The notes below the pieces were generated by a model. It did no database searches, was not told where the DNA came from, and saw only the letters and a list, made by a program, of their open reading frames with translations. Below, in pieces: positions 1 through 64,000 of a DNA stretch of 64,000 nt (positions are counted from its first letter, which is position 1; each line of letters begins with the position of its first letter). The stretch comes from Nitrososphaerota archaeon (GTDB lineage Archaea > Thermoproteota > Nitrososphaeria > Nitrososphaerales > Gagatemarchaeaceae): assembly GCA_027887005.1 (NCBI GenBank), contig JAPCJI010000004.1:1-64000 (forward strand). Reading direction: 5' to 3'. The position numbers and the translations under genes were made by a program.

Positions 1-132
1 CCCTGTGAACGCCCCGGGGAAGAACGCGATGACAGTCTTGTGCCCCTTGGTCAGGAACTCCGACATATGACGGACCTTCTTGTCGTAGTCGTACAGTGCG
101 AAATCCGGCGCCTTCTCCCCTACTTCTGGCAT
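1..132 (-). CDS. Peroxiredoxin (AhpC/TSA family), 3' part cut by window edge
   Basis: The first 44 codons of a minus-strand gene are visible, starting at ATG 132 and running off the left edge. The N-terminus (MPEVGEKAPDFALYD) and the FFPGAFTG stretch are typical of the thioredoxin-fold peroxiredoxins of the Prx5/BCP type; the peroxidatic cysteine normally follows within a few residues and lies outside the window. Known family role: thiol-dependent reduction of hydrogen peroxide and organic hydroperoxides in the cytoplasm. The ABC exporter genes downstream in coordinate are on the same strand but upstream in transcription, about 35 bp away. Confidence 0.85.
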   Translation of the reverse strand, partial: MPEVGEKAPDFALYDYDKKVRHMSEFLTKGHKTVIAFFPGAFTG

Positions 133-166
133 GATGGTTTTCCGTCTCTGCGGGCCTGTTTAAGGA

Positions 167-859
167 CTACGGAAGGAACTTCTCTCGTTTGACGAACCTT
201 TCAAGGAAGAAGAGCAGGAGAAGGGCCGCCACGAGGAGGCCGACCGCCAGCGCGCCCTCCACCCAGACGATTGCAGCCTGCAGCACAGAAATCAGGAAGA
301 ATTCGGGTATCAGCAGAACGACGCCGATTGATATCCCCAGCGGCGAGTTCATCCCCGTGGGCCTCCTCTGCATCGAGCTGAAGCCAGTCATGAGAATGGT
401 CACGAGCGCCACGTCCGAGATTCCCGTCGCCAGCGCGAGGAAGGCCCCGAGTATCACCAGCTGCAGGCCTCCGTTCATGAATGCGATGTTGATCACGACG
501 ACAGGAACCATCGCCACGAGGGATAGCATGACCGCGGCCCTGAGGTAGCCCATGAAGATGTCCCTCTGGTCCATCCCGACCGCCAAGAGGTACTCCAGCA
601 CCCCCGCGTTCTTGTCGTTCACGAATAGGAGATAGACGGGCGTGGTGATGACCAGCCCCACCAGCGCTCCGGTCGGCACGGCCAGTTGGCTGAGGACCGA
701 GCTGAGGTCCACCGCGTTTCCGTTGGAACCGATTACGTTCCCGACCCTGGCGCCGATGTTGAACGCCACCGTCAGGAAGATCCCCATTATCAGGCCCAAG
801 ATGACGTAGCCGAGGCCCATCCTGGCGCTCCTCCAGAAGACCTGCCTCGAGATGTCCAT
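167..859 (-). CDS. ABC-2 type transporter permease
   Basis: The 230-residue protein is almost entirely hydrophobic, with about six membrane segments (first near residues 15-37, last near 198-220), and ends in a basic tail (RFVKREKFLP). This is the layout of ABC-2 exporter membrane subunits. Its ATG at 859 directly abuts the TAG stop of the ATPase gene, with no gap, so the two are co-translated as one exporter. The substrate cannot be read from sequence; ABC-2 systems export drugs, lipids, peptides or polysaccharides. Confidence 0.8.
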   Translation of the reverse strand: MDISRQVFWRSARMGLGYVILGLIMGIFLTVAFNIGARVGNVIGSNGNAVDLSSVLSQLAVPTGALVGLVITTPVYLLFVNDKNAGVLEYLLAVGMDQRDIFMGYLRAAVMLSLVAMVPVVVINIAFMNGGLQLVILGAFLALATGISDVALVTILMTGFSSMQRRPTGMNSPLGISIGVVLLIPEFFLISVLQAAIVWVEGALAVGLLVAALLLLFFLERFVKREKFLP

Positions 860-1717
860 CTAGGTCGCGCCTCCGGTGAACAGGTCCTCGAGGGGGTTGC
901 CCATCTCCTTGGCTTCATAGACGGCGATCCCGGCCGCCACCACCTTCCTCACGACCTCCCCGACGTCCTTCGGCCCCGCGACCGGCACGACAAAGTAATC
1001 CTTCTCCATCTTTCCGTTCGGGAAGAGTCCTGAGAGGCTGGCCGAGGCCTTGAGGCCAATCCTGTACCCTCCGGCCTTGAGCTCGTCCTTCGTCCCGAAG
1101 AAGCCGAGCCTTCCTTCCTTGATGAGGATGATGTAGTCGCCGATTTCCTGCGCTTCGTAGAGGTTGTGCGAAGAGTAGAGCACGAACCTGTCCTTGCTAA
1201 GCTTCAGCAGTATGTCCCTCACCTCCTTGGCGACCACCGGGTCCAGGTTCGACGTCGGCTCGTCCATCAGGTAGAGCTTCCTCTCCTTCAGGAAGAGCTT
1301 AGCTATCGAGGCCCTCTTCTTCTGCCCTTGGCTAAGGTCGTTCACCTTCTTCATGGCCAAATCCCTCAGGCCGAGGCTGTCGATGGCCGCCTGTACGTCA
1401 CCCTGCTCGATCGCCCCGTAGTACCCGAGCGCCTTCGCCACGGTCATCTCCTCCGGGAGAGCCGGATAGTGCGAGAGGTAGCCGATCTCATGTCTGAGCT
1501 CGTTGGCCGCGTAGAGGTCGTTTCCGTCCAGCATTACTCCTCCTGTCGTTGGCTTCAAGACCCCCGCCACCGTCCGGAACAGGGTTGTCTTCCCCGCGCC
1601 GTTGGGCCCAAGGACCACGTAGATGGCGGGTCTTTCGATTTCAAGGGCGATTGAATGGAGTATCTCATTGCCATCGTAGCCCGAACTGACATCACGAAGG
1701 GTCAGCACATGTTTCAA
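860..1717 (-). CDS. ABC-2 type transporter ATP-binding protein
   Basis: This 285-residue ATPase has Walker A GPNGAGKTT near residues 37-45, an atypical signature LSQGQKKR near 128-135, Walker B LYLMDEP near 148-154 and the switch histidine at 184 (SSHN). The C-terminal 80 residues form the extra domain common in exporter ATPases. It powers the permease encoded immediately downstream. Its start lies only 23 bp from the divergent MoeB-rhodanese gene, so both promoters are compressed into, or overlap, the coding ends. Confidence 0.9.
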   Translation of the reverse strand: MKHVLTLRDVSSGYDGNEILHSIALEIERPAIYVVLGPNGAGKTTLFRTVAGVLKPTTGGVMLDGNDLYAANELRHEIGYLSHYPALPEEMTVAKALGYYGAIEQGDVQAAIDSLGLRDLAMKKVNDLSQGQKKRASIAKLFLKERKLYLMDEPTSNLDPVVAKEVRDILLKLSKDRFVLYSSHNLYEAQEIGDYIILIKEGRLGFFGTKDELKAGGYRIGLKASASLSGLFPNGKMEKDYFVVPVAGPKDVGEVVRKVVAAGIAVYEAKEMGNPLEDLFTGGAT

Positions 1718-1740
1718 ACGTCGCCGAAGGTTCTATCTAG

Positions 1741-2910
1741 ATGAAGGTTGTCCCAAGCAACGGGATGTCACATCCAAGCATCCTCCTCACGGCCTCGGAG
1801 GGGCAGCGCTACAGCCGGCATCTGGTCCTCCCCGAAGTCGGCATCGAAGGCCAGCGGAGGCTCAAGGGCTCGTCGGTGCTGGTTGTGGGGATGGGCGGAC
1901 TCGGGATTCCGGCTGCAGTCTATCTCGCCTCGGCCGGTGTCGGGCAAATCGGGATTGTCGACAACGACGTCGTCGAGATGACGAACCTGCAGAGGCAGTT
2001 CCTCTTCAACGAGGCCGACCTTGGGAAGAAGAAGGTCGAAGTGGCCGCGGCCAGGCTCAGGCAGGTCAACCCGAACGTGAAGATTGTGACCTCCGACCGC
2101 AGGCTCGATTCCTCCAACGCGCTGGACATCATGCGGGACTACGAAGTCGTCGTCGACGCGACAGACAACCTGCCGAGCCGCTACCTGATCAACGACGCGT
2201 GCGTCATGCTGGGGAAGCCGGACGTTTACGCGAGCGTCCTCGGCTTCGACGGGCAGGCCTCAGTGTTCTGGAGCAAGCAGGGACCGTGCTACAGGTGCCT
2301 CTACCCTGAGCCTCCCCCGCCAGAGATGGTGCAGTCCTGCGAGACTGCAGGGGTCCTCGGGGTCCTCCCCGGGGTCATGGGAGGCCTCCAAGCCATCCAG
2401 GCCATTCAGATTCTGCTGGGCAGGGGCTCTCCTCTTGTCGGCCGGCTCCTGATCTTCAGCGGGATGGACACGTCCTTTGACGAGGTCAGGATCAAGAAGG
2501 ACAGCCACTGCGCCCTCTGCGGACCCAATCCGACGGTCACGAAGCTAGTCGACTACGAAGAGTTCTGTGGGACGAAGAAGATGGAACACGTCGAGTTCGA
2601 CGTGACGCCGAAGGCCCTCAAGGCATCAATCGACCGGGGCGAGAAACCCGTGCTGCTCGACGTACGCGAGACCTGGGAATACGAACTCTGCCACCTCGAG
2701 GGGACCACGCTGATACCTCTTGGGCAGCTTCAGGCCAGGATGAACGAGTTGGACAGGGCGAAGGAGGTGGTCGTCTACTGCCACACCGGAATCAGGAGCA
2801 CTCAGGCCGTCGCGTTGCTCAGGCAAGCTGGATTCTCCAACGCGCGGAACCTGCAGGGAGGAATCGATTCCTGGGCCCGGCAGATTGACCCCAAGATGCA
2901 ACGATACTGA
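1741..2910 (+). CDS. moeB: E1-like adenylyltransferase (MoeB/ThiF) fused to rhodanese domain
   Basis: Residues about 20-270 are an E1-like ThiF domain with nucleotide-binding GMGGLG (50-55), a four-cysteine zinc site (C183/C186 and C257/C260) and the CETAG motif at C200. Residues about 285-389 are a rhodanese domain with active-site loop YCHTGIRS (C347). In this family the protein adenylates the C-terminal glycine of a MoaD/ThiS/Urm1-like protein and passes sulfur to it. A matching MoaD-like gene ending in GG lies at 4041-4316. ATG 1741 gives a 389-residue protein; ATG 1768 is an alternative. The function could be molybdopterin synthesis, thiamine or tRNA thiolation, or SAMP-type conjugation. 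Confidence 0.88.
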   Translation: MKVVPSNGMSHPSILLTASEGQRYSRHLVLPEVGIEGQRRLKGSSVLVVGMGGLGIPAAVYLASAGVGQIGIVDNDVVEMTNLQRQFLFNEADLGKKKVEVAAARLRQVNPNVKIVTSDRRLDSSNALDIMRDYEVVVDATDNLPSRYLINDACVMLGKPDVYASVLGFDGQASVFWSKQGPCYRCLYPEPPPPEMVQSCETAGVLGVLPGVMGGLQAIQAIQILLGRGSPLVGRLLIFSGMDTSFDEVRIKKDSHCALCGPNPTVTKLVDYEEFCGTKKMEHVEFDVTPKALKASIDRGEKPVLLDVRETWEYELCHLEGTTLIPLGQLQARMNELDRAKEVVVYCHTGIRSTQAVALLRQAGFSNARNLQGGIDSWARQIDPKMQRY

Positions 2911-2941
2911 GCCATTCAGATATTTGCAGCCAAGGCATCCT

Positions 2942-4030
2942 TCACGTACGAGATACCGAGACAGAGAGGATGGGGGGGAATCCGTCAGTGATCCTCTTCC
3001 AATGGAGCCCCTGGTCTCTGCTGGCAAAGAGCTGTCCCGTGGTCGTTCCAACGTAAAGGCCGCAGGGGTCTTCTGAGTCATTCGTCATCCCTTCCCTCAA
3101 CACCGTGAAGTAGGAGACCCTGGGGAACCCTTCGTCGAGCCTTTCCCACTCCTTCCCGCTGTTGTCCGAAGCCCACACAGCGAAGTGGCCGTCCGGGGGA
3201 ATCCTCGACCAATCTTCCTCGAGCGGGGCCACGTAGACGCGCCTCGGGTCGTTGGCGTCGACGGCTATCGGAAAGCCGAACCTCGAAGGCAGGTTGTTTC
3301 TTATGTCCACCCAGTCCTCCCCTCCATTGTCGCTGCGGTAGACTCCGCAATGATTCTGCTGGAAGATTACGTTAGGCCTCTGGGAGTTCCTCGCGATCTT
3401 GTGGACGCACTGCCCGAAGACGGGGTACTTCTCTGGAAGGAAGTCAGCGAGGACGTGCTTGTTCTGGAAGGCCCACGTCTCTCCTCCGTCCTCGGTGAAC
3501 ATGGTCCCGACCGCCGAGATCGCGATGTGCATCTTCTTCGAGTCGCGTTCGTCGACCAGCACGGAGTGGAGACACAGGCCTCCGGCCCCCGGCTGCCACT
3601 TCTTGCGGGTCGGATGTTTCATCATGGCGACGTTGGGGGACCAACTTGCGCCGCCGTCATCAGACCTGAAGAGGCAGGCAGGTGCTACGCCGGCGTAGAT
3701 TACTTTCGGCTCGTCTTCGGGCCCCGGCTCGATGTGCCATACCCTCGCCACCGACAGGCCCGAGCCCTTGGGGAACCTGGGCGGGGTCTTCGAAAGCTTC
3801 CACGTGCGGCCCTCGTCGAAAGACCTCGCGACGCTGGGTCCCCAATGATTGCTATTGACCGAAGCAAAAATCATACCGTTCCGTGGGTCATGCGACAGAT
3901 GATAGATTTCGTTCCCCTTGAAGTGAGGCCCCGAGACCTTCCATGTCCTTCTCGAGTCTTCAGACGACAGGACGAATGCCCCCTTGGCTGTCCCGACGAG
4001 AAGGAGCGTTCTCTCCTTGGTGCCCTTCAT
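2942..4030 (-). CDS. BNR/Asp-box beta-propeller protein (sialidase/VPS10-like fold)
   Basis: The 362-residue protein repeats the Asp-box signature S/TxDxGxxW at least six times (for example SFDEGRTW, SDDGGASW, TEDGGETW, SDNGGEDW, SDNSGKEW, SRDQGLHW), consistent with a six- or seven-bladed propeller. No signal peptide or membrane segment is visible, so it is probably cytoplasmic. Proteins of this fold include sialidases, photosystem assembly factor Ycf48 and many of unknown role; catalytic sialidase residues were not identified. It follows the MoaD-like gene by 10 bp on the same strand and is probably co-transcribed with it. Confidence 0.8.
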   Translation of the reverse strand: MKGTKERTLLLVGTAKGAFVLSSEDSRRTWKVSGPHFKGNEIYHLSHDPRNGMIFASVNSNHWGPSVARSFDEGRTWKLSKTPPRFPKGSGLSVARVWHIEPGPEDEPKVIYAGVAPACLFRSDDGGASWSPNVAMMKHPTRKKWQPGAGGLCLHSVLVDERDSKKMHIAISAVGTMFTEDGGETWAFQNKHVLADFLPEKYPVFGQCVHKIARNSQRPNVIFQQNHCGVYRSDNGGEDWVDIRNNLPSRFGFPIAVDANDPRRVYVAPLEEDWSRIPPDGHFAVWASDNSGKEWERLDEGFPRVSYFTVLREGMTNDSEDPCGLYVGTTTGQLFASRDQGLHWKRITDGFPPILSVSVSRT

Positions 4031-4040
4031 GTTCCCGCGC

Positions 4041-4316
4041 CTAGCCTCCAGCCACGGACGGAACTATATGAACAACATCGCCGTCTCTCAGCCCTGTCCG
4101 CACCCCTTCGGTATCCCTCGCATTGTCCTTGTTGACGAAGACGTTGACGTATGGTCTGATTTGATCCTGGTCAGTAAGGATCCTCCGCCCTATGCCGGGG
4201 AACTCGCTGTCCAGCCGTCTGACCATCTCCAGAACGTCGTCGGCTGCTTTGACCTGCATCTCCCTGCGCCCTCGGGTGTAGTCCGAAAGCTGACCCGTAA
4301 TCTTCACCCTGATCAA
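4041..4316 (-). CDS. MoaD/ThiS-family ubiquitin-like sulfur carrier protein
   Basis: The protein is 91 residues if it starts at TTG 4316, a usual MoaD length. It ends in VPSVAGG, the C-terminal diglycine that is adenylated and thiocarboxylated in sulfur carriers and ubiquitin-like modifiers. The body (IRVKITGQL..., DGDVVHIVPSVAGG) fits the beta-grasp fold. The TTG start is chosen because a TATA-like element at 4341-4347 lies about 28 bp upstream, which would make the mRNA leaderless; longer in-frame extensions lack conserved sequence. The E1-like partner is probably the MoeB-rhodanese protein at 1741-2910. Confidence 0.85.
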   Translation of the reverse strand: MIRVKITGQLSDYTRGRREMQVKAADDVLEMVRRLDSEFPGIGRRILTDQDQIRPYVNVFVNKDNARDTEGVRTGLRDGDVVHIVPSVAGG

Positions 4317-4340
4317 ACCGCCGTCATGTAGCAACGGCGA

Positions 4341-4347
4341 ATATATA
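4341..4347 (-). promoter_or_regulatory. TATA box of MoaD-like gene
   Basis: An ATATATA run, read on the minus strand as TATATAT, is centred about 28 bp before the TTG at 4316. The spacing predicts transcription starting at or next to the start codon. Confidence 0.6.
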
Positions 4348-4478
4348 GAGTCGTCCCACCAATCATCGTCCGGCCACGCAATAATCCCAGTGATTGGCCT
4401 AGGCGCCCGAGCTCGCGGATATGCGGCCCAACTCACCTTCGGGTACTTCGCTGGTATCCTCGCCTTGAGAGAACAACC

Positions 4479-5222
4479 TCAGACATCTCTCCACCTCGCC
4501 TTCTTCACAGCTATCAGCGCGAGGGCCACCATGACGGATACCAGGACGAGCCAGTCGAGCGCCAGGTGGAGGGATGACAGCTGCAGGAGGCCGGTCGTCG
4601 ACTGCGAAATCTCTGCGGCAAAGGTCGTCGGCGATAGGTAGGCCAGATACCTGAACGGCAGGGGGATGTAGGTGATTGGGTAGTAGACGGGCGGCAGAGT
4701 CGAGAAAAGGGTCGAGATCAGGGCCGAGAACGCGAAGCTCTGGACGATGTCGCTCGAGAAGGTCGAGAGGGTGAAACCGATGGTCACTGAGGTCGAAAAC
4801 ATGAGAAGCATGATCCCCAGGAGTTCTATCGCCTGGAAGACTCCCGGATGGACGAATATTGCGAGAAGGACCACCAAAGTCGCAAGGGCGGGTATGGCGT
4901 AGACCACCTCTGAAATCGCCATCCCAAGCACGTACAGCCCAGGCGTGGTCGGGGAACTGACGACCATGTCCTGTAGCTTGAAGTCGTTCTTCAGGTGGGA
5001 GAGGTCAGCCTGGAGCCCCATGCCGCTCGAGAACATGCTCATGATGAATCCGCCCTCGATCGCCTGGTTGAGGAGGACGCCCTTGCTGACGAAGTTCACC
5101 ACCACCAGGAAGGAAATCGGTGAAAGAATCGTGTTGAGCAGGACGACGGGGTAGTTCTTCATCGCGTAGAAGGAGTTGACGAGCACCGCGGCTACCAGCT
5201 TCCTGCTCCACCCTCCGCTCAC
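4479..5222 (-). CDS. ABC-2 type transporter permease
   Basis: This 247-residue protein has about six hydrophobic segments and the ABC-2 pattern, with a conserved PPVYYPITYIP stretch near residues 185-195 before the last membrane pair. The start ATG overlaps the stop of the ATPase gene by four bases (5219-5222), so translation is coupled. It is the membrane half of a second exporter; the same transcription unit begins with a thioredoxin-like gene. Substrate unknown. Confidence 0.82.
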   Translation of the reverse strand: MSGGWSRKLVAAVLVNSFYAMKNYPVVLLNTILSPISFLVVVNFVSKGVLLNQAIEGGFIMSMFSSGMGLQADLSHLKNDFKLQDMVVSSPTTPGLYVLGMAISEVVYAIPALATLVVLLAIFVHPGVFQAIELLGIMLLMFSTSVTIGFTLSTFSSDIVQSFAFSALISTLFSTLPPVYYPITYIPLPFRYLAYLSPTTFAAEISQSTTGLLQLSSLHLALDWLVLVSVMVALALIAVKKARWRDV

Positions 5223-6136
5223 TCCTCTCCCGCCTCCTGAACTCCTGTCTTGACCAGGTGGAAGAAGACGTCGTCCAGGGATATCCTGTTGACTGAGAAC
5301 CTGGAGCCCGCCTCGAGGAGGCCCTTTGAAATCCGATATGCCTCTCCTTCGTTGGTCAGAATCTGGGTCTGCCCGTCCTTCCCGACCGTCGCGACCGCGT
5401 CCTCCATGGGCGGGGTTCTAGTCGACGACGGAATCCGTATGCTGTACTGATACTTGACCATCTTCCGCAACGAATCGAGGCTCCCTATGCCGATGAGCTT
5501 CCCATTGTCCAGAATGCCGATTGTCTCAGCCAGCTGCTCCGCTTCTTCGAGATAATGTGTCGTCAGAATCATGAACCGGTCCTTCGCGACCTCCCTCATG
5601 GACTCCCAGAGCTCCTTCCTGGAAATGGGATCGAGGCCGGTGGTAGGCTCGTCCAAGAATGTGATTTCAGCGTCCGCCGCCAGTACCGTGGCGACGAGGA
5701 CTTTCCTCCTCTGTCCCCCGGAGAGCTTCCGGTTCAACACGTCGGCCTTCTCCTCCAACCCGACCTTCGCCAGGGCCTCCAGCGCCCTGCTCCTGGCCGC
5801 CCCGTAGTCCACCCCGCGCCAAAGGAGATAGGAGAAGATGCTCTGTTTCGGCGTCATCCACGGGATGGTCCGCGCCTCCTGCGGTACTATCGCTATCCTC
5901 TCCCTCAGCTTCTTCGCTTCCCGCACCACGTCGACGCCGTCGATGAGGGCCCTCCCCGACGTAGGCTCGAGGTTCGTGGCGAGGATTCGTACAAGAGTGG
6001 TCTTCCCCGCGCCGTTCATTCCGATGAGCGAAAAGATGCCCCTCGATGCCACAGCAATGTCCACAGAGTCCAGGGCCTTCTTGCCGTTTGAGCCGCTGTA
6101 GATTTTGGTCAGGCCTTCGCAGAAAAGTTCCCCCAA
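5219..6136 (-). CDS. ABC-2 type transporter ATP-binding protein (DrrA-like)
   Basis: The 305-residue ATPase carries Walker A GMNGAGKTT, signature LSGGQRRK, Walker B ITFLDEPTTGLD and the switch histidine in TTHYLEEAE, followed by a C-terminal domain of about 80 residues as in DrrA/CcmA exporter ATPases. The start is TTG 6136. Only 5 bp separate it from the thioredoxin-like gene upstream, and it overlaps the permease downstream, giving an operon of thioredoxin-like protein, ATPase and permease. Confidence 0.9.
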   Translation of the reverse strand: MGELFCEGLTKIYSGSNGKKALDSVDIAVASRGIFSLIGMNGAGKTTLVRILATNLEPTSGRALIDGVDVVREAKKLRERIAIVPQEARTIPWMTPKQSIFSYLLWRGVDYGAARSRALEALAKVGLEEKADVLNRKLSGGQRRKVLVATVLAADAEITFLDEPTTGLDPISRKELWESMREVAKDRFMILTTHYLEEAEQLAETIGILDNGKLIGIGSLDSLRKMVKYQYSIRIPSSTRTPPMEDAVATVGKDGQTQILTNEGEAYRISKGLLEAGSRFSVNRISLDDVFFHLVKTGVQEAGEE

Positions 6137-6141
6137 GGCGA

Positions 6142-6507
6142 TCAGGGTTTCCTGTCCGGGTTCCCTGTCTTTGCTGACTTCAGCTCCGAGTAGTATCCAC
6201 TCCCCAGGAATTCCTCGACAGCTCGCCGGGTGAAGGGAACGCCTCTTGGATCACCGGTCAGAACGTGCTTGAATGAACCATCATCGAATTCCACGAAGAC
6301 CTGTGGGATGAGATAGTCAGAAGACCAGTCGCCGTACTTCTTCACCAGCTCGTCGGCCGTTTCAACTTCATCTGTGTCGATGTCGTGCAGCTGGAAGCGA
6401 GCCCCCAGTTCGGTCGCCGCCTTCTTCATCGGCTCCACGGTGGTCGGGACGCAGTGAGGGCACCACTCGGCCGAAACTACATGGATTGACTTCACTGTAG
6501 GGCCCAT
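6142..6507 (-). CDS. Thioredoxin/glutaredoxin-fold protein with CPHC motif
   Basis: The 121-residue protein has a redox motif EWCPHC near residues 14-19 at the end of the first beta strand (IHVVSAEWCPHC) and a cis-proline region IPQVF near residues 67-71, the two hallmarks of the thioredoxin fold. No signal peptide is present, so it acts in the cytoplasm. It heads a transcription unit with an ABC exporter. An AT-rich TATA-like stretch (GATTTGATTA) lies about 27 bp before the ATG. The partner protein is unknown. Confidence 0.8.
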   Translation of the reverse strand: MGPTVKSIHVVSAEWCPHCVPTTVEPMKKAATELGARFQLHDIDTDEVETADELVKKYGDWSSDYLIPQVFVEFDDGSFKHVLTGDPRGVPFTRRAVEEFLGSGYYSELKSAKTGNPDRKP

Positions 6508-6585
6508 GTTCTTCCCGTTCAGGGCCTCCTAATCAAATCTCCCGTGAAGATGACTAACAGAACGCGCCGATGTCTCGCGCGAAGA

Positions 6586-7191
6586 TTATGCTGTCCCGAA
6601 CGCCTTCCGAGGGACTGCCTTGCCCTTGTTCCCCTTGAATCGCTCCTCGTCCCAGACATTTGCTCGCTCGTGATAGCCGTACATCTCCCAGTAGCCATCG
6701 ACATATTCGCGGATGAACTCGATTCGGTTCAGCCACTTTGCGCTCTTCCATCCGTAGAGATGGGGCATGAAGGGTCTGGCTGGGAATCCCTGTTCCGCAC
6801 TGAGCGGTTTGCCGTTGACCTTGAAGGCGAGCAGAGCGTCCTCCCGCAGCGCATCTTCGACCGGCACCGGTGCCGTGTAGCCGTCCGCACAGTGAAACAT
6901 CGCCCACCTCGCTTCGGAACTGGGCTCAGCGGGCTCGACTAGACCTCGAATCGGAAGACCCTCCCACTCGGCATCCTTGATACTCCATCGAGTTACGCAG
7001 TGGAAAGACTTGACGTAGGATGTCTGCGGGACCGAGGTGAGTTGGGCGTATGTGTACTCCAGCGGCAGGCTGACTAGGCCGTCGACCTTCAGCCTCCAGG
7101 AGTTTGCGTCGATCCTCGGTATGCCTAGGGCCGCGTAGATAACGAACTTCTTCCCCCACACCTGGCCGGGGGGCGACGCTTCCTCCGTCAA
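6586..7191 (-). CDS. Molybdopterin-binding oxidoreductase (YedY/sulfite oxidase fold)
   Basis: The 201-residue protein matches the oxidoreductase molybdopterin-binding domain. SFHCVTRWS holds the Mo-coordinating cysteine (about residue 65), followed by the WEGLPI motif and the late GWKSAKWLNRIEF element that binds the cofactor. The TTG start at 7191 overlaps the TGA of the preceding gene (TTGA), and it removes an upstream extension without family similarity. It has no Tat signal peptide, unlike periplasmic MsrP/YedY, so a cytoplasmic location is likely. The substrate is unknown; relatives act on sulfite or methionine sulfoxide. Confidence 0.85.
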   Translation of the reverse strand: MTEEASPPGQVWGKKFVIYAALGIPRIDANSWRLKVDGLVSLPLEYTYAQLTSVPQTSYVKSFHCVTRWSIKDAEWEGLPIRGLVEPAEPSSEARWAMFHCADGYTAPVPVEDALREDALLAFKVNGKPLSAEQGFPARPFMPHLYGWKSAKWLNRIEFIREYVDGYWEMYGYHERANVWDEERFKGNKGKAVPRKAFGTA

Positions 7192-7472
7192 TTGTCCAGC
7201 TCCAGTCCGGGGGCCCTGACAATGCCACGAACGATCTTCAGGAACTGTATCGACCCCGAGCTCCTCGACTTGATCGCTTCGCCGTGGTTCCGGCAGAGCC
7301 ACCAGACCACGAGCCAACCGTCGGACGAAATCCACACTGTGTCAAGCGAATCCACATTCATCTTGCGCCCCTCCTCCCAGCACATCTTGCATAGGACCTC
7401 GCCCGGCTTGCTCGAATCCGGGTCGTAGAGCTCGTAGTTTCCCGGAAGATGTGCCTGACGCACAGAGGCCAT
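7188..7472 (-). CDS. Small protein with possible zinc-binding Cys/His pairs
   Basis: The 94-residue protein has CKMC near residues 28-31 and CRNH near 60-63, which together could hold one metal ion. I do not recognise the family. It lies directly upstream of the molybdopterin oxidoreductase gene, and its TGA stop overlaps that gene's TTG start by sharing TTGA, so the two are translationally coupled. A partner or chaperone role for the oxidoreductase is possible but is inference from position only. Confidence 0.6.
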   Translation of the reverse strand: MASVRQAHLPGNYELYDPDSSKPGEVLCKMCWEEGRKMNVDSLDTVWISSDGWLVVWWLCRNHGEAIKSRSSGSIQFLKIVRGIVRAPGLELDN

Positions 7473-7515
7473 CAGGTGCTCAGAGAGGGACGATTATTTA
7501 ACGAACTGCGGTCGG

Positions 7516-7521
7516 AAAAAA
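7516..7521 (-). terminator. Oligo-T terminator after the DUF2795-like gene
   Basis: Six A on the plus strand read as six T on the minus strand, about 40 bp after the stop codon at 7560. U-runs are the main intrinsic termination signal in archaea. Confidence 0.5.
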
Positions 7522-7559
7522 GGACAGTGCGTCTTGCGACGCCTGAACTTGGCCTATGT

Positions 7560-7769
7560 CTAGACCTGCTTCAGAAGGGCGCCCAATACTTCGTGAGCGC
7601 TGTTGTAGTTGCCCTCTGGGAGGCTCTTCGCGAACCATTCTGCGTTCCCGGGGAGCTGGTCTGACATGTTGTTGCAGGCGGCAACGACTTGCGACCTGTT
7701 CGCTGGGTACTTCACGTGATTCTTCAGATGGCCCAGTTCTACTGCTAGGGATGGATTTTCCATGTTCAT
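7560..7769 (-). CDS. DUF2795-like small protein
   Basis: The 69-residue protein has the pattern LKNHVKYPANRSQVV followed by a helix and a LPEGNYNSAHEVLGAL ending. This resembles the DUF2795 domain (KyPat...v.a...lP...Y.s..eV) found alone in bacteria and archaea. It has no membrane segment and no cysteine pair. An oligo-T terminator follows. The function of the family is not established; the assignment rests on recall of the family pattern. Confidence 0.6.
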   Translation of the reverse strand: MNMENPSLAVELGHLKNHVKYPANRSQVVAACNNMSDQLPGNAEWFAKSLPEGNYNSAHEVLGALLKQV

Positions 7770-7839
7770 TCGGTCTCTGGCGCCTATATAGGCGTGCCCA
7801 AGCCGCGGACAGGCAGCCGCATCCGTCTCTCACAAGCCC

Positions 7840-7847
7840 AATATATC
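7840..7847 (+). promoter_or_regulatory. TATA box of surface glycosidase-like gene
   Basis: AATATATC is centred 25 bp before TTG 7869, predicting a leaderless mRNA. A second TATA-like palindrome (CCTATATAGG) lies at about 7782-7791 and could serve the divergent gene at 7769 or act as an alternative promoter. Confidence 0.6.
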
Positions 7848-7868
7848 GAATGCCACCAAGACGCTCGT

Positions 7869-8903
7869 TTGGTTTCGTCCAAGGTTTTGGCGGGCATGGT
7901 AGTCCTAGTCCTGGCAGCCGCGGCAATCATAGTAATCGTAAGCGAGCGACAGGGGACTCCGCTGGGGACGCCAAGCCTTTCGACAGGTTCCTCCACAACG
8001 AAGTCATCTTCACAGGGCCTCAGTTCGCCGAAGGGAGTCTCGTTCTCGCCAGCGAGTCTCGACCAGAGCGGCATGAATGATTTCTTCTCAAAGGCGCAGC
8101 AGGCGGGAGGTCTAGTCGAGTGGGCGGGAGATTGGCGGGAACTCGGGAATAGTGGTGCACCCTCGGTAATCGCCCAACTCGCCGCGCAGCACAACCTGCG
8201 AACGATGATAGTCGTTCAATTCTTCAGCCAAACGACAGGGCAGCTTCTTCGGCCGCTCAACACTTCGAATGAACAGAACTACACGACGGACGCCGTACGC
8301 TTCGCCCAGGAGTACAAACCTGCATACTTCGGGATTGGGATCGAAGTCAACATGTTGTACGAGAAGAACCTCACGAGCTTCCAGCAATTCGTTTCTCTGT
8401 ATGGCTCGGTTTACGATCAAGTGAAGGAGGCATCTCCAGACACGAAGGTCTTCACTGTCTTCCAGTTCGAGAAGTTGAACGGCCTGAACGGCGGGCTGTA
8501 CGGCGGGACGAACGACCTAAGCAAGGCCGAGTGGCAACTGCTCCAGCTCTTCCCGAAGGATGACGTGGCAGCGTTCACGACCTATCCCGGGCTCGTCTAC
8601 CACAGCCCGTCCGAAATACCCGCCGACTACTACGCCCGGATTGCGTCGCACACGAACATGAGCATCGGGTTCACCGAGGTAGGGTGGCACAGCGGCAACC
8701 TTACAGGAGGGTGGGGAAGCAACGAGGTCGAGCAGGCAAGTTTCGTCACGACGTTCTTCAACCTGAGCAGCGGCCTGCACAAGGCGTTCGTGGTGTGGAG
8801 CTTCCTGTATGACCAGAAGGCAACCGTGCCGTTCAACACCATGGGCTTCTTCTACGTCAACGGAACGGCGAAACAGGCCTGGCAGAAGTGGGTTGAGGGC
8901 TAG
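7869..8903 (+). CDS. Membrane-anchored extracellular glycosidase-like protein
   Basis: The 344-residue protein starts with a short basic segment and a membrane anchor (VLAGMVVLVLAAAAIIVIVS), then a Ser/Thr-rich linker (about residues 35-55) and an extracellular domain. The domain shows a TIM-barrel-like order of strands with FGIGIEVNMLYE midway and GFTEVGWHS later, positions where clan-A glycosidases (for example GH53-like) carry acid/base and nucleophile glutamates. TTG 7869 is chosen over an upstream GTG because of the TATA box 25 bp away and because the anchor then begins near the N-terminus. Enzymatic activity is inferred, not certain. Confidence 0.65.
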   Translation: MVSSKVLAGMVVLVLAAAAIIVIVSERQGTPLGTPSLSTGSSTTKSSSQGLSSPKGVSFSPASLDQSGMNDFFSKAQQAGGLVEWAGDWRELGNSGAPSVIAQLAAQHNLRTMIVVQFFSQTTGQLLRPLNTSNEQNYTTDAVRFAQEYKPAYFGIGIEVNMLYEKNLTSFQQFVSLYGSVYDQVKEASPDTKVFTVFQFEKLNGLNGGLYGGTNDLSKAEWQLLQLFPKDDVAAFTTYPGLVYHSPSEIPADYYARIASHTNMSIGFTEVGWHSGNLTGGWGSNEVEQASFVTTFFNLSSGLHKAFVVWSFLYDQKATVPFNTMGFFYVNGTAKQAWQKWVEG

Positions 8904-8972
8904 CCAACTTCATACGTGGCCTCGAGACTAGGCTCAGGCATGTCTTCATGCCGCCGTGGGCAGGGGCTCCTC

Positions 8973-9296
8973 TCATCCGAAAGTGAGGACTCTGTCCGAG
9001 TCTACGGTAAGGTTCACCAGGTCCTGCATCGTTGAGGTGGGACAGAGCACGCTCCCGTCCCTGTTTCTGATTGAGAGGCACGTACCGCACGCAAGAATCG
9101 TACCGCCCTTGCCCACAAACTCCTTCATCATCTTCTTGACGTCGAATTTGGGATCATCAATCTGTTCAGACTCCACTCCCTTTCCAAGTAGGAAGACCTT
9201 CACGGAATGCCCACTCCCTGTTGCCTTGACGCCATATCTGAACGCATTCCAGACCAGCTCCGGTTCGTTTGAGGAAATGACGAGCCCCATCTTCAT
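8973..9296 (-). CDS. DsrE/DsrF-like sulfur-relay family protein
   Basis: The 107-residue protein (from ATG 9296; GTG 9308 adds four residues) has the DsrE fold pattern: an N-terminal strand (MGLVISSNEPE), a central strand HSVKVFLLGKGVE, and ILACGTCLSIR with two cysteines at the usual active position. Related proteins (TusD, DsrE, YchN) carry persulfide sulfur or act as small oligomeric regulators. It sits between the molybdopterin and hydroxylase genes, which fits a sulfur-transfer theme, but no operon links them. Confidence 0.78.
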   Translation of the reverse strand: MKMGLVISSNEPELVWNAFRYGVKATGSGHSVKVFLLGKGVESEQIDDPKFDVKKMMKEFVGKGGTILACGTCLSIRNRDGSVLCPTSTMQDLVNLTVDSDRVLTFG

Positions 9297-9394
9297 GGCC
9301 TTCTGCACGCCGCGACCAAGGCACTTAAGACCGTCCGACGATTACCAACCATGAGAACGCTTCACTGGCCCAACGTCGCGCGCGGCTTTCAACG

Positions 9395-9402
9395 TTAAAT
9401 CC
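9395..9402 (+). promoter_or_regulatory. TATA box of methyltransferase gene
   Basis: GTTAAATC is centred 24 bp before GTG 9423, so the transcript should begin at the start codon. This supports GTG 9423 as the true start. Confidence 0.6.
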
Positions 9403-9422
9403 ATGCCCAACTTCTCGTCCCC

Positions 9423-10181
9423 GTGCACAAGCAAGCGCTCTACGCGCAGCTCGCCGAGTACTATGACAAGATCTACTGGTGGAAAGACTACAACCAGGAG
9501 GTAGAGTTCCTAATGGAGGCCTTCCGCAAATACGGCGTCCATGGCAAGCGAATCCTCGAGGTGGCCTGCGGGACAGGCAACCATACAAAGCTGCTCACGA
9601 AGAGGGGCTACGAAGTCACCGGGGTGGACCTGAGCGCGGACGTCCTCCGGATTGCACGACGAAAGGTCAGGCGCGGAGCGACGTTCCTCCAGGGCGACAT
9701 GCGAAACCTCAGCGAAGTCGTCCAGGGAGAGTACGATGCCGTGGTCTGCCTGTTCAGTGCAATCTCCTACAACACCAATCTCGCGGAGCTGAGAAGAACA
9801 TTGGAAGGGTTCCACGCGCATCTCAAGAGAGGAGGTCTCGCCATACTCGACACGCACTTCACGAAAGAGGGGTTCAGGGACGGCTACAGAGGAGAGGACA
9901 TTTTCGACGACGGGGACGTCATCGGGGCCCGCCTGAGCACCTCCAAACGCTTCGGCGACATCGGGGAGCTCACCTTCAGCTACCTAATCAAGGACGGGCA
10001 GAAGACGATAGTCCTGAGGAACGACCGCCACCGCCTCGGGCTCTTCGCCCCGGAGGATATTCTCAGGGTGATGAAAGAGGCGGGGTTCGCCAAGCTGCAG
10101 GTCTTCAAGGACTGGACCCTGACGAAGGGCGGGAAGAAGCCCATCCAGTCGGAGAATGTCTTCGTCGGCCAGAAAGCCTGA
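9423..10181 (+). CDS. Class I SAM-dependent methyltransferase
   Basis: The 252-residue protein has the full class I order: an N-terminal helix (YAQLAEYYDKIYWWKDY), SAM-binding motif I ILEVACGTGNHT near 44-55, an acidic strand end GVDLS, motif II-like FLQGDMRN and motif IV DAVVCLFSAISY. The C-terminal part after about residue 140 resembles small-molecule methyltransferases. The GTG start follows a TATA box by 24 bp. The substrate is unknown. It converges with the hydroxylase large-subunit gene, with 7 bp between the stops. Confidence 0.85.
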   Translation: MHKQALYAQLAEYYDKIYWWKDYNQEVEFLMEAFRKYGVHGKRILEVACGTGNHTKLLTKRGYEVTGVDLSADVLRIARRKVRRGATFLQGDMRNLSEVVQGEYDAVVCLFSAISYNTNLAELRRTLEGFHAHLKRGGLAILDTHFTKEGFRDGYRGEDIFDDGDVIGARLSTSKRFGDIGELTFSYLIKDGQKTIVLRNDRHRLGLFAPEDILRVMKEAGFAKLQVFKDWTLTKGGKKPIQSENVFVGQKA

Positions 10182-10188
10182 GGTCGGG

Positions 10189-12528
10189 CTATCTGGAATC
10201 CTCGGACTTGGCGCGCATCAGGGACCAGACGTAGGACGGCGTTAGCGGCAGTTTCTCCACCCTCGCCCCAAAGGGAGAGAGCGCATCTTCCACAGCGTTC
10301 GCGACCGCCGGCGTAGCCGCGATAGTGCCTGCTTCACCAACTCCTTTCACCCCCAGAGGATTGAGAGGCGACGGCGTCTCCGTCCGGAAGCACTCGATCA
10401 TCGGAGCGGTGTCCGTCGATGGTATCAGATACTCGGAGAAGGTCGAGGTGAGGAGCTGGCCGTTCTCGTCGTACACCACCTGTTCAAGGAGAGCCTGCGA
10501 TATCCCCTGCAGCGCCCCTCCCTGGACCTGACCCTCTACAATCAGTGGATTGAGGACCTTCCCGACATCATCGACCGCCACATACTTCAGCACCTTCGTG
10601 ACTCCTGTCTCCCTGTCGACCTCCACCATGACAACGTGCGTACCGAAGGGGAAGACGTTCCCAGCTGGGGCGAAGGCGCTGTATTCGTAAAGCGAGGGTT
10701 CCATCCCAGGCGGGAGCTTCTTCGGTGAGTAGGCGGTCTCCGCCACGGTCGCGAATGTGAGCCGCTTGCCCGGTCGACCTTCCGCGAACACCTTCCCGTC
10801 CATGAAGACTACCCGCTCCGGGGCGGTCCCTAGCATCTTCGCGGCAATCCTGCTCATCTTGTCCTTCACCTTCCTCGTGGCCATCAGAACTGCAGTCCCT
10901 CCGACGGTCGCAGACCTGCTCCCTGCCGTCACGGTCGACCATGGGAGAGAGGCCGTGTCTCCGTACTGCACCAGTACGTCGTCTACCTCCACTCCGAGCT
11001 CGTCCGAAACAATCTGGGCCCAGGGGGTCCAATGTCCCTGGCCGTGCGGATTCGTCCCACTGTTCACGATGACCCTCCCATGCTGGGTCACTGTCACGGA
11101 AGCGGTCTGAGGGTAGTTCGAGCCGAATCCGCAGACCTCGACGTAGGTCACGAGCCCTATGCCCACGAGCCTCCCGCGGGACCTCGCCTCCCTTTGGAAG
11201 CTCCGCAGCTCGTCGAACTTGGAAACCTCCAGCGCCTTCCGCAAGTTCCCCTCGTAGTCGCCACTGTCGTAGGTCATGTCCCCGGCCGACTTGTACGGGA
11301 ACTTGCCCTTCGACACGTAGTTCTTCAGCCTCACCTTGACAGGGTCGAGCTTCAGCTCCCTCGCGATTACATCAACCGTCCTCTCGATCAGGTACGTCGC
11401 CTCGGGCCTCGCCGCGCCCCTGTACGGTCCGATGGGCGTCTTGTTGGTGAACGCGGTCAGGCCCTCCCCGTAGAAATTCGCGATATCGCACACCCCCGGG
11501 GCCATGGCGACCGTGGTCTCAGGCATGGTAGTGGCCCAGTCGCTGTAGGCTCCCCCGTCGCAGAGCACCCTGACCTTCAGCCCCAGGATCCTCCCGTCCT
11601 TCCTGACCGCGGCCTCCACCCACTGCTTCTGCCCCCTCCCGTGGGTCGCAGCAAGGAAATTCTCCCTCCTCGACTCGATCCACTTGACCGGCCTTCCAAG
11701 CTTCATGGAAGCCAGACAGACTACAGCATACTCCGGGTAGTACCCCTTCTGCCCGAACCCACCCCCCATGTCGGGGACGATCACCCTCACCCTCGTCTCC
11801 TGAAGCTTCAGGGCCGACGCCAGGTCGTCCCTCATCTCGTGGGGGGACTGGCTCGCCACCCACACCGTCAGAAAGTCCGCGGCGGGATCATAGGACGCAA
11901 TTACGTCCCTGGGCTCCATGGGGGCCGCGTTGAGCCTCGGGAACTCCAGCTTGAGTTTCACGACGTGGTCCGCCTCCGCGAACGCCTTCTTCACGTTCCC
12001 CGCCGAAGCCTGCGTGCGATAAGCCAGGTTGTCGGCGAGGTAGGAGTGGACCTTCGGCGACCCTCTCCGCAGGGCCTTCTCCGCGTCCACGACCGGCGTC
12101 AGGGGTTCGTACTGCACATGGACAAGCTCGGCAGCTTCCTCGGCTGAGGCCGCGTCTTCGGCTATGACCACGGCCACTGCCTCCCCTGCGAAGTTCACCT
12201 CGTCCAGAGCCAACGGGTACCGATGGGTCGCCTTCGCCTCCTCCCCCCAGTCCAGGGTGCCCACCTCGGTCACGTCTTTCACGATGTCCTTCGACGTAAA
12301 GACCAGTCTCACCGAAGGATGCTTGAGGGCCTCCGTGGCATCGATTCCCTTGATCCTCGCGTGGGCGTAGGCGCTCCTCACGAAACAGGCACGAAGCATC
12401 TTCGGGAGGACGAGGTCATCTAGAAAGTGTGCTGAGCCAGTGATGAACTTCGGGTCCTCCATCCTCTTCAGGGGCTGGCCCACCACAGTCGGTTCCCTCT
12501 TGACGGACGTCTGCACCGCTGACGCCAA
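10189..12528 (-). CDS. Xanthine dehydrogenase-family molybdopterin hydroxylase, large subunit (CoxL-like, not form I CODH)
   Basis: About 779 residues if started at TTG 12528; the start is uncertain. It has the hydroxylase-family features GGGFGQKG (about residues 255-262), PYRGAARPE (about 368-376) and the C-terminal KGVGEAGT with the catalytic glutamate (about 732). True aerobic CO dehydrogenase (form I) has AYRCSFR at the second site; here it is PYRGAAR, so no Cu-S-Mo CO site is expected and the substrate is probably an aldehyde, purine or other heterocycle. The gene is divergent from its medium and small subunits, and no coxDEF maturation genes are nearby. Confidence 0.88.
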   Translation of the reverse strand: MASAVQTSVKREPTVVGQPLKRMEDPKFITGSAHFLDDLVLPKMLRACFVRSAYAHARIKGIDATEALKHPSVRLVFTSKDIVKDVTEVGTLDWGEEAKATHRYPLALDEVNFAGEAVAVVIAEDAASAEEAAELVHVQYEPLTPVVDAEKALRRGSPKVHSYLADNLAYRTQASAGNVKKAFAEADHVVKLKLEFPRLNAAPMEPRDVIASYDPAADFLTVWVASQSPHEMRDDLASALKLQETRVRVIVPDMGGGFGQKGYYPEYAVVCLASMKLGRPVKWIESRRENFLAATHGRGQKQWVEAAVRKDGRILGLKVRVLCDGGAYSDWATTMPETTVAMAPGVCDIANFYGEGLTAFTNKTPIGPYRGAARPEATYLIERTVDVIARELKLDPVKVRLKNYVSKGKFPYKSAGDMTYDSGDYEGNLRKALEVSKFDELRSFQREARSRGRLVGIGLVTYVEVCGFGSNYPQTASVTVTQHGRVIVNSGTNPHGQGHWTPWAQIVSDELGVEVDDVLVQYGDTASLPWSTVTAGSRSATVGGTAVLMATRKVKDKMSRIAAKMLGTAPERVVFMDGKVFAEGRPGKRLTFATVAETAYSPKKLPPGMEPSLYEYSAFAPAGNVFPFGTHVVMVEVDRETGVTKVLKYVAVDDVGKVLNPLIVEGQVQGGALQGISQALLEQVVYDENGQLLTSTFSEYLIPSTDTAPMIECFRTETPSPLNPLGVKGVGEAGTIAATPAVANAVEDALSPFGARVEKLPLTPSYVWSLMRAKSEDSR

Positions 12529-12593
12529 CGAGACCAGGTCACCGCCGCCACCGTAAGTAAGTCTTATTGCCACATGACGGCGGTTCCTGCCTC

Positions 12594-12598
12594 GGAGG
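12594..12598 (+). promoter_or_regulatory. Shine-Dalgarno site that fixes a CTG start
   Basis: GGAGG lies 7 bases before CTG 12606. The CTG aligns with the usual N-terminus of medium subunits (xIPRPFEYH), while the TTG at 12567 would add 13 unrelated residues. Confidence 0.5.
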
Positions 12599-12605
12599 CC
12601 TTCAA

Positions 12606-13481
12606 CTGATTCCCCGACCCTTCGAGTACCACGCGCCAAAGACAGTGCGGGAGGCCGTGGCGCTGCTGAAGCAGCACCGCGGAGAGGCCAAAGTGCTCGC
12701 CGGTGGCCAGAGTCTCATCCCACTGATGAAGCTCAGGATTCTCTCCCCTGCCCACCTCGTCAGCCTGAACGGAGTAAAGGGCCTGGAGTACATCAGGAAG
12801 GAGAAGGGGGCAGTCTCCATCGGTGCGCTGACCAGGATGGCGGATATCGAAAGCTCAGAGTTGCTCAGGAAGGAATGCCCTATCCTCACAGAGTGCGCGG
12901 CTCAGATCGCCGACCCGCTCGTCCGGAACCTGGGGACCATCGGCGGCAACGTCTCCCACGCCGACCCGACGAACGACATGCCTGCGGTGATGGTAGCCTG
13001 GGGCGCAGACATGGTCGTGGTCGGTCCGAGGGGCCGGAGGAAAGTTCCTGCTTCGGACTTTTTCCGCGACACCTTCACGACAGCCATGGCGGAGGATGAA
13101 ATCCTGACCGAACTGAGCCTCCCTTTGGTCAGGCGCATGGGCGGGGCCTACCTGAAGCTGGAGAGGCAGGCGGGGGACTACGGGATCGTGGGGGTCGCGG
13201 CGGGCCTATGGATTGGAGACGACGGACGTTGCGTCGGGTGCGGGATCGGCCTCACAGGGGTGGGGCCTACTGCCATCAAGGCCCGCAGGGCCGAGGAAGC
13301 TCTTGTCGGCACGAAAGCAGGACGGGTCGCAATCGAAGAAGCTGCCAAGCGTGCGGCTGAAGACTCCAAACCCACGAGCGACCTGAGAGGGTCCGAAGAA
13401 TACAAACGGGACATGGTCAGGGTTTTTGCCAAGAGGGCGCTGTCTCTTGCCCTGAAGAGGGCCAGGAGCAGATCGAGATGA
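12606..13481 (+). CDS. Xanthine dehydrogenase-family FAD-binding (medium) subunit, CoxM-like
   Basis: The 291-residue protein has the two FAD-binding signatures of the family: AGGQSLIPLMKLR near residues 34-46 and TIGGNVSHADPTND near 102-115. The C-terminal domain is the CO-dehydrogenase flavoprotein C-domain. It transfers electrons between the 2Fe-2S subunit and an external acceptor. A CTG start is proposed because of a well-placed GGAGG; alternatives are TTG 12567 or an in-frame start further in. Its stop overlaps the small-subunit ATG by four bases (ATGA). Confidence 0.9.
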   Translation: MIPRPFEYHAPKTVREAVALLKQHRGEAKVLAGGQSLIPLMKLRILSPAHLVSLNGVKGLEYIRKEKGAVSIGALTRMADIESSELLRKECPILTECAAQIADPLVRNLGTIGGNVSHADPTNDMPAVMVAWGADMVVVGPRGRRKVPASDFFRDTFTTAMAEDEILTELSLPLVRRMGGAYLKLERQAGDYGIVGVAAGLWIGDDGRCVGCGIGLTGVGPTAIKARRAEEALVGTKAGRVAIEEAAKRAAEDSKPTSDLRGSEEYKRDMVRVFAKRALSLALKRARSRSR

Positions 13482-14023
13482 GAACCCCTATCTCGGTCGA
13501 ACTGAACGGGGCCAGGCGTGACGCGATTGTGGAGCCCCGCCTCCTCCTTTCGCGTTTCCTCCGCGACGACCTTGGGCTGACCGGCACCCACGAGGGATGC
13601 GAGACGACGAACTGCGGCGCCTGTGCGGTGCTCCTCGACGGACGGCCCGTCAAATCATGCACCATCTTCGCAGTCCAGGCCGACGGCAGGAAGGTCACCA
13701 CCATCGAGGGCATCGGCAGCGCGTCGGAGCTGCACCCCATACAGTTCGCTTTCTGGGAGAAGCACGGCCTTCAATGCGGGTTCTGCACACCGGGGATGAT
13801 AATGGCCTCCTACGGGCTCCTCGAAAAGAACCCGAACCCCAGCGAAGATGAGATCAGAGCGGCACTTTCAGGCAACCTCTGCAGGTGCACAGGCTACATC
13901 AAGATAATTGAGTCGGTCAAGTATGCGGCAAAACTGAAAAAGAAAGGGATGGTCTCGTTCAAATTGGAGCCGAGGACCCAGAAGAAAGAGACGGCCGCGG
14001 AGTTCACAGGTGAAGGCTGGTAA
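13478..14023 (+). CDS. Xanthine dehydrogenase-family 2Fe-2S (small) subunit, CoxS-like
   Basis: The 181-residue iron-sulfur protein has the plant-type ferredoxin cysteines C41, C46, C49 and C61 (CETTNCGAC...C) and the second cluster cysteines C100, C103, C135 and C137 (QCGFC...CRC). Family members are usually near 155-165 residues; the extra 20-25 residues are a charged C-terminal tail. It passes electrons from the molybdenum site to the FAD subunit. It overlaps genes on both sides (ATGA before, TAATG after), so M-S-G are translated as one unit. Confidence 0.93.
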   Translation: MRTPISVELNGARRDAIVEPRLLLSRFLRDDLGLTGTHEGCETTNCGACAVLLDGRPVKSCTIFAVQADGRKVTTIEGIGSASELHPIQFAFWEKHGLQCGFCTPGMIMASYGLLEKNPNPSEDEIRAALSGNLCRCTGYIKIIESVKYAAKLKKKGMVSFKLEPRTQKKETAAEFTGEGW

Positions 14024-14463
14024 TGCACTACGAGGGGACCTTCGACGCCTCCGTCCCGAAGGAAGAACTCTTCGAATTCGTCACTGACCCAGCCCAGATA
14101 ATCGCTATCCTGCCCGGGGTGGAGCAGTCGAGGGTCACTGACCGGAACCACTTCTTCGTGAAGGCTAGGGTGGGGGCAGGCCCTCTAAGGGGTTCGATAG
14201 GCATGAACTTCACAACGACCGGAAAGAAGAAAGACACATCGGCGAAGATCGTCGGGCGCGGGGAAGGAATGCAGAGCGTCGTCGACCTGACATTGACGAT
14301 GAGCCTCGAAGATGCGCCGAGTGGGAGCAGGGCGCGGTGGTCCGCGGACGCGAAGGTCGGGGGTCTGCTCGCAAGCGTTGCGGGCCGGCTCATCGAAGGC
14401 ATCGCAGACGGCTACATCAAGCAGGTCACAGAGAACCTTCGAAGGAAGGTCACCGAGCGGTAA
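14023..14463 (+). CDS. CoxG-like SRPBCC protein
   Basis: The 146-residue protein matches the CoxG/SRPBCC fold: it begins MHYEGTFDASVPKEELFEFV and contains VGAGPLRGSIGMNF and GLLASVAGRLIEGIADGYI. In carboxydotrophic bacteria CoxG helps recruit or anchor the hydroxylase to the membrane; in other clusters its role is less clear. The ATG overlaps the small-subunit stop by one base. It is the last gene of the divergent M-S-G unit. Confidence 0.88.
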   Translation: MHYEGTFDASVPKEELFEFVTDPAQIIAILPGVEQSRVTDRNHFFVKARVGAGPLRGSIGMNFTTTGKKKDTSAKIVGRGEGMQSVVDLTLTMSLEDAPSGSRARWSADAKVGGLLASVAGRLIEGIADGYIKQVTENLRRKVTER

Positions 14464-14496
14464 TCGTCCCAGCGTGCGGACGTCATGAAGGCCTCA

Positions 14497-15180
14497 CTAT
14501 CTTGAGATCTCTTCGCTGAGAACCTGGTAGGCCTTGGCCCCCAGCCTCTCCTGCATGACCAACACGATGTCTTCGTAACTCAGGAATGCGTCGAGGATGC
14601 TCACTCCGTTCCGGTAAAGGAGTTCCGTGATGAATGACGCGATTCCAGGCACTTTCTCCGCTGAGGGGGACAACCGAATCGTGATCTTGGCTACGTTCCT
14701 CTTGAGCGACGTCTCGTAGCTTCCCCACAACGTCTCCTCGAGAAGTTTCGCGTCTTTCTCCTCTGCGATTATCTTGACGGAGTTGGGCAACTGGAAGACA
14801 TACGGCGTGCCGCTGAACTTTCCTTCCAATTTCAGGAAATCCTGCAAGATCCGATGATGCTCGGCGGCCTTCCCGGCGACCGTCATATCGACCATCCCTC
14901 CCGCGAGCTCAAGTTTGGAGTCCTTTAATCCGGCCGACATGCCTTCGAGTCTCCCTTCGCCCAGGCCATCCGAGAACCTCTTGATCGCCACGACAACCGT
15001 CGCCAACTTGGCCTTCTTCCCGGTCAGCTCCTCGACCTCGGATGAGATTCTGGACGCGAGCGCATGGTAGTTGACAATCTTCAGTTTCAGCGACTCGAGC
15101 ACCACGTAGTTCCCCGAGATGATCGTCGACACGGCTTCGCTCACCGGAACACCGTTCTTTCGAGAGGATGAGACAGCCAT
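14497..15180 (-). CDS. Archaeal regulator-like protein with C-terminal ACT domain
   Basis: The protein is 227 residues from ATG 15180, preceded by a purine-rich GGGTGGGC that could act as a ribosome site; a GTG at 15189 is possible. The first 60 residues (VSEAVSTIISGN..., LASRISSEVEELTG) look like a helix-turn-helix region. The C-terminal segment VPGIASFITELLYRNGVSI is a typical ACT-domain amphipathic start, suggesting amino-acid or other small-ligand sensing. I do not know a named function. The divergent Lrp-like gene shares the upstream region, so the two may be co-regulated. Confidence 0.65.
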   Translation of the reverse strand: MAVSSSRKNGVPVSEAVSTIISGNYVVLESLKLKIVNYHALASRISSEVEELTGKKAKLATVVVAIKRFSDGLGEGRLEGMSAGLKDSKLELAGGMVDMTVAGKAAEHHRILQDFLKLEGKFSGTPYVFQLPNSVKIIAEEKDAKLLEETLWGSYETSLKRNVAKITIRLSPSAEKVPGIASFITELLYRNGVSILDAFLSYEDIVLVMQERLGAKAYQVLSEEISR

Positions 15181-15241
15181 TCTGCCCACCCATCTGTTCA
15201 GAAGCCGCGTGTAATAAGCATAACATCAGGATTAGCTATCC

Positions 15242-15265
15242 TTATATAGTGTCACAGGCATGACA
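15242..15265 (+). promoter_or_regulatory. TATA box and inverted-repeat operator of AsnC-domain gene
   Basis: TTATATA at 15242-15248 is followed at once by TGTCA-6-TGACA (15250-15265). The repeat lies between the TATA box and the ATG at 15278, across the expected transcription start. A regulator bound there would block initiation, which fits autoregulation by an Lrp/AsnC-type protein. Confidence 0.5.
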
Positions 15266-15277
15266 ATTTGAAATACC

Positions 15278-15787
15278 ATGATAACTACCAACATGAATCC
15301 GACCACCATCATCGCATCTGTTCAGCCGAGGATGCTCAGCCAAGTAACTGAGCAGCTAAAGAACACTCAGGGAATCACCTACTTCTCACCAATCACCGGC
15401 AGGTTCGATCTAGCGATCGAGCTGAAGGCCGCAGACCAGAAGCAGACGTACGAATTGGTCAACAAGATCCGATCCATCGCAGGGGTCACCTCCACAAGAT
15501 CCTACACGCCTTTCGAAGGCTTTGTCAACGGCAAGAACGTTCAGGCGACTGACGCACTCGCCCTTGTCTGTTTGAAAGTCAACGAGAATGCGCAGAAGGT
15601 CCTCCAATCCCTAGAACAGCACTCACAAATCCGCAATGCATCCGTCGTACCAGGCGAATTCGACATCCTAGCGACTGTATACGGAAAGAACAACGACGAA
15701 ATTCTCTCCTCAGTTTCGAAGATTGCCGGAATGCAGGGCGTTACGTCGTCCGAGACGCTGTTAGCCTACAGGCCCATCTGGGCGTAG
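15278..15787 (+). CDS. Tandem Lrp/AsnC ligand-binding (RAM) domain protein without HTH
   Basis: The 169-residue protein contains two copies of the AsnC ligand-binding fold, residues about 8-82 (TIIASVQPRMLSQVTEQL ... GVTSTRSYTPFEGF) and about 92-167 (ALALVCLKVNENAQKVL ... GVTSSETLLAYRP). No helix-turn-helix precedes them, so it cannot bind DNA like classical Lrp and may act as an effector sensor or modify another Lrp. A TATA box lies about 33 bp before the ATG, and an oligo-T terminator follows the stop. Confidence 0.8.
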   Translation: MITTNMNPTTIIASVQPRMLSQVTEQLKNTQGITYFSPITGRFDLAIELKAADQKQTYELVNKIRSIAGVTSTRSYTPFEGFVNGKNVQATDALALVCLKVNENAQKVLQSLEQHSQIRNASVVPGEFDILATVYGKNNDEILSSVSKIAGMQGVTSSETLLAYRPIWA

Positions 15788-15796
15788 GCTGCCGAC

Positions 15797-15802
15797 TTTT
15801 TT
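15797..15802 (+). terminator. Oligo-T terminator of AsnC-domain gene
   Basis: A T6 run starts 9 bases after the TAG stop at 15787, a typical archaeal U-tract terminator. Confidence 0.55.
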
Positions 15803-15809
15803 CTGATTA

Positions 15810-15911
15810 TCAGGCTATCCTAGTCTTGAATCTGTAGGCCCTCGACTGTTTCATGAAGCTAATCAGTTCGATGCATCTCTCGGGAGGCAGAGCCTGGAAC
15901 CTTCCGACGTC
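15810..15911 (-). pseudogene. Remnant of a saccharopine-dehydrogenase-like gene (3' end only)
   Basis: This about 100-base stretch translates on the minus strand to LPPERCIELISFMKQSRAYR followed by FKTRIA and a stop. It aligns closely with the C-terminus of the intact protein at 17583-18740 (LPPEMCVDPTSFMRQLRAYG then FRIRIA, stop). The nucleotides are also clearly similar (both have TGTAGGCCCTC/CGTAGGCCCTC-like blocks). The remnant begins right after the stop of the FAD dehydrogenase gene, so that gene appears to have replaced or been inserted into a second copy, leaving only its end. Confidence 0.75.
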
Positions 15912-15914
15912 CCG

Positions 15915-17519
15915 TCAAGAGCTTCTTGAAGCACAATCGACCCCTGCAAGGTAGCCGAAGGTGATGCAGGGGCCTAGCGTCGCACCCGACCCCGCATACC
16001 CGGGACCCATGACGCTCGCCGCGTTGTTCCCCACAGCATAGAGGCCGGCGATGGCCCTCCCTTCGACGTCGAGGACCCTTCCTACTGAATCCGCGGCCAT
16101 CCCTCCCTTCGTCCCTATGTCGCCCGCGAGCACCCTCACTCCGTAGAACGGAGGTTTGGTGAGCGGCCCGAGGGTCGGATGAGGGGCCGAGGGGTCCCCC
16201 CAGTGCCTGTCGTAGAAGCTCTCGCCTCTGTGGTACCGAGGATCTAACCCTGCCTTCGCGCTCTCGTTGAACTCAGCCACGGTGATGGCGAGGGTCGGGC
16301 CATCGACGCCGAGGACCTTCGCCAATCCCGCAAGGCTATCGCCCCTCTTGAGCCAGGGCGCGGCCTTCCCCCTCCTTTCCCCAGCCACCGGGTACTTCGA
16401 GAGGTACGCGGAATCGAATATCAGGTACGAAGGCACGTTCTCGGATGAATAGCTCGTCGGGTCGGAAGCGAGCATCGCACGCGCCAGGTCGAGGTAGTTC
16501 ATTGCCTCATTGGCGAATCGCCTACCCTTCGAATTGACCATGATCGAACCTGGAAGCGTCCGCTCGCCTGTGACCAGCCACCCCCTCCTTTCACCCGGCT
16601 TCAGAATCAGGGTGAACCACCAGGCCTCGTCCATCAGGGACGTGGACGCCCCTGCCCGGATGCCCATGGACACTCCGTCTCCGGTGTTCGTCAAACAGCC
16701 GGCCGAGTTCTCCGAGGGAGCTGACAGGTACGTTTTCTTCATCGCGGGGTTCCATTCGAATCCGCCCGCAGCCAGGACCACTCCTCGCTTCGCGTTCACC
16801 TTCCTCTTCCCCCGACTTGTCTGAACCTCGACACCGGAGACCCTCCGCCCTTCGAAGAGAAGTCTGAGGGCCCGGTGAGATAGGAAAACTGGCACGTCCA
16901 AGAGCATCAGCCCCCTCCTGAGGCCTCCGACAAGCGCCTCCCCCAGGGCCAGCATGCTCGGGTCCCTTCCTTTCAGCCCTGGAACCTCCTCTCCCCGCAT
17001 GAGCATCTCGAACTCGAGAGAGGTCGTGTGCAGTCCTCCTGGCAGATGGTACTGCGGGTTGTGGAGGATGGTCCGGTACTCTTCCTTCAGCGACCTTCCG
17101 TCGAAGAGGCCCGGGTCGAGTGTACGCCCTCCCTTCAAGGCACCGTCCCATTCCGGATGGTAGTCCGGCTCGTTCGCCCTGAGGGTCGGTCGAAGCGGCG
17201 TCGCCCCCAGCATGAAATCGAGAACCTTCGGGGAGTTCCTGACGAACGAATCTATGAGCGACGAATCCACCCTTCCCCGAGCCAGCTTCGTCAGGTACCT
17301 GGACGCCATCACTTCAGAATCCGCGATTCCCGCCCGCCGCTGGTATCGGTTGTTTGGGATCCAGAGCTGCCCGCCGGAAAGCGATGACGAGCCTCCGAAC
17401 TTCCTTCCCTTCTCCAGGACTGCGACCGAAGCGCCTGAGGACGACGCGGCGAGGGCGGCAGTCAGGCCGCTCGCACCCGAACCGACCACGACTACATCGT
17501 AAGACGTCTCAATTGACAT
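15915..17519 (-). CDS. FAD-dependent dehydrogenase, ketosteroid dehydrogenase/fumarate reductase flavoprotein type
   Basis: The 534-residue protein has the N-terminal FAD-binding motif VVVVGSGASGLTAALAA, the FAD_binding_2 body with RGVVLAAGGFEWN near the middle, and a C-terminal FAD-contact region GLYAVGNNAASVMGPGYAGS. This last form, together with GGSSSLSGGQLWIP near residues 50-63, is typical of 3-ketosteroid-delta1-dehydrogenase and related enoyl/acyl reductases. ATG 17519 is preferred over 17543 because the Rossmann motif then starts near residue 9. The substrate is unknown; ketosteroid metabolism is unlikely without other steroid genes. It is flanked by a duplicated gene end. Confidence 0.82.
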   Translation of the reverse strand: MSIETSYDVVVVGSGASGLTAALAASSSGASVAVLEKGRKFGGSSSLSGGQLWIPNNRYQRRAGIADSEVMASRYLTKLARGRVDSSLIDSFVRNSPKVLDFMLGATPLRPTLRANEPDYHPEWDGALKGGRTLDPGLFDGRSLKEEYRTILHNPQYHLPGGLHTTSLEFEMLMRGEEVPGLKGRDPSMLALGEALVGGLRRGLMLLDVPVFLSHRALRLLFEGRRVSGVEVQTSRGKRKVNAKRGVVLAAGGFEWNPAMKKTYLSAPSENSAGCLTNTGDGVSMGIRAGASTSLMDEAWWFTLILKPGERRGWLVTGERTLPGSIMVNSKGRRFANEAMNYLDLARAMLASDPTSYSSENVPSYLIFDSAYLSKYPVAGERRGKAAPWLKRGDSLAGLAKVLGVDGPTLAITVAEFNESAKAGLDPRYHRGESFYDRHWGDPSAPHPTLGPLTKPPFYGVRVLAGDIGTKGGMAADSVGRVLDVEGRAIAGLYAVGNNAASVMGPGYAGSGATLGPCITFGYLAGVDCASRSS

Positions 17520-17582
17520 TCTAGTTCGGAGGCTAGGTTGCATCCCCAGCTATTTATCGCAGGCGCATCCTGGAGGTGCAGA

Positions 17583-18740
17583 TCAGGCTATTCTGATTCT
17601 GAACCCGTAGGCCCTCAACTGCCTCATGAAGCTGGTCGGGTCGACGCACATCTCGGGGGGCAACACACCCTTGGCCGTGACTTCCCCCCTCCCAATCATC
17701 CTCGCTGCAATCGACGCAGGAATGCCAACCCCGTACTGGGCGCAGCTCATCTTCCAGTCCCTTCTCGGGGGGACAGTGAACTGGTAGCGCCTGGTCGCTT
17801 TTCTCCGCTCCCTCTTCCCTTCGACTGTCAACTGCGTTGCCTCCCAGTCGTTGGGCACCACTCCTTCCGGGAATCCAACTAGACCCCTAGCCTTGACCAG
17901 GCCGAGCAAGAACTTCCGAGGAGACAACCTCAACCCCCCGACCTCGATTTCCTCTTTCGACGCGAGGCCCAGGTCCACGAGGAGTTTCAGGGCCTGGAGG
18001 CCGGGCACGCCTTCCATCCAGTCCACCTCCCTCAACCCCTTCGCCCCAAAGGAGTCAGGAAAGGTCGCAACCTCGGAGTGTATGGTGACGTAGGTGTCGA
18101 TTCTCCCTATGGGCTTCCCGAAATCGACCGTCTCCTTCCGGGACAGGGCTGGCACACTCTTTGTTCTTCCCCCTTCGAAGACCGGCGCGTCCATCGTCAA
18201 TTCGTCCAGGAAAGTGTCCAGAGACCACGTCACCAAGAACGGCGGGACCCCCTTCGTCAGATCCCGGGCCCCGTCCCTGATGTGTATCGCAGATACCTCG
18301 TCCAGCCCATCGACGGCATGCCTTGCCAGGACGTTGGTGATCCCCGGCATTCCTCCCATCCCCACGAGGCCGAGCAGGCCCTTGGACCTGAACCTCCCGT
18401 CGAGCTTCAGCTGCTTGAGGGTCGTGTGATAGAGGCCGCCGAAGTCCAGGTAGTTGACCCCAGCCTTCAGCGCCGCCTTCATCACGTCCAGGTTGAAGTA
18501 GTACTGAACTCCGTTGATGACAACGTCGTAACCCTGCAGGAGGCTGGCTGTCTCTTCGACGTCCCTGACGTCCACCCGGGCGCCCCTGAACTTGCCCTTC
18601 CCAACCGAGGCGGCAACAGACTGGGCGGCGGCCCCGTCCAGGTCGGCGACAAGGCCCTCTGAAACATCCTGACTTTCCGCAAGCGCACGGACTGCACAGC
18701 GCCCCGTCAGTCCAGCGCCACCGAGGACAGCGATCTTCAT
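17583..18740 (-). CDS. Saccharopine dehydrogenase-like NAD(P)-binding protein
   Basis: The 385-residue protein begins MKIAVLGGAGLTGRCAVRAL, the Rossmann motif of the LYS9-like saccharopine dehydrogenase family. It then has YDVVINGVQYYFNLDVMKAALKAGVNYLDFGG-type signature sequence (residues about 71-102). Relatives catalyse reversible reductive condensation or oxidative cleavage of amino acids (saccharopine, carboxynorspermidine, opines). It is divergent from an aminotransferase gene 175 bp away. A degenerate second copy of its last 27 codons lies at 15810-15911. Confidence 0.82.
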   Translation of the reverse strand: MKIAVLGGAGLTGRCAVRALAESQDVSEGLVADLDGAAAQSVAASVGKGKFRGARVDVRDVEETASLLQGYDVVINGVQYYFNLDVMKAALKAGVNYLDFGGLYHTTLKQLKLDGRFRSKGLLGLVGMGGMPGITNVLARHAVDGLDEVSAIHIRDGARDLTKGVPPFLVTWSLDTFLDELTMDAPVFEGGRTKSVPALSRKETVDFGKPIGRIDTYVTIHSEVATFPDSFGAKGLREVDWMEGVPGLQALKLLVDLGLASKEEIEVGGLRLSPRKFLLGLVKARGLVGFPEGVVPNDWEATQLTVEGKRERRKATRRYQFTVPPRRDWKMSCAQYGVGIPASIAARMIGRGEVTAKGVLPPEMCVDPTSFMRQLRAYGFRIRIA

Positions 18741-18885
18741 TCTCGACCTCGTCCACCCTGAGAGGCCGTGACAAAGCTCAGGCAGTTCCCCCCCACATGG
18801 CGCACCTTATGCACGGGATAAAATAACTTGCGCGGGCGATTTCTCAACAGAACCATCGGCTGCTCCAGGCCTTCCGTTCCAACTC

Positions 18886-18893
18886 CTAAATAT
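18886..18893 (+). promoter_or_regulatory. TATA box of aminotransferase 1
   Basis: CTAAATAT is centred 25 bp before TTG 18915, predicting a leaderless transcript and supporting the shorter start. Confidence 0.6.
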
Positions 18894-18914
18894 CACACAG
18901 GGTTTCTTCCCCCG

Positions 18915-20282
18915 TTGCGTGGGGTCCCAGACGAGGAAAGAATCAGGTATGAACGTAGGACCCGACGCTCGCTAAGGGCCTCCAACAGGAGCAAGACGAT
19001 TACCCCCTACGGTGTTCACAGCAACTACAGGTTCTATGATCCCTACCCCATCTACTGCAACAGAGCACGAGGGACTTCGATCTGGGACGTTGACGGCAAC
19101 CGGTATCTCGACTTCAACATGGGGTACGGGGCGCTCGTCACCGGACACGCGCACCCTTTGCTCGTCGAAGCCATCGGTCATAGGTTGAAGAACGGCACCC
19201 TGTTCGGGTTCGAGACCGACGAGGCCTACGACCTGGGCAAGCTCATTTCACTAAGGTTCGGCCTGGACATGGTCAGGTTCTCGTCAACTGGCCTGGAGGG
19301 AACAATGCACGCCGTAAGGTTGGCGAAGGCCTTCACCGGAAGAAGGAAGATCCTGAAGTTCGAAGGATGCTACCATGGTTCCCACGACGCGGTCCTGGTC
19401 AGCGTAAAGCCCACCAGGCGCAGGGCTGGGAATCCGAGGCACCCAGAGCAGGTCCCCTCGTCTTCAGGCCTCAATCAGGATCTGGTGGAGAGCACTCTCG
19501 TTGCGCCCTTCAACGACCTCGAGGCCGCCCAGGAAATAGCAGCCAGGAGTCGTCAAGAACTGGCCGCAATCATTCTCGAGCCCGTCCCCATGAACATGGG
19601 CCTCATTCCTCCCCAGCCGGGCTTCCTCGAGGGGTTGCGCAAGCTGTGCGACGAAACGGGGGCACTTTTGATCTTTGACGAGGTCAAGACATGCGGGAAA
19701 TTCTTCGGAGGCGCTTCAGGACGGTTCGGCGTCAGGCCGGACCTGATGGTCATGGGAAAGGCAATCGCAGGGGGGTTCCCTCTGTCGGCCGTCGGCGGCA
19801 AGAGGGTCGTAATGGAATCCATCGTCCCTGGGGTCCTTGCTCACGCAGGTACTTTCAACGCGAACCCGCTTTCTGTGACCGCGGCCATGGTCACTTTGTC
19901 CAAGGTCATGACGAAATCCGCCCTCCACCGGGCTTCGAGACTCGGGGAGGAGCTAGCGGGAGGATACCAGGATATTATTCAGGACCATAGGCTGGAGGCT
20001 AAGGTCCAATGGCTGGGTCTGAGCGGGGCCGTACTGTTCACCGACAAGGAGGTCAAGAACTGGCGGGACTTCCTGAGGTGCAACATCGGACAATGGTGGA
20101 CGTATTTCATAGCCATGATGAACAGAGGAGTAATACCCGAGGCGACAGGCCAGGACGAACAATGGACCGTCTCGGTACAGCATACCAGCGAAGACGTAGT
20201 CCGGCACCTCGAGACTTTCAAGGAGGTCGCCGCGTCGCTACGGAACATTCAGCTGCGGATGCCGATGGTCGAGGCGCTCTGA
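18915..20282 (+). CDS. Class III aminotransferase (glutamate-1-semialdehyde aminomutase-like), divergent active site
   Basis: The 455-residue protein is a fold-type I PLP enzyme of the GSA-aminomutase subgroup: YHGSHDAVL, LIFDEVKT near residue 252 and the Schiff-base lysine in MGKAIAGGFP at about residue 282. Two positions depart from the family pattern: the usual NSGTEA is SSTGLEG, and the usual TGFR after DEV is TCGK, so substrate binding is probably altered. TTG 18915 is chosen because of the TATA box 25 bp upstream. Its place beside an oligopeptide importer suggests catabolism of an imported amino compound rather than haem synthesis. Confidence 0.82.
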   Translation: MRGVPDEERIRYERRTRRSLRASNRSKTITPYGVHSNYRFYDPYPIYCNRARGTSIWDVDGNRYLDFNMGYGALVTGHAHPLLVEAIGHRLKNGTLFGFETDEAYDLGKLISLRFGLDMVRFSSTGLEGTMHAVRLAKAFTGRRKILKFEGCYHGSHDAVLVSVKPTRRRAGNPRHPEQVPSSSGLNQDLVESTLVAPFNDLEAAQEIAARSRQELAAIILEPVPMNMGLIPPQPGFLEGLRKLCDETGALLIFDEVKTCGKFFGGASGRFGVRPDLMVMGKAIAGGFPLSAVGGKRVVMESIVPGVLAHAGTFNANPLSVTAAMVTLSKVMTKSALHRASRLGEELAGGYQDIIQDHRLEAKVQWLGLSGAVLFTDKEVKNWRDFLRCNIGQWWTYFIAMMNRGVIPEATGQDEQWTVSVQHTSEDVVRHLETFKEVAASLRNIQLRMPMVEAL

Positions 20283-20312
20283 CCTCCAGAGTCCGGAGCG
20301 ACTGTCGACACG

Positions 20313-20319
20313 CTTAAAT
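20313..20319 (+). promoter_or_regulatory. TATA box upstream of oppD leader
   Basis: CTTAAAT lies 125 bp before the oppD GTG but only about 32 bp before a short open frame at 20348 that ends on the GTG. The promoter position suggests that the short frame is transcribed as a leader. Confidence 0.45.
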
Positions 20320-20347
20320 GAAGAGAAGTGGTTTCGACGAAATCTGC

Positions 20348-20443
20348 TTGCCTCGGCTGAAGGGCGCAAAGGCCAACCTTGATCCCAGCGGGATGCCCGC
20401 CATGAAATCCTCGCAGGGAGACTCGGGGAGTCGTCCTAGGTGA
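20348..20443 (+). CDS. Possible 31-residue leader peptide coupled to oppD
   Basis: A short frame starts at TTG 20348, about 32 bp after a TATA box, and encodes a basic, polar 31-residue peptide (starting MPRLKGAKANLDPSGMPAMK). Its TGA stop overlaps the GTG start of the ATPase gene (GTGA), the same 4-base coupling seen elsewhere in the window. It could be a leader that delivers ribosomes to oppD, or simply untranslated leader sequence. No family is recognised. Confidence 0.35.
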   Translation: MPRLKGAKANLDPSGMPAMKSSQGDSGSRPR

Positions 20444-21477
20444 GTCCCAACCAACCTGTCTCCGCTCCAACGCACCCAATCGAAGCCGCAATCGGGGAGC
20501 CTTACCTGCTCGTCGAGGGCCTTACCATCGACCTCAACACGCGCTCCGGCCGACTGAGAGTACTCGAAGATATCACCCTTCACGTGGACAAGGGCGAGGT
20601 CGTGGGAATCGTCGGGGAGAGCGGATCCGGAAAATCGACGCTCGGACTCGCAATCATCGGCCTGCTGGATTCGCCCCCGTCGGAGCTGGTCAGGGGTTCC
20701 GTGCTGTTCGAAGGACTCGACCTGCCCAAGCTCGACCAGGACAGCCTCTCCAAGGTCAGAGGGACGGGAATAGGGATGGTCTTCCAGGAGTCGATTGCGG
20801 CCCTGAACCCGGTCTACAAGACCGAATCCCAACTGGGAGAGTCGATCAAGGTGATGTCCAATCTGGGGAAACTGACCCTTGATGACGAGGGGCGTCACAA
20901 ACTCATGGTCCGCATCCTCGAGGACTTCAGAATCGACCAGCCAGAGGCTGTCCTGAAGAAGTATCCACACGAGCTGTCAGGAGGGATGAGACAGAGAGTT
21001 GCCATAGCCATGGCCCTGGTCGAGAAGCCGAAGCTTCTCATCCTAGACGAGGTGACGACCGGCCTCGACGTCTATGTCCAGAACAGGATTCTCGCTCTGC
21101 TCAGGGAGCTCAACCACGAGACGGGCACCTCCATGATCCTGATTACGCACGACTTGGCCGTCGCCGCTCAGATCTGCGACCGAGTCTACGTCATGTACGC
21201 CGGGAGGCTGATGGAGGCGGGCCGGACTTCCGACGTCCTCGAGACTCCTCAGAACCCCTACACTCAGACCTTGTTGGCGGCCGTCCCCTCTGGGTTCAAG
21301 GAATCCCCCCCGCTCCCGGTGGCAAAAGGAGAGCCGCCAGACCTGAGGCACCTTCCCCAGGGATGCAAGTTCAACACACGCTGCGTCCACGTGATGGAAG
21401 TGTGCCGTCAGAAAGAACCACCTCTGATCGAGGTCAGCCCGGGAAGGCTCGACGCCTGTTGGCTCAGTTCAAAATGA
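20440..21477 (+). CDS. Oligopeptide ABC importer ATPase (OppD/DppD type)
   Basis: The 345-residue ATPase has Walker A GESGSGKST, signature LSGGMRQR, Walker B LLILDEVTTGLD and switch histidine LITHDLAV, followed by the C-terminal oligopeptide-transporter domain with a cysteine motif (CKFNTRCVHVMEVC). The Walker B region reads DEVTTGLD instead of the usual DEPTTALD. GTG 20440 is the likely start. Its stop overlaps the OppF ATG by four bases. It pairs with OppF and with the permeases at 24073-26024. Confidence 0.92.
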   Translation: MSPNQPVSAPTHPIEAAIGEPYLLVEGLTIDLNTRSGRLRVLEDITLHVDKGEVVGIVGESGSGKSTLGLAIIGLLDSPPSELVRGSVLFEGLDLPKLDQDSLSKVRGTGIGMVFQESIAALNPVYKTESQLGESIKVMSNLGKLTLDDEGRHKLMVRILEDFRIDQPEAVLKKYPHELSGGMRQRVAIAMALVEKPKLLILDEVTTGLDVYVQNRILALLRELNHETGTSMILITHDLAVAAQICDRVYVMYAGRLMEAGRTSDVLETPQNPYTQTLLAAVPSGFKESPPLPVAKGEPPDLRHLPQGCKFNTRCVHVMEVCRQKEPPLIEVSPGRLDACWLSSK

Positions 21478-22430
21478 CACCCGTGCTTGAAGTGGAGGAC
21501 CTCAGGGTCAGCTTCAGATCCCGGTCGGGCGGTTCGGGCCTCTTCGAAAGGAGCAAGAGAGTCGTTGCGGTCGACGGCGTATCCTTCAGCATTGCCGAGG
21601 GGGAGACCTTCGGACTCGTCGGAGAGACGGGCTCGGGGAAATCCACGATCGCGCGCGTCCTGGTGGGCCTGCACAGGCCGGCCTCGGGGACTGTGAAGCT
21701 CCTCGGGGAGAAGATAGATTTCCACAGGAAGAGCGACGTAGCCAAACTGCGGAGGAGCGTAGGAATAGTGTTCCAGGACCCCGTCGGCTCCCTTAACTCG
21801 CGGCTGAAAGTCAGGGAGGTCATCAGGGAAGCGCTGGTCGCCGGGAAGAGCATCCCCTCTGCGGAGTTCGAAGAGCACGTCGAAGCAATGCCCGACATGG
21901 TGGGGCTCAGAAAGAGCGCCCTCGACTCCTATCCGAAAGAATTGAGCGGGGGCGAAAAGCAGAGGGTGAGCCTTGCCAGGGCCCTGGTCGTCCCGAAGAA
22001 ACTGCTCATCCTCGACGAGCCGACCAGCTCCCTAGACGTCTCCGTCCAGGCTCAGGTCCTCAACACCCTCAGACGTCTGAAGTCTGAGCTCGGGCTCGCG
22101 TTCCTTTTCATCACCCACGACATCAACGTGATGAAATACGTCAGCGACTCCCTAGGGATCCTGTACTACGGGAAGCTGGTGGAGCTCGGCAGGACCCGTG
22201 GCTTGGTCACCGAGCCCAAGCACCCCTACACCCAGAAACTGATGGCGAACATAATCAGCCTGAAAAGAGCCCCCAAGCAGGATTCCATCCCCGACCCCGG
22301 GCCTTCGGCAACGGGCTGCATCTACTCGAGGGCCTGTCCCGATGTCTTCGCGCGCTGCACGAGCCGGCCTCCAATGTTCCCGGTGGGAGAAGACCGGTCC
22401 GCCGCATGCTTCCTCTACGAAAACCCCTGA
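21474..22430 (+). CDS. Oligopeptide ABC importer ATPase (OppF/DppF type)
   Basis: The 318-residue protein starts at ATG 21474, which overlaps the OppD stop (ATGA). It has Walker A GETGSGKST, signature LSGGEKQRV, Walker B LLILDEPTSSLD, switch histidine FITHDI and a C-terminal cysteine motif (CIYSRACPDVFARC) usual in OppD/F proteins. It forms the second ATPase of the importer. An AT-rich promoter region for the AbrB-like gene follows. Confidence 0.92.
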   Translation: MTPVLEVEDLRVSFRSRSGGSGLFERSKRVVAVDGVSFSIAEGETFGLVGETGSGKSTIARVLVGLHRPASGTVKLLGEKIDFHRKSDVAKLRRSVGIVFQDPVGSLNSRLKVREVIREALVAGKSIPSAEFEEHVEAMPDMVGLRKSALDSYPKELSGGEKQRVSLARALVVPKKLLILDEPTSSLDVSVQAQVLNTLRRLKSELGLAFLFITHDINVMKYVSDSLGILYYGKLVELGRTRGLVTEPKHPYTQKLMANIISLKRAPKQDSIPDPGPSATGCIYSRACPDVFARCTSRPPMFPVGEDRSAACFLYENP

Positions 22431-22556
22431 CCCAGCTCCTCTGCCCAGAGCCGGAACCATCCGGTCTTGAACTCGCAGCCCAGAATTCGTACTTAATTGT
22501 ATGGGAAATACGTAAATAACTGTTATACTCCACCCAGTGTATAGAGATGACATAGA

Positions 22557-22739
22557 TTGGCAGAAAGCATCCAAGAAATACCTTTCATCGCGGAAGTGAT
22601 ACAGGGGGGCCGGATTACCATACCTGACGAGGTCCGGGAAATCTTCGGAATCAAGGAAGGTTTCTTCGTCCTCTGCAACCTGAAGGTAATTTCCAGACGG
22701 GACAAGAAGCCTCGGAACAAGCGCAAGGGGAGCGCATAA
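22557..22739 (+). CDS. AbrB/SpoVT-like swapped-hairpin protein (60 aa)
   Basis: The 60-residue protein has the AbrB-type core: EVIQGGRITIPDEVREIFGIKEGFFV. This fold binds DNA as a dimer through swapped beta hairpins. The C-terminus is strongly basic (RRDKKPRNKRKG). The start is TTG 22557, about 31 bp after a TTATACT element. Its TAA overlaps the ATG of aminotransferase 2 (TAATG), so both are made together. It may regulate this island. Confidence 0.8.
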   Translation: MAESIQEIPFIAEVIQGGRITIPDEVREIFGIKEGFFVLCNLKVISRRDKKPRNKRKGSA

Positions 22740-24076
22740 TGCTTCAGAACGAAGTGGTCAGGAAGACCACAAGGTCGGAGGCCCTGCACGCAGAGGCGAG
22801 GAAGGTCATCCCCTCTGGTTCGTCATCCCTGATCAGAGTGGTGGGGTTTTCGCCGAGCCCAATCTACATCGAGAGGGCGAAGGGCTCCCATATGTGGGAT
22901 GCCGACGGCAACGAATACACCGACCTGCTCATGGCCTTCGGGGTCCTCATCAACGGCCACTGCCACCCGCGCATCGTCGAAGCGCTGAAGTCCCAGGCCG
23001 AGTCTTTGATGATTTCCGGGACGCCCACTGAAATGGAATTCGAGATGGCGAAGAAAGTTACCGGCATGGTTCCGAACGCTCAGATGGCGCTCTTCTGCAA
23101 TTCTGGGACGGAGGCCACGATGCACGCCATCAGGATGGCAAGGGCAGTCACTGGCAAGGACAGGATCGTGAAGTTCGAGGGCGCCTACCACGGCCAGCAC
23201 GACTACGTCATGTTCAGCGTCGAACCCTCTGAACCAGGCTTGGAGATCCGGCCCTACATCGTTCCCTACGACCCGGGAATCCCTGAGGAGATTTCAAGGA
23301 CCGTGGCGGTGGCCCCGTGGAACAACCCTCAGACGCTCGAGAAGATTATCAAACGATACAGGAACGACATCGCAGCGATCATCACTGAGCCGATCCTGGC
23401 AAACTGCGGCGTAATCCTGCCCCAGAGGGACTACCTCAAGCAGTTGAAGGAGATCGCGGAGAAGTACGAAGCGCTTCTGATCTTCGACGAAGTGGTGACA
23501 GGTTTCAGGATCGCCGAGGGGGGAGCCCAGGAGCTCTATGGAGTGAACGCCGACCTTGCCGTGTTCGGCAAGGCCCTCGGGGGTGGCGTCCCAATCGCCG
23601 CGATAACCGGCAGGAAGGACATCCTGGAACTCGTCGCCCCCGGGAAGATACTCTTCGGAGGAACCTACAACGCCAACTCGCTGACCCTGGCAGGCGCCAG
23701 CGCCAACCTTGATCTGCTATCTGAGAACGGCGGAGCGGCCTATCCAGAGTTGGACCGGAGAGGGAGGCGTCTGATGAAGGGCCTCAATGACCAGGCCCGC
23801 GCCGCGAACCAGGACGTCATCGTCCAGGGAGTAGGAGCCGTCTTCCAGGTCTTCTTCACCCGCCTCAAGGAGATAACGAACTACCGGGAGGCGCTCCTGA
23901 CCAACGACGAGAGGTTCAAGGCGTTCCACGAGGAGATGATGAAGAGGGGGGTCTACATACATCCCGACCCCTTCGAAAGGATATGCATCTCCACGGCCCA
24001 CACCGACGAAGACATCGACAGGATCATCGAGATCTCCGGCGAAGCCTTCAGGGAAGTCCACAGTCAGTTCGACTAG
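22739..24076 (+). CDS. Class III aminotransferase (glutamate-1-semialdehyde aminomutase-like)
   Basis: The 445-residue PLP enzyme keeps all family motifs: CNSGTEATMHA near 120-130, YHGQHDY near 150, LIFDEVVTGFR near 247-257 and the lysine in FGKALGGG at 278. It looks like a fully functional member of the GSA-aminomutase/omega-aminotransferase group. Because it is coupled to an AbrB-like regulator, next to oligopeptide transport genes and alongside a second divergent paralogue, a catabolic role on amino compounds is more likely than tetrapyrrole synthesis, where hemL usually lies near hemA/hemB. Confidence 0.88.
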   Translation: MLQNEVVRKTTRSEALHAEARKVIPSGSSSLIRVVGFSPSPIYIERAKGSHMWDADGNEYTDLLMAFGVLINGHCHPRIVEALKSQAESLMISGTPTEMEFEMAKKVTGMVPNAQMALFCNSGTEATMHAIRMARAVTGKDRIVKFEGAYHGQHDYVMFSVEPSEPGLEIRPYIVPYDPGIPEEISRTVAVAPWNNPQTLEKIIKRYRNDIAAIITEPILANCGVILPQRDYLKQLKEIAEKYEALLIFDEVVTGFRIAEGGAQELYGVNADLAVFGKALGGGVPIAAITGRKDILELVAPGKILFGGTYNANSLTLAGASANLDLLSENGGAAYPELDRRGRRLMKGLNDQARAANQDVIVQGVGAVFQVFFTRLKEITNYREALLTNDERFKAFHEEMMKRGVYIHPDPFERICISTAHTDEDIDRIIEISGEAFREVHSQFD

Positions 24077-24996
24077 GGAGCGGCCTCCGTCTGGCTCCCG
24101 ACCCTGTCCCCAAGTAGCCTTCGTTTGATGACGGTGTGCGACTGGATCTTTACGTCCCCTGCCTCTCTGATCCCATCCCCAAACAGACTGAACCCAGCGA
24201 CGATCAGCAGGACGACGAAGGACGGGAGGAGCGCCTCCCACGGGTACGTGAAGAGGTTGTAGCCTATGGAGGAGACCATGTTGCCGAGTTCAGGCGCGCC
24301 GGCCGGGATCCCGACTCCAAGGTACCCCAGGGCGGAGAGGCTGAGCAGCGCGGTCCCCACGTCGAGCGAGGCGTAAACAAGGATCGAAGGGAGCACGTTG
24401 GGAAATATTCCTTTGCGCAGGATGTAGGGGAAGGACGAGTTGAGCGCCTTCGAAGCCGCCACGAAGTCCTCGGCCTTGATTGCCAGGACCCCGCCCCGGA
24501 CCAATCTCACGTAGGAGGGCCACCAGACGAAGGTCAGGGAGATGGCTGCGTTCAGCAGGCTCGACCCGAGCGTGGCCGCGACTGCCAGCGCCATTATGAG
24601 ACCAGGAAACGCAAGGAAGAGGTCAGAGAGGCGCATTATCACTTCCTCCACCAGGCCGCCCACGTATCCTGCCACGGTGCCAAGAACGATCCCGATCAGG
24701 GCGGAAAGGATGACGACGAAAATCGCGATGCTGAGGTCTGTCGGGAGGGCGGCCAGGACCCTTGAGAAGATGTCACGCCCGAGGAAGTCAGTGCCGAACG
24801 GGTGGACCAAATTCGGGGGGAGGTTCGAAGCTCCCAGATTGGGCGTTGACGGGTTGTAGGGGGCGATCGCTCCGCCCGTCGCCCAGTAGGATACCGCGAG
24901 CACGACGAAGACCATCACAAGGATGCTCCCTGCCGAAGACAACTTGTTCGGAAAGAGGAGCCTCCTGACTGTGGACGCCCTCGAACTCGCCCTCAA
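24073..24996 (-). CDS. Oligopeptide ABC importer permease (OppC/DppC type)
   Basis: The 307-residue protein has an N-terminal membrane segment (SAGSILVMVFVVLAVSYWA), the extracytoplasmic FGTDFLGRDIFSR motif of DppC proteins, five more membrane segments and the EAA loop (AIKAEDFVAASKALNSS). The TTG start at 24996 overlaps the OppB stop (TTGA) and is preceded by GGAGG. A much longer upstream reading is only a shadow of OppB. It converges with aminotransferase 2, overlapping by four bases. Confidence 0.9.
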   Translation of the reverse strand: MRASSRASTVRRLLFPNKLSSAGSILVMVFVVLAVSYWATGGAIAPYNPSTPNLGASNLPPNLVHPFGTDFLGRDIFSRVLAALPTDLSIAIFVVILSALIGIVLGTVAGYVGGLVEEVIMRLSDLFLAFPGLIMALAVAATLGSSLLNAAISLTFVWWPSYVRLVRGGVLAIKAEDFVAASKALNSSFPYILRKGIFPNVLPSILVYASLDVGTALLSLSALGYLGVGIPAGAPELGNMVSSIGYNLFTYPWEALLPSFVVLLIVAGFSLFGDGIREAGDVKIQSHTVIKRRLLGDRVGSQTEAAP

Positions 24997-26024
24997 CTGG
25001 CCTCCCCCAGCGCGATCCTCGGGTCGAGGAAGGAGTAGACAACGTCTGCGATGAAGTTCGCGATGACGACGCCGAAGGCGAAGAATATGGTGATTGGGAC
25101 AAGGGCGGGGTAGTCGCTCGTCAATATCGCTCTGTAGGCGAAGTTCCCGATGCCAGGCCACGCGAAGATCTCCTCGATAATGACCGTCCCAGAGAGGAGC
25201 CAACCGAACATCAGGGCGCTGACCGTGTTCGCGTCTATCAGGCCATTCCTGAGCACGTGGCGCCTGTTCACCTCGCCTTCTGGCACGCCCCGGGCCCTTG
25301 CGCTCTTCACGTGAACGGACCACCGTACGTCGAGCATCGAGGAGCGCGTCACCCTGGTGATGATGCCAAAATCGAGCATCGCTAGAACCGTAGCGGGGAG
25401 AATTAGGTGCTGCAGCCCAGAAGCCATCGCCGGAAAGTTCAGCGCCAGCAAAGAGTCCAGCACGAAGACCCCGGTGACCGGGTTCGGCGGGGTCAGCGTC
25501 AGGGAATACATCCCTCCTGAAGGCAGGATGGGAATGTACTCGGAGAAGAGAAGGATCGCCCCTATCGCACCCAGGTAGTAGGGGGTCGCCCAGGTGGTCA
25601 GGTAGGTGATGCGAATCAGGGAGTCCAGCTTCGTGGAGAACCGCATGGCGGCCACATATCCCAGGCCAACTCCGATGACTACGGTGATGACGAGCGACGC
25701 AAGGACCAGTTCGAGCGTGTTCGGGCCGTAAAACCAGATTTCGGAAGCGATTGACTGGCCCGTCACGGGGTCTGCGCCGAAGTTCCCGCTGAAGATGTCG
25801 GTTATGAAATAGTAGAGCTGAGAAGGAAGCGGCTCGTTCAGATGATACCTTATGCGGACTGCCTCGACCTGCGAGGGGAGGGCCCTGGCGCCGGCCCACA
25901 GGTGAGCCGGGTCAGGGTTCAGGACGTGCGAGATTAGGAAGACCGTCACCACGACGCCGAGCATGATGGCTATCGCCCCCACAGTCCTCTTGGCCAGAAA
26001 GCGGAGGAATTCTCTTAGGAGCAC
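24993..26024 (-). CDS. Oligopeptide ABC importer permease (OppB/DppB type)
   Basis: The 343-residue protein starts at GTG 26024 and shows the DppB pattern: FLISHVLNPDP after the first membrane segment, a long periplasmic-side loop, the EAA loop (HVKSARARGVPEGEV) and GTVIIEEIFAWPGIGN near the C-terminus. It is coupled to OppC by a TTGA overlap. The divergent P1-family hydrolase starts 136 bp away, with TATA-like elements for each direction in between (ATAAGATAAAC at about 26055-26066 for this gene). Confidence 0.92.
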   Translation of the reverse strand: MLLREFLRFLAKRTVGAIAIMLGVVVTVFLISHVLNPDPAHLWAGARALPSQVEAVRIRYHLNEPLPSQLYYFITDIFSGNFGADPVTGQSIASEIWFYGPNTLELVLASLVITVVIGVGLGYVAAMRFSTKLDSLIRITYLTTWATPYYLGAIGAILLFSEYIPILPSGGMYSLTLTPPNPVTGVFVLDSLLALNFPAMASGLQHLILPATVLAMLDFGIITRVTRSSMLDVRWSVHVKSARARGVPEGEVNRRHVLRNGLIDANTVSALMFGWLLSGTVIIEEIFAWPGIGNFAYRAILTSDYPALVPITIFFAFGVVIANFIADVVYSFLDPRIALGEAS

Positions 26025-26159
26025 TGCTGTGTACTGCCGCTAGGGCGCAGGCGCCATAAGATAAACGTGAATCACATCGCGTAGGGCCTATCGGATTCGA
26101 CCGAGGACTCGCGAGGTCGGTCAAATAGGTTATCAAGCCAGCAGGGCCGTCTACGCCCG

Positions 26160-27143
26160 ATGGAAAACACGACGGTGACCCGCATCCCAGGAGTGAGGGT
26201 GGGGCAGGCCGTCAGCAGGGCGGAGCTGACTGGTTGCACCGTCCTTCTGCTGGACGCCCCCGGCACGACCGCGTTCGATGCGAGGGGTGGATGGCCCGGC
26301 ACGTTCGACACGGAGTCGGTCGGACTGACCAAGACCTACTACCGCAAACAGGCGATCTTCCTAACCGGGGGAGACGTCTTCGGGCTCAAATGCGCCTTCG
26401 GAATCCAGAAGTTCCTGCTGGAGAGGCGTCTTGCTTCCGCCAGAGCAGAGGGCCGGCTCCCCGGCGTCGTCGGTGCGAACATCTACGACATGGACCTGGC
26501 CAGGGGGGTGGAGAAGGTGGATTACGAAGCTCTGGGATACCAGGCCTGCGCGAGCGCCATTTCCGACCCGGTCAGGGAGGGAAACGAGGGGGCCGGCCTG
26601 GGGGCGACCGTAGGGAAACTGAAAGGAGTCGGGCACGCGATGAAGGGAGGAGTAGGAAGCAGCGTCGTTCGCCTCGCGGACGGCACACTCGTCGGTGCAC
26701 TGATAGTGACCAACGCCGTGGGGAACGTTTTCGATGGGCGGGGGACGACCATCGCCGGGACACGAAGGCGGGGCAACAGAGGACCCTTCTTCGAAGTGGA
26801 GGAGTTGGCGGCGAATCCCCCGACCGAGGGGCACACCAGCCGAACGAAGGCGACGACCATAGGGGCCGTGGTCACCAACCTCGAGCTGTCCCACGAAGCA
26901 ACTGCCAAGGTCGCGGAGATGGCCCACGACGGCTTGGCCCGGTGTATCAGGCCCGTCCACACTCCCACGGACGGCGACGCCCTCTTCTGCGTATCTACCG
27001 GAGAAGTCAAGGCACGGAAGATAGACCACGAGAAGCTCGCCCTGGTTGGTCACATGGCCTCGGTCGTAGTCCAAGAATCGGTCATCAGGGCGGTGTTGGC
27101 CGCCAGGTCCCTCGCCGGGGTCCCCTCGGTACGAGGGCGCTAG
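26160..27143 (+). CDS. P1/DmpA-family N-terminal-nucleophile hydrolase (aminopeptidase/amidase)
   Basis: The 327-residue protein matches peptidase family S58 (DmpA, BapA, NylC): PGVRVGQA at the start, GGWPGTFDT, LTGGDVFGL, and the TKATTIGAVVTN site near residues 229-240 where autocleavage exposes a catalytic Thr/Ser, followed by AHDGLARCIRPVHTPTDGD. Members hydrolyse N-terminal D- or beta-amino acid peptides or nylon oligomers rather than ordinary peptides. It lies between the importer permeases and the binding protein, so it probably processes the imported compound inside the cell. Its stop overlaps that of the binding protein. Confidence 0.88.
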   Translation: MENTTVTRIPGVRVGQAVSRAELTGCTVLLLDAPGTTAFDARGGWPGTFDTESVGLTKTYYRKQAIFLTGGDVFGLKCAFGIQKFLLERRLASARAEGRLPGVVGANIYDMDLARGVEKVDYEALGYQACASAISDPVREGNEGAGLGATVGKLKGVGHAMKGGVGSSVVRLADGTLVGALIVTNAVGNVFDGRGTTIAGTRRRGNRGPFFEVEELAANPPTEGHTSRTKATTIGAVVTNLELSHEATAKVAEMAHDGLARCIRPVHTPTDGDALFCVSTGEVKARKIDHEKLALVGHMASVVVQESVIRAVLAARSLAGVPSVRGR

Positions 27144-29038
27144 GAAGAAAAGTGGACGGTGTTGTAGTACATGAAGTATCCGGCGCACGGGCCATCCAGG
27201 TTGGGGACCATGCCGACTACACTATTGTCGTTGACTGCGATGAACACGGGCACATAGAGCCACACGTCCGTGTAGCCGTTGTACATGGTCGTCGTCACGT
27301 TCCTGAACGCCTGGAGGATCGTCCCGCTGTCTGTAGCAGAGTCTGCGGCTGCTGAAAAGCTCGAGACGTTTGCGTCGGTCGTGGGGGCTCCTGTGTAATT
27401 GCTACCTGCGATCCCGGTGACGTAGTCCTGGCTGGCGGGGTAATCCTCCGACCAGTAGCTGATACCGAAGCCGCCTGTGCTGTTCGACCCAGACGTGCTG
27501 AACAGGAAGGAAGTGTACTGCGCGAAGGGGAGGGAGACCAGGTTCGTGTTGATCCCAATCGCCTGCAGTTCGGACTGGATTATCGCCGACACCTGGGTCT
27601 CAGAGGTGGACTCCCCCGAATAGACGAAGTTCAGGGTGGGGAAGACGGTCCCGGTCGGGTTGAGGGTCACGCCGCTGGGGAGCTTTGAGACGTAGCCCGC
27701 CTGGGCGAGCAGCTGGGCGGCGCGCGTGGCGTTGAAGGTGTACGGCGTTATCCCGCTGGTCGTCTCATTGTAGAGGGGATAGCCAGGCGGGACTGGGCCG
27801 ACCCACTGCTGGGCGAGGCCTTTGAAGACATTCGATATTATGCCCTTGTAATCTATGGCCGAGGCGACGGCTTGCCTCACAAGGATGTTCTTGAACGCCG
27901 GGACGGTGAAGGGGTTCATGAACACGAAGTAGGACGAAAGGGCTGAGCCGTACTGAATCGGGTAGTTCGTCACGTTCACGCCCGACGTCTGCTTCAGGTC
28001 GTTCAGGTTGGCGGCTTCGGTTATGTCCGGCGCTCCTATCATCTGCGCCGTCCCTGACTTCAGGTCGACTATCCTGGAGCTCGTCGGCTTGTAGTAGATG
28101 ATTATTGTGTTGAGGATCGCCGGTGAAAGCGCATAGTTGAGCTCTGAAGACGACAGGGAGTTGCCCCAGTAGTTCGGGCTCTTCACCAGCTTCACCGACT
28201 GTCCCTGGACCCAGGAGGACAGCTCATAGAAGCTCGTGCCCACTGCGTTGGTCTGCATCCAGGCGTTCGGCTGATTGGCGCTAACACCACCATGGGCAAG
28301 GACGACCTTGGGGTCCACGGCGAAGGCGATGGGTGCCGTGAGGGTGACCAGGAACGCCGAGTACGTCACGTTCCCGTTGTATCCGTAGCCGAGATTGAGC
28401 GCGATCTCATACTGACTGATCACCTGGAAGGACTGGCCCGGCGTCTCCATCAACGTCAGGTTCGCGGCCGAGGGAGAGGTGTATTCCATGGAATTGAGGA
28501 CGGAGTCGGTGATGTTCGGCCCGCCTCCATTCGTCTTCCCGAAGTTCTGGGCCAGGATGAAAGCAGACACCTGGTTCATCACCAGCGACCTGTACAAGGA
28601 ATACCACATCACATACGCGTTGAACTGGTCGCCGTTGCTGAAGGTGACCCCGTGCCTCAGGCTGAAGGTCCAGGTCATCCCTCCGGACGACTCTGTCCAG
28701 TTGCTGGCTAGGACACCTACGAACGAGGAGACGCTCTCCAGGTTCGGAGCGACCAGGCCCTGATAGACGTTGAAGGTCAACTCGTTCCCAGCCGTAGTGA
28801 AGTCGGCCGCAGGGTCGGCGGAGTCGGGCTGCGACCCCTCTTCCACCACCAAGGTGTCTCTGGCCGCCGTTGTCTGGCTCGTCAGCGAGGTGCTGCCAGT
28901 CGTTTGCGAGGTGGTGCTCTTGGAGGGGCCTCCGGCCGAGAAGTAATATGCGCCCGCGACGGCGGCAAGAAGAATTACAACAACGATGACTACCGAGAGA
29001 ACCCGGCTCAGGGCCCTCCTCGGTGAGGGATTCCTCAC
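27140..29038 (-). CDS. Oligopeptide ABC importer substrate-binding protein (SBP_bac_5), membrane anchored
   Basis: The 632-residue protein starts at GTG 29038 with basic residues and a membrane anchor (VLSVVIVVVILLAAVAGAYYF), a Ser/Thr-rich linker (about residues 33-58) likely to be O-glycosylated, then an SBP_bac_5 domain beginning DTLVVEEGSQPDSADPA and including WTFSLRHGVTFSNG. This is the archaeal anchored version of DppA/OppA. It captures the substrate outside the membrane for OppBCDF. A TATA box lies 26 bp before the GTG. Confidence 0.92.
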   Translation of the reverse strand: MRNPSPRRALSRVLSVVIVVVILLAAVAGAYYFSAGGPSKSTTSQTTGSTSLTSQTTAARDTLVVEEGSQPDSADPAADFTTAGNELTFNVYQGLVAPNLESVSSFVGVLASNWTESSGGMTWTFSLRHGVTFSNGDQFNAYVMWYSLYRSLVMNQVSAFILAQNFGKTNGGGPNITDSVLNSMEYTSPSAANLTLMETPGQSFQVISQYEIALNLGYGYNGNVTYSAFLVTLTAPIAFAVDPKVVLAHGGVSANQPNAWMQTNAVGTSFYELSSWVQGQSVKLVKSPNYWGNSLSSSELNYALSPAILNTIIIYYKPTSSRIVDLKSGTAQMIGAPDITEAANLNDLKQTSGVNVTNYPIQYGSALSSYFVFMNPFTVPAFKNILVRQAVASAIDYKGIISNVFKGLAQQWVGPVPPGYPLYNETTSGITPYTFNATRAAQLLAQAGYVSKLPSGVTLNPTGTVFPTLNFVYSGESTSETQVSAIIQSELQAIGINTNLVSLPFAQYTSFLFSTSGSNSTGGFGISYWSEDYPASQDYVTGIAGSNYTGAPTTDANVSSFSAAADSATDSGTILQAFRNVTTTMYNGYTDVWLYVPVFIAVNDNSVVGMVPNLDGPCAGYFMYYNTVHFSS

Positions 29039-29059
29039 ACTGCTCGAGACTCGCGGAGG

Positions 29060-29067
29060 TTATTTAG
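29060..29067 (-). promoter_or_regulatory. TATA box of substrate-binding protein gene
   Basis: CTAAATAA on the minus strand is centred 26 bp before GTG 29038, which predicts a leaderless mRNA. The 242 bases from 29039 to 29280 hold no other feature I can support. Confidence 0.6.
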
Positions 29068-29280
29068 GAATTGTCTGCTGGCGTCTCGCAGCCACATCGA
29101 CCTCGTGGCGTTCCTTTCTGTTTGCTCAGGAAGCGTGGACGCCTTCGGGCGCCACCAAAGGAAGGCGATTTTCACCCTGGCATCAAACGCCCCGCGGAGA
29201 GGTCATTTTCAATCGGGGGCACTCGGGCACTAGGTACTGACTTGATCTGGCTCTAGAGGTCCGACACATGTTCGTTGGAT

Positions 29281-29700
29281 TCACATCACGTACAGGTATA
29301 CCGGATGGGACTTCTTCCAACCCGTAGGCGTGACCGCAATCTCACGCGCAGGTGTCCAACCGGGAATCTCGTAATCGAAATTCACTATTCTCGCCCCGGG
29401 CCTCAGCTCTTTCAGGAACTTGGGGGCCATCAGATTCAGCGTGTAGCCCGAAAGATACAGAGCGAGAACGTCGGCTTTCCTCAAGCTTACCTTCTTGAAG
29501 CTACGGCGTGATATCGTGACTCGGTGGGACAGTCCTAGCTCTCTCACCTTCCTGCGGCACTCTTTCACAAGGCGCCTTCGTGTCTCTATTCCCACCACTC
29601 TGGCTTGAAAGTCTCTCGCTGCGGTTATCAGCATCCTGCCGTCACCCGAGCCTAGGTCGAACACCATCTCGTCAGGCTTTACGGACGCCAGGGTGAGCAT
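29281..29700 (-). CDS. Small SAM-dependent methyltransferase-like protein
   Basis: The 139-residue protein has motif I VFDLGSGDGRMLI, an acidic strand end GIETRR and a late strand ADVLALYLSGYTLNLM, as in small class I methyltransferases that methylate protein lysines or small molecules. Relatives usually begin with PTPEEVVxKML; an in-frame PTPEDVIPK lies just before the ATG but without a standard start codon, so the N-terminus may be longer (rare start) or lost. A TATA-like CATAAATC lies about 32 bp before the ATG. It has few clear links to its neighbours. Confidence 0.7.
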   Translation of the reverse strand: MLTLASVKPDEMVFDLGSGDGRMLITAARDFQARVVGIETRRRLVKECRRKVRELGLSHRVTISRRSFKKVSLRKADVLALYLSGYTLNLMAPKFLKELRPGARIVNFDYEIPGWTPAREIAVTPTGWKKSHPVYLYVM

Positions 29701-29910
29701 CTTCGGTATGACGTCTTCGGGAGTGGGGATTTATGGTTCGGTGTAGTTCATTCCTGCAGAATGATTTCTCGTATTAGATAAGCCTCCGGAGTGGTAAGGC
29801 TCGTGTCGAGTGTCATCGCGGCAACCCCGTTCCCAATTACCTAATTTCCCAGTGTTGCAGAGTCCGATGCCCAAACAATTAAGTGAGAACCGACCCCTGC
29901 CAGAAGATCC

Positions 29911-31227
29911 TTGGCCTCCTACGACGTGATTGTTGTCGGGGCGGGCATAATGGGAATGGCATCTGCGTACCACATCAAGCGGAACAACCGAAGCAAGGAG
30001 GTCCTGGTGCTGGATAGGTTTGGTGCACCTGGGCAGGGGAACACGGGTAGAAGCAACGCGATGTTCAGGAACACGTTCTCTTCGACGGACAACCAGGTAC
30101 TCGCGGATGCCTCCATCGACTTCTACTTGGAGGCTCAGAACGAATCGAAGGCGGACATAGGCCTTCAGCAGATTGGATATCTTTGGCTCATGAGCGAAGA
30201 CCAACTCCATCTGAGCGAGCCCTTCCTGGCAAACATGGCCTCGAACGGGATCGAGACCAGAAGGTACGAGCTGAACGAGCTCCGCCAACTTCTCCCTGGA
30301 ATGGTTCCATCGTTCGAGTCGGATGGAGAGGCAGCATTGATGGAACTCCCAGAGGTCCGGGCAGGAATCTTCGGGCCGAAGTGCGGTCGTCTCGACCCTG
30401 ACAAACTCGTCAGGTTCTACGCTGAGAAATTCGTCCAGATGGGGGGCAAATTGGGCTTCAACACCAATGTGGAAAGGCTCCTGGTAGGCCCATCCAAGCA
30501 GCTGGGAATCGAAGGAGAGCCGTTCGTATGGCAAGACTCCGAGGTAAAGGGCGTCCAGGTGGGTGGGGCGGTCAGTGGCGACTTGACTGCCGAGAGCGTC
30601 GTACTCGCCTGTGGCGCTTGGGGGAACGAGCTCTTGGAGCCGGTCGGCATCGACGGTCATGTCAAGGCCAAGAAGAGACAGCTGTTCAGCGTGTCAGCCG
30701 CAGGCAGCCCCGAGCTCGAGCAGCTGCTGCATTCGAGGGGGTTCAGCCCCCTCGGCCTAATACCACTTGTCATACTTCCGAAGTCGGGGGTCCACTTCAA
30801 GCCTGTGAGCGAGGAAAACGGACTTTGGATTGCGTGCGAAGACGAGGTCAACAGGGCGTTCATCGACGTCCCAGAACACGACCTCGACCAATACCAGGCC
30901 GAGTCAAGTTATTTCGAACGGGGGATCAAACCCGTCCTGGCCGCATACTTCCCCGCGTTCGCGAAGTCAAAGATACGGGCGATGTGGGCAGGATTGTACT
31001 CATACAACACCATAGACTACCTTCCCTTCGCGTTCATAGAGAACAACCTGTTGGTGGTCGGGGGAGACAGCGGCAGCGGGATTATGAAGGGAGACTCCCT
31101 AGGAAGAATTGTCGACGCGCTCTATCGTGGTGAGGAGCAGGCTCTCCTACACGGCGACAGACCGTACGATGTTTCACGGATTGGGTTTGACAGGAGACAG
31201 GTTGAAAGGGAAGAATGGGTCATCTGA
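29911..31227 (+). CDS. FAD-dependent amine/amino-acid oxidoreductase (DAO superfamily)
   Basis: The 438-residue protein begins YDVIVVGAGIMGMASAYHI, the dinucleotide-binding motif of the DAO family (sarcosine oxidase, DadA, glycine oxidase). A second nucleotide-contact region SVVLACGAWGNELLEPVG and the C-terminal LLVVGGDSGSGIMKGDS support this. The start is TTG 29911, about 32 bp after an AATTAAG box. It probably oxidises a secondary amine or D-/N-methyl amino acid, in keeping with the peptide importer and aminotransferases of this island. Confidence 0.82.
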   Translation: MASYDVIVVGAGIMGMASAYHIKRNNRSKEVLVLDRFGAPGQGNTGRSNAMFRNTFSSTDNQVLADASIDFYLEAQNESKADIGLQQIGYLWLMSEDQLHLSEPFLANMASNGIETRRYELNELRQLLPGMVPSFESDGEAALMELPEVRAGIFGPKCGRLDPDKLVRFYAEKFVQMGGKLGFNTNVERLLVGPSKQLGIEGEPFVWQDSEVKGVQVGGAVSGDLTAESVVLACGAWGNELLEPVGIDGHVKAKKRQLFSVSAAGSPELEQLLHSRGFSPLGLIPLVILPKSGVHFKPVSEENGLWIACEDEVNRAFIDVPEHDLDQYQAESSYFERGIKPVLAAYFPAFAKSKIRAMWAGLYSYNTIDYLPFAFIENNLLVVGGDSGSGIMKGDSLGRIVDALYRGEEQALLHGDRPYDVSRIGFDRRQVEREEWVI

Positions 31228-31340
31228 ATCCGAGGGTGGCCACGCCCCATCTTCCTCGTCGGGGACCAACTGAGCATTCTTTGGCAATCTCACAGCTTCA
31301 ACCTTAAGAAGACTGGATCGCGAAACCAATCCAATTCTTC

Positions 31341-32954
31341 TTGCCAGAGATTGAAATCGAAAACCTGTCCTTCACCTATGAGAACCGTTCCACCGAGGCC
31401 CTCAAGGACGTCAGCTTCAAGCTGGAAAAGCAGGAGTTCGTTCTCATTGCCGGCCCCAGCGGTTCGGGGAAGTCCACTCTCCTGAAGTGCATCAATGGGC
31501 TGATTCCCCATCGCTACGTGGGGAAATACTCTGGCAGGGTTGTCGTCGCGGGCGAACCGGTCTCCAATTCCAAGTTCCTAGGGCTTTCGCTTCACGTCGG
31601 CACGGTCCTCCAGGAAGTCGAGAAGCAGATAGTCTCTTCGATCGTGGAGGACGAAGTATCCTTTGGTCCGTCCAACCTGGCCCTCCCGCGGCCGGAGATT
31701 CAGAGGCGCGTCCAAGAAAGCCTCGCCGCGCTCGGGATAATCGAGCTCCGCAACCGTTTCACATATGCGCTCTCAGGGGGAGAGAAACAGCGGCTAGCCA
31801 TAGCCGATATCGCGGCAATGGAGACAAGCATCGTCCTCTTCGACGAACCGCTGGCGAACCTTGATTCGAACGGAGTGCGGCTGATGCAGGACGTCTTCAA
31901 ACATCTTCGCGCCCAGGGGAAGACCATCATCGTGTCCGAGCACAGGACGGAGGAGGTCCTGAAGGCCAACCCGTCAAGGATCATGGTCATCGGAAACGGA
32001 AGCCTGCTGGTGGATAGCACAGACCCAAGGTGCCTGATCGACTTCGCCGACGTCCTGAAGGTGCCGGCGGACTACGTCGAAGCCAGCCCGAAGAGGCTCC
32101 TGCCTGCTTCCCTCCCACGCGAGCAACCGAAGGCGGACGACCTGATCGTCTGCGAGAACGTCGCCGTTGAATACTCCCAGGGCCGAAGGGTGCTTGACGA
32201 TGCCTCGCTGACGATCAAGGAAGGCGAGAGGATAGCGATTCTCGGCAACAACGGGGCCGGCAAGTCCACACTGGCTCTCACGGTCTGCGGCCTGCTGAAA
32301 CCCACGGCGGGAAGGGTCCTGGTAAGAGGAAAGGACACACGGGAAGCCATTATCTCTGAGATAGCCAGGTCGGTGGCGATCGTCTTCCAGAGTCCTTTTT
32401 CGATGCTGTTCTCCAAGACGGTCCGGAGCGAGCTCGGTTTCGGGCCCATGAACATCGGCCTGCCCCCCGAGGAGGTTAATGCCCTAGTGCCTGTGGTTGC
32501 GAAGGAGTGCGGGATCGAACATCTCCTTGACGGTTCGCCTTTCGCGTCTAGCTTTGGGGAGAAGAAGAGGATCTGCGTCGCCTCGGTTCTGACGATGCAG
32601 CCGAGCTGCATCATCTTGGACGAGCCGACCGCCGGTCAAGACTATCGGAGCTACACCCGGTTCATGGACTTCGTCGCCTCGCTGGAACGCGTCAAGTCCT
32701 TCATCATAATCACCCACGACCCCGACCTGGCAATAGACTACACCGACCGTTCGATCATACTCCATGAGGGAAGGGTCATCGCAGATGGCCCGACCACGAA
32801 GCTTCTGGCACAAAGAGACGTGACCGATGAGGCTGCCATCCGGGAGACTTCTTTGATGGCCCAGTCGAGGAAGTACACGGGCGGCGAGAGGGTCCTCAGG
32901 ACGAGAGAGCTCGTCGAGCTCGCTTCGGGTCCCCAGAGGCAGGGAAAGGACTAG
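31341..32954 (+). CDS. ECF transporter energising ATPase, two ABC domains fused
   Basis: The 537-residue protein contains two ABC ATPase domains. The first has Walker A GPSGSGKST and signature LSGGEKQRL. The second (from about residue 265) has Walker A GNNGAGKST, but its signature is SFGEKKRI in place of LSGGxxxR, so one composite ATP site may be weak. The two-domain layout corresponds to EcfA1-EcfA2 of energy-coupling-factor vitamin and metal importers. The start is TTG 31341. S and T components follow, so the set of A, S and T is complete. Confidence 0.88.
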   Translation: MPEIEIENLSFTYENRSTEALKDVSFKLEKQEFVLIAGPSGSGKSTLLKCINGLIPHRYVGKYSGRVVVAGEPVSNSKFLGLSLHVGTVLQEVEKQIVSSIVEDEVSFGPSNLALPRPEIQRRVQESLAALGIIELRNRFTYALSGGEKQRLAIADIAAMETSIVLFDEPLANLDSNGVRLMQDVFKHLRAQGKTIIVSEHRTEEVLKANPSRIMVIGNGSLLVDSTDPRCLIDFADVLKVPADYVEASPKRLLPASLPREQPKADDLIVCENVAVEYSQGRRVLDDASLTIKEGERIAILGNNGAGKSTLALTVCGLLKPTAGRVLVRGKDTREAIISEIARSVAIVFQSPFSMLFSKTVRSELGFGPMNIGLPPEEVNALVPVVAKECGIEHLLDGSPFASSFGEKKRICVASVLTMQPSCIILDEPTAGQDYRSYTRFMDFVASLERVKSFIIITHDPDLAIDYTDRSIILHEGRVIADGPTTKLLAQRDVTDEAAIRETSLMAQSRKYTGGERVLRTRELVELASGPQRQGKD

Positions 32955-32955
32955 G

Positions 32956-32963
32956 CTTAATAC
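32956..32963 (+). promoter_or_regulatory. TATA box of ECF S-component gene
   Basis: CTTAATAC lies directly after the ATPase stop codon (TAG, 32952-32954), centred 29 bp before TTG 32989. The S gene can therefore be transcribed separately from the ATPase gene. Confidence 0.55.
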
Positions 32964-32988
32964 ATCACATTGGGAGATTAGTGGTCGC

Positions 32989-33585
32989 TTGACTAACCCC
33001 GAAACTCAAGCTCCTACGTCGCAAACAACCCCCAAAGAATCTCTCTTCTCGACAAAGAACCTGGTCGCCATAGCAGTCGGAATCGCCCTGTATGCCGCCC
33101 TTACGATCCCCTTCAACGTGTTCCAGATCCCAGGAATCTACCTGGTCGCCGTCAGGCCTACGGTGGCCATCCCGATCGTCTTCGGTTTCCTCTTCGGGCC
33201 CATCGCGGGATTCTTCTCCGGATTCCTCGGCAACGTCATTTCGGACCAGATATCCTTCGGAGGCTTCTTCTGGAACTGGGACATCGGAAACGGCCTCATC
33301 GGCCTCATCCCTGCCGCCGGGTACTATATGGTCAAGAGGACCGACTGGGCGAAGGCAAAGGGCCTGGGCACCACGGTGACGCTGGCCATCGTGGGGTCGA
33401 TCATAGGCATCGGGTTCGCAGCGCTCACCGACCTCGTCTTCCAGATAGGGCTGAGCACCACCGACGCGGCCATAGCCGAATTCATTCCGGCCGCGGTGAC
33501 CGACGCAATCAACGGAGCCATCCTCGCACCCATCATCGTCTACGCCTACGTCTCGGCCACGAAGGGCCGGGCAAGAAGAATGTAG
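32989..33585 (+). CDS. ECF transporter substrate-specific (S) component
   Basis: The 198-residue membrane protein has about six hydrophobic segments. After a polar N-terminus comes VAIAVGIALYAALTIPFNVF, then VRPTVAIPIVFGFLFGPIAG, a pattern common to S components (conserved small residues in the first helix, a VRP/FGP turn before helix 3). S components bind one vitamin or metal each, but I cannot assign the substrate: no riboswitch or biosynthetic gene is adjacent. Confidence 0.8.
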   Translation: MTNPETQAPTSQTTPKESLFSTKNLVAIAVGIALYAALTIPFNVFQIPGIYLVAVRPTVAIPIVFGFLFGPIAGFFSGFLGNVISDQISFGGFFWNWDIGNGLIGLIPAAGYYMVKRTDWAKAKGLGTTVTLAIVGSIIGIGFAALTDLVFQIGLSTTDAAIAEFIPAAVTDAINGAILAPIIVYAYVSATKGRARRM

Positions 33586-33595
33586 CGACGCGGGC

Positions 33596-34408
33596 ATGCT
33601 TCAGATAAGGTATTTCCCGGGAAATACCTTCCTTCACAGGCTTGACCCTAGATCAAAATTCCTGCTTCTGATCTTCTTCATCTTCGTCGAGGTCGCCTTC
33701 AGGGACGTCAGGATAGTCGCAATCCCCTTCCTCGCCTCGGTCATCATGTACTTCTCGGCGAAGATCCCCTACAGGGAGGTCAGGGGCACCTGGAAGTTCC
33801 TGCTCGTGGTGATAGTCGTCATCTCGTCGATCAACGTCCTCTTCACCCTGGTGGGGACGACCGTGGTCGCACCTCATGTGGTCTTCCGCTACTGGATATT
33901 CACGATCACCCAGGAGGGCCTTTCCCTTGCCGTGGCTGCCACCATGAGGCTCCTCTCTCTGGCCATTGTTTCGATCACACTGGTCATGACGACGGACCCT
34001 GGCCTCTATGGGCCCGCCATGTCGAAACTTGGTGTCCCATACAGGGGAGGCTACGTCTTCGACCTTGCCATCCGTTACGTGCCCACCTATGCCAACGACC
34101 TCGAAGCCACCATGAACGCGCAGATGGCGAGAGGCTACAGGCCGAGGGGGAGCAGGAAAGGGATACTGTCGAGCATAGTGAACACGGTCCCCCTGATCGT
34201 CCCGGTTTCGGTCAATGCCATGCTTTCGATCTACGACATCGCGGACGCGATGGAGCTCAGGGCCTTCGGCGTCAAGAAGCAAAGGACGTGGTACAGGGAC
34301 GTAAGGTTCGGCAGGATGGACTACGCGACCGTTGCCGTCGTCCTGGCCGCGCTGGCTCTGTCAATCTATCTCAGAACTCTGTTTACGGGGTACTGGATTC
34401 CAGGCTAG
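33596..34408 (+). CDS. ECF transporter transmembrane (T) component (CbiQ-like)
   Basis: The 270-residue protein has about five membrane segments, the CbiQ-family opening FLHRLDPRSKFLLLI, and the two coupling motifs of T components: AQMARGYRP near residues 180-190 and ELRAFGVKK near 222-231, which touch the ATPases. It starts at ATG 33596, 10 bp after the S gene. It completes the importer with the fused ATPase. Confidence 0.9.
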   Translation: MLQIRYFPGNTFLHRLDPRSKFLLLIFFIFVEVAFRDVRIVAIPFLASVIMYFSAKIPYREVRGTWKFLLVVIVVISSINVLFTLVGTTVVAPHVVFRYWIFTITQEGLSLAVAATMRLLSLAIVSITLVMTTDPGLYGPAMSKLGVPYRGGYVFDLAIRYVPTYANDLEATMNAQMARGYRPRGSRKGILSSIVNTVPLIVPVSVNAMLSIYDIADAMELRAFGVKKQRTWYRDVRFGRMDYATVAVVLAALALSIYLRTLFTGYWIPG

Positions 34409-34528
34409 CGGGTGGGTCCTTCAACTATGGGAGTGGATATGCCTCGTCCACTTCGACATTTTCAGTTCTAGTCTGCACTAAGTCGTTGAGCCGAATTCGG
34501 CCCTGTTCGCTTTGAGGGGAAACTACTT

Positions 34529-37500
34529 TCAAGTCGACGCCGCTGCGGGAAGAGCGGCAATCGCCGATTGCACCCTTTCAAGGTAGACCTTGTTCCCCAT
34601 CCGGGTGAACATGGCCTTAGCCTCCCCGAAGGCACTCCTGGCCTTCTCCCAGTCGCCATTCTTGGCACATGAAGTTCCGAGTTCGTAGAACAATCTTGCT
34701 TCGAAGAAGACAGCAATTCCCTTTCCAAGCATTCCAACGGCTTTCTCATACGCAGCCACCGCTTCGGGGAATTTCTTCTCCGCGGCCTTCATCGCCCCAT
34801 CGATCGCAAGGACGCCGCCCAGCACCAGATCAGTCCGAGCTTTTTCGTAGACGTCACCAGCCTCTTTGGAGGCGGCCCGAGCCGCGTCCATGTCCCCGAC
34901 TCCGATTGACGCCTGTACAAGGTACCAAAGGGTGCCCACGATGAACTGCGCATAGGTGAGCGCGGTGGAGAGATTCTTCTCGCGGACCATGTTCATGTAC
35001 TCCTCAAGGTGTTTCCTCGCCTTGGTGTAGTCCCCCATCTCTACATAGAGAACGCCGAAGTCGTTGCCGGCTCTGAGGAGCTCTTGGAAATCCTGGCCGC
35101 CTTCGAGAATCCCATGAAACCTGTGCAGGTACTCTTCCGCTTCGTCGTAACGCCCCTGATAAGTCAAGACCTCTCCCATCTCAGCTATGGCTTCCCTCTT
35201 GGACGACGGTGACGCGCTCGGGTCTGAAATGAATTCTTGGGCTATCGCCCTCGCCCGCTCCAGGTCGCCATTGAACATGCTGGCTCCGGCCACCAAAAGC
35301 TTGGAAAAGTCGACGTACGATTTGTACCCGACCCTGTCGAAATACGAAAGGGCCTCATTCGAGTACTTCAGCCCCTCCTCCACTGATTCGCTCTCGACCG
35401 TGAGGTTGTTGTAGGCTCTCATCACAACGTCGTAGAAGTTGTGTTCCAGGCCTATGGCCAGGGCCTTCTTCATGTTCTGAAACTTCGCCTCCTTCTCAGT
35501 GGCAGGTGCGACTATCGCCAGGGTCAGGTGGGCGTGAGCCTCGACCTCAGGGAGACCCAGCTTAGCTGACAGCGCCAGGGCCTTGGTGGCAAGGTCCTTG
35601 GACTCGGGCAATCTGCCGGTCAGGAAATAGAACCGGGCCAAGGTATGATAGAGCTGGGCCGTCTCCTCGGTCTCCCCCTCCTTTGCCAGGGCCGCCTTGG
35701 CCTTCTCGAAGTATCCGTTGGGGGCGGTGACGTTCTCCCTGTTCAGGTCGAAAGACCAGAAGGCGAGGTTCCTGTATATCTTGGCCGCCCTCTGGTTCTC
35801 GTTCACCTCGGCCGCCAGTCGGGCAGCTTCTTCGAGACGCTTCGCGAAATCCTGGCGCCCAGAGTACCTGTCTGCCTCTCCCAGCTTTTCTAGGACCCTG
35901 CTTCGGGCCGCCTTGTCGGGGGTGTCTTCCAGGGCTTCAAGCGCAATCCGGAGGTAATTTGCAGCCTCGCCATGGGCGTAGACCTTGGAGGCCCTGTCAG
36001 CAGCCTTCAGCGCATATTCAAGGGCCTTGGCCTGGTCGTTCCCTTTCATGTAGTGATAGACGAGGACCCCATACACGTCCTCCAGCCTATCCTTGTAGAT
36101 CACCTCCACCGCCTGGGCCGCCTTGACGTGATACCTCCCTCTCCGGAGCAGTGTCATCTCCTCGTAGATGGCGTCCCTGATTCTTGTGTCGGTGAACGCG
36201 AAGCCCGGCCTCCCGCTCGCCATCTTCGTCTCCCTGATGAGCCTCGTCCTAAGGACCCTGTCCATGGCGTCCACGAGCCGGTTCTCATCCATCCCGGTGA
36301 CCGCCTTCAGCAGGGCGAACGAGAACTCCTTCGACTCCGAGCTCGTCACGGAGGCGACCGACAGGATCCCCATACACTCCTCGTCCAAGTTGCTAAGCCT
36401 CTGCTTGATGACCGTCCTGACCCCACTCGGTATCTCAATCTCCGAGATGGGCTTCCTGTCCCACCCATTCGCAGTCCTGAAGAGCACTCCCTGCTCGACC
36501 ATCGACCTCACCAGCTCCTCGATGAAGAACGGGTTCCCCCCCGTCTTGGCGTATACAAGGTCCCTGAACTCGACATCGACCGTCTTCTGGCCGAGGATCT
36601 CTCCGATCATGAGCCCGGTGTCTTCCGGGCCGAACCCCTTCAGGGTCAGGGTCTCTCCGAGCTTCTCCCTCTTGACTTCGTACAGGAACTCGAAGAGGTC
36701 CGAATCTTCTTCGACCTCGACGTCCCTGTATATCCCGAGGACGAGGATCCTGTGGGTCTGCGCCTGCCTCGCGGCGGAAAGGATGAGGTCGAGCGAGCCA
36801 GCGTCGGCCCAGTTCATGTCGTCGAAGATGATGAGCAGTGGACCTTCCTTGGAGATGTTGACGACGAGCTGGGATATCCCGTCGATGAAGCTGAGCCTGT
36901 CCTGGTCGACCGACCCGCTGCTTCCGGCGTTCACGGGCCCGACCGAGGCGGTTATCTCCGGGACGAGTTTCGCCACTTCAGCCGCGTGGTTCCCTATGAC
37001 CTTGAAGAGGAGTTGAGGAGGACTGGTCCGGACGAACTCCCGTATCTGCTCGACCCACGGGGCGTAGGGGATCTTCCCCTCGCGCCTCGAGCACCTCCCA
37101 TAAAGCGTGGTGATGCGCCTCTCCCTGGCCGTGGCCGACAGCTCTTCCGCGATCCTAGTCTTTCCTATCCCCGCCTCGCCAGCGACGAAGAAGAGGTTCC
37201 CCTCGCTCTGTATCATGGTTTCGAGGGCCGACCTGAGCCGCGCGAGTTCTGCGACCCGGTCGACGAGCGGGATGATCTTCTTTGCCTCCCCAGCTATCGC
37301 CTCCTTTTCCCAGGGGAGGACGACCCTGTAGACCTCCATCGGGACCTGGACGTTCTTCAGGTCGTGCTTGCCCAGCCCGACCAACGGGTGGTCTATCTTG
37401 TTCCAGACCTGGTCATAGACCTGCTGCGAAATGCACACGCTCCCGGGAGTTGAGAGGGGCTCGATGCGCGAAGCTATGTTGACGGCATCCCCGAAGACAT

Positions 37501-37828
37501 CGGCCCCGCGGTAGATGACGTCCCCGACGTGGATCCCTATCCTCAGCTGGATCTTGGACGAGGGGTTCGACACGTTCCGCTCGTAGGCGACCCTCTGGAT
37601 CTCGACCGCGCAGAGCGTCGCGCTGAGCGCGCTGGAGAACTCGACGAGGAAGGAGTCCCCGATCATCTTGACCTCCCGGCCTCCGTGCTTCGCAAAGACC
37701 GGTCGGAGCAGCGACGCGTGTTCCTGCAGGAGGGCAAGGGCGGTCGACTCGCTTTCCTGGGTCAGGGCAGTGTACCCGACTAAGTCGGTGAACATTATGG
37801 CCGCGAGTCTGCGCTCTTCTTCAGCCAA
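34529..37828 (-). CDS. Class III adenylate/guanylate cyclase fused to AAA ATPase and TPR repeats
   Basis: The 1,099-residue protein has three parts. Residues 1-170 are a class III nucleotidyl cyclase with metal aspartates D15 (FTDLVGYT) and D58 (MIGDSF) and transition-state residues N117/R121 (DAVNIASRI). Residues about 190-480 are a P-loop ATPase with Walker A GEAGIGKT (217-224) and LLIIFDDMNWAD. The rest is an all-helical array of TPR-like repeats. This layout is common in mycobacteria and proteobacteria and rarer in archaea, suggesting lateral transfer. It probably senses a partner through the TPR part and makes a cyclic nucleotide. TTG 37828 is the start. Confidence 0.9.
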   Translation of the reverse strand: MAEEERRLAAIMFTDLVGYTALTQESESTALALLQEHASLLRPVFAKHGGREVKMIGDSFLVEFSSALSATLCAVEIQRVAYERNVSNPSSKIQLRIGIHVGDVIYRGADVFGDAVNIASRIEPLSTPGSVCISQQVYDQVWNKIDHPLVGLGKHDLKNVQVPMEVYRVVLPWEKEAIAGEAKKIIPLVDRVAELARLRSALETMIQSEGNLFFVAGEAGIGKTRIAEELSATARERRITTLYGRCSRREGKIPYAPWVEQIREFVRTSPPQLLFKVIGNHAAEVAKLVPEITASVGPVNAGSSGSVDQDRLSFIDGISQLVVNISKEGPLLIIFDDMNWADAGSLDLILSAARQAQTHRILVLGIYRDVEVEEDSDLFEFLYEVKREKLGETLTLKGFGPEDTGLMIGEILGQKTVDVEFRDLVYAKTGGNPFFIEELVRSMVEQGVLFRTANGWDRKPISEIEIPSGVRTVIKQRLSNLDEECMGILSVASVTSSESKEFSFALLKAVTGMDENRLVDAMDRVLRTRLIRETKMASGRPGFAFTDTRIRDAIYEEMTLLRRGRYHVKAAQAVEVIYKDRLEDVYGVLVYHYMKGNDQAKALEYALKAADRASKVYAHGEAANYLRIALEALEDTPDKAARSRVLEKLGEADRYSGRQDFAKRLEEAARLAAEVNENQRAAKIYRNLAFWSFDLNRENVTAPNGYFEKAKAALAKEGETEETAQLYHTLARFYFLTGRLPESKDLATKALALSAKLGLPEVEAHAHLTLAIVAPATEKEAKFQNMKKALAIGLEHNFYDVVMRAYNNLTVESESVEEGLKYSNEALSYFDRVGYKSYVDFSKLLVAGASMFNGDLERARAIAQEFISDPSASPSSKREAIAEMGEVLTYQGRYDEAEEYLHRFHGILEGGQDFQELLRAGNDFGVLYVEMGDYTKARKHLEEYMNMVREKNLSTALTYAQFIVGTLWYLVQASIGVGDMDAARAASKEAGDVYEKARTDLVLGGVLAIDGAMKAAEKKFPEAVAAYEKAVGMLGKGIAVFFEARLFYELGTSCAKNGDWEKARSAFGEAKAMFTRMGNKVYLERVQSAIAALPAAAST

Positions 37829-37866
37829 GTGGTCTCAGTTCCTCGGATTCGCCAGATGATAAAACC

Positions 37867-38217
37867 GTTTGCGAGCTCAGGTTCAGCCGGATTCAAATCC
37901 TTTGGGCAGGTGAAATTAGTCAGATGTGCCCGCGCCACGCAAGGGTGGGCGAGAGAAGCCCATCATTTGACGCCCGCCCTGTGGCCAAGGAAGTCATGGT
38001 CTACTACTATGCTGCTGGTCAGGGGTCTTTCAAGGCTCGGTCTGGCTGAAGAACGTCCCGGGGCCCTAGCAGGTGTTTCCACAAAGTTGGCAAGGCTGCG
38101 GGTGAACCGCGAATTGTCGCCAGGCAAGCCAAGATCATCTGATCAGTGAATTCATCAGACACCATGCTGGCTAACTTGGTGCAGTCTGCGGTCGTCTGTG
38201 GTGGGTGCGGAGGACTT
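37867..38217 (-). other. Gene-poor stretch between cyclase gene and small zinc-ribbon genes
   Basis: No convincing gene is visible in these 350 bases. A 48-codon frame beginning at an ATG near 38164 on the minus strand (MVSDEFTDQMILACLATIRG...) exists, but two frames are about equally open and third-position composition does not single one out. Confidence 0.4.
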
Positions 38218-38418
38218 TCAAACGCCTTCGAAGTTCTGCTCGTCTGGTGCCTGCATGGCGAAATGCTGGTCCAGCCCGGCTTGGTTCCGCATGCACCAGG
38301 GGCAGAGTACCTCGGCTCTGTTCATGGTTAGGTAGTATACGTTGCATCTTCGGCAACTCTTGCCAAAGGTCATTGAATCCAGGACGAGACTATGAACACT
38401 GCTCGCTTCGCTGGTCAT
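38218..38418 (-). CDS. 66-residue zinc-ribbon protein
   Basis: The short protein has two CxxC pairs, SCRRC (C22/C25) and CPWC (C39/C42), spaced 13 residues apart as in zinc ribbons. Its ATG at 38418 overlaps the TGA of the gene upstream (ATGA), the usual coupling in this genome, which argues that both are real although small. No homologue is recognised. A zinc ribbon of this kind could bind nucleic acid or RNA polymerase. It lies in an otherwise gene-poor accessory region near a mobile-element module. Confidence 0.5.
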   Translation of the reverse strand: MTSEASSVHSLVLDSMTFGKSCRRCNVYYLTMNRAEVLCPWCMRNQAGLDQHFAMQAPDEQNFEGV

Positions 38419-38639
38419 GCTCGCCCACCGGCGACGAGGAGCGATCCCATCATGGCCGAATACAACCTGTTCCCGAGCTGTTTCCTCCTTTCGATTTCTT
38501 TCTGCACCGAGCAGATGAAGCACCGCCGATCCTGCCCCCGGGCGAGTGAACTTCGCCGAACCCCAGTTAGTCCGCGCCAAAATCTAAGTTGCTCTGGGGT
38601 CAGGAAATAGGTCCTCCAGGCAGTTCTCCCGGCTCTCAC
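38415..38639 (-). CDS. Small protein with CxxC pair, coupled to zinc-ribbon gene
   Basis: A 74-residue reading from GTG 38639 contains YFLTPEQLRFWRGLTG and RRCFICSVQKEIERRKQLGN with one CxxC pair. An upstream ATG at 38756 would add 39 residues that look random, so the shorter start is preferred, though no TATA box supports it. The stop overlaps the next ATG (ATGA). The function is unknown; the paired zinc-binding products might work together. Confidence 0.42.
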   Translation of the reverse strand: MRAGRTAWRTYFLTPEQLRFWRGLTGVRRSSLARGQDRRCFICSVQKEIERRKQLGNRLYSAMMGSLLVAGGRA

Positions 38640-39536
38640 CAGGGTTCGACGGTTTCCTGGATGAGCGCTGCACTCTTCCCTTCCACGCGAAAGGCTGGTC
38701 ACTGACGTCTCGGTTTCCACCAGAAGTGCAATGGCCTGGCCTCGGGATATATCCACAATGAACGCTGGATACAGAGCAGTGGTTCATCAGAGGCCACAGG
38801 AGAACTTTGGCGAAGGCAAGTGGGATGCCTCTGCTCGAAGTCAGTGGCAGGTCTTAGTCGGTTCAAGTGGGCGCCTGGACAAGGAAGAATCTGGTTTGGA
38901 ATCCTGCGACAACGTGTACTTTCAGATTCGGGGAGAATGCCAGAATCTCCGTGGCCGTCCTTGAAGAATCCATGATGAGCCCATGTCAATTGGGGACTAT
39001 TTGCCGTCCATTTCGAAGACGGATATTTGCGAAACCTAAATGAGTTAGCGGACTGGAGGATCCGAGCGAGTCGTCGGTCGGGTTCCCACAGTAGTCTCTG
39101 AACCTTCTTCCTGGTGTCGAAGGCAGTCACAAGTCAGCACCTTCACCAGACTCCCTCCGTCACACAGCCTTGCAATCGACGCTGGCCCTAATTTGCCAGA
39201 AGGCCATCCGATGCTCCATGACCCAAAGAAAATCCGATGTCAGGAAGATGCTCACAGACTGGGAGATCGTCCACGACAGCATAGGCGTCGACGTCTTCCT
39301 TCCCCCGAAGAGGTGCAAGAACTGCGATGATTGAGACTGGAGACCCGCCCAGGTTCAGGAAGGCCTCCCACACGCCTGAAGGCTTGCTGGGGGGACGGTG
39401 CGAGACGTGTGTTTCGTTCTGGAGCGTTGGATTCTGTAACAGGTATCAGACGCCGGTGGACAGGGATAACCTGTGTGACAGCTACTCATCGATTCACTAG
39501 TTCGGGACGAGGGCCTCGTCTCGAACATCTCGAAAC
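38640..39536. other. Gene-poor accessory region, no supported gene
   Basis: Roughly 900 bases contain only short open frames of inconsistent composition on both strands. A minus-strand frame from 39130 starts plausibly (TRKKVQRLLWEPDRRLARIL) but decays into low-quality sequence, as expected of an eroded gene. No tRNA, direct repeat or integrase fragment could be identified. Confidence 0.4.
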
Positions 39537-39767
39537 TCATTCCTCAACGCGCCCACGAGCGCGAGAATTGGGAATAGGTTCTTTCTTTATCACTAATTTG
39601 GTCCCAATTCTCGCCAAGGTCAACGATTCACCTTCTTTCCACCCCAAGGACTTGACTTCCTTTGGCGGGATAATCACTGTCCATCTGAAGTATTCTTTAC
39701 CTCTTACCTCTCGGTTCCTCTGCTTCTGTAGTCGCATGACAGCAGGTGATGCTAGCCGCCCCTCCAT
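39537..39767 (-). CDS. AbrB/SpoVT-like regulator of mobile-element module
   Basis: The 76-residue protein carries the swapped-hairpin core YFRWTVIIPPKEVKSLGWKE followed by GESLTLARIGTKLVIKK, the AbrB-type DNA-binding fold common in archaea and their plasmids and viruses. ATG 39767 lies 26 bp from the shared TATA box; an internal ATG at 39737 (MRLQKQRNREV) may be the conserved start. It is transcribed away from the primase gene, and two identical palindromes lie between them, so it is the likely repressor of both directions. Confidence 0.75.
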   Translation of the reverse strand: MEGRLASPAVMRLQKQRNREVRGKEYFRWTVIIPPKEVKSLGWKEGESLTLARIGTKLVIKKEPIPNSRARGRVEE

Positions 39768-39774
39768 AAGCGTT

Positions 39775-39809
39775 TTAGATATCTAAGGCTTTATTAGTTA
39801 GATATCTAA
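39775..39809. promoter_or_regulatory. Divergent promoter: one TATA box flanked by two 12-bp palindromes
   Basis: The perfect palindrome TTAGATATCTAA occurs at 39775-39786 and 39798-39809 (the second extends to 14 bp, 39797-39810), centres 23 bp apart. Between them GCTTTATTAG (about 39788-39797) can be a TATA box in both directions: its centre is 29 bp from primase ATG 39822 and 26 bp from regulator ATG 39767. Binding to the palindromes would cover both transcription starts. Confidence 0.75.
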
Positions 39810-39821
39810 CGGCAACAGCAA

Positions 39822-40694
39822 ATGATTGAGAGGATACTCGACTTCTTCCCAGAGAGAAGACCAAAGTTCCTGAACAGCGCGTCCTTAGGTGAAAAGAGGA
39901 CTCTGACGATCGAATCAGCTGCAGGCAGATTGATCAGGGACCAGATGAAAGTCGTAGTGACTTTCAAGGAGATTGAGAACGGGTTGATACTGAACCGGGT
40001 GAACGCCGAAGTCTTGAGCACGATCTTTGGCCCCAACCTTGCTGACCTCGTCGGGAAGAGGATCTCGCTCGAAGTCGTGCCTGTGGAGTACAAGGGGCAG
40101 ATGACGAAGGGAATACGCGTTGCCAAGGCACCGCCGGGAACTCCCGGCGCCATGGATTTCGCATTCGCTTCCTTCCCGGAGTGGGAGGCACATGTCGACC
40201 GATACATTGAATGGGGATGGACGCTAATTCCGATAAGGCCCTACTCGAAGGGGCCCTTCAGCAAGGAGCACTGGCTGCAAGACAGGTTCAGTAGGGATTC
40301 GATCCTTCAGAACATACTGCACCAAGGTAACTTGGGTGTCGTCTGCGGGCCGAGTAAGCTTGTGGTCCTTGACATCGACGTTGACTCAACACCTGATGTC
40401 TTGGACCCATCCGCCAGTTTGACGCAACGAACCGCAAGAGGATGGCAAATCTACTTGACCAAACCCTTTGACGACCCGCTATTCCAAAAACTGAGGGAGA
40501 TTATCCCCGGGCTCGACCTTCCCCGAGTCGGAGGAGCCTATTCCGTCGCCCCACTGAGCGCGACTTGTTCATTCGATCATGGGAAGAATCACCGGTGTCG
40601 AGTCCATGATCTACACGTCCGAAGATGGGTCGGTCGAGGTCTAGAGGGAGAGGCGATCCCTTTCACGGAATACGCGAGGCTCCTCTTGAAATGA
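39822..40694 (+). CDS. Replication protein: phage ssDNA-binding-like domain fused to PrimPol domain
   Basis: The 290-residue protein has two parts. Residues about 10-105 (NRVNAEVLSTIFG..., LVGKRISLEVVPVEYKGQMT, KGIRV) resemble a small phage/plasmid protein often linked to single-strand binding. Residues about 120-285 fit the bifunctional primase/polymerase N-terminal family: GWTLIPI, NLGVVCG, the metal site VVLDIDVD and GGAYSVAPLS. The usual histidine of the next motif (GxHxYF) is replaced in ARGWQIYL, so catalysis may be altered. ATG 39822 is leaderless relative to the TATA box. It is coupled to the next gene by ATGA. Confidence 0.75.
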   Translation: MIERILDFFPERRPKFLNSASLGEKRTLTIESAAGRLIRDQMKVVVTFKEIENGLILNRVNAEVLSTIFGPNLADLVGKRISLEVVPVEYKGQMTKGIRVAKAPPGTPGAMDFAFASFPEWEAHVDRYIEWGWTLIPIRPYSKGPFSKEHWLQDRFSRDSILQNILHQGNLGVVCGPSKLVVLDIDVDSTPDVLDPSASLTQRTARGWQIYLTKPFDDPLFQKLREIIPGLDLPRVGGAYSVAPLSATCSFDHGKNHRCRVHDLHVRRWVGRGLEGEAIPFTEYARLLLK

Positions 40695-41290
40695 GGGTCA
40701 CAGAGACATCCAACACTCTCTTTGATGAGGATCTAACACGAGTGCTTCAGGCAGCCCGTCGTTCCATGCTGCGATGGTTTCGGTGGAATACGGAGGAGTT
40801 GGAAGCAGAACATCGTGACTTAGAGACAGGACAACAATCTCCGTTCCTGGAGGATTTCGAGATGTATTACAGAAGCAAGATTGAGAGAAACACATTTTCG
40901 CTTCAGGAGGTCATCCAGAAAATTGAGAATGCAATATGGGTTCCGGGGGAAATCAGGCGACATATGGGAAAACACATCGCATTGGTGCCCCCAACCGCCG
41001 AAGAGCTCAAACGCTTCGAAGAGCGCGAGATTGAGAGGGAACTCGATCGCCTCCATAGAGTAGCTCAACAGCAGAACGAAGCAATGATCGAGTTTACCAG
41101 AATGCTCGATTGGTTTGAGAGAAGGCGGAATGCAAGACGCAGTCGCCTGTCCTACCTTGAGGAAGTGAAGATTGGGAGAACCCGCTATTACTTCGACCGG
41201 AGGAGGAGGCGAAAGATCAGTCTCAAAGAGTATCGAAGACGCGTCAGAATCAGCAAGGCCATGCTGGCGAGGAACAGGGTGGACTTGTAG
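40691..41290 (+). CDS. Highly charged coiled-coil protein of the element
   Basis: The 199-residue protein starts at ATG 40691, overlapping the primase stop. Its central part (LKRFEEREIERELDRLHRVA and on) is predicted coiled coil, and the C-terminal third is very basic (YYFDRRRRRKISLKEYRRRV). No family is recognised. Its place between a primase and an ATPase suggests a replication accessory or DNA-binding role, which is inference from position and charge only. Confidence 0.65.
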   Translation: MRVTETSNTLFDEDLTRVLQAARRSMLRWFRWNTEELEAEHRDLETGQQSPFLEDFEMYYRSKIERNTFSLQEVIQKIENAIWVPGEIRRHMGKHIALVPPTAEELKRFEEREIERELDRLHRVAQQQNEAMIEFTRMLDWFERRRNARRSRLSYLEEVKIGRTRYYFDRRRRRKISLKEYRRRVRISKAMLARNRVDL

Positions 41291-41297
41291 AAATGGC

Positions 41298-42077
41298 TTG
41301 CCAACGAACGATCCAATTCGAGATTACCTCGGACTTTACGCCAAACGTGAAAGTGGGTTTATCGAACATCTACTCATAACCTGTTTTTCTTCCTATTCGC
41401 CTAATCCTCTCAATTTGGGCGTTATGGCTCCTTCCAGTGAAGGTAAAACCTACGTTATCGACCTGGTCGCTTCGCTCTTTTCAAACGTCGCGAAGTTCCT
41501 AGGCGCCAGCTCCAAGTCTTTCTTCTTTGATGAGGGCCTAGAAATCAACCTGGAGACGCGTGAAGAAATCCAGCCCCGCCTGGATCGACTCAATCAGAGG
41601 CTTGAGGAGCTCAAAGGGGAGAGGTCACAGGAGGGGCTGACTGAAAAGCGCAGGATTAGGGCAGAGATTGGGCAGCTGAGGCGCAATTCGGCAACCAAGA
41701 TAAGCCTCCATGGCAGGATACTCGTCTTTCTCGACTCACCTGATCCCGGCCTCTGGAACTCGCTCAAGCCCCTCCTCAGTCACGATTCGTATGAGAGCAT
41801 CTACCAGACAGTGAATCGAGGCGTGGGCGGCATCAAGACCAAGAAAGTTCTCCTAGTCGGGTGGCCCGCCTGTATCTTCGCCTCGGCTAGAAATGAAGAC
41901 CACTGGGAGGTGTGGCCAGAGATTCAAAGCCGGTTCATCATAGTCAGCCCCAGTATGGACCCTGTGAAATACAAGCAGGCAAATGAGTTGACCGCACAGT
42001 TACTTGGTCTTCCGAGCTTCGCACTTAGAACACGCTTTCCCCGACGAAATGAGAAAGGCGGCCGAGGACGAGGTTAG
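41298..42077 (+). CDS. Replicative helicase-like ATPase, N-terminal part (frame ends at apparent frameshift)
   Basis: From TTG 41298 the frame encodes 259 residues. It has a Walker A-like PSSEGKTY near residues 41-48, Walker B RILVFLDSPD near 144-153 and a later strand KKVLLVGWPACIFASARNED, which fits phage or plasmid AAA+/SF3-like helicases. The last about 17 residues (TRFPRRNEKGGRGRG) look out of frame: the +1 frame of the same bases continues with family-like sequence. An upstream extension inside the previous gene lacks conserved sequence and was removed. Either a programmed +1 shift, a recent mutation or an assembly error is present near 42027. Confidence 0.65.
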   Translation: MPTNDPIRDYLGLYAKRESGFIEHLLITCFSSYSPNPLNLGVMAPSSEGKTYVIDLVASLFSNVAKFLGASSKSFFFDEGLEINLETREEIQPRLDRLNQRLEELKGERSQEGLTEKRRIRAEIGQLRRNSATKISLHGRILVFLDSPDPGLWNSLKPLLSHDSYESIYQTVNRGVGGIKTKKVLLVGWPACIFASARNEDHWEVWPEIQSRFIIVSPSMDPVKYKQANELTAQLLGLPSFALRTRFPRRNEKGGRGRG

Positions 42078-42873
42078 TAGGACGAGACAAGCGATGGAAA
42101 AGGTCGCTCTTCTGGGCCAGGTCGAAGGGAAAGGCTCTAGGCACGACAATTTCGTCTTCAATCCATTCTACAAGTGGGTCGCTGATCTATTCCCAGCGGA
42201 GACTGGAGTGAGAATGAGACAGTTCAGATACCTGATGAACTACGCCAACATCCTGACCATGATGAACGCAGATAGGAGGGCTAGGATAATCATCCGCGGA
42301 CAGGCAAGAGCTCTGATAACCCATTATGAAGACATTGACACAGCTGCGAGGCTGATCCTATCAGAGATAGCTGCACCCGTGCCGAGATTCAAGGTAGACT
42401 TCTACCGGAAATACGTGGTCCCCTGCTTCGAAGGGAACATAACCATCAATGCAAAACTATCTATGAAAACAGGGACGGAATTGAAGTTCGAAGGGGAAGA
42501 GCCAGTTACTGTAAGGCAGATACAGGAGTACTGCAAAGACAAGGGCAAGAATGTGGGGAGGTCGTGGCTGATCAAGACGATTCTCGAGCCCTTGGAAGAC
42601 GCGGGTTACCTGGAAGTCGGGACTGACCAAGTAGACAAGAGGAGGAACGTCTACAAGCCCCTTCATGGAGCTCAGAATTCTGAGATATTCATGGAATCCC
42701 GGTATCCTGACTATGGACAGGTGAGAGAGAGCCTAGAATCATTCCAGAAAGAATTTCAGAACACGGACCAAGAAATGGCATTCATACTTGCGGATGGAAC
42801 TTTGGTTGATGATCTTCAGAAAATTGTGGATGCTCTAATGAAATCGTACCCTTCCTTCAGAAACAATTGCTGA
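42004..42873 (+). CDS. Replicative helicase-like ATPase, C-terminal part (+1 frame) with winged helix
   Basis: This 289-codon frame continues the ATPase after the shift (EHAFPDEMRKAAEDEVSRTR). It contains a helical region DLFPAETGVRMRQFRYLMNY and a winged-helix-like C-terminal domain (VTVRQIQEYCKDKGKNVGRS ... LEPLEDAGYLEVG), as at the end of MCM-type and many plasmid helicases. If translated separately it could start at TTG 42004 or ATG 42049; joined to the upstream part, the protein would be about 525 residues. It is the last gene before the tRNA. Confidence 0.6.
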   Translation: MVFRASHLEHAFPDEMRKAAEDEVSRTRQAMEKVALLGQVEGKGSRHDNFVFNPFYKWVADLFPAETGVRMRQFRYLMNYANILTMMNADRRARIIIRGQARALITHYEDIDTAARLILSEIAAPVPRFKVDFYRKYVVPCFEGNITINAKLSMKTGTELKFEGEEPVTVRQIQEYCKDKGKNVGRSWLIKTILEPLEDAGYLEVGTDQVDKRRNVYKPLHGAQNSEIFMESRYPDYGQVRESLESFQKEFQNTDQEMAFILADGTLVDDLQKIVDALMKSYPSFRNNC

Positions 42874-42907
42874 ACGATTAGGGGGACTCCATGAGCACAG
42901 CGGGCTT

Positions 42908-42926
42908 CGTTAATCTGCGATTAACG
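42908..42926. repeat. Inverted repeat CGTTAATC-3-GATTAACG
   Basis: Perfect 8-bp arms with a 3-base centre lie 35 bp after the last gene of the element. No T-run follows, so a terminator is unlikely; an operator or recombinase site is possible. Confidence 0.6.
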
Positions 42927-42990
42927 GAATATCTCAGAATATCATGCTTTCCGGAGCCCGGTCGCACCCGATTCTGGTACCATGCTTGCT

Positions 42991-43028
42991 AAACCAGGCT
43001 TGGTCCACTATTAATTCGAACCTGGTTT
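42991..43028. repeat. Inverted repeat AAACCAGG-22-CCTGGTTT
   Basis: Perfect 8-bp arms lie about 45 bp beyond the 3' end of the tRNA-Phe gene, between it and the replication module. It could be a transcript-end hairpin of the tRNA or a site linked to integration. Confidence 0.55.
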
Positions 43029-43073
43029 GATAGGATTCAATTTCTCCAACGCGCGTCCCTATGTGCAGCGAGG

Positions 43074-43161
43074 TGCCGCGGGCCGGATTTGAGCCGGCGA
43101 CAACCCGGTCTTCAGCCGGGTGCTCTCCTTAACCCAATGTGTCAGGCTGAGCTACCGCGGC
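43074..43161 (-). tRNA. tRNA-Phe(GAA) with a 14-nt insertion in the D-loop
   Basis: Read on the minus strand, the acceptor stem GCCGCGG/CCGCGGC, the anticodon arm CCCGG-CTGAAGA-CCGGG (anticodon GAA), the T arm GCCGG-CTCAAAT-CCGGC and discriminator A are all perfect. The D-stem GCTC/GAGC is intact, but the loop holds about 14 extra bases (43129-43142, minus-strand ACACATTGGGTTAA). Without them the loop reads AGCCTGGGA, the standard archaeal form. A non-canonical archaeal intron is the best explanation. No CCA is encoded. Confidence 0.92.
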
Positions 43162-43210
43162 ACCGAGACCCGCGGACAACGGTTCTCGCTTAAGCCTTTC
43201 GAAGGATTGG

Positions 43211-44302
43211 TTAGTCTTCCCGCCACTTGAAGAACCGCACGGCCAGGGCGAATATGATGACCGACAGCACCGCGAGGACCCCGAGGTCGACCAGGGCCGC
43301 CCCGTAGTTCCCGTAGATCATGACATTCGTGAACCCCTCGATGACGTAGTAGAGCGGGAGCACATGGGCGATGCTCTGCAGGTACGCAGGCATCCCTGAG
43401 ACCGGGAAGAACGTCCCTGAGAGGAACATCATGGGGAAGGTCACCAGGTTGCCGACCACCGCCGCCGATTCAGGGGTGGTGGAGGACGTCCCGACCAACA
43501 TCCCCAGGGACACGAAGAGAAGGGGCCCCACGAGCAGGAACGGCAGAATCCCCAGCGAGAGCGTGATGTGGGCCCCGAAGAGGAAGACCCCGGTGCCTAC
43601 CATCAGGACGAACGAAATCAGAGTCATGAGGACATACCAGATCACCTTCGAGATCAGCCATTCCGTCTTGGTCAGCGGCGTCAGCGAAAGGGCCTTGAAG
43701 ATCTTGTCCTTCTTGTACTCCGAGCTTATGTTGACCAGGGCGAACATCGGGCTCGTCAGCACCGAGAACCCTATCAGCCCCGGAACCAGGAAGTCGATGT
43801 ACTTGTAGGACGAGGAGGTCGCGGACCTGGCGGTGACTCCTATGAGGTGGACCCCGGTCGCCCCGTGGAGGTTGAAGGCGTTCACGAACTCCCTGGTTAT
43901 CCCTGACACCACCGCGCTCGTCGACGAGGCGGGGTTTCCATAGATGGTCACGTTGACCGGTTTGTTGGCGATGTAGTCCGCGCTGAACCCCGAGGGAATC
44001 ACAATCCCGTCAGAATCGGAGTGGGACGAGAGGTACTGGGTGAAGTTCTGGCCAGTCGGCACAGAGACAAGATGCAGTGTAGAGGTGCTGTTCAGGGCGG
44101 AGATGAACCCCGACCCCACCGGTCCCGAGTCCTGGTTCTGAACATACACCGTGGTCGAGCCGCCGCTCCCCGAAAAGATCGCCCCGAAGAGCAGGATAAG
44201 TATCACCGGGAAGATCAGGGTGAAGAATACTCCCACCTTGCTGCGGATGTATCCCTTTCCGAAGACCGAAAGGTCAGCCAGGGTCCTCCTCATGCTAACC
44301 AT
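43211..44302 (-). CDS. ABC-2 type transporter permease (YhgE/Pip-like long extracytoplasmic loop)
   Basis: The 363-residue protein has a first membrane segment near residues 20-43, then an extracytoplasmic domain of about 130 residues, then five membrane segments toward the C-terminus (LVPGLIGFSVLTSPMFALV and on), the standard arrangement of ABC-2 subunits with a large loop. A conserved FPMMFLSGTFFPVSGMP lies before the last pair. It overlaps the ATPase gene by 8 bases. Substrate unknown. Confidence 0.87.
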   Translation of the reverse strand: MVSMRRTLADLSVFGKGYIRSKVGVFFTLIFPVILILLFGAIFSGSGGSTTVYVQNQDSGPVGSGFISALNSTSTLHLVSVPTGQNFTQYLSSHSDSDGIVIPSGFSADYIANKPVNVTIYGNPASSTSAVVSGITREFVNAFNLHGATGVHLIGVTARSATSSSYKYIDFLVPGLIGFSVLTSPMFALVNISSEYKKDKIFKALSLTPLTKTEWLISKVIWYVLMTLISFVLMVGTGVFLFGAHITLSLGILPFLLVGPLLFVSLGMLVGTSSTTPESAAVVGNLVTFPMMFLSGTFFPVSGMPAYLQSIAHVLPLYYVIEGFTNVMIYGNYGAALVDLGVLAVLSVIIFALAVRFFKWRED

Positions 44303-45239
44303 TGATTCTCGCCTCCACTGCGTCGTTCGCCTTGTCCCCCATCGGTTCGCCCACCATCCTGAGGAAAATGTCCTCCAGGCTGTCCCTCTTGGTCGTCATC
44401 TCAGAGTATGGAATCCCCGACTCGGACATCGAGCCGAGGGCGAGGAGCGCGTCGTTCTTCTGGCCCAGCTTGACCGACACCTTCCCTGAGGTGTACTCCA
44501 CGTTGAGTTTCGTGTTCTGCCTCAGGTAGTCGGCCATCTCCTTCCCCGCGCGCACCGTCAGCCTCTCCCCCGAGCCGTGCTTCGAGATTATCTCGTCCAC
44601 GGTGCCGTGGGTGATAATCTTCCCGTGGTCCATTATCGCGACCCTGTCAGCAAGCTCCTCCGCCTCTTCCAGGTAGTGGGTGGTCAGCAAGACCCCCCTC
44701 CCCTCCTTCCTGAGGTTCCGTATGACCTCCCAGACCGCCCTCCTCGCCGCCGGGTCCAGGCCCGTGGTCGGCTCGTCCAGGAAGACCAGCTCCGGGTCGT
44801 TGACAAGCGACAGTGCCATCCCCATCTTCTGCTTCTGGCCCCCCGAGAGGTGCATGAAGTAGACGTTCCCGGCGTCCTCGAGTATCACCTGTTTCAGTAT
44901 CTCGTCTGCGTCCACCTTCACTCCGAAGAGCGCCGCGTAGTACCTGATGGCTTCCCTGGGGGTCGGATAGTCGAAGAACTTGAAACCCTGTGGAATCACT
45001 CCGATCTTCTTGTGGAGGTCGTACCCCTTCGCCCAGGGGTCGAGCCCCAGCACGCTCACCTGTCCGGCGTCCCTCTGTCTGAGGCCTTCGAGGATCTCTA
45101 TGGTCGTGGTCTTGCCCGCCCCGTTCGGTCCGAGCATCGAAAAGACTTCTCCCTGTTCGACGTTGAAGGAGATGCCGTCGACGGCGTGAAGGTTCCCATA
45201 GGACTTCGAGAGTGAATCGACAGCTATGGCGCTCGTCAA
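44295..45239 (-). CDS. ABC-2 type transporter ATP-binding protein
   Basis: The 314-residue ATPase has Walker A GPNGAGKTT, signature LSGGQKQKM, Walker B LVFLDEPTTGLD and switch histidine TTHYLEEAE, with a C-terminal domain of about 80 residues. TTG 45239 is chosen as the start because the domain begins a few residues later (AIAVDSLSKSYG), a TCAAATC element lies about 28 bp upstream, and the in-frame extension to 45581 is non-homologous sequence across another gene. Confidence 0.9.
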   Translation of the reverse strand: MTSAIAVDSLSKSYGNLHAVDGISFNVEQGEVFSMLGPNGAGKTTTIEILEGLRQRDAGQVSVLGLDPWAKGYDLHKKIGVIPQGFKFFDYPTPREAIRYYAALFGVKVDADEILKQVILEDAGNVYFMHLSGGQKQKMGMALSLVNDPELVFLDEPTTGLDPAARRAVWEVIRNLRKEGRGVLLTTHYLEEAEELADRVAIMDHGKIITHGTVDEIISKHGSGERLTVRAGKEMADYLRQNTKLNVEYTSGKVSVKLGQKNDALLALGSMSESGIPYSEMTTKRDSLEDIFLRMVGEPMGDKANDAVEARING

Positions 45240-45406
45240 TTGCTCCCCATTCTCCTCCCCGATTTGACCCCAGGCGGAACCCCCCAATAACCTCGTCGCC
45301 CCGATTACAGTGGCTTTGCAACCTCGTCCAGTAGGGCCATCGATGTCGTCCTTGGACCGCCTAGTCCAGGCTCTGGTCTCCCGAAGCCTTCTCACCTTGG
45401 GAAACC

Positions 45407-45568
45407 CTAGCTCTTCGACCTGTTGCTTTCTCTCTGGACGGACTTGCGGAGTCGGTTTAGCTCGGCAATCTTTTCCTTGTATTCCCTTTTCTTCTTCTTG
45501 TTTCCCTGTATGCGCGCCTGGTCGTATAGCTTCCTCAGTTTCTCTTCTTCTAAGGCGTAATCGGACAA
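45407..45568 (-). CDS. 53-residue lysine-rich coiled-coil protein
   Basis: A short frame starts at TTG 45568 and encodes an acidic then very basic helical protein (LEEEKLRKLYDQARIQGNKK ... EYKEKIAELNRLRKS). The heptad-like spacing suggests a coiled coil. A TATA box centred 28 bp upstream of the TTG gives the same leaderless arrangement as neighbouring genes, which supports it being real. No family is recognised. The remaining bases between 45240 and 45727 hold only promoter elements. Confidence 0.5.
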   Translation of the reverse strand: MSDYALEEEKLRKLYDQARIQGNKKKKREYKEKIAELNRLRKSVQRESNRSKS

Positions 45569-45592
45569 CTTCGGAAACCAAGGCCCAGGGTC

Positions 45593-45600
45593 ATAATATC
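45593..45600 (-). promoter_or_regulatory. TATA box of 53-residue protein gene
   Basis: GATATTAT on the minus strand is centred about 28 bp before TTG 45568. Confidence 0.5.
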
Positions 45601-45695
45601 TCTTTCAGATACCCGTCACAAAGGTCCAATATGCGCCAATGGAGCGTTGAATGACCTGAAAAGCTACCGGAACCATCCCCGACCCCATCTGACCC

Positions 45696-45703
45696 CTTAA
45701 CTA
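45696..45703 (+). promoter_or_regulatory. TATA box of TBP gene
   Basis: CTTAACTA is centred 28 bp before ATG 45728, so the TBP mRNA is probably leaderless or nearly so. Confidence 0.55.
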
Positions 45704-45727
45704 CCTTCGAATCTCCACGCATCGCCA

Positions 45728-46285
45728 ATGCCCCAGACGAAGGCGATAGTGAGCATCGAGAACGTCGTTGCTTCTGCCTCAATAGATCAGAGGGTCGACC
45801 TCAACCTGATAACCAAGAAATTTGTCGACGTAGAGTATCATCCCGACCAGTTCCCTGGACTCGTATTCCGGCTGAAGGACCCAAAGACGGCCACCCTGAT
45901 TTTCAGCTCCGGGAAGATGGTCTGCACGGGTGCGAAATCGGAGCAGCAGGCAAGAAAGGCGGTGCATGAGGTCGTCAGGAGGTTGAAGAAGCAGGGCATT
46001 CCCATCAAGAACGAGGCAAAGATACAGATACAGAACATGGTGGCATCGGTGAACCTTGGAGGGAAGATTCACCTAGAGGAAGCGGCTAGAACGCTACCAG
46101 GCTCGATGTACGAGCCAGAACAGTTCCCCGGCCTGATCCACAGGATGCCTGACCCCAAGACAGTGATCCTTCTCTTCTCCTCCGGGAAGCTCGTCTGCAC
46201 CGGAGCCAAGCGGGAGGGTGACGTTTACAGGGCAGTGAACAACCTGCACGTGATGCTTGAGGAAAAAGGGCTCATGATTTATTGA
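45728..46285 (+). CDS. tbp: TATA-box-binding protein (TBP)
   Basis: The 185-residue protein consists of the two direct repeats of TBP: IENVVASASIDQRVDLNLIT ... FSSGKMVCTGAKSE (residues about 7-65) and IQNMVASVNLGGKIHLEEAA ... FSSGKLVCTGAKRE (about 98-160). Each has the YxPDQFPGLVFR/YEPEQFPGLIHR strand that contacts DNA. It is the general transcription factor that recognises the TATA boxes seen throughout this window. Its presence proves an archaeal origin for the core sequence. It is a single-gene unit. Confidence 0.97.
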   Translation: MPQTKAIVSIENVVASASIDQRVDLNLITKKFVDVEYHPDQFPGLVFRLKDPKTATLIFSSGKMVCTGAKSEQQARKAVHEVVRRLKKQGIPIKNEAKIQIQNMVASVNLGGKIHLEEAARTLPGSMYEPEQFPGLIHRMPDPKTVILLFSSGKLVCTGAKREGDVYRAVNNLHVMLEEKGLMIY

Positions 46286-46552
46286 CCTTTCCCGCGACCA
46301 CCGACGGCACTTCCTGAGGCCGTGGCCGCCCAACTCCTTTCGCAGAAGCGTTGACCGTGACTGTTCTTCTCCTGGTAGCAATCACGACAAGCTATCGAAG
46401 ACGAAAGAGATGGGTCGCTTCAGTCGGAGGAGGACTAGAGTGGAAGGGCAGTTCCTCCCCCACGATCAGCCGACTGCTGTTCAAAGGTGAACTATTAAGT
46501 TCCCTCGGGCCAGACCTCGTCCGCCGAAACGGAAGTGTAGGGGACAAACTAG

Positions 46553-47134
46553 ATGTCGATACCAACCCAGCTGCAGCCGTTCCTGAACACGGTACCGGAA
46601 TGGGCTCTTCTCCTCTCTCTTCTGCTGGTATCTTTGGCCCTGGCCTTCGCGGGCAGGCGTGTCGTCAAGGTTCTAGCATTCCTGCTGGTGGGACTGATAG
46701 GCGCTTCCGTGGGCGGCATTCTAGCAGCACAATACCTCGCAGGCGCTCTGGGGACTTCGATCGGGGCCCTCGTCGGCTTCCTCCTCGGAGGCCTCATCGG
46801 GCTGCTCCTGATCCGATTGGGCATAGGACTGGCCATTGGCTACGCCGCCTACGTGCTCACGACGACGTTCGTCTCAGGCAACACGATACCCCTCATTGTC
46901 GGCTTCGTCTTCTTCATTATTGGTGCAGCTTTCTATAACAGGATACTCGGCTTCATCACCGCGGTCGCAGGGGGCCTCCTCTTCTTCGACGTGCTGACGC
47001 TCTACGGCCTGGGCTCGACTCGATCAATTGTCCTGGCAGTCGTATTGACCCTGGCGGGAATCTGGGTCCAGGAACGGCCGGGCCGAAGGAAGTCATCCCA
47101 ACAGGCCTCAGCGCCGGCCCCGACGGGCACCTGA
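46553..47134 (+). CDS. Multi-spanning membrane protein (DUF4203-like)
   Basis: The 193-residue protein has six to seven hydrophobic segments, many with Gly/small-residue repeats (VLAFLLVGLIGASVGGILAA, LVGFLLGGLIGLLLIRLGIG), and a short polar C-terminal tail. The pattern resembles DUF4203/TMEM198-type proteins, but this assignment is tentative. Its function is unknown. The 267 bases before it hold a TATA-like CTATTAAG about 59 bp upstream and no other feature I can support. Confidence 0.65.
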   Translation: MSIPTQLQPFLNTVPEWALLLSLLLVSLALAFAGRRVVKVLAFLLVGLIGASVGGILAAQYLAGALGTSIGALVGFLLGGLIGLLLIRLGIGLAIGYAAYVLTTTFVSGNTIPLIVGFVFFIIGAAFYNRILGFITAVAGGLLFFDVLTLYGLGSTRSIVLAVVLTLAGIWVQERPGRRKSSQQASAPAPTGT

Positions 47135-47142
47135 TTCCTGCT

Positions 47143-47751
47143 TCAGACCTTTCCGGCCCACTCGACCAGAGCCTCGAGCAGCTTCCTCAGCGTCTCCCGG
47201 GTCTTCTCATCGATTAGCTTCAGGTCCTTGTCCAGCTTGTCCTGGGCCCTCGCCACGTAGAGCTGAGGACTGTTGATCGGATGCATGTTCAGGTCCACCA
47301 TGATCTGCCTGAGGTGGAGCTGGGCCCTGGCCCCTCCCCTGGGGCCGTCGGAGGCGCTGATGATTGCCGCTGGCTTCCCTTCCCAGGAATTGTCGTCCGA
47401 GGGCCTGTTCCCCCACTCGATGGCGTTCTTGAGCAGTGCTGAGATGGAGTAGTTGAACTCCGGGGTTGAGAAGAGCACCGCGTCCGACTGTTTGATCTTC
47501 TCCTTGAACAGCCTCACTTCGGCCGGCATCTCCGCTTCCAGGTCCTGGTTGTAGATCGGGAAGCCTGAAACGTCGAAGATCTCCAGTGCGACGCCCGGAG
47601 GAACCAATTCCTTCGCGGCCTGCAGGATGGCAGTGTTGAAGGAGCCTCTGCGGGCACTCCCAGAGATTCCAAGAATGTGGATTCCGCCGACCGGCTGGTT
47701 GGCCTTGGTTTCAAAGAGCTGGCTCGACAAATCAGAAACCCTGGAGCCCAC
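47143..47751 (-). CDS. NADPH-dependent FMN reductase family protein
   Basis: The 202-residue flavodoxin-fold protein has the FMN phosphate loop GISGSARRGSFNT near residues 28-40, the TPEFNYSISALLKNAIEW region near 96-113 and GARAQLHLRQIM later, as in chromate/quinone/FMN reductases (ChrR, SsuE-like). A polar leader of about 20 residues precedes the fold; the true start may be TTG 47730 rather than GTG 47751. It supplies reduced flavin or reduces quinones; the partner is unknown. Confidence 0.88.
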   Translation of the reverse strand: MGSRVSDLSSQLFETKANQPVGGIHILGISGSARRGSFNTAILQAAKELVPPGVALEIFDVSGFPIYNQDLEAEMPAEVRLFKEKIKQSDAVLFSTPEFNYSISALLKNAIEWGNRPSDDNSWEGKPAAIISASDGPRGGARAQLHLRQIMVDLNMHPINSPQLYVARAQDKLDKDLKLIDEKTRETLRKLLEALVEWAGKV

Positions 47752-47804
47752 CCAAGCCTATCGCCATATCAACTTGATGGAGCTAGACGCTGAAATGCGA
47801 ACGT

Positions 47805-48350
47805 TCAGTCGTGATACTTCTTCTCGCCCGCTGGAATCGGGACCTTGAGCCAGTTCTCGGCCGGCGGCAGCGGGCAGATGTATGCGTCGCTGTAGGCGCA
47901 GTAGGGGTTGTAGGCGTAGTTGAAGTCTACGGCGTACTTGTCGTCATGCTGCACCTCTAGGTCTAGGTAACGGGCGGCTCCGTAGCTCTCCTTCCCTGAG
48001 GTGCCATCTCTGAACGGGATGAAGATGCTCTGGTCCTGTCTTTCTGCCGACTGGTAAGCATGGAGCACCACCGCCTGTCCGCCGACGGAAAGCTCGAATC
48101 GGCCTATGTCGTTGAACAGCTGCCTCGTCCCCTTGCTGGTGGTCATGATCACACTCCGGGTCAGGGGGTCCCGACGGAGCGAGGTCTCGAACCTGAAACT
48201 GGGGTCCGTGTCGAAGTACTTCAGGCCCTGGAAATTGGCCTGGCCCTCATGCCCCAGGGGCGAGTCATGGTCCGTCCTGAACTGCTCGTCCTTCTGTTCC
48301 CGGAACCTAAGGAGGGCTCGGTTCCACGTCTCAACGTCCTCTGGATTCAT
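47805..48350 (-). CDS. DUF1684 family protein
   Basis: The 181-residue protein carries the DUF1684 ending: GAARYLDLEVQHDDKYAVDF, NYAYNPYCAYSDAYICPLPP and ENWLKVPIPAGEKKY. This C-terminal block (YNPYCAYS...CPLPPxENxLxxPIxAGE) is nearly invariant in the family. The biochemical role is not established. Start is ATG 48350. It is a cytoplasmic protein by its lack of signal or membrane segments. The FMN reductase gene lies about 50 bp downstream on the same strand. Confidence 0.85.
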   Translation of the reverse strand: MNPEDVETWNRALLRFREQKDEQFRTDHDSPLGHEGQANFQGLKYFDTDPSFRFETSLRRDPLTRSVIMTTSKGTRQLFNDIGRFELSVGGQAVVLHAYQSAERQDQSIFIPFRDGTSGKESYGAARYLDLEVQHDDKYAVDFNYAYNPYCAYSDAYICPLPPAENWLKVPIPAGEKKYHD

Positions 48351-48426
48351 TACCTACACCTCCGAATTGGACAGCCAGAACAAGAACCTTTCCGATTGAA
48401 GCCCGCCTCTTAGGGTAGCGTCAAAT

Positions 48427-48930
48427 ATGGCGCCTCTGCGCAATGGCATCGTGGAAACTCGCAAGCCTCCGGGGCCGAAAGGCCCAAACGTTGCCTTCGT
48501 CCTCCTCGCCTCTGGTCTCGTAGTTACACTGGGGCTCATTTCGTCGCTATCTCAACCCCAGTCCAGTGCTCCACCGTTCAGTAATCCTGCTTATTTGGTC
48601 CCCGCCGCGAACCAATGGGGCAGATGCACTGTCTCCAACGGTACCCAATCATCGGGCGAGTTGTGCTTCGGGGCTCTTTCAGACGCGGTCGTTTTCAACT
48701 GCGCGAGAGAAGCGGCTTCTCCCTCCGGATGCAGGACGACTGTGGTCAGCGTGTACGACCAAGAATGGAATTACAATCTTACCATATGGTTCCCTTACTA
48801 CAACGCAAGCATTCCTGACAGAAACTGCGCCCTGACGCCTCCGCTAGCATCGGGACTATTCCATGGATGGTGTATTATGGTCGGTCAGAATTCATTCGTC
48901 GTAAGCAACCCCGGTCCCGAACCGACCTAG
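48427..48930 (+). CDS. Membrane-anchored extracellular protein with disulfide-type cysteines
   Basis: The 167-residue protein has one membrane segment (NVAFVLLASGLVVTLGLISS, about residues 21-40) and an outer domain with six cysteines (in GRCTV, ELCFG, FNCARE, SGCRTT, RNCAL, GWCIM) and several N-glycosylation sequons. Paired cysteines outside the membrane suggest disulfides. No family is recognised. It is divergent from the DUF1684 gene. Confidence 0.65.
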   Translation: MAPLRNGIVETRKPPGPKGPNVAFVLLASGLVVTLGLISSLSQPQSSAPPFSNPAYLVPAANQWGRCTVSNGTQSSGELCFGALSDAVVFNCAREAASPSGCRTTVVSVYDQEWNYNLTIWFPYYNASIPDRNCALTPPLASGLFHGWCIMVGQNSFVVSNPGPEPT

Positions 48931-49032
48931 TCGCAACTCCGTACCAAACTCCGCTGTAGAGAACAAATTCAGGTCTAGTCAGGCCCTCATCGGGTTTATC
49001 TCGTAGGCATCCTCGCATTGCAAGGTACCACT

Positions 49033-49128
49033 GTGTCAGGAGAAAGAAGGCTTGCCGCCATCTTTGAGGAGCTGAGAAAGGACCCAAGGTTCCCAGAGTT
49101 CTGCCGCAAGGTAGGACTCCCCGTTTGA
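49033..49128 (+). CDS. 31-residue small protein coupled to LigD-type phosphoesterase gene
   Basis: A short frame from GTG 49033 (or TTG 49018, 36 residues) encodes a single amphipathic helix (ERRLAAIFEELRKDPRFPEF) with codon choice like real genes. Its TGA overlaps the TTG start of the phosphoesterase (TTGA). A GTTTATCT box lies 20 bp before the TTG and 35 bp before the GTG. It may be a leader peptide or a partner of the enzyme. No homologue is known to me. Confidence 0.45.
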   Translation: MSGERRLAAIFEELRKDPRFPEFCRKVGLPV

Positions 49129-49667
49129 GCGGCCTCGCCTTCGTCGTCCACAAGCACAAGGCCACCTCCCTCCACTACGACCTGAGGCTCGAGATCGGAA
49201 GTGTGATGCCCTCCTGGTCCGTCCCCAAGGGCCCCACCCTCGACAGCAAGGTCAGGAGGCTCGCCCTTCCGACAGGAGACCACACCTTGGATTACCGCCA
49301 CTTCGAGGGGGTCATCCCCAAGGGCCAAGTGGGGGGAGGGCCCGTCATGATATGGGACGAGGGGACCTACAACCCCGAGCTCGAGGTTGGCAAGGGCCTC
49401 AGGAAGGAGGTGACGGGAAAGGAGGCCGACGAGGTCGCACGGAAGAGCCTCAAGGACGGGAATCTGAAGTTCCGGCTCTACGGGAAGAAGCTCAAGGGCT
49501 CGTTCGCGCTCGTCCGCACAAATCTACTTGGAGGGAGGGAGTCGTGGCTCCTGATCAAGCACAGGGACGAGTTCTCAAAGGAAGGCTACGACGCCAAAGA
49601 CGATGACTTCTCGGCCGTCAGCAACCGCTCGCTCGCCGAGATCGCCGCCCAGGGCTCGAGCCTGTGA
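49125..49667 (+). CDS. Stand-alone LigD-type 3'-phosphoesterase domain protein
   Basis: The 180-residue protein matches the phosphoesterase (PE) domain of DNA ligase D: FVVHKHKATSLHYDLRLE near residues 5-22 holds the catalytic His/His/Asp set, followed by SWSVPKGPTLD and the HFEGVIPKGQVGGGPVMIWD block near 63-82. PE removes 3'-terminal phosphates or ribonucleotides to leave ligatable 3'-OH ends. In bacteria it is fused to ligase and polymerase domains; archaea often encode it alone. TTG 49125 overlaps the preceding small ORF. A role in end processing during double-strand break repair is inferred. Confidence 0.9.
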   Translation: MSGLAFVVHKHKATSLHYDLRLEIGSVMPSWSVPKGPTLDSKVRRLALPTGDHTLDYRHFEGVIPKGQVGGGPVMIWDEGTYNPELEVGKGLRKEVTGKEADEVARKSLKDGNLKFRLYGKKLKGSFALVRTNLLGGRESWLLIKHRDEFSKEGYDAKDDDFSAVSNRSLAEIAAQGSSL

Positions 49668-49685
49668 GTAGAGTAGAACCATCGC

Positions 49686-49691
49686 AAAAAA
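49686..49691 (-). terminator. Oligo-T terminator of VOC gene
   Basis: Six A on the plus strand read as T6 on the minus strand about 30 bp after the VOC stop codon, in the space shared with the convergent phosphoesterase gene. Confidence 0.5.
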
Positions 49692-49719
49692 GAGAGGTCC
49701 GGGTCAATCGACCCGAAGC

Positions 49720-50100
49720 TTACTTTGCCTTGTCTTGCCAGAGACCGACGACGTTGCCTTCCGTGTCCTTGAAGTAGGCGGTGAAGCCCATGTCTCCCAC
49801 TGCGTTCTTCTTGCCGACGGCCTTCCCGCCTAGCTTGGACACGTTCATGATGGTCGCGTCGATGTCGGCCACCTTGATGGTGACCGTTGGTGCCTGGAGT
49901 GCTCCGCCCTTCTTCCCCATGCCACCGTTGATGGCGCCTAGGGAGGTGGGCTGACCGTTCTGGTCTGACATCGTAGTGCCGACCATCCAGTACTCCATGT
50001 TTTCCCACTGGTTGAACTGCCAGCCGAAGGCCTTGTTGTAGAAAGCAGACGCTCTCTTGGGGTCCTTGGCAGGTAGCTCGAAGTGAACTACTGAATCCAT
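49720..50100 (-). CDS. VOC superfamily (glyoxalase-like) protein
   Basis: The 126-residue protein has the paired beta-alpha-beta-beta-beta modules of the vicinal oxygen chelate fold: VVHFELPAKDPKRASAFYNK with AFGWQF at the start and a second half ending MGFTAYFKDTEGNVVGLWQD. The GGAL/GNVVGLW pattern is common in small glyoxalase/bleomycin-resistance-like proteins; metal ligands are H6 and possibly a late Glu. The substrate is unknown. The start ATG 50100 lies 26 bp from its TATA box. Confidence 0.85.
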   Translation of the reverse strand: MDSVVHFELPAKDPKRASAFYNKAFGWQFNQWENMEYWMVGTTMSDQNGQPTSLGAINGGMGKKGGALQAPTVTIKVADIDATIMNVSKLGGKAVGKKNAVGDMGFTAYFKDTEGNVVGLWQDKAK

Positions 50101-50121
50101 GGTTAGGGAGACCCCTGGAGG

Positions 50122-50129
50122 GTATTTAA
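50122..50129 (-). promoter_or_regulatory. TATA box of VOC gene
   Basis: The minus strand reads CTTAAATA, centred 25-26 bp before ATG 50100, giving a leaderless transcript. Confidence 0.6.
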
Positions 50130-50212
50130 GGCGAGAAGGAAAAACAGGGTTTGACGGAGATTCTAGCTGAACCGAAGACTTGTGGCGACTTCCATGGGAT
50201 GGCTACGCCGCG

Positions 50213-51151
50213 CTACTTGCTGAGCAACCGCCACGACATCACGATTCCCACCGCGGAGAAGAAGGTCGCGAACCCCAGCACTACCGTGAAGTCGAGCCAG
50301 AGGGCATAGGATCCGGTCGCTCCTATCAGCAGCTGCCGGATTCCATCGATGGCGTAGCTCACAGGGTTGACCCTCACGACGTCCTGCAGCCACAACGGCA
50401 TGATCTTCACTGGGAAGAGGGCGTTGCTCGCGAAGAGCAGAGGCAGGTTGAGCAGGTTGATTATCGCCATCTGCGTCTGCCAGTTACTCGACCTCAGCGA
50501 GAGCATGACGAAGAGCCCGGAGAGGCCCATGGCGACCAGGAATATGACCACGAACGTCCCGGCGAGCCCCACCACCGTGAGGCTGCTCGTATCCATTCCC
50601 AGGGCGATGCCAATCCCCAGGACTACCGCAGCCTGGATGAGCGACCTTATCACGCTCTGGAGGATTTTGCCCATCACAATCGCCCCTCTGTTAACCGGGG
50701 TGCTCAGCGCCTTGTTCATGAAGCCGAACCTCCTGTCCCAAACCACCGACATGCCTGCGAAGGTGGAGCTGAAGAGTACGATGAAGACGAGCATCCCGCA
50801 CACCAGGTACGAGAAGTAGCTGGTGGTCCCGAAGAAGCCCAGCAGTATCGCGTTGGCGTTGACCCCGCTCGGAGCCCCCGCCGTGATGAAGGAGCTGAAG
50901 TTCAGGGCCTTGCCGAAGAGTCCCATCCAGATCACCGGCTGGATGAGCGAGATTATCAGCTGGTACGGGTTCGTGTACCACTTCCTCAGGTCCCTATGGG
51001 TCAGGGCCCACAACCCATGCAACGGGCTCGTGTTGAGCTTGGGGCTCGGCATCGCCGCCAGCTTCTGGCCCTCTACGACCGGCGTCGGGCGCTCCAACAC
51101 AGGGGTCTGGGCGCTCGCTTCCTTCACTGCCAGCTGTTCCTTATCCACCAA
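50213..51151 (-). CDS. ABC-2 type transporter permease (DrrB-like)
   Basis: The 312-residue protein has a polar N-terminus of about 60 residues, then six membrane segments. The ABC-2 signature NLLNLPLLFASNALFPVKIM (residues about 235-254) and VVRVNPVSYAIDGIRQLL are typical of daunorubicin-resistance-type permeases. The ATPase gene ends 10 bp upstream. The pair probably exports a hydrophobic compound or lipid. Confidence 0.88.
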   Translation of the reverse strand: MVDKEQLAVKEASAQTPVLERPTPVVEGQKLAAMPSPKLNTSPLHGLWALTHRDLRKWYTNPYQLIISLIQPVIWMGLFGKALNFSSFITAGAPSGVNANAILLGFFGTTSYFSYLVCGMLVFIVLFSSTFAGMSVVWDRRFGFMNKALSTPVNRGAIVMGKILQSVIRSLIQAAVVLGIGIALGMDTSSLTVVGLAGTFVVIFLVAMGLSGLFVMLSLRSSNWQTQMAIINLLNLPLLFASNALFPVKIMPLWLQDVVRVNPVSYAIDGIRQLLIGATGSYALWLDFTVVLGFATFFSAVGIVMSWRLLSK

Positions 51152-51160
51152 TTCTCTCCC

Positions 51161-52171
51161 CTACGACCTCGATACCCGCATCGTCCTCCTCTGGTTCATC
51201 ATCGCCCACTTGTTGGTCTCCTCCTCCCTCAAAGTGCGACCCGTCAGCTCTAGATACGCCTCATCCAGGCTTGGCCTCGTCAGAGAGATCTTAGAGACAT
51301 GCAGTCCCTTCGACCGAATCACGTCAATGATCTGCGGGGACGCTTCCTCTCCCGCCTCCGCCTTGATACGGTACTCGTTGTCCGTCTTCCTGACCGACTT
51401 CACCAGGCCGATCTTCGCGATGTCTGAGGATATGTCGGGCTCCGACTCCCTCACACCGACGACTATCACGTCCCCCCCGACCGCAGCCTTGAGCTCGTCC
51501 GGGGTGCCGATCTTGACAATGTGTCCATGGTCGATGATCGCGATTCTGTCGCAGAGGGAATCGGCCTCTTCGAGGTAATGGGTCGTCACAAACAGGGTCA
51601 TGTTGTAGTCCTTCTTGAGCTGACGGATGTACTTCCAGACGGCCGCGCGAGTCTGGACGTCAAGACCGAGGGTCGGCTCGTCGAGGAACAGGAGTCTTGG
51701 GTAGTTGATTAGGCCGCAGGCTAGCTCCAGCCTCCTCCTCATCCCTCCTGAGAAGGTGCTCACCTTCCTCTTGGCTGCGTCTTGCAGCTCGACCAGCTGG
51801 AGGAGCTCGACCGCATGGCGCTTGGAATCGCTCCGGGGGATGCCGTAGAGGTCCGCACAGAGCAGTATGTTCTCATAGCCTGTCATGTCCTCGTCGGCAG
51901 TGTAATCCTGAGGCACGACCCCGACGCTCCTTCGCACCTCGTTCGCGTCCTTGTGAAGGTCGAAGCCGCACACCGTTGCCGTCCCCGAGGTTGGAGGAAT
52001 CAGAGTCGTAAGCATGTTGATTGTGGTGCTCTTCCCTGCCCCGTTCGGACCCAGGAACCCGTAAATCTCTCCTTCATTCACATCGAAGCTGACCCCGTCC
52101 ACGGCTTTGACGTTCTCCCCGAATGACTTCGTCAGGCCTTCGACTTTGATGACCTTCCCGACCTCAACCAT
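51161..52171 (-). CDS. ABC-2 type transporter ATP-binding protein (DrrA-like)
   Basis: The 336-residue ATPase has Walker A GPNGAGKST near residues 40-48, signature FSGGMRRRL, Walker B LLFLDEPTLGLD and switch histidine TTHYLEEAD. A DrrA-type C-terminal domain follows, ending LDEAYLELTGRTLREEE. It energises the permease encoded downstream. The 112 bases before its ATG hold no clear TATA box, so the start of transcription is unclear. Confidence 0.92.
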   Translation of the reverse strand: MVEVGKVIKVEGLTKSFGENVKAVDGVSFDVNEGEIYGFLGPNGAGKSTTINMLTTLIPPTSGTATVCGFDLHKDANEVRRSVGVVPQDYTADEDMTGYENILLCADLYGIPRSDSKRHAVELLQLVELQDAAKRKVSTFSGGMRRRLELACGLINYPRLLFLDEPTLGLDVQTRAAVWKYIRQLKKDYNMTLFVTTHYLEEADSLCDRIAIIDHGHIVKIGTPDELKAAVGGDVIVVGVRESEPDISSDIAKIGLVKSVRKTDNEYRIKAEAGEEASPQIIDVIRSKGLHVSKISLTRPSLDEAYLELTGRTLREEETNKWAMMNQRRTMRVSRS

Positions 52172-52283
52172 GAGACATCTCCCTTGTCATCGCAGAGGGT
52201 TCGTTTTGAACTTGGCGCTAGCCCCTTCTCCGCTGGGCCACTCGATTCAACATAGGTCCAGGGCATCGGACAGGGGTTCTGTA

Positions 52284-52883
52284 CTAAGAGCCTTTCCAGG
52301 AGAACGGAGAATGGAAGCCGTTCTTGTCGGAGATCTCCCAGTTCATTCCGTAATCGCCGTAAGTGAATTTCCTCGACTTCGCTACGTAGACCAGGGGCTC
52401 GGCGAAGGGCGAGTTCTCAATCGCGCTGACCTTGCCGTTCGGCCCCATCACATCTTCGACCTCGAGGTCCAACACGTTGGATATGTTCAGGCTCCGCTTG
52501 TTGCCACTAATCTTGTACCTGATTGGGAGTGATTTCGCCCCCAGGATCTCGCCTATTAGCGGTGCGAGGCCTGCAGGGTTTCCTCCGTGCTTTCCTCCGT
52601 ATATCCCTCCCAGAGCCTCAGCCTGGGCCTTGCTCGCGTTTGAATCAAGATACAGGCCCGCCTTCCATTTCACTTTCTGCATATGGCCCGGAGAGTACAC
52701 AGCCAAGGCAGCGTTCAGCCCGTCCAGCTTGGTGTCACCGAACTTCCCCTTGTCGATGTGCCACGCCAGAAGGACCGTGCAATCGCTTCCAGTCGGAGGG
52801 CTGAGGAATATGCATGGGCAGGTAAGCTCGCAGTTGCACGCCTCGAAGTAATCTCCCTTCAGCTCCCACTTCGTCAACCGCAT
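52284..52883 (-). CDS. DUF1326 family protein
   Basis: The 199-residue protein has the family's N-terminal cysteine motif EACNCELTCPCIF (residues about 14-26) and LLAWHIDKGKFGDTKLDGLN. DUF1326 proteins are found in bacteria and archaea, frequently next to DUF2182 membrane proteins, as here, and the cysteine cluster suggests metal binding. No activity is established. It shares a symmetrical TATA element with the divergent DUF2182 gene. Confidence 0.88.
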   Translation of the reverse strand: MRLTKWELKGDYFEACNCELTCPCIFLSPPTGSDCTVLLAWHIDKGKFGDTKLDGLNAALAVYSPGHMQKVKWKAGLYLDSNASKAQAEALGGIYGGKHGGNPAGLAPLIGEILGAKSLPIRYKISGNKRSLNISNVLDLEVEDVMGPNGKVSAIENSPFAEPLVYVAKSRKFTYGDYGMNWEISDKNGFHSPFSWKGS

Positions 52884-52900
52884 TCTTCCCTAACAGGTTA

Positions 52901-52911
52901 GGATTTAAGCC
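52901..52911. promoter_or_regulatory. Shared bidirectional TATA element (GGATTTAAGCC)
   Basis: The element reads GGATTTAAGCC forward and GGCTTAAATCC in reverse. Its centre is 30 bp before ATG 52936 (DUF2182) and 23 bp before the DUF1326 ATG at 52883, so one site can serve both genes and would keep their expression linked. Confidence 0.6.
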
Positions 52912-52935
52912 TGCCATAGCTCCCATTTGGGGCCG

Positions 52936-53757
52936 ATGTCCAAGACTGCCACCTCTAATCTCGGTTTCAAGCTCTCGATTGGCGTACCCTTGCTAGTAGT
53001 AGCCATCGGGGCATGGTACCTCTCAGCCATCCTCTACCAGGCCTCTTCGCCCCTGGGGATGGCCTCCATGGCCCCTACAATTCCAATCATCACAATGTCA
53101 AGCATGTTCACCGCCCCGGACACCGGCATAATCGCATCTTTCCTCGTGCTTTGGTTGGTCGGGATGATAGCGATGATGTTCCCTGCCATGGTCCCAGTCA
53201 TGTCGTTCTATTCCCGGCTGACAACCAAGGAGGAGAAAAGGCCCAGGCTTTCTCGATTGGCGGGGCCTCCGGCATTCCTCAGTGGCTATCTTTCGCTCTA
53301 CCTCTTGCTGGGGGCAGGCCTGTTCGCCGCTGTCTATGCAGTCTTCCAGCTGAGTCTTATCCTGCCCTGGTTGTCGCCGTTATCAGTCATCGGCGTGGCG
53401 GCCGTCCTTTTCGCCACCGGGGTCTGGCAGCTGACCCCTCTGAAGGAGAAGATGCTGGGCCAGTGCATCTCCCCGATGGGGTTCTTCGTAACCCATACGA
53501 AGAAGGGACTCTCTGGGGCGTTTCGGATGGGAGCGGAACACGGAGTCTACTGCGTGGGGTGCTGCTGTCTGTACATGCTCGTGATGCTGGCAGTCGCGGC
53601 GATGAGCTTAGTCTCCATGATCCTACTCTCAGGCCTGATCATCGTCGAGAAGGCCTTCGTAGGCAAGGCCGCATGGTTCAAGTGGCTCTCGGCGGGGATT
53701 TTCTTCGCCCTTGGCACGGTTGTAATCATCGCTCCGTCCACTCTGGCGGCTCTCTGA
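52936..53757 (+). CDS. DUF2182 predicted metal-binding membrane protein
   Basis: The 273-residue protein has about seven membrane segments, with the DUF2182 signatures WLVGMIAMMFPAMVPVMSFY (about residues 74-93) and GAEHGVYCVGCCCLYMLVML (about 200-219). The methionine- and cysteine-rich membrane motifs support metal binding. It is paired with DUF1326, as commonly observed, so the two probably work together. ATG 52936 is preferred over TTG 52927 because of TATA spacing. The gap of 246 bases after it carries only a 35-codon minus-strand frame lacking a start codon. Confidence 0.87.
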   Translation: MSKTATSNLGFKLSIGVPLLVVAIGAWYLSAILYQASSPLGMASMAPTIPIITMSSMFTAPDTGIIASFLVLWLVGMIAMMFPAMVPVMSFYSRLTTKEEKRPRLSRLAGPPAFLSGYLSLYLLLGAGLFAAVYAVFQLSLILPWLSPLSVIGVAAVLFATGVWQLTPLKEKMLGQCISPMGFFVTHTKKGLSGAFRMGAEHGVYCVGCCCLYMLVMLAVAAMSLVSMILLSGLIIVEKAFVGKAAWFKWLSAGIFFALGTVVIIAPSTLAAL

Positions 53758-53972
53758 AGCTAAAATGCAAAGGTTGGTTTCCAAGCCCCCGAAGGGTTGA
53801 ACCCGACGGAGAAGTACCCAGGTCAAGGATTACTGATGAGGACCATCGCCGGCCGATTTCTTGAAACTCTCAATTCTGCTCAGCAGCTTTGACTTGATCT
53901 CCGGGTTCTTCGTCTCATGTGGATTGGTGGACCGGCGTTGAGACTAGTTGAAATCAGAAGGCTCGAAGGGGG

Positions 53973-53980
53973 TTAAATAA
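53973..53980 (+). promoter_or_regulatory. TATA box of 159-residue secreted protein gene
   Basis: TTAAATAA is centred 27 bp before ATG 54004; the transcript should start at or next to the ATG. Confidence 0.6.
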
Positions 53981-54003
53981 CGGACCGACATCGCCAGACG
54001 AAG

Positions 54004-54483
54004 ATGAGGACACGTCGCGGATTCTCCAAGATCCTCGTCGCGGCCGTTGTCGTCGTGTTGGTGGCCCTTATGGCGGGGTACTTCGTCTTCGTCTGGTCTC
54101 CCTTCCGGCCGTCCAGCACGTCATCGACCACCAGCACCATCAGCACGCCCGCGAATTTGATGGCAGCGATTGAGCCAACTTCGCAGACTGCCTGCGCCGG
54201 GCGACCCTATAGCAACTCCTCTCTTACTATCAACTGGGGGAACCTCGCCCCAACCACCGAAGGAATCCAGTACCTCTGTCTAGAGAACACCGGGACCACG
54301 CCTGTCACAATCACCGTCGGCTCGACCCTCTCACCCTCCGTCGGCAGAGTCACCTCCCCCAACTCCGGAACGGTCCTGAACGGCAGAGGAATCATCGAAG
54401 TTGAGCTGGATCTGTGGCTCACTTCGAGCGTACAGGCGGGGCCGGTCTCGACATTCACCATAACAGTAGGTGCGAAGAGTTGA
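54004..54483 (+). CDS. Membrane-anchored extracellular beta-sandwich-like protein
   Basis: The 159-residue protein has a basic N-terminus and membrane anchor (ILVAAVVVVLVALMAGYFVF), a Ser/Thr-rich linker (about residues 37-48), and a domain of alternating short strands (TINWGNLAPTTEGIQYLCLE, TTPVTITVGS). Two cysteines may pair. The layout resembles archaeal surface or pilin-like proteins, but no class III signal cleavage site is evident. Its stop overlaps the start of the acid-phosphatase-like gene (TTGA). Confidence 0.65.
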   Translation: MRTRRGFSKILVAAVVVVLVALMAGYFVFVWSPFRPSSTSSTTSTISTPANLMAAIEPTSQTACAGRPYSNSSLTINWGNLAPTTEGIQYLCLENTGTTPVTITVGSTLSPSVGRVTSPNSGTVLNGRGIIEVELDLWLTSSVQAGPVSTFTITVGAKS

Positions 54484-55478
54484 TCAAGAGACTACTCCCC
54501 ACAGTGGTCATCGTCCTGCTCCTTACTTCAGTCGTATCTGCATCCACGTCTTCGTTGGCAATCACGAGCAACGCGAACGTGGTGGCGTTCGCCCCCATGA
54601 ACCACAAGTTCGACTACGTCGTCGTGATTCTGATGGAAAACCAGGCCCTGAATTCGATCATGCAAGGCTCGTCATCCCCCTTCATGAAAGGCCTCGCAAA
54701 CAACTTCTCCCTGGCGACCCACTATACTGGGGTAGCCCATCCAAGCCTTCCCAACTACCTCGCTCTTCTGTCCGGGCAACCTTTCATCAACTGGGCCACC
54801 GCTGACTGCGGACCGACCGGGGACACGGGCATGTGCACGGCCAACAACGCCACGAATTTGGTTGACAGACTTGAAGCCCACCACCTGACCTGGAAGGCCT
54901 ACGTGGAAGACTACCCTGCGAATGTTACGAAGGCCCGTTCGTCCGGGGGATGCTACCTGGCAGAAGAGGGACCTGGCAACTTCATCGCCAGGCATGTCCC
55001 CTTCCTCTACTTCAACGACATCATAGACAGCCCCGCACGCTGCTCAAGGGTCGTCCCAGCCAATTCAGTGATGAGCACCAGCCAGGAGACCGACGACTTG
55101 TTCCTGAAGGATCTGAATTCGGTCTCAACCGCTTCGAACTTCATGTGGCTCACCCCGAACCTGCTCGACGATATGCACGATTCCACGGCCGCCTTCGGTA
55201 ACAAGTACCTCTCTAATGTCGTCCCTCAGATTCTGAACAGTACCCTGTTCAGAACACAGAACGCAGCTCTGTTTGTCGTCTTCGACGAAGGGGTCAACCC
55301 CTACCCGTCCGACTTGATCTACGCAGTCTGGGCCGGCCCGCACGTGAAGACGGGGTACCGGTCCTCGGTCCAATATTCGCAATATTCGTTCCTGGCCACC
55401 ATCGAGCAGAACTGGGGCCTTCACCCGTTCACTTCCAACGACGTCAACGCGCCGAGCATGTTCGAGTTCTTCAACTAG
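54480..55478 (+). CDS. Secreted phosphoesterase/acid phosphatase-like protein
   Basis: The 332-residue protein begins with a signal peptide (LLPTVVIVLLLTSVVSASTS) from TTG 54480, which overlaps the previous stop. The mature part has the phosphoesterase-family opening FDYVVVILMENQALNSIM, the GVAHPSLPNYLALLSG segment and ALFVVFDEGVNPYP late in the chain, as in AcpA and the phospholipase-C superfamily. It probably hydrolyses phosphomonoesters or phosphodiesters outside the cell, giving phosphate and nutrients to the cell. Confidence 0.82.
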   Translation: MIKRLLPTVVIVLLLTSVVSASTSSLAITSNANVVAFAPMNHKFDYVVVILMENQALNSIMQGSSSPFMKGLANNFSLATHYTGVAHPSLPNYLALLSGQPFINWATADCGPTGDTGMCTANNATNLVDRLEAHHLTWKAYVEDYPANVTKARSSGGCYLAEEGPGNFIARHVPFLYFNDIIDSPARCSRVVPANSVMSTSQETDDLFLKDLNSVSTASNFMWLTPNLLDDMHDSTAAFGNKYLSNVVPQILNSTLFRTQNAALFVVFDEGVNPYPSDLIYAVWAGPHVKTGYRSSVQYSQYSFLATIEQNWGLHPFTSNDVNAPSMFEFFN

Positions 55479-55586
55479 TCAACCCAAGGACGCCACGCGG
55501 CTATGGTGAATACTGTGACCTATTGTGCACGGCGCGATATTCCGAAGACTTTTAACAGGCTATCTGGCCGCGGGTTGCAATTGGAT

Positions 55587-56720
55587 ATGAAAAGGTCCAA
55601 TCTGTCAGTAATTCTACTCATTAGTCTCATCATCACATCAGGGTTCATCGTCTTCTTCCCTCCCCGCGTGGCGAAGGCAAGCAGCGGAGTAGTCGCAGTC
55701 GACTACTATCATGTCACGGTAGGTAACATGACAAGCTACAGAGCCGACGGCATACCCCCGCAGTACTCGGACCAGCAGGCCGACATGAAGAACATGTGGG
55801 GCAACCTTACTGCAGCGGGCTACACCGTCAACACACAGCTGCTCAACAAGACTACTCCCATATCTTCGAGCGATCTGAGCGGAGTCAGCGTCCTGTTCAT
55901 CGGCCAGATCTATCACGGCAATGCGATTTGGAACTACACCCCGTCCGAGGTCGCGGCCATCAAGAGCTGGTTCCAGACCGGAGGCAAGCTCATCATGGTC
56001 AGCGGGACTAGCAACTACGCCTCCGGCAACGCCACCGCGAACTTCAGCCTGCAACTAGCCGTCCCCAACATGCTTCTGGGCGCCATAGGTTCGTCGCTGC
56101 GTCTCGACTACGGCGAGGTTACGGACCAGCCAGGAGTCGGGGCTGCAGGGGCGGGCTTCAGGGTATACGCGAACGCTGGCGACAACGGCATCAACACGCA
56201 GGGATGGGCGGCCACCCTGACCAGCGGCACGTCCAAGGTCAGATTCCACGGGACCACGAACGTCATCGGCTACCTCAATGGCAAGTACGTCTCCTTCGAC
56301 CAGCTCCCCACAGACACTGTGGCTTGGCTCTACCGCACCAGTCCGCAGGGAACTCTCCAGGCTCAGGGAGCCGCAAACACCCTAGTGACTCCGAGTGGGG
56401 CGCCCGGTCAGTGGACGCTCTCCGCAGCAGAGAAGGTCCCCGAAGGGAGCACCTACAGCAAGGTCGTGCTCGGGGGCGCTGGCTTCATCGGCTCATACAT
56501 CACCTCGGCCACAACGGAGTTCGGACAGAACGTCACCTACGATGGGTACAAGTTCGTCGTGAACGCTGTCAACTGGGGGACGACCGCTGAGAGTGTCCCC
56601 ACCAACTACACCTCCTATCTCATCATTGGCGGGGTCGCAGCAGCAATCGTCATCATCGCAGTCGCAGCAGTCTACATGATGAGAAGGAAGCCAAAGGCAA
56701 TGCCGGCTCCGGCAAGCTAG
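55587..56720 (+). CDS. Surface protein with N-terminal signal and C-terminal anchor (GATase-like domain)
   Basis: The 377-residue protein has a signal peptide (SVILLISLIITSGFIVFF), a long extracellular domain and a C-terminal membrane helix (YLIIGGVAAAIVIIAVAAVYMM) with a basic stop-transfer tail. The region around SVLFIGQIYHGN and EVAAIKSWFQTGGKLIMVSG resembles the DUF4350/GldG-like glutamine-amidotransferase fold. ATG 55587 is preferred because it starts the signal peptide. The role is unknown; the neighbouring peptide importer suggests a surface function in nutrient capture. Confidence 0.7.
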   Translation: MKRSNLSVILLISLIITSGFIVFFPPRVAKASSGVVAVDYYHVTVGNMTSYRADGIPPQYSDQQADMKNMWGNLTAAGYTVNTQLLNKTTPISSSDLSGVSVLFIGQIYHGNAIWNYTPSEVAAIKSWFQTGGKLIMVSGTSNYASGNATANFSLQLAVPNMLLGAIGSSLRLDYGEVTDQPGVGAAGAGFRVYANAGDNGINTQGWAATLTSGTSKVRFHGTTNVIGYLNGKYVSFDQLPTDTVAWLYRTSPQGTLQAQGAANTLVTPSGAPGQWTLSAAEKVPEGSTYSKVVLGGAGFIGSYITSATTEFGQNVTYDGYKFVVNAVNWGTTAESVPTNYTSYLIIGGVAAAIVIIAVAAVYMMRRKPKAMPAPAS

Positions 56721-56789
56721 GCTCTCCTTCCTCCCTCCCTTTTATCACCCGAACCGACCGTTGTCTTTCTATCTTCAACGTCGCCAAAC

Positions 56790-56797
56790 CTTATAAC
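56790..56797 (+). promoter_or_regulatory. TATA box of second opp operon
   Basis: CTTATAAC is centred 28 bp before ATG 56822, probably the only promoter of the five following collinear importer genes. Confidence 0.62.
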
Positions 56798-56821
56798 GGC
56801 CACATCTGGATTTCTTCTTGG

Positions 56822-58534
56822 ATGAGAATTTTCTATTCTCGTCAAAGACGTGCGATTTCCCGGATTCTGACGATCATTGTTATTGTGCTCATCGCAGTAG
56901 TGGCAGTTGCCGCCTACGAAATCTTCGCCCCCTCAACAGTCAGCAACCATCACCCCCAGGGGAAGGTTCTGGTCGCAATCAGGAACGCCCAGACAAGCGA
57001 CATGGACCCGCGGGAAACTTCGAGCATCGACGTGGTCCAGAACGTCTACGACAGGCTCACCCTAGTTGAGCCGAACCAGACGGTGGTTCCACAGCTCGCG
57101 TTGAGCTGGACTTCGGCCAACAACTACACGCAATGGACCTTCAAGCTGAGGCAGGGGGTCACCTTCCACGACGGGACTCCGTTCAACTCCACCGCTGTCG
57201 TCTTCTCTATAACCAACACGGCACATCTGGGGCAGGGAGATGCACCTGACGTCTGGAACGGACTGGCGAGCGTTGCAGCCGTCGACCCCTACACCGTCCA
57301 GATCAACTGGACTTTCCCTGCAAACGTCCCTGCCATAGTGGGAGCCGGCTACTCCGCTTTCATTTTCAGCCCGCACATCTGGACCTACTCTGGCGTCAAA
57401 GCAGGGAACGAAACAGGCCTGTCCTTCTGGTTCGGCAGGTACCACGACGATGGGAGTGGGCCGTACATTATCGTGACAAACGAGTCCGCCTTTGCGACCG
57501 GGATAACCCTGTGGGCAAACACCAAGTACTGGGGAGGCTGGCAGCCAAACCAGTTCAGCCAGGTCTTCATCAAGTTCGTATCCCAACCCAACACCGCGGT
57601 ACAACTTCTCCAATCAGGGCAGGTGAACATGACCGGCATCAGCGGCAACTTCCAGTTCCTGCCATCGCTCAGGGCTCAGGGTGTTGTCGCCGATCCGGCG
57701 ACGTCTTTCGCTACAATCTGGTGCCTCTTCAACACGCGCCACCCTCTTCTGGACAGCTCCGTGGTGAGGAGGGCTCTCCTCACGGCCGTCAACTACGGCC
57801 AGGTCCTTAACCAGTCCTTCTATGGTTACGGGCACCTCTTCAGCGGTGGGATAAACCCAGGAAAGTTCGGCTACAGCAGCTCTGTCCCCGGCTATCCAGC
57901 CCAAGGAAACATCACCGAAGCAAAAGCGCTCCTAAGGTCCGTCGGCATAACCGGAGGGCTGAATGCGTCCTGGGTTGTGACATATTCGACAGGCAGCCCC
58001 TTCCTTGCAATCGCCGCTCAGGTGTTGCAGACGAACTGGGCGCCACTCGGCGTCACCCTCAGCATACAGGGGACGGATTTCGCTTCCCTTTCGATCAAGG
58101 CGGGATATTACAACTCTGCCACGAAGACCGTCTTCTCCCCCGGCCCGCTGAGTTACGCCAGCAGTAGCCAAGCTCAAGACATACTGCTCCTCAATTGGGT
58201 GGGCACGACCAACGATCCATGGCTGGTGCCCAACGAGCTGTTCGCCATCCAGCCGGATCCATACGAAAACGACATCCTGTACAACTGGAGCTACTGGCAC
58301 AACTCGACATACACCACACTTCTGCAGCAGGCGCACATCGATGAGGCCCTCAACCCTCCCCGATCCATACAGGAGTTCGCGAAGTCGAACCTCATGCTCT
58401 ATCAGGGCGCTCCTGGCTGGGCACTCTATGGTGAGAAGACCGTGCTAGCGCTGGGACCCCACGTAAAGGGCTACGTTGCGAATCCGAACTACGGGTTCGC
58501 GTACCCATTCTGGTACCAGATGTACTACGGTTGA
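56822..58534 (+). CDS. Oligopeptide ABC importer substrate-binding protein (SBP_bac_5), second system
   Basis: The 570-residue protein has an N-terminal anchor (ILTIIVIVLIAVVAVAAYEI), and an SBP_bac_5 domain beginning VLVAIRNAQTSDMDPRETSS with WTFKLRQGVTFHDGTPFNS near residues 107-125. Unlike the binding protein at 27140 it has almost no Ser/Thr linker. It is the first gene of a compact A-B-C-D-F operon, with the next start 6 bases after its stop. The substrate is a peptide or peptide-like compound by family. Confidence 0.93.
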   Translation: MRIFYSRQRRAISRILTIIVIVLIAVVAVAAYEIFAPSTVSNHHPQGKVLVAIRNAQTSDMDPRETSSIDVVQNVYDRLTLVEPNQTVVPQLALSWTSANNYTQWTFKLRQGVTFHDGTPFNSTAVVFSITNTAHLGQGDAPDVWNGLASVAAVDPYTVQINWTFPANVPAIVGAGYSAFIFSPHIWTYSGVKAGNETGLSFWFGRYHDDGSGPYIIVTNESAFATGITLWANTKYWGGWQPNQFSQVFIKFVSQPNTAVQLLQSGQVNMTGISGNFQFLPSLRAQGVVADPATSFATIWCLFNTRHPLLDSSVVRRALLTAVNYGQVLNQSFYGYGHLFSGGINPGKFGYSSSVPGYPAQGNITEAKALLRSVGITGGLNASWVVTYSTGSPFLAIAAQVLQTNWAPLGVTLSIQGTDFASLSIKAGYYNSATKTVFSPGPLSYASSSQAQDILLLNWVGTTNDPWLVPNELFAIQPDPYENDILYNWSYWHNSTYTTLLQQAHIDEALNPPRSIQEFAKSNLMLYQGAPGWALYGEKTVLALGPHVKGYVANPNYGFAYPFWYQMYYG

Positions 58535-58540
58535 GCTGCC

Positions 58541-59593
58541 TTGAATGTGGGCTGGTACGTAGTCAGAAGAGCTCTCCTGTCTCTCCTGGTGATACTGGGA
58601 ACCGTTACAGTAACCTTCTATTTTTCTCACCTGCTCCCTGGGAATCCTGCGACCCTCTACGCAGGAAGCAATCCCAGCCCTGAAGAGATCCAAAGAATCA
58701 CCCAGCAATACGGATTCGACAAGCCTCCCTTGGTCCAGTACTGGATCTACATTACGGGAATCTTCAGCGGTAACCTAGGTATCTCCAACATCGTAAGGCA
58801 GCCGGTCGCCAGCCTTGTATTCCAGGCTCTGCCAAACTCGCTTGCACTCGCCGCCATGGCGGCCATGATAGCCGCCATCATAGGGATCCCGCTGGGAATC
58901 CTCGCCGCCCGAAGCCGGAACAGAAGGCTCGACAGCATACTCCGCATCTTCTCGATGGGGCTGGTTGCAGTCCCCCAATTCTGGTCGGGGCTCATTCTCC
59001 AGATCGTCTTCTTCTCGACACTCCATGTTCTCCCTCTCGGTGGCTACGGAGGCTCCTTGTTCTTCTTCACTCAGCATCCCATCCCCACCATAACTGGCTC
59101 CTACGTCGTCGACGCCCTCCTCTCCGGCAACTTCGCTACAGAGGGGCGGATACTCTGGAGCCTGATACTCCCACTCGCGACGCTTTCGGCCTATCCCATC
59201 GGCGTGGTGATCAGGCAGACGAGGGCTGCGATGATAGGGACCCTGAATCAGGACTTCATCCGCACTGCCAGGGCCTACGGAATACCCAGGAGAGAGATCG
59301 AAATGAAGTATGCCCTCAAGAACGCCTTTGCCCCCGTCCTAGTCTCCCTCGGGCTTATCTTCGCCGGCTCTCTGATAGGGGTCGTCTTCGTGGAGGACAT
59401 ATTCGTCCTCCAGCCCGGGCTGGGCTCGCTCATCAGGACAGGACTCGGGGTGGGGACCACCTCCACTTCGATCAGCTCTCCTGACGTTCCCTTGATCATC
59501 GGGGTCTCTGTAGTAGTCTGCATCGTCTACGTCGTGACCAACTTCGCCGTCGACATGATTCAGCTGATGATGGACAGGAGAATCAATGTCTAA
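58541..59593 (+). CDS. Oligopeptide ABC importer permease (OppB/DppB type), second system
   Basis: The 350-residue protein starts at TTG 58541 and shows the DppB pattern: FYFSHLLPGNPATLYAG after the first membrane segment, the EAA loop (FIRTARAYGIPRREIEMKYA) and SLIGVVFVEDIFVLQPGLGS near the C-terminus, with six membrane segments. The stop overlaps the OppC ATG by one base (TAATG). It is part of the second importer. Confidence 0.93.
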   Translation: MNVGWYVVRRALLSLLVILGTVTVTFYFSHLLPGNPATLYAGSNPSPEEIQRITQQYGFDKPPLVQYWIYITGIFSGNLGISNIVRQPVASLVFQALPNSLALAAMAAMIAAIIGIPLGILAARSRNRRLDSILRIFSMGLVAVPQFWSGLILQIVFFSTLHVLPLGGYGGSLFFFTQHPIPTITGSYVVDALLSGNFATEGRILWSLILPLATLSAYPIGVVIRQTRAAMIGTLNQDFIRTARAYGIPRREIEMKYALKNAFAPVLVSLGLIFAGSLIGVVFVEDIFVLQPGLGSLIRTGLGVGTTSTSISSPDVPLIIGVSVVVCIVYVVTNFAVDMIQLMMDRRINV

Positions 59594-60546
59594 TGAACGC
59601 CAACTCCCCTCGCCTCAAGTGGACAGGCAGAATCGCGCGTTCCATCCGGCCACTCCTTCACCAGAAGATGTTCCTGGCCGGGATAATCATCGTTGGGACT
59701 ATGGTTTTCATTGGAATCTTCGCACCTTGGGTATCTCCCTATCCAGACCAAGGAGCGGGCCAGACCGCCAACACTACATGCCCGACCTCGGCCGCCGGCA
59801 TCTGTCCCCCCTCGTGGCAACACCTCTTCGGAACCGAACAGACTGGCCGCGACATCATGAGCAGAATCTTCTTCGGCATCCGGACCTCGATCACAATCTC
59901 AGTTCTGGTTGTCATGATGGCCGTGGCCATCGGGCTCGCCGTTGGGCTAACCGCGGGATACTTCGGAGGCCTCATCGACGAAGCACTGATGCGGATTACA
60001 GACATCTGGCTGTCGTTCCCCCACCTCATCCTCGCCCTGGTGATAGTCGCCGTCCTCGGGCCAGGTTTCAACGATGTCTTGATCGCGCTCGGGGCGACCT
60101 GGTGGCCGGGCTTTGCGCGCCTTGCGAGGGCACAGGCGTTGGAGATACGTAGCAGACCCTACGTCATCGTCGCCAAGGCCGGCGGGGCCAGCAACAGGAG
60201 CATCATAGCAAGGCACATACTTCCCAACGCAATTTCTCCCCTGCTGGTGCTGATATCAGTCGACCTAGGGGCCGTCATCCTTGCTGAGGCAGGGCTGAGT
60301 TTTCTGGGTCTCGGGGTCAGGCCCCCAACCGCCGACCTGGGAGTCATGATAGCCGAATCCGCGAATCAAATCGCTACTTCTTGGTGGTACGCCTTATTCC
60401 CGGGCATCTTCCTCACTACCCTGGTGATCGGGTTCAACCTGGTGGGCGACACAATTAGAGACAGGCTCGACCCGAAGCTCCGGGTGGACATAGGGATGAT
60501 GGACGCTGGCAAGCTGGGCCTTGGCAAGCTGGGGAGGCGCAACTGA
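59593..60546 (+). CDS. Oligopeptide ABC importer permease (OppC/DppC type), second system
   Basis: The 317-residue protein has the DppC layout: first membrane segment MFLAGIIIVGTMVFIGIFAP, extracytoplasmic HLFGTEQTGRDIMSR, and the EAA loop RSRPYVIVAKAGGASNRSII. The C-terminus GDTIRDRLDPKLR is family-typical. It is coupled to OppB by TAATG, and the OppD ATG follows its stop by four bases. Confidence 0.93.
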   Translation: MNANSPRLKWTGRIARSIRPLLHQKMFLAGIIIVGTMVFIGIFAPWVSPYPDQGAGQTANTTCPTSAAGICPPSWQHLFGTEQTGRDIMSRIFFGIRTSITISVLVVMMAVAIGLAVGLTAGYFGGLIDEALMRITDIWLSFPHLILALVIVAVLGPGFNDVLIALGATWWPGFARLARAQALEIRSRPYVIVAKAGGASNRSIIARHILPNAISPLLVLISVDLGAVILAEAGLSFLGLGVRPPTADLGVMIAESANQIATSWWYALFPGIFLTTLVIGFNLVGDTIRDRLDPKLRVDIGMMDAGKLGLGKLGRRN

Positions 60547-60550
60547 ACCG

Positions 60551-61534
60551 ATGTCAGGCAACGCCGAACTCCTGACTGTCAACAATCTCTCCCTGGACTA
60601 CCTTACTGCACAGGGGTCCACCCATGCCCTGAACGGAGTCAGCCTCTCTCTGAAGAAGTCGCAGATCCTGGGAATCGTCGGGGAGTCGGGATCGGGAAAA
60701 TCGACCCTCGCGTATGCGCTGACCCGGCTGCTTCCACGAAACGCTGTGTACCGCTCAGGCGAGGTCCGCTTCGACGGGTTGTCCATGCTCGACCTTCCAG
60801 AGGAGAAGCTCCGTAGAATCCGTGGAAAGCGAATCTCCATGGTCTTCCAGGACCCGATGACATCCCTGAATCCCCTCTTCAAGGTGAAAGACCAGATAGG
60901 CAGGGTCCTCGAACTCCATAGGGGAGTCGACAGGGCCGAGGCGAAACGCCTTGCGGTGGGGCTTCTGAAGGCGGTTGAGCTTCCTGACCCCGAACAGGTG
61001 CTAGACTCCTATCCCTTCCAACTGAGCGGAGGAATGCAGCAGAGGACCATGATAGCGATGGCGCTTTCGACCCAGCCCGACCTGATAATTGCCGACGAGC
61101 CCACTTCCGCAGTCGACGCGACCATCCAGGTCCAGATCCTCGAACTTCTTTCACGGCTGAGGCGCGAGCACGAGTTCTCCATGCTCTTCATCACCCACAG
61201 CCTGAACGTGGTTTCAGCCGTCTGCGACTCGATCATCGTGATGTATGCCGGAAGCATTGTCGAAAGTGGAACAGTCTCCAAGATCTTCTCGTCCCCCAAG
61301 CATCCGTACACCCAGGCCCTCTTCGCGGCGGTTCCAAAGCCCAGGAAGAGCGTTGGCGAGGAAAAGATTCTAGCGTCAATAGGGGGGAGCCCTCCTGACC
61401 CTCAGGCCCTTCCTTCTGGATGCAAGTTCCATCCCAGGTGCCCCTATGTCTTCCTTAGGTGCAGGACAGAAGATCCCGCCTTCAGATTCGTTGAGCCGGG
61501 ACACGCGGTGGCCTGCCACCTGTATCAGAGTTGA
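60551..61534 (+). CDS. Oligopeptide ABC importer ATPase (OppD/DppD type), second system
   Basis: The 327-residue ATPase has Walker A GESGSGKST, signature LSGGMQQRT, Walker B LIIADEPTSAVD and switch histidine FITHSLNV, and ends with the oligopeptide domain and cysteine motif (CKFHPRCPYVFLRC). ATG 60551 is the first start after the OppC stop. Compared with the first system's OppD it keeps the usual DEPTSA sequence. Confidence 0.94.
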   Translation: MSGNAELLTVNNLSLDYLTAQGSTHALNGVSLSLKKSQILGIVGESGSGKSTLAYALTRLLPRNAVYRSGEVRFDGLSMLDLPEEKLRRIRGKRISMVFQDPMTSLNPLFKVKDQIGRVLELHRGVDRAEAKRLAVGLLKAVELPDPEQVLDSYPFQLSGGMQQRTMIAMALSTQPDLIIADEPTSAVDATIQVQILELLSRLRREHEFSMLFITHSLNVVSAVCDSIIVMYAGSIVESGTVSKIFSSPKHPYTQALFAAVPKPRKSVGEEKILASIGGSPPDPQALPSGCKFHPRCPYVFLRCRTEDPAFRFVEPGHAVACHLYQS

Positions 61535-61541
61535 TCATCGC

Positions 61542-62579
61542 TTGGAAACCCTAGTGTCCGTAAGATCTCTCAAGAAGTACTTCCCTGTGAGCCGCCTCCC
61601 GCTCACGAAGAAAGAGTACATCAAGGCCGTGGACGGCGTTAGCTTCGACATCGAGAAGAACACGGTGTTCGGCCTCGTCGGGGAATCAGGGTCCGGGAAG
61701 AGCACACTTGGCATGAGCATGATCAGGCTCATTGAGCCCACCTCGGGGAAGGTGACGATGGATGGCGTTGACGTGTTGAAACTGAAGGGAAAGGAGCGGA
61801 TGAAGTGGAGCAGCCAACTCTCCTACGTCTACCAGAACCCCCTCTCCTCCCTGGATCCGACCTGGACGGTGAGGCAGTCCATCTCAGAGCCACTGGCATC
61901 GGCCCATGTCCCTGAGAGAGGGAGGGCGGAGATGGTTCTGCAATCACTCGCAAGCGTCGGTCTCCCTGATTATTTCCTGGAAAAGTTCCCCCACGAGCTG
62001 AGCGGGGGTCAGAGCCAAAGAGTGGCCATCGCCAGGGCGCTTGTGAGGCGGCCGAAGTTCATGATCCTCGACGAGCCCACCTCAGCGCTCGACGTCTCCA
62101 TTCAGGCACAGCTTCTGAACCTCCTGATTGAGATCCAGACCGAGTTCGGCCTCACCTTCTTCTACATCTCACACGACCTGAACGTGGTCGGACGAATCTG
62201 CGACAGGATTGCGGTGATGTACCTCGGGAAGGTGGTCGAGATTGCGGACGTCTGGGCGCTCTTCAGCTCCCCCATGCACCCCTATACCCAAGCCCTGATT
62301 TCGACGACCCATTCCAAGTCTTTGAACTTCCTCGGCTTCCGACTGAGCGGTGAGCCCCCGAGCCCTCGGAACCCTCCGATGGGATGTCACTTCAACACAA
62401 GATGTCCATACGCTACCGACTTGTGCAAGAGCATCGAACCGGAACTCGCAGTCGTGAAGGGGGACCATCTCGTGGCCTGCCATAACCTCGACCTTGTGGC
62501 CCAGGGGAAGATTCAGGTCCCTGAGAACTTCCATCCGATCTCCACGAGCGGGGTCGAAACCGGAGGTCAGGTTGATTAA
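61542..62579 (+). CDS. Oligopeptide ABC importer ATPase (OppF/DppF type), second system
   Basis: The 345-residue ATPase starts at TTG 61542, seven bases after the OppD stop; an extension overlapping OppD has no family match. It has YFPV at the start, Walker A GESGSGKST, signature LSGGQSQRV, Walker B FMILDEPTSALD and switch histidine YISHDLNV, and a C-terminal cysteine motif (CHFNTRCPYATDLC). It completes the second importer. Confidence 0.93.
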   Translation: METLVSVRSLKKYFPVSRLPLTKKEYIKAVDGVSFDIEKNTVFGLVGESGSGKSTLGMSMIRLIEPTSGKVTMDGVDVLKLKGKERMKWSSQLSYVYQNPLSSLDPTWTVRQSISEPLASAHVPERGRAEMVLQSLASVGLPDYFLEKFPHELSGGQSQRVAIARALVRRPKFMILDEPTSALDVSIQAQLLNLLIEIQTEFGLTFFYISHDLNVVGRICDRIAVMYLGKVVEIADVWALFSSPMHPYTQALISTTHSKSLNFLGFRLSGEPPSPRNPPMGCHFNTRCPYATDLCKSIEPELAVVKGDHLVACHNLDLVAQGKIQVPENFHPISTSGVETGGQVD

Positions 62580-62580
62580 C
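62573..62580 (+). promoter_or_regulatory. TATA box overlapping the OppF stop codon
   Basis: GATTAACA is centred about 30 bp before TTG 62607 and includes the TAA stop of OppF, so the phosphoesterase gene can be transcribed separately from the operon. Confidence 0.5.
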
Positions 62581-62606
62581 ACTGGGCTGCGGGGCGAAGC
62601 TGCCTG

Positions 62607-64000
62607 TTGAAGTGGACCAAGCGAGCCGCCGTAGCCGTAATCGTGGTCACCCTCGCGATCTATGCGTTCCCTCCGCTGGTCTCGACTGCCCAGCCTTCGA
62701 AGATACAGCACATCATCTTCATCATCCAGGAGAACCACAGCTTCGACAACTACTTCGGGAAGTATCCGGGCGCGAACGGGTTCCCATCCGGGCTCGCCAT
62801 CCCTGTAGACCCCAGCAATCCGACCTCCAAGGTATACGTTCCATATCTGCTCTCCGACGCCCAGCCCATCAATCTGACAGGCGATGAGCTCCCTCCTGGG
62901 GTATCCGATCCGATACAGTTGACCTTCAACCAGTCCCTGTTCCTACCGCACCATCTGAGCAGCGAGAGCGCCGGCCTCTTGACCAATTCCTGGGGCGCTG
63001 CGCATCAAGCCTATGCCAACGGCAAGATGAACGGGTTCATCACCGCCCAGGGAGGAAACACTGAAACCATGGGTTACTACGACATGAAGGACATCCCGTA
63101 CTACTGGGACTACGCTGGCCACTACCTACTTGCTGACAACTTCTTCTCTTCTTTGATGGGTCCGACCTTCCCGAACCACCTGTACATCGCTTCTGGAGCC
63201 TCGGGCCCCGTAGCGGGGAACTACGGCTGGCTTGTGAACGGCTCCATCATCGCGAATCTGGGGGATTCCTATCCCTACAGTAGCCTGAGCCTCGGCTGGT
63301 CGACCCTCGCCCAGGAGATGTCGATGAAGAACGTCAGCTGGAACTGGTACGACGGGGACCCCGACGTCACAGTGGGAGGCGCTTGGAACGTCCTTCCACT
63401 TTTCGGCTACTTCCAGCACCACCCCGACCAGGTCACGCAGCACATCAAGAGCACCCAGTACTTCAGCCCTGACATCCAGGCGGGGAAGCTCGCCTCCGTT
63501 ACCTGGGTCATCCCCGGCTCCTGGGAACCTCCCACGTACCCGTCGGGATGCTCAGGGGTCGACACCAGCGAACACCCGCCGGCTAGGAGTGACTGCGGGA
63601 TGGACTACGTCTCCTACCTCGTGAACCAGGTTATGAAGAGCTCCTACTGGAACTCCACAACCATCGTGCTGACCTGGGACGACTGGGGAGGCTTCTACGA
63701 CCATGTGGCCCCGCCCCGGGTGGACAACTTCGGCCTAGGCTTCAGGGTCCCTACGCTCGTCATCTCTCCCTGGGTGAAGCACTCGATAGATCACACCCAG
63801 TACGAATTCGGTTCCATGCTCAAGTTCGCTGAGACGACCTTCGGCCTACCGTCTCTGGGGACCAGGGACGCAAGCGTGAAGGACATGACCTCCATGTACG
63901 ACTTCGGCCAGACACCAAATCCCACACTCATCGAACCGGCCAACTTCTTCCAGCAGGCTCCGCCCTCGAATTCCACCACCTCGCAGTCGACAACCCAGAC
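62607..64000 (+). CDS. Secreted phosphoesterase (phospholipase C-like), 3' end cut by window edge
   Basis: The visible 464 codons start at TTG 62607 with a signal peptide ([20 protein letters not shown]) and then the phosphoesterase-family opening [17 protein letters not shown], followed by [13 protein letters not shown], a [13 protein letters not shown] strand, and [18 protein letters not shown], the C-terminal metal motif. The family includes bacterial phospholipase C and acid phosphatases. The last residues in view are Ser/Thr-rich ([12 protein letters not shown]), suggesting a linker to a C-terminal surface anchor outside the window. Together with the gene at 54480, two such enzymes bracket the second peptide importer. 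Confidence 0.88.

Follow-up and report, generated by a model that had tools for sequence, protein, structure and literature searches.

The window, a stretch of 64,000 nucleotides, contains a gene for a small AbrB-like regulator and, divergent from it, a Prim-Pol replication gene, separated by a short intergenic region in which positions 39775-39809 read TTAGATATCTAA-GGCTTTATTAG-TTAGATATCTAA on the + strand, namely two 12-bp palindromes around an 11-bp spacer (Table 1). A sequence-only reading of this DNA had described two identical palindromes on either side of a symmetrical TATA-like element correctly spaced for both start codons. Both palindromes are indeed identical and lie exactly where that reading placed them, and the 23 bp that it gave between them is the distance that we measure from start to start. 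The spacer is AT-rich, but its symmetry is only loose. Measured from its centre (39792), the ATG of Prim-Pol (39822) is 29.5 bp away and the AbrB start adopted here (39737) 54.5 bp away, or 25 bp if one takes the upstream ATG at 39767 that the sequence-only reading had used; these distances are compatible with a single shared TATA region. Allowing for at most one mismatch, the window contains two matches to TTAGATATCTAA, against 0.02 expected, and no shuffled sequence contained two. The whole genome (1.6 Mb, 26 contigs) has no exact copy beyond the window pair, and the rest of it contains a single site with one mismatch.

Table 1. Features of the locus, with positions in the window.
Feature	Position	Strand	Remarks
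AbrB/MazE-like swapped-hairpin regulator, 66 aa from MRLQKQ	39537..39737	-	ORF extendable to 39767 (76 aa)
Palindrome O1, TTAGATATCTAA	39775..39786	.	Proposed AbrB operator, AbrB-proximal; site class kept in relatives
Spacer GGCTTTATTAG (reverse CTAATAAAGCC)	39787..39797	.	Proposed TATA region of both divergent promoters; compare the TATATAAA-like spacers of relatives
Palindrome O2, TTAGATATCTAA	39798..39809	.	Proposed AbrB operator, Prim-Pol-proximal; site class kept in relatives
Prim-Pol gene, 290 aa	39822..40694	+	PF09250, E 1.7e-14; phrog DNA primase match; extra N-terminal region of ~125 aa
ORF overlapping the Prim-Pol stop codon, apparently in the same operon	40691..41290	+	No family match
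ORF with P-loop-like APSSEGKT	41172..42077	+	Motif read from sequence; no family match; true start probably at ~41.3 kb
ORF in another frame, overlapping the P-loop ORF	42004..42873	+	Possible continuation after a frameshift

The regulator had been taken to have 76 residues. This length is not supported by its relatives, which start at MRLQKQ or MKLQKQ and lack the ten additional N-terminal residues of the longer ORF; because they begin at this methionine, we adopted the corresponding start, and the window protein probably has 66 residues instead. By contrast, its AbrB-like identity holds. The window protein matches PF04014 weakly (E 0.0027), below the curated cut-off, while relatives score 27.4 and 33 bits, above the cut-off of 24.7, and a sequence search of solved structures returned a weak Mop-like match alone. 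The AlphaFold model, computed as a single chain with 23 aligned relatives as input (mean pLDDT 84.6), predicts strands at residues 3-11 and 14-21, a helix at 25-30, and strands at 39-44 and 47-52, that is, two beta hairpins joined by a helix (EE-H-EE), the fold of the AbrB/MazE/SpoVT superfamily. Foldseek top matches of this model are MazE, the AbrB N-domain, SpoVT, VapB, C56 (pSSVi), and C68 (pSSVx), with E-values of 0.04 and above and probabilities of 0.98-1.0 for the best ones. Such modest E-values are expected when the query is short and represents only one chain of a swapped dimer, and the matches are mutually consistent despite them. Taking together the above-cut-off relatives, the model, and the fold matches, the window regulator is predicted to be an AbrB-like swapped-hairpin protein. 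The PF04014 MazE and doc_partner profiles are the top sequence matches of its family and, with MazE and VapB also among the fold matches, the protein might be viewed as the antitoxin of a MazEF/VapBC-type pair and the palindromes as a conventional toxin-antitoxin operator. We consider this highly improbable: the ORF list of the window and Pfam scans of the listed ORFs reveal no plausible toxin-like ORF after the AbrB gene and, in its relatives, the downstream ORFs vary where listed and the conserved neighbor is instead a divergent transposase.

On the right-hand side, the Pfam match identifies the replication gene of the sequence-only reading as a Prim-Pol. The ~105-125 N-terminal residues of this protein (39822-40190) form a separate region that matches phrog_21613, a family of unknown function (E 4.8e-6). 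Judging from its P-loop-like motif, the ORF at 41172..42077 encodes a probable ATPase/helicase part of the replication module, and the overlapping ORFs between 41172 and 42873 look like one such gene split by a frameshift, or like a case of programmed frameshifting. The G+C content of the Prim-Pol module is below that of its surroundings. Searches of 200 related genomes, viral contigs, and plasmids returned no close relative of this Prim-Pol, the genomes giving just one weak N-terminal match, so that the association of AbrB with Prim-Pol is a single example. We also looked for insertion sequence ends around the locus and found no credible pair of terminal inverted repeats with an 8-bp duplication; other IS240-type transposase genes or fragments are present elsewhere in this genome.

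Several additional observations concern the flanks of the element. The ~1.6 kb from a cyclase-like gene to the AbrB gene (37900-39500) contain no convincing ORF and are perhaps a decayed part of the element. On the other side, the element adjoins a tRNA-Phe(GAA)-like gene (43072-43166, - strand), which we read by eye and which neither ARAGORN, with and without introns, nor Rfam called. Its D-arm region has an insertion of ~17 nt, which may be an unusually placed tRNA intron, and relatives conserve the gene to both sides of a variable stretch. We considered integration at this tRNA gene and set it aside, as the genome has no second partial copy at E<=0.001, a threshold that a very short att would escape.

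Relatives of the AbrB protein occur in 25 of 201 related genomes by protein search and in 63 of 400 genomes of the order by profile search; none was found in viral contigs and phages. The four named loci coding for close relatives are ascribed to Nitrososphaerales, Nitrososphaerota/Thaumarchaeota, and Candidatus Gagatemarchaeum stordalenia, and the window genome falls within their order. Upstream of most close relatives, in Nitrososphaerales and in some other families of the phylum, there are at least two TTAG-N4-CTAA palindromes, typically 24 bp apart, with a TATA-like element between them. Equivalent pairs thus stand at the same position in most close relatives; related elements without palindromes here were one of the outcomes that the sequence-only reading had named in advance as evidence against it, and this check did not refute it. 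We sought the best palindrome pair in the 130 bp upstream of each AbrB relative (51 regions); 20 of them reached p<=0.01, with 24 bp as the commonest spacing, compared with none of 150 control regions upstream of other genes, and a pair score of at least 20 was attained by 19 of the 51 versus 2 of the 150 (Fisher 3.6e-11). The exact pattern of two TTAGRNNYCTAA separated by 8-13 bp occurs at 10 places in the 400 genomes, and at 3 places when the pattern is reversed as a control. Nine of these 10 places adjoin an AbrB gene that had been found independently by protein; the tenth (G041:C11) lacks an adjoining AbrB gene and is counted as the one exception. Once the rule was fixed, we collected loci from further families of the phylum, and similar sites were present there too, four at L161 and two each at L160 and L162. 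Sites were not detected at L082, at the remnants L084 and L085, or at many distant members. In the window's own genome, the window pair is the only operator pair, so that the switch appears private to this locus.

The search for paired palindromes beside AbrB genes that had been proposed from the sequence was successful in the genomes, but not in the viral contigs, whose single TTAGATATCTAA pair has no AbrB gene. This pair (L036, 2301-2344) lies just after a phage capsid-like gene with its two copies 32 bp apart, and we set it aside as unrelated to the AbrB switch. A match to the degenerate pattern (L155) was likewise discarded, as it sits in a coding tandem repeat. The arrangement had also been called unusual; it is indeed rare away from AbrB genes but, far from being a one-off, it is a conserved cassette in relatives. 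The palindromes and the neighboring genes might in principle be functionally unconnected, by chance or as a relic, as the element is small, lacks a recognizable integrase, and may be frameshifted in part. Nevertheless, the 0.02 sites expected by chance, the strong AbrB linkage over many genomes, and both the palindrome-pair and the operator-pair controls speak against chance and make this explanation extremely improbable; what it could still accommodate is a relic in this genome alone. From the sequence comparisons, the window palindromes are very probably operators of the adjacent AbrB-like protein.

The palindrome sequence varies among AbrB loci but matches inside one locus. The centre is GATATC in the window, L074, and L079; GATACC/GGTATC in L067 (five sites) and L086; GGTACC in L068, L069, L080, and L081; GGTGCC/GGCACC in L070, L072, L073, and L075; GGCGCC in L076; and GGGGCC in L099-L101 and L108. 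Distant AbrB members have other palindromes, ATGTACAT in L083 and ATGGCACCAT- or ATGGTATCAT-like ones in L091, L097, and L098. At L166 and L167, an AbrB-like gene diverges from a LAGLIDADG-like gene, with a AGGAATTC...GAATTCCT inverted repeat between them. Using hand-transcribed sites, we measured a mean within-locus likeness of 5.33 of the 6 centre bases versus 4.53 after permutation, a value reached by 0 of 20000 permutations and by 1 of 20000 when permuting inside taxonomic groups. The same transcribed sites vary with residue 18 of the protein: all 7 loci with arginine there (FRW/HRW) contain GA half-sites, and 12 of the 13 with lysine have GG half-sites only (R vs K, Fisher 1e-4). The loci are kin by descent and hence non-independent, so that the p-values of both co-variation tests are optimistic to an uncertain extent. 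The case of L086, which belongs to the Nitrososphaerales family f8 and yet combines HRW with GGTATC, indicates that the link between operator and residue tracks the protein and not the taxon.

The gene divergent from AbrB at most transposon loci codes for a protein of 337-395 aa that combines a DDE_Tnp_IS240 domain with a SWIM zinc finger. Transposase and AbrB are enclosed together in elements at eight loci, mostly with IS6-like ends, and six of the eight show an 8-bp target duplication. Inverted ends starting with GGYTCTGT enclose both genes at L067, L069, L070, L075, and L081, and a further three loci (L068, L072, and L073) came from a scan for matched ends flanked by 8-bp target duplications. 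The duplications are confirmed at L069 (CTAAAACA), L075 (TTAAATTT), and L081 (GAAAATAA); L068 has ends GGTGCTGTACAGTTTGAGGGACAT on both sides and the duplication TCTTTTAC, L073 has GATTTTGTTTAA... with a target duplication, and L072 has GGTACTGGTAAG... with long inverted ends, 5.1 kb, and a target duplication, while L067 and L070 have inverted ends alone, without duplication. The perfect ends of L072 (G122), ~5.1 kb apart, contain nested matches and possibly delimit a compound element. L068, L069, L070, L073, L075, and L081 are IS6-like elements of 2.7-3.4 kb with ORFs beyond transposase and AbrB, including, in L069, a 270-aa protein that by eye resembles a proteasome-type hydrolase. Since archaeal members have been argued not to belong in IS6/IS26 and their placement there is disputed (PMC6807381), we only use the label "IS6-like".

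Other AbrB genes have a gene for an FKBP-type protein (L160) or, 163 bp off, a DP2 gene (L079) as neighbor. A replication gene is under the AbrB cassette in the window only, where Prim-Pol occupies the divergent position that usually belongs to a transposase in relatives. This distribution bears on the possibility that the palindromes are origin iterons bound by the replication initiator of the Prim-Pol element and not by AbrB. Short repeats are common in plasmid origins, and the palindromes lie directly upstream of a replication gene. However, no Prim-Pol adjoins the equivalent paired sites of relatives, where the divergent gene is a transposase, an FKBP gene, or another one and AbrB is the constant partner; in addition, the sites are only two and tied to promoter geometry. 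Iterons are accordingly a very unlikely explanation.

This geometry is shared by thirteen palindrome-TATA-palindrome sandwiches, in which the A+T fraction is 0.80 in the spacer versus 0.68 in the outer flanks and most spacers contain a TATATAAA-like sequence. The spacer centre lies 26 bp from the divergent transposase ATG at L068, L069, L076, and L081, and mostly 48-69 bp from the start of AbrB (54.5 in the window, 26 in L067). Such distances would be expected if the spacer drove both transcripts, the divergent one being leaderless and that of AbrB having a short leader. In the mechanism that we favor, TBP/TFB would be occluded and both genes thereby repressed. An AbrB-like dimer would occupy each TTAG-N4-CTAA site and, with both sites filled, TBP/TFB would be kept off the TATA region and the flanking BRE positions. 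The inner half-sites directly adjoin the TATA region at the expected BRE positions, so that occupancy by AbrB and by TBP/TFB should be mutually exclusive. AbrB and the divergent Prim-Pol would then be silenced jointly, which would amount to negative autoregulation combined with copy or mobility control. The proposed shared TATA region may mainly serve one direction, given that polarity is set by the BRE.

Alternatively, AbrB might activate transcription, bend DNA architecturally, or control just one promoter. AvtR, a regulator of an archaeal virus, is an activator at low concentration and a repressor at high concentration (PMC5569661). Three of the close relatives (L071, L077, L079), which have no divergent transposase, have a shifted geometry, with the pair 21-22 bp apart and the TATA-like sequence extending into the second palindrome, which would suit a role of this kind. 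An activator site is expected upstream of the BRE, while sites on both sides of the TATA region and abutting it are best placed for occlusion. These alternatives to a joint repression therefore seem unlikely.

The closest published case is C68 of pSSVx (PDB 3o27), which we liken to the window regulator via the model match and not by direct sequence comparison. Both are small archaeal AbrB-like swapped-hairpin proteins of mobile elements with two intergenic sites, and candidate regulator sites kept in relatives are indeed present between the AbrB and Prim-Pol genes of the window. C68 binds two sites between its own gene and the divergent orf60, which codes for a CopG homologue, one of them overlapping the BRE; its recognition motif is TATG(C/GG)TTTTC and its transcriptional effect is unknown (PMC5569661). 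The window differs in its operator, a 12-bp palindrome with its own spacing rule and setting, and the C68 motif is absent, by reading, from the window intergenic sequence. MazE, AbrB, and SpoVT resemble the regulator in its predicted fold and through weak profile matches, but in the window we found no toxin partner, the palindromes flank a TATA region, and the setting is that of archaeal transposons and replicons. Stf76/ORF80 of Sulfolobus plasmids, of ~80 aa, is also a plasmid regulator with two sites upstream of its own gene (PMC4027180), but it is a winged-helix protein with a different site sequence (TTAAN7TTAA) and sites 60 bp apart.

The elements of the relatives resemble the IS6 family in their GGNNCTGT-like ends, IS240-type DDE transposase, and 8-bp target duplications. 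Published members are of ~800 bp, and only ISDsp3 has been reported with a passenger gene (2021 review, PMC7986276), whereas those found here reach 2.7-3.4 kb and carry AbrB and a SWIM zinc finger; the window element lacks such ends. With its Prim-Pol replication gene in a small element, the window is reminiscent of small thaumarchaeal cryptic integrated elements such as CalSub-E1 (PMC6563490), although the paper describing them mentions neither AbrB nor palindromes, and its catalogue of thaumarchaeal insertion sequences makes no mention of AbrB. Searches of the open literature returned no account of thaumarchaeal insertion sequences that carry AbrB genes.

The principle of the window switch is ordinary; what is new is the conserved operator-TATA-operator rule, the diversification of the operator, and the AbrB passengers in IS6-like transposons. 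The comparisons suggest a cassette conserved across the phylum that usually governs IS240-type transposases and that, in the window, would put a replication gene under its control. More tentatively, the AbrB gene and its operator-TATA-operator promoter might form a portable repressor cassette that transposons and one replicon or more have in common across the phylum and that has diversified into many private repressor/operator pairs (GATATC, GGTACC, GGYRCC, GGCGCC, GGGGCC, and others), each forming an immunity or copy-control group. If so, a resident element would silence an incoming one with the same operator, like phage repressors do. Mobile-element control in Thaumarchaeota is nearly unexplored, and paired TTAG-N4-CTAA sites ~24 bp apart around a TATA region provide a short operator rule for a family of small repressors, which predicts which protein residue reads which base. 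The IS6-like transposons are unusually large and carry their own candidate repressor, as compared with the one passenger-gene member of the 2021 review. Regulatory cassettes may thus move between transposons and replicons, in either direction, and their repressor/operator pairs are potential orthogonal switches for archaeal genetics.
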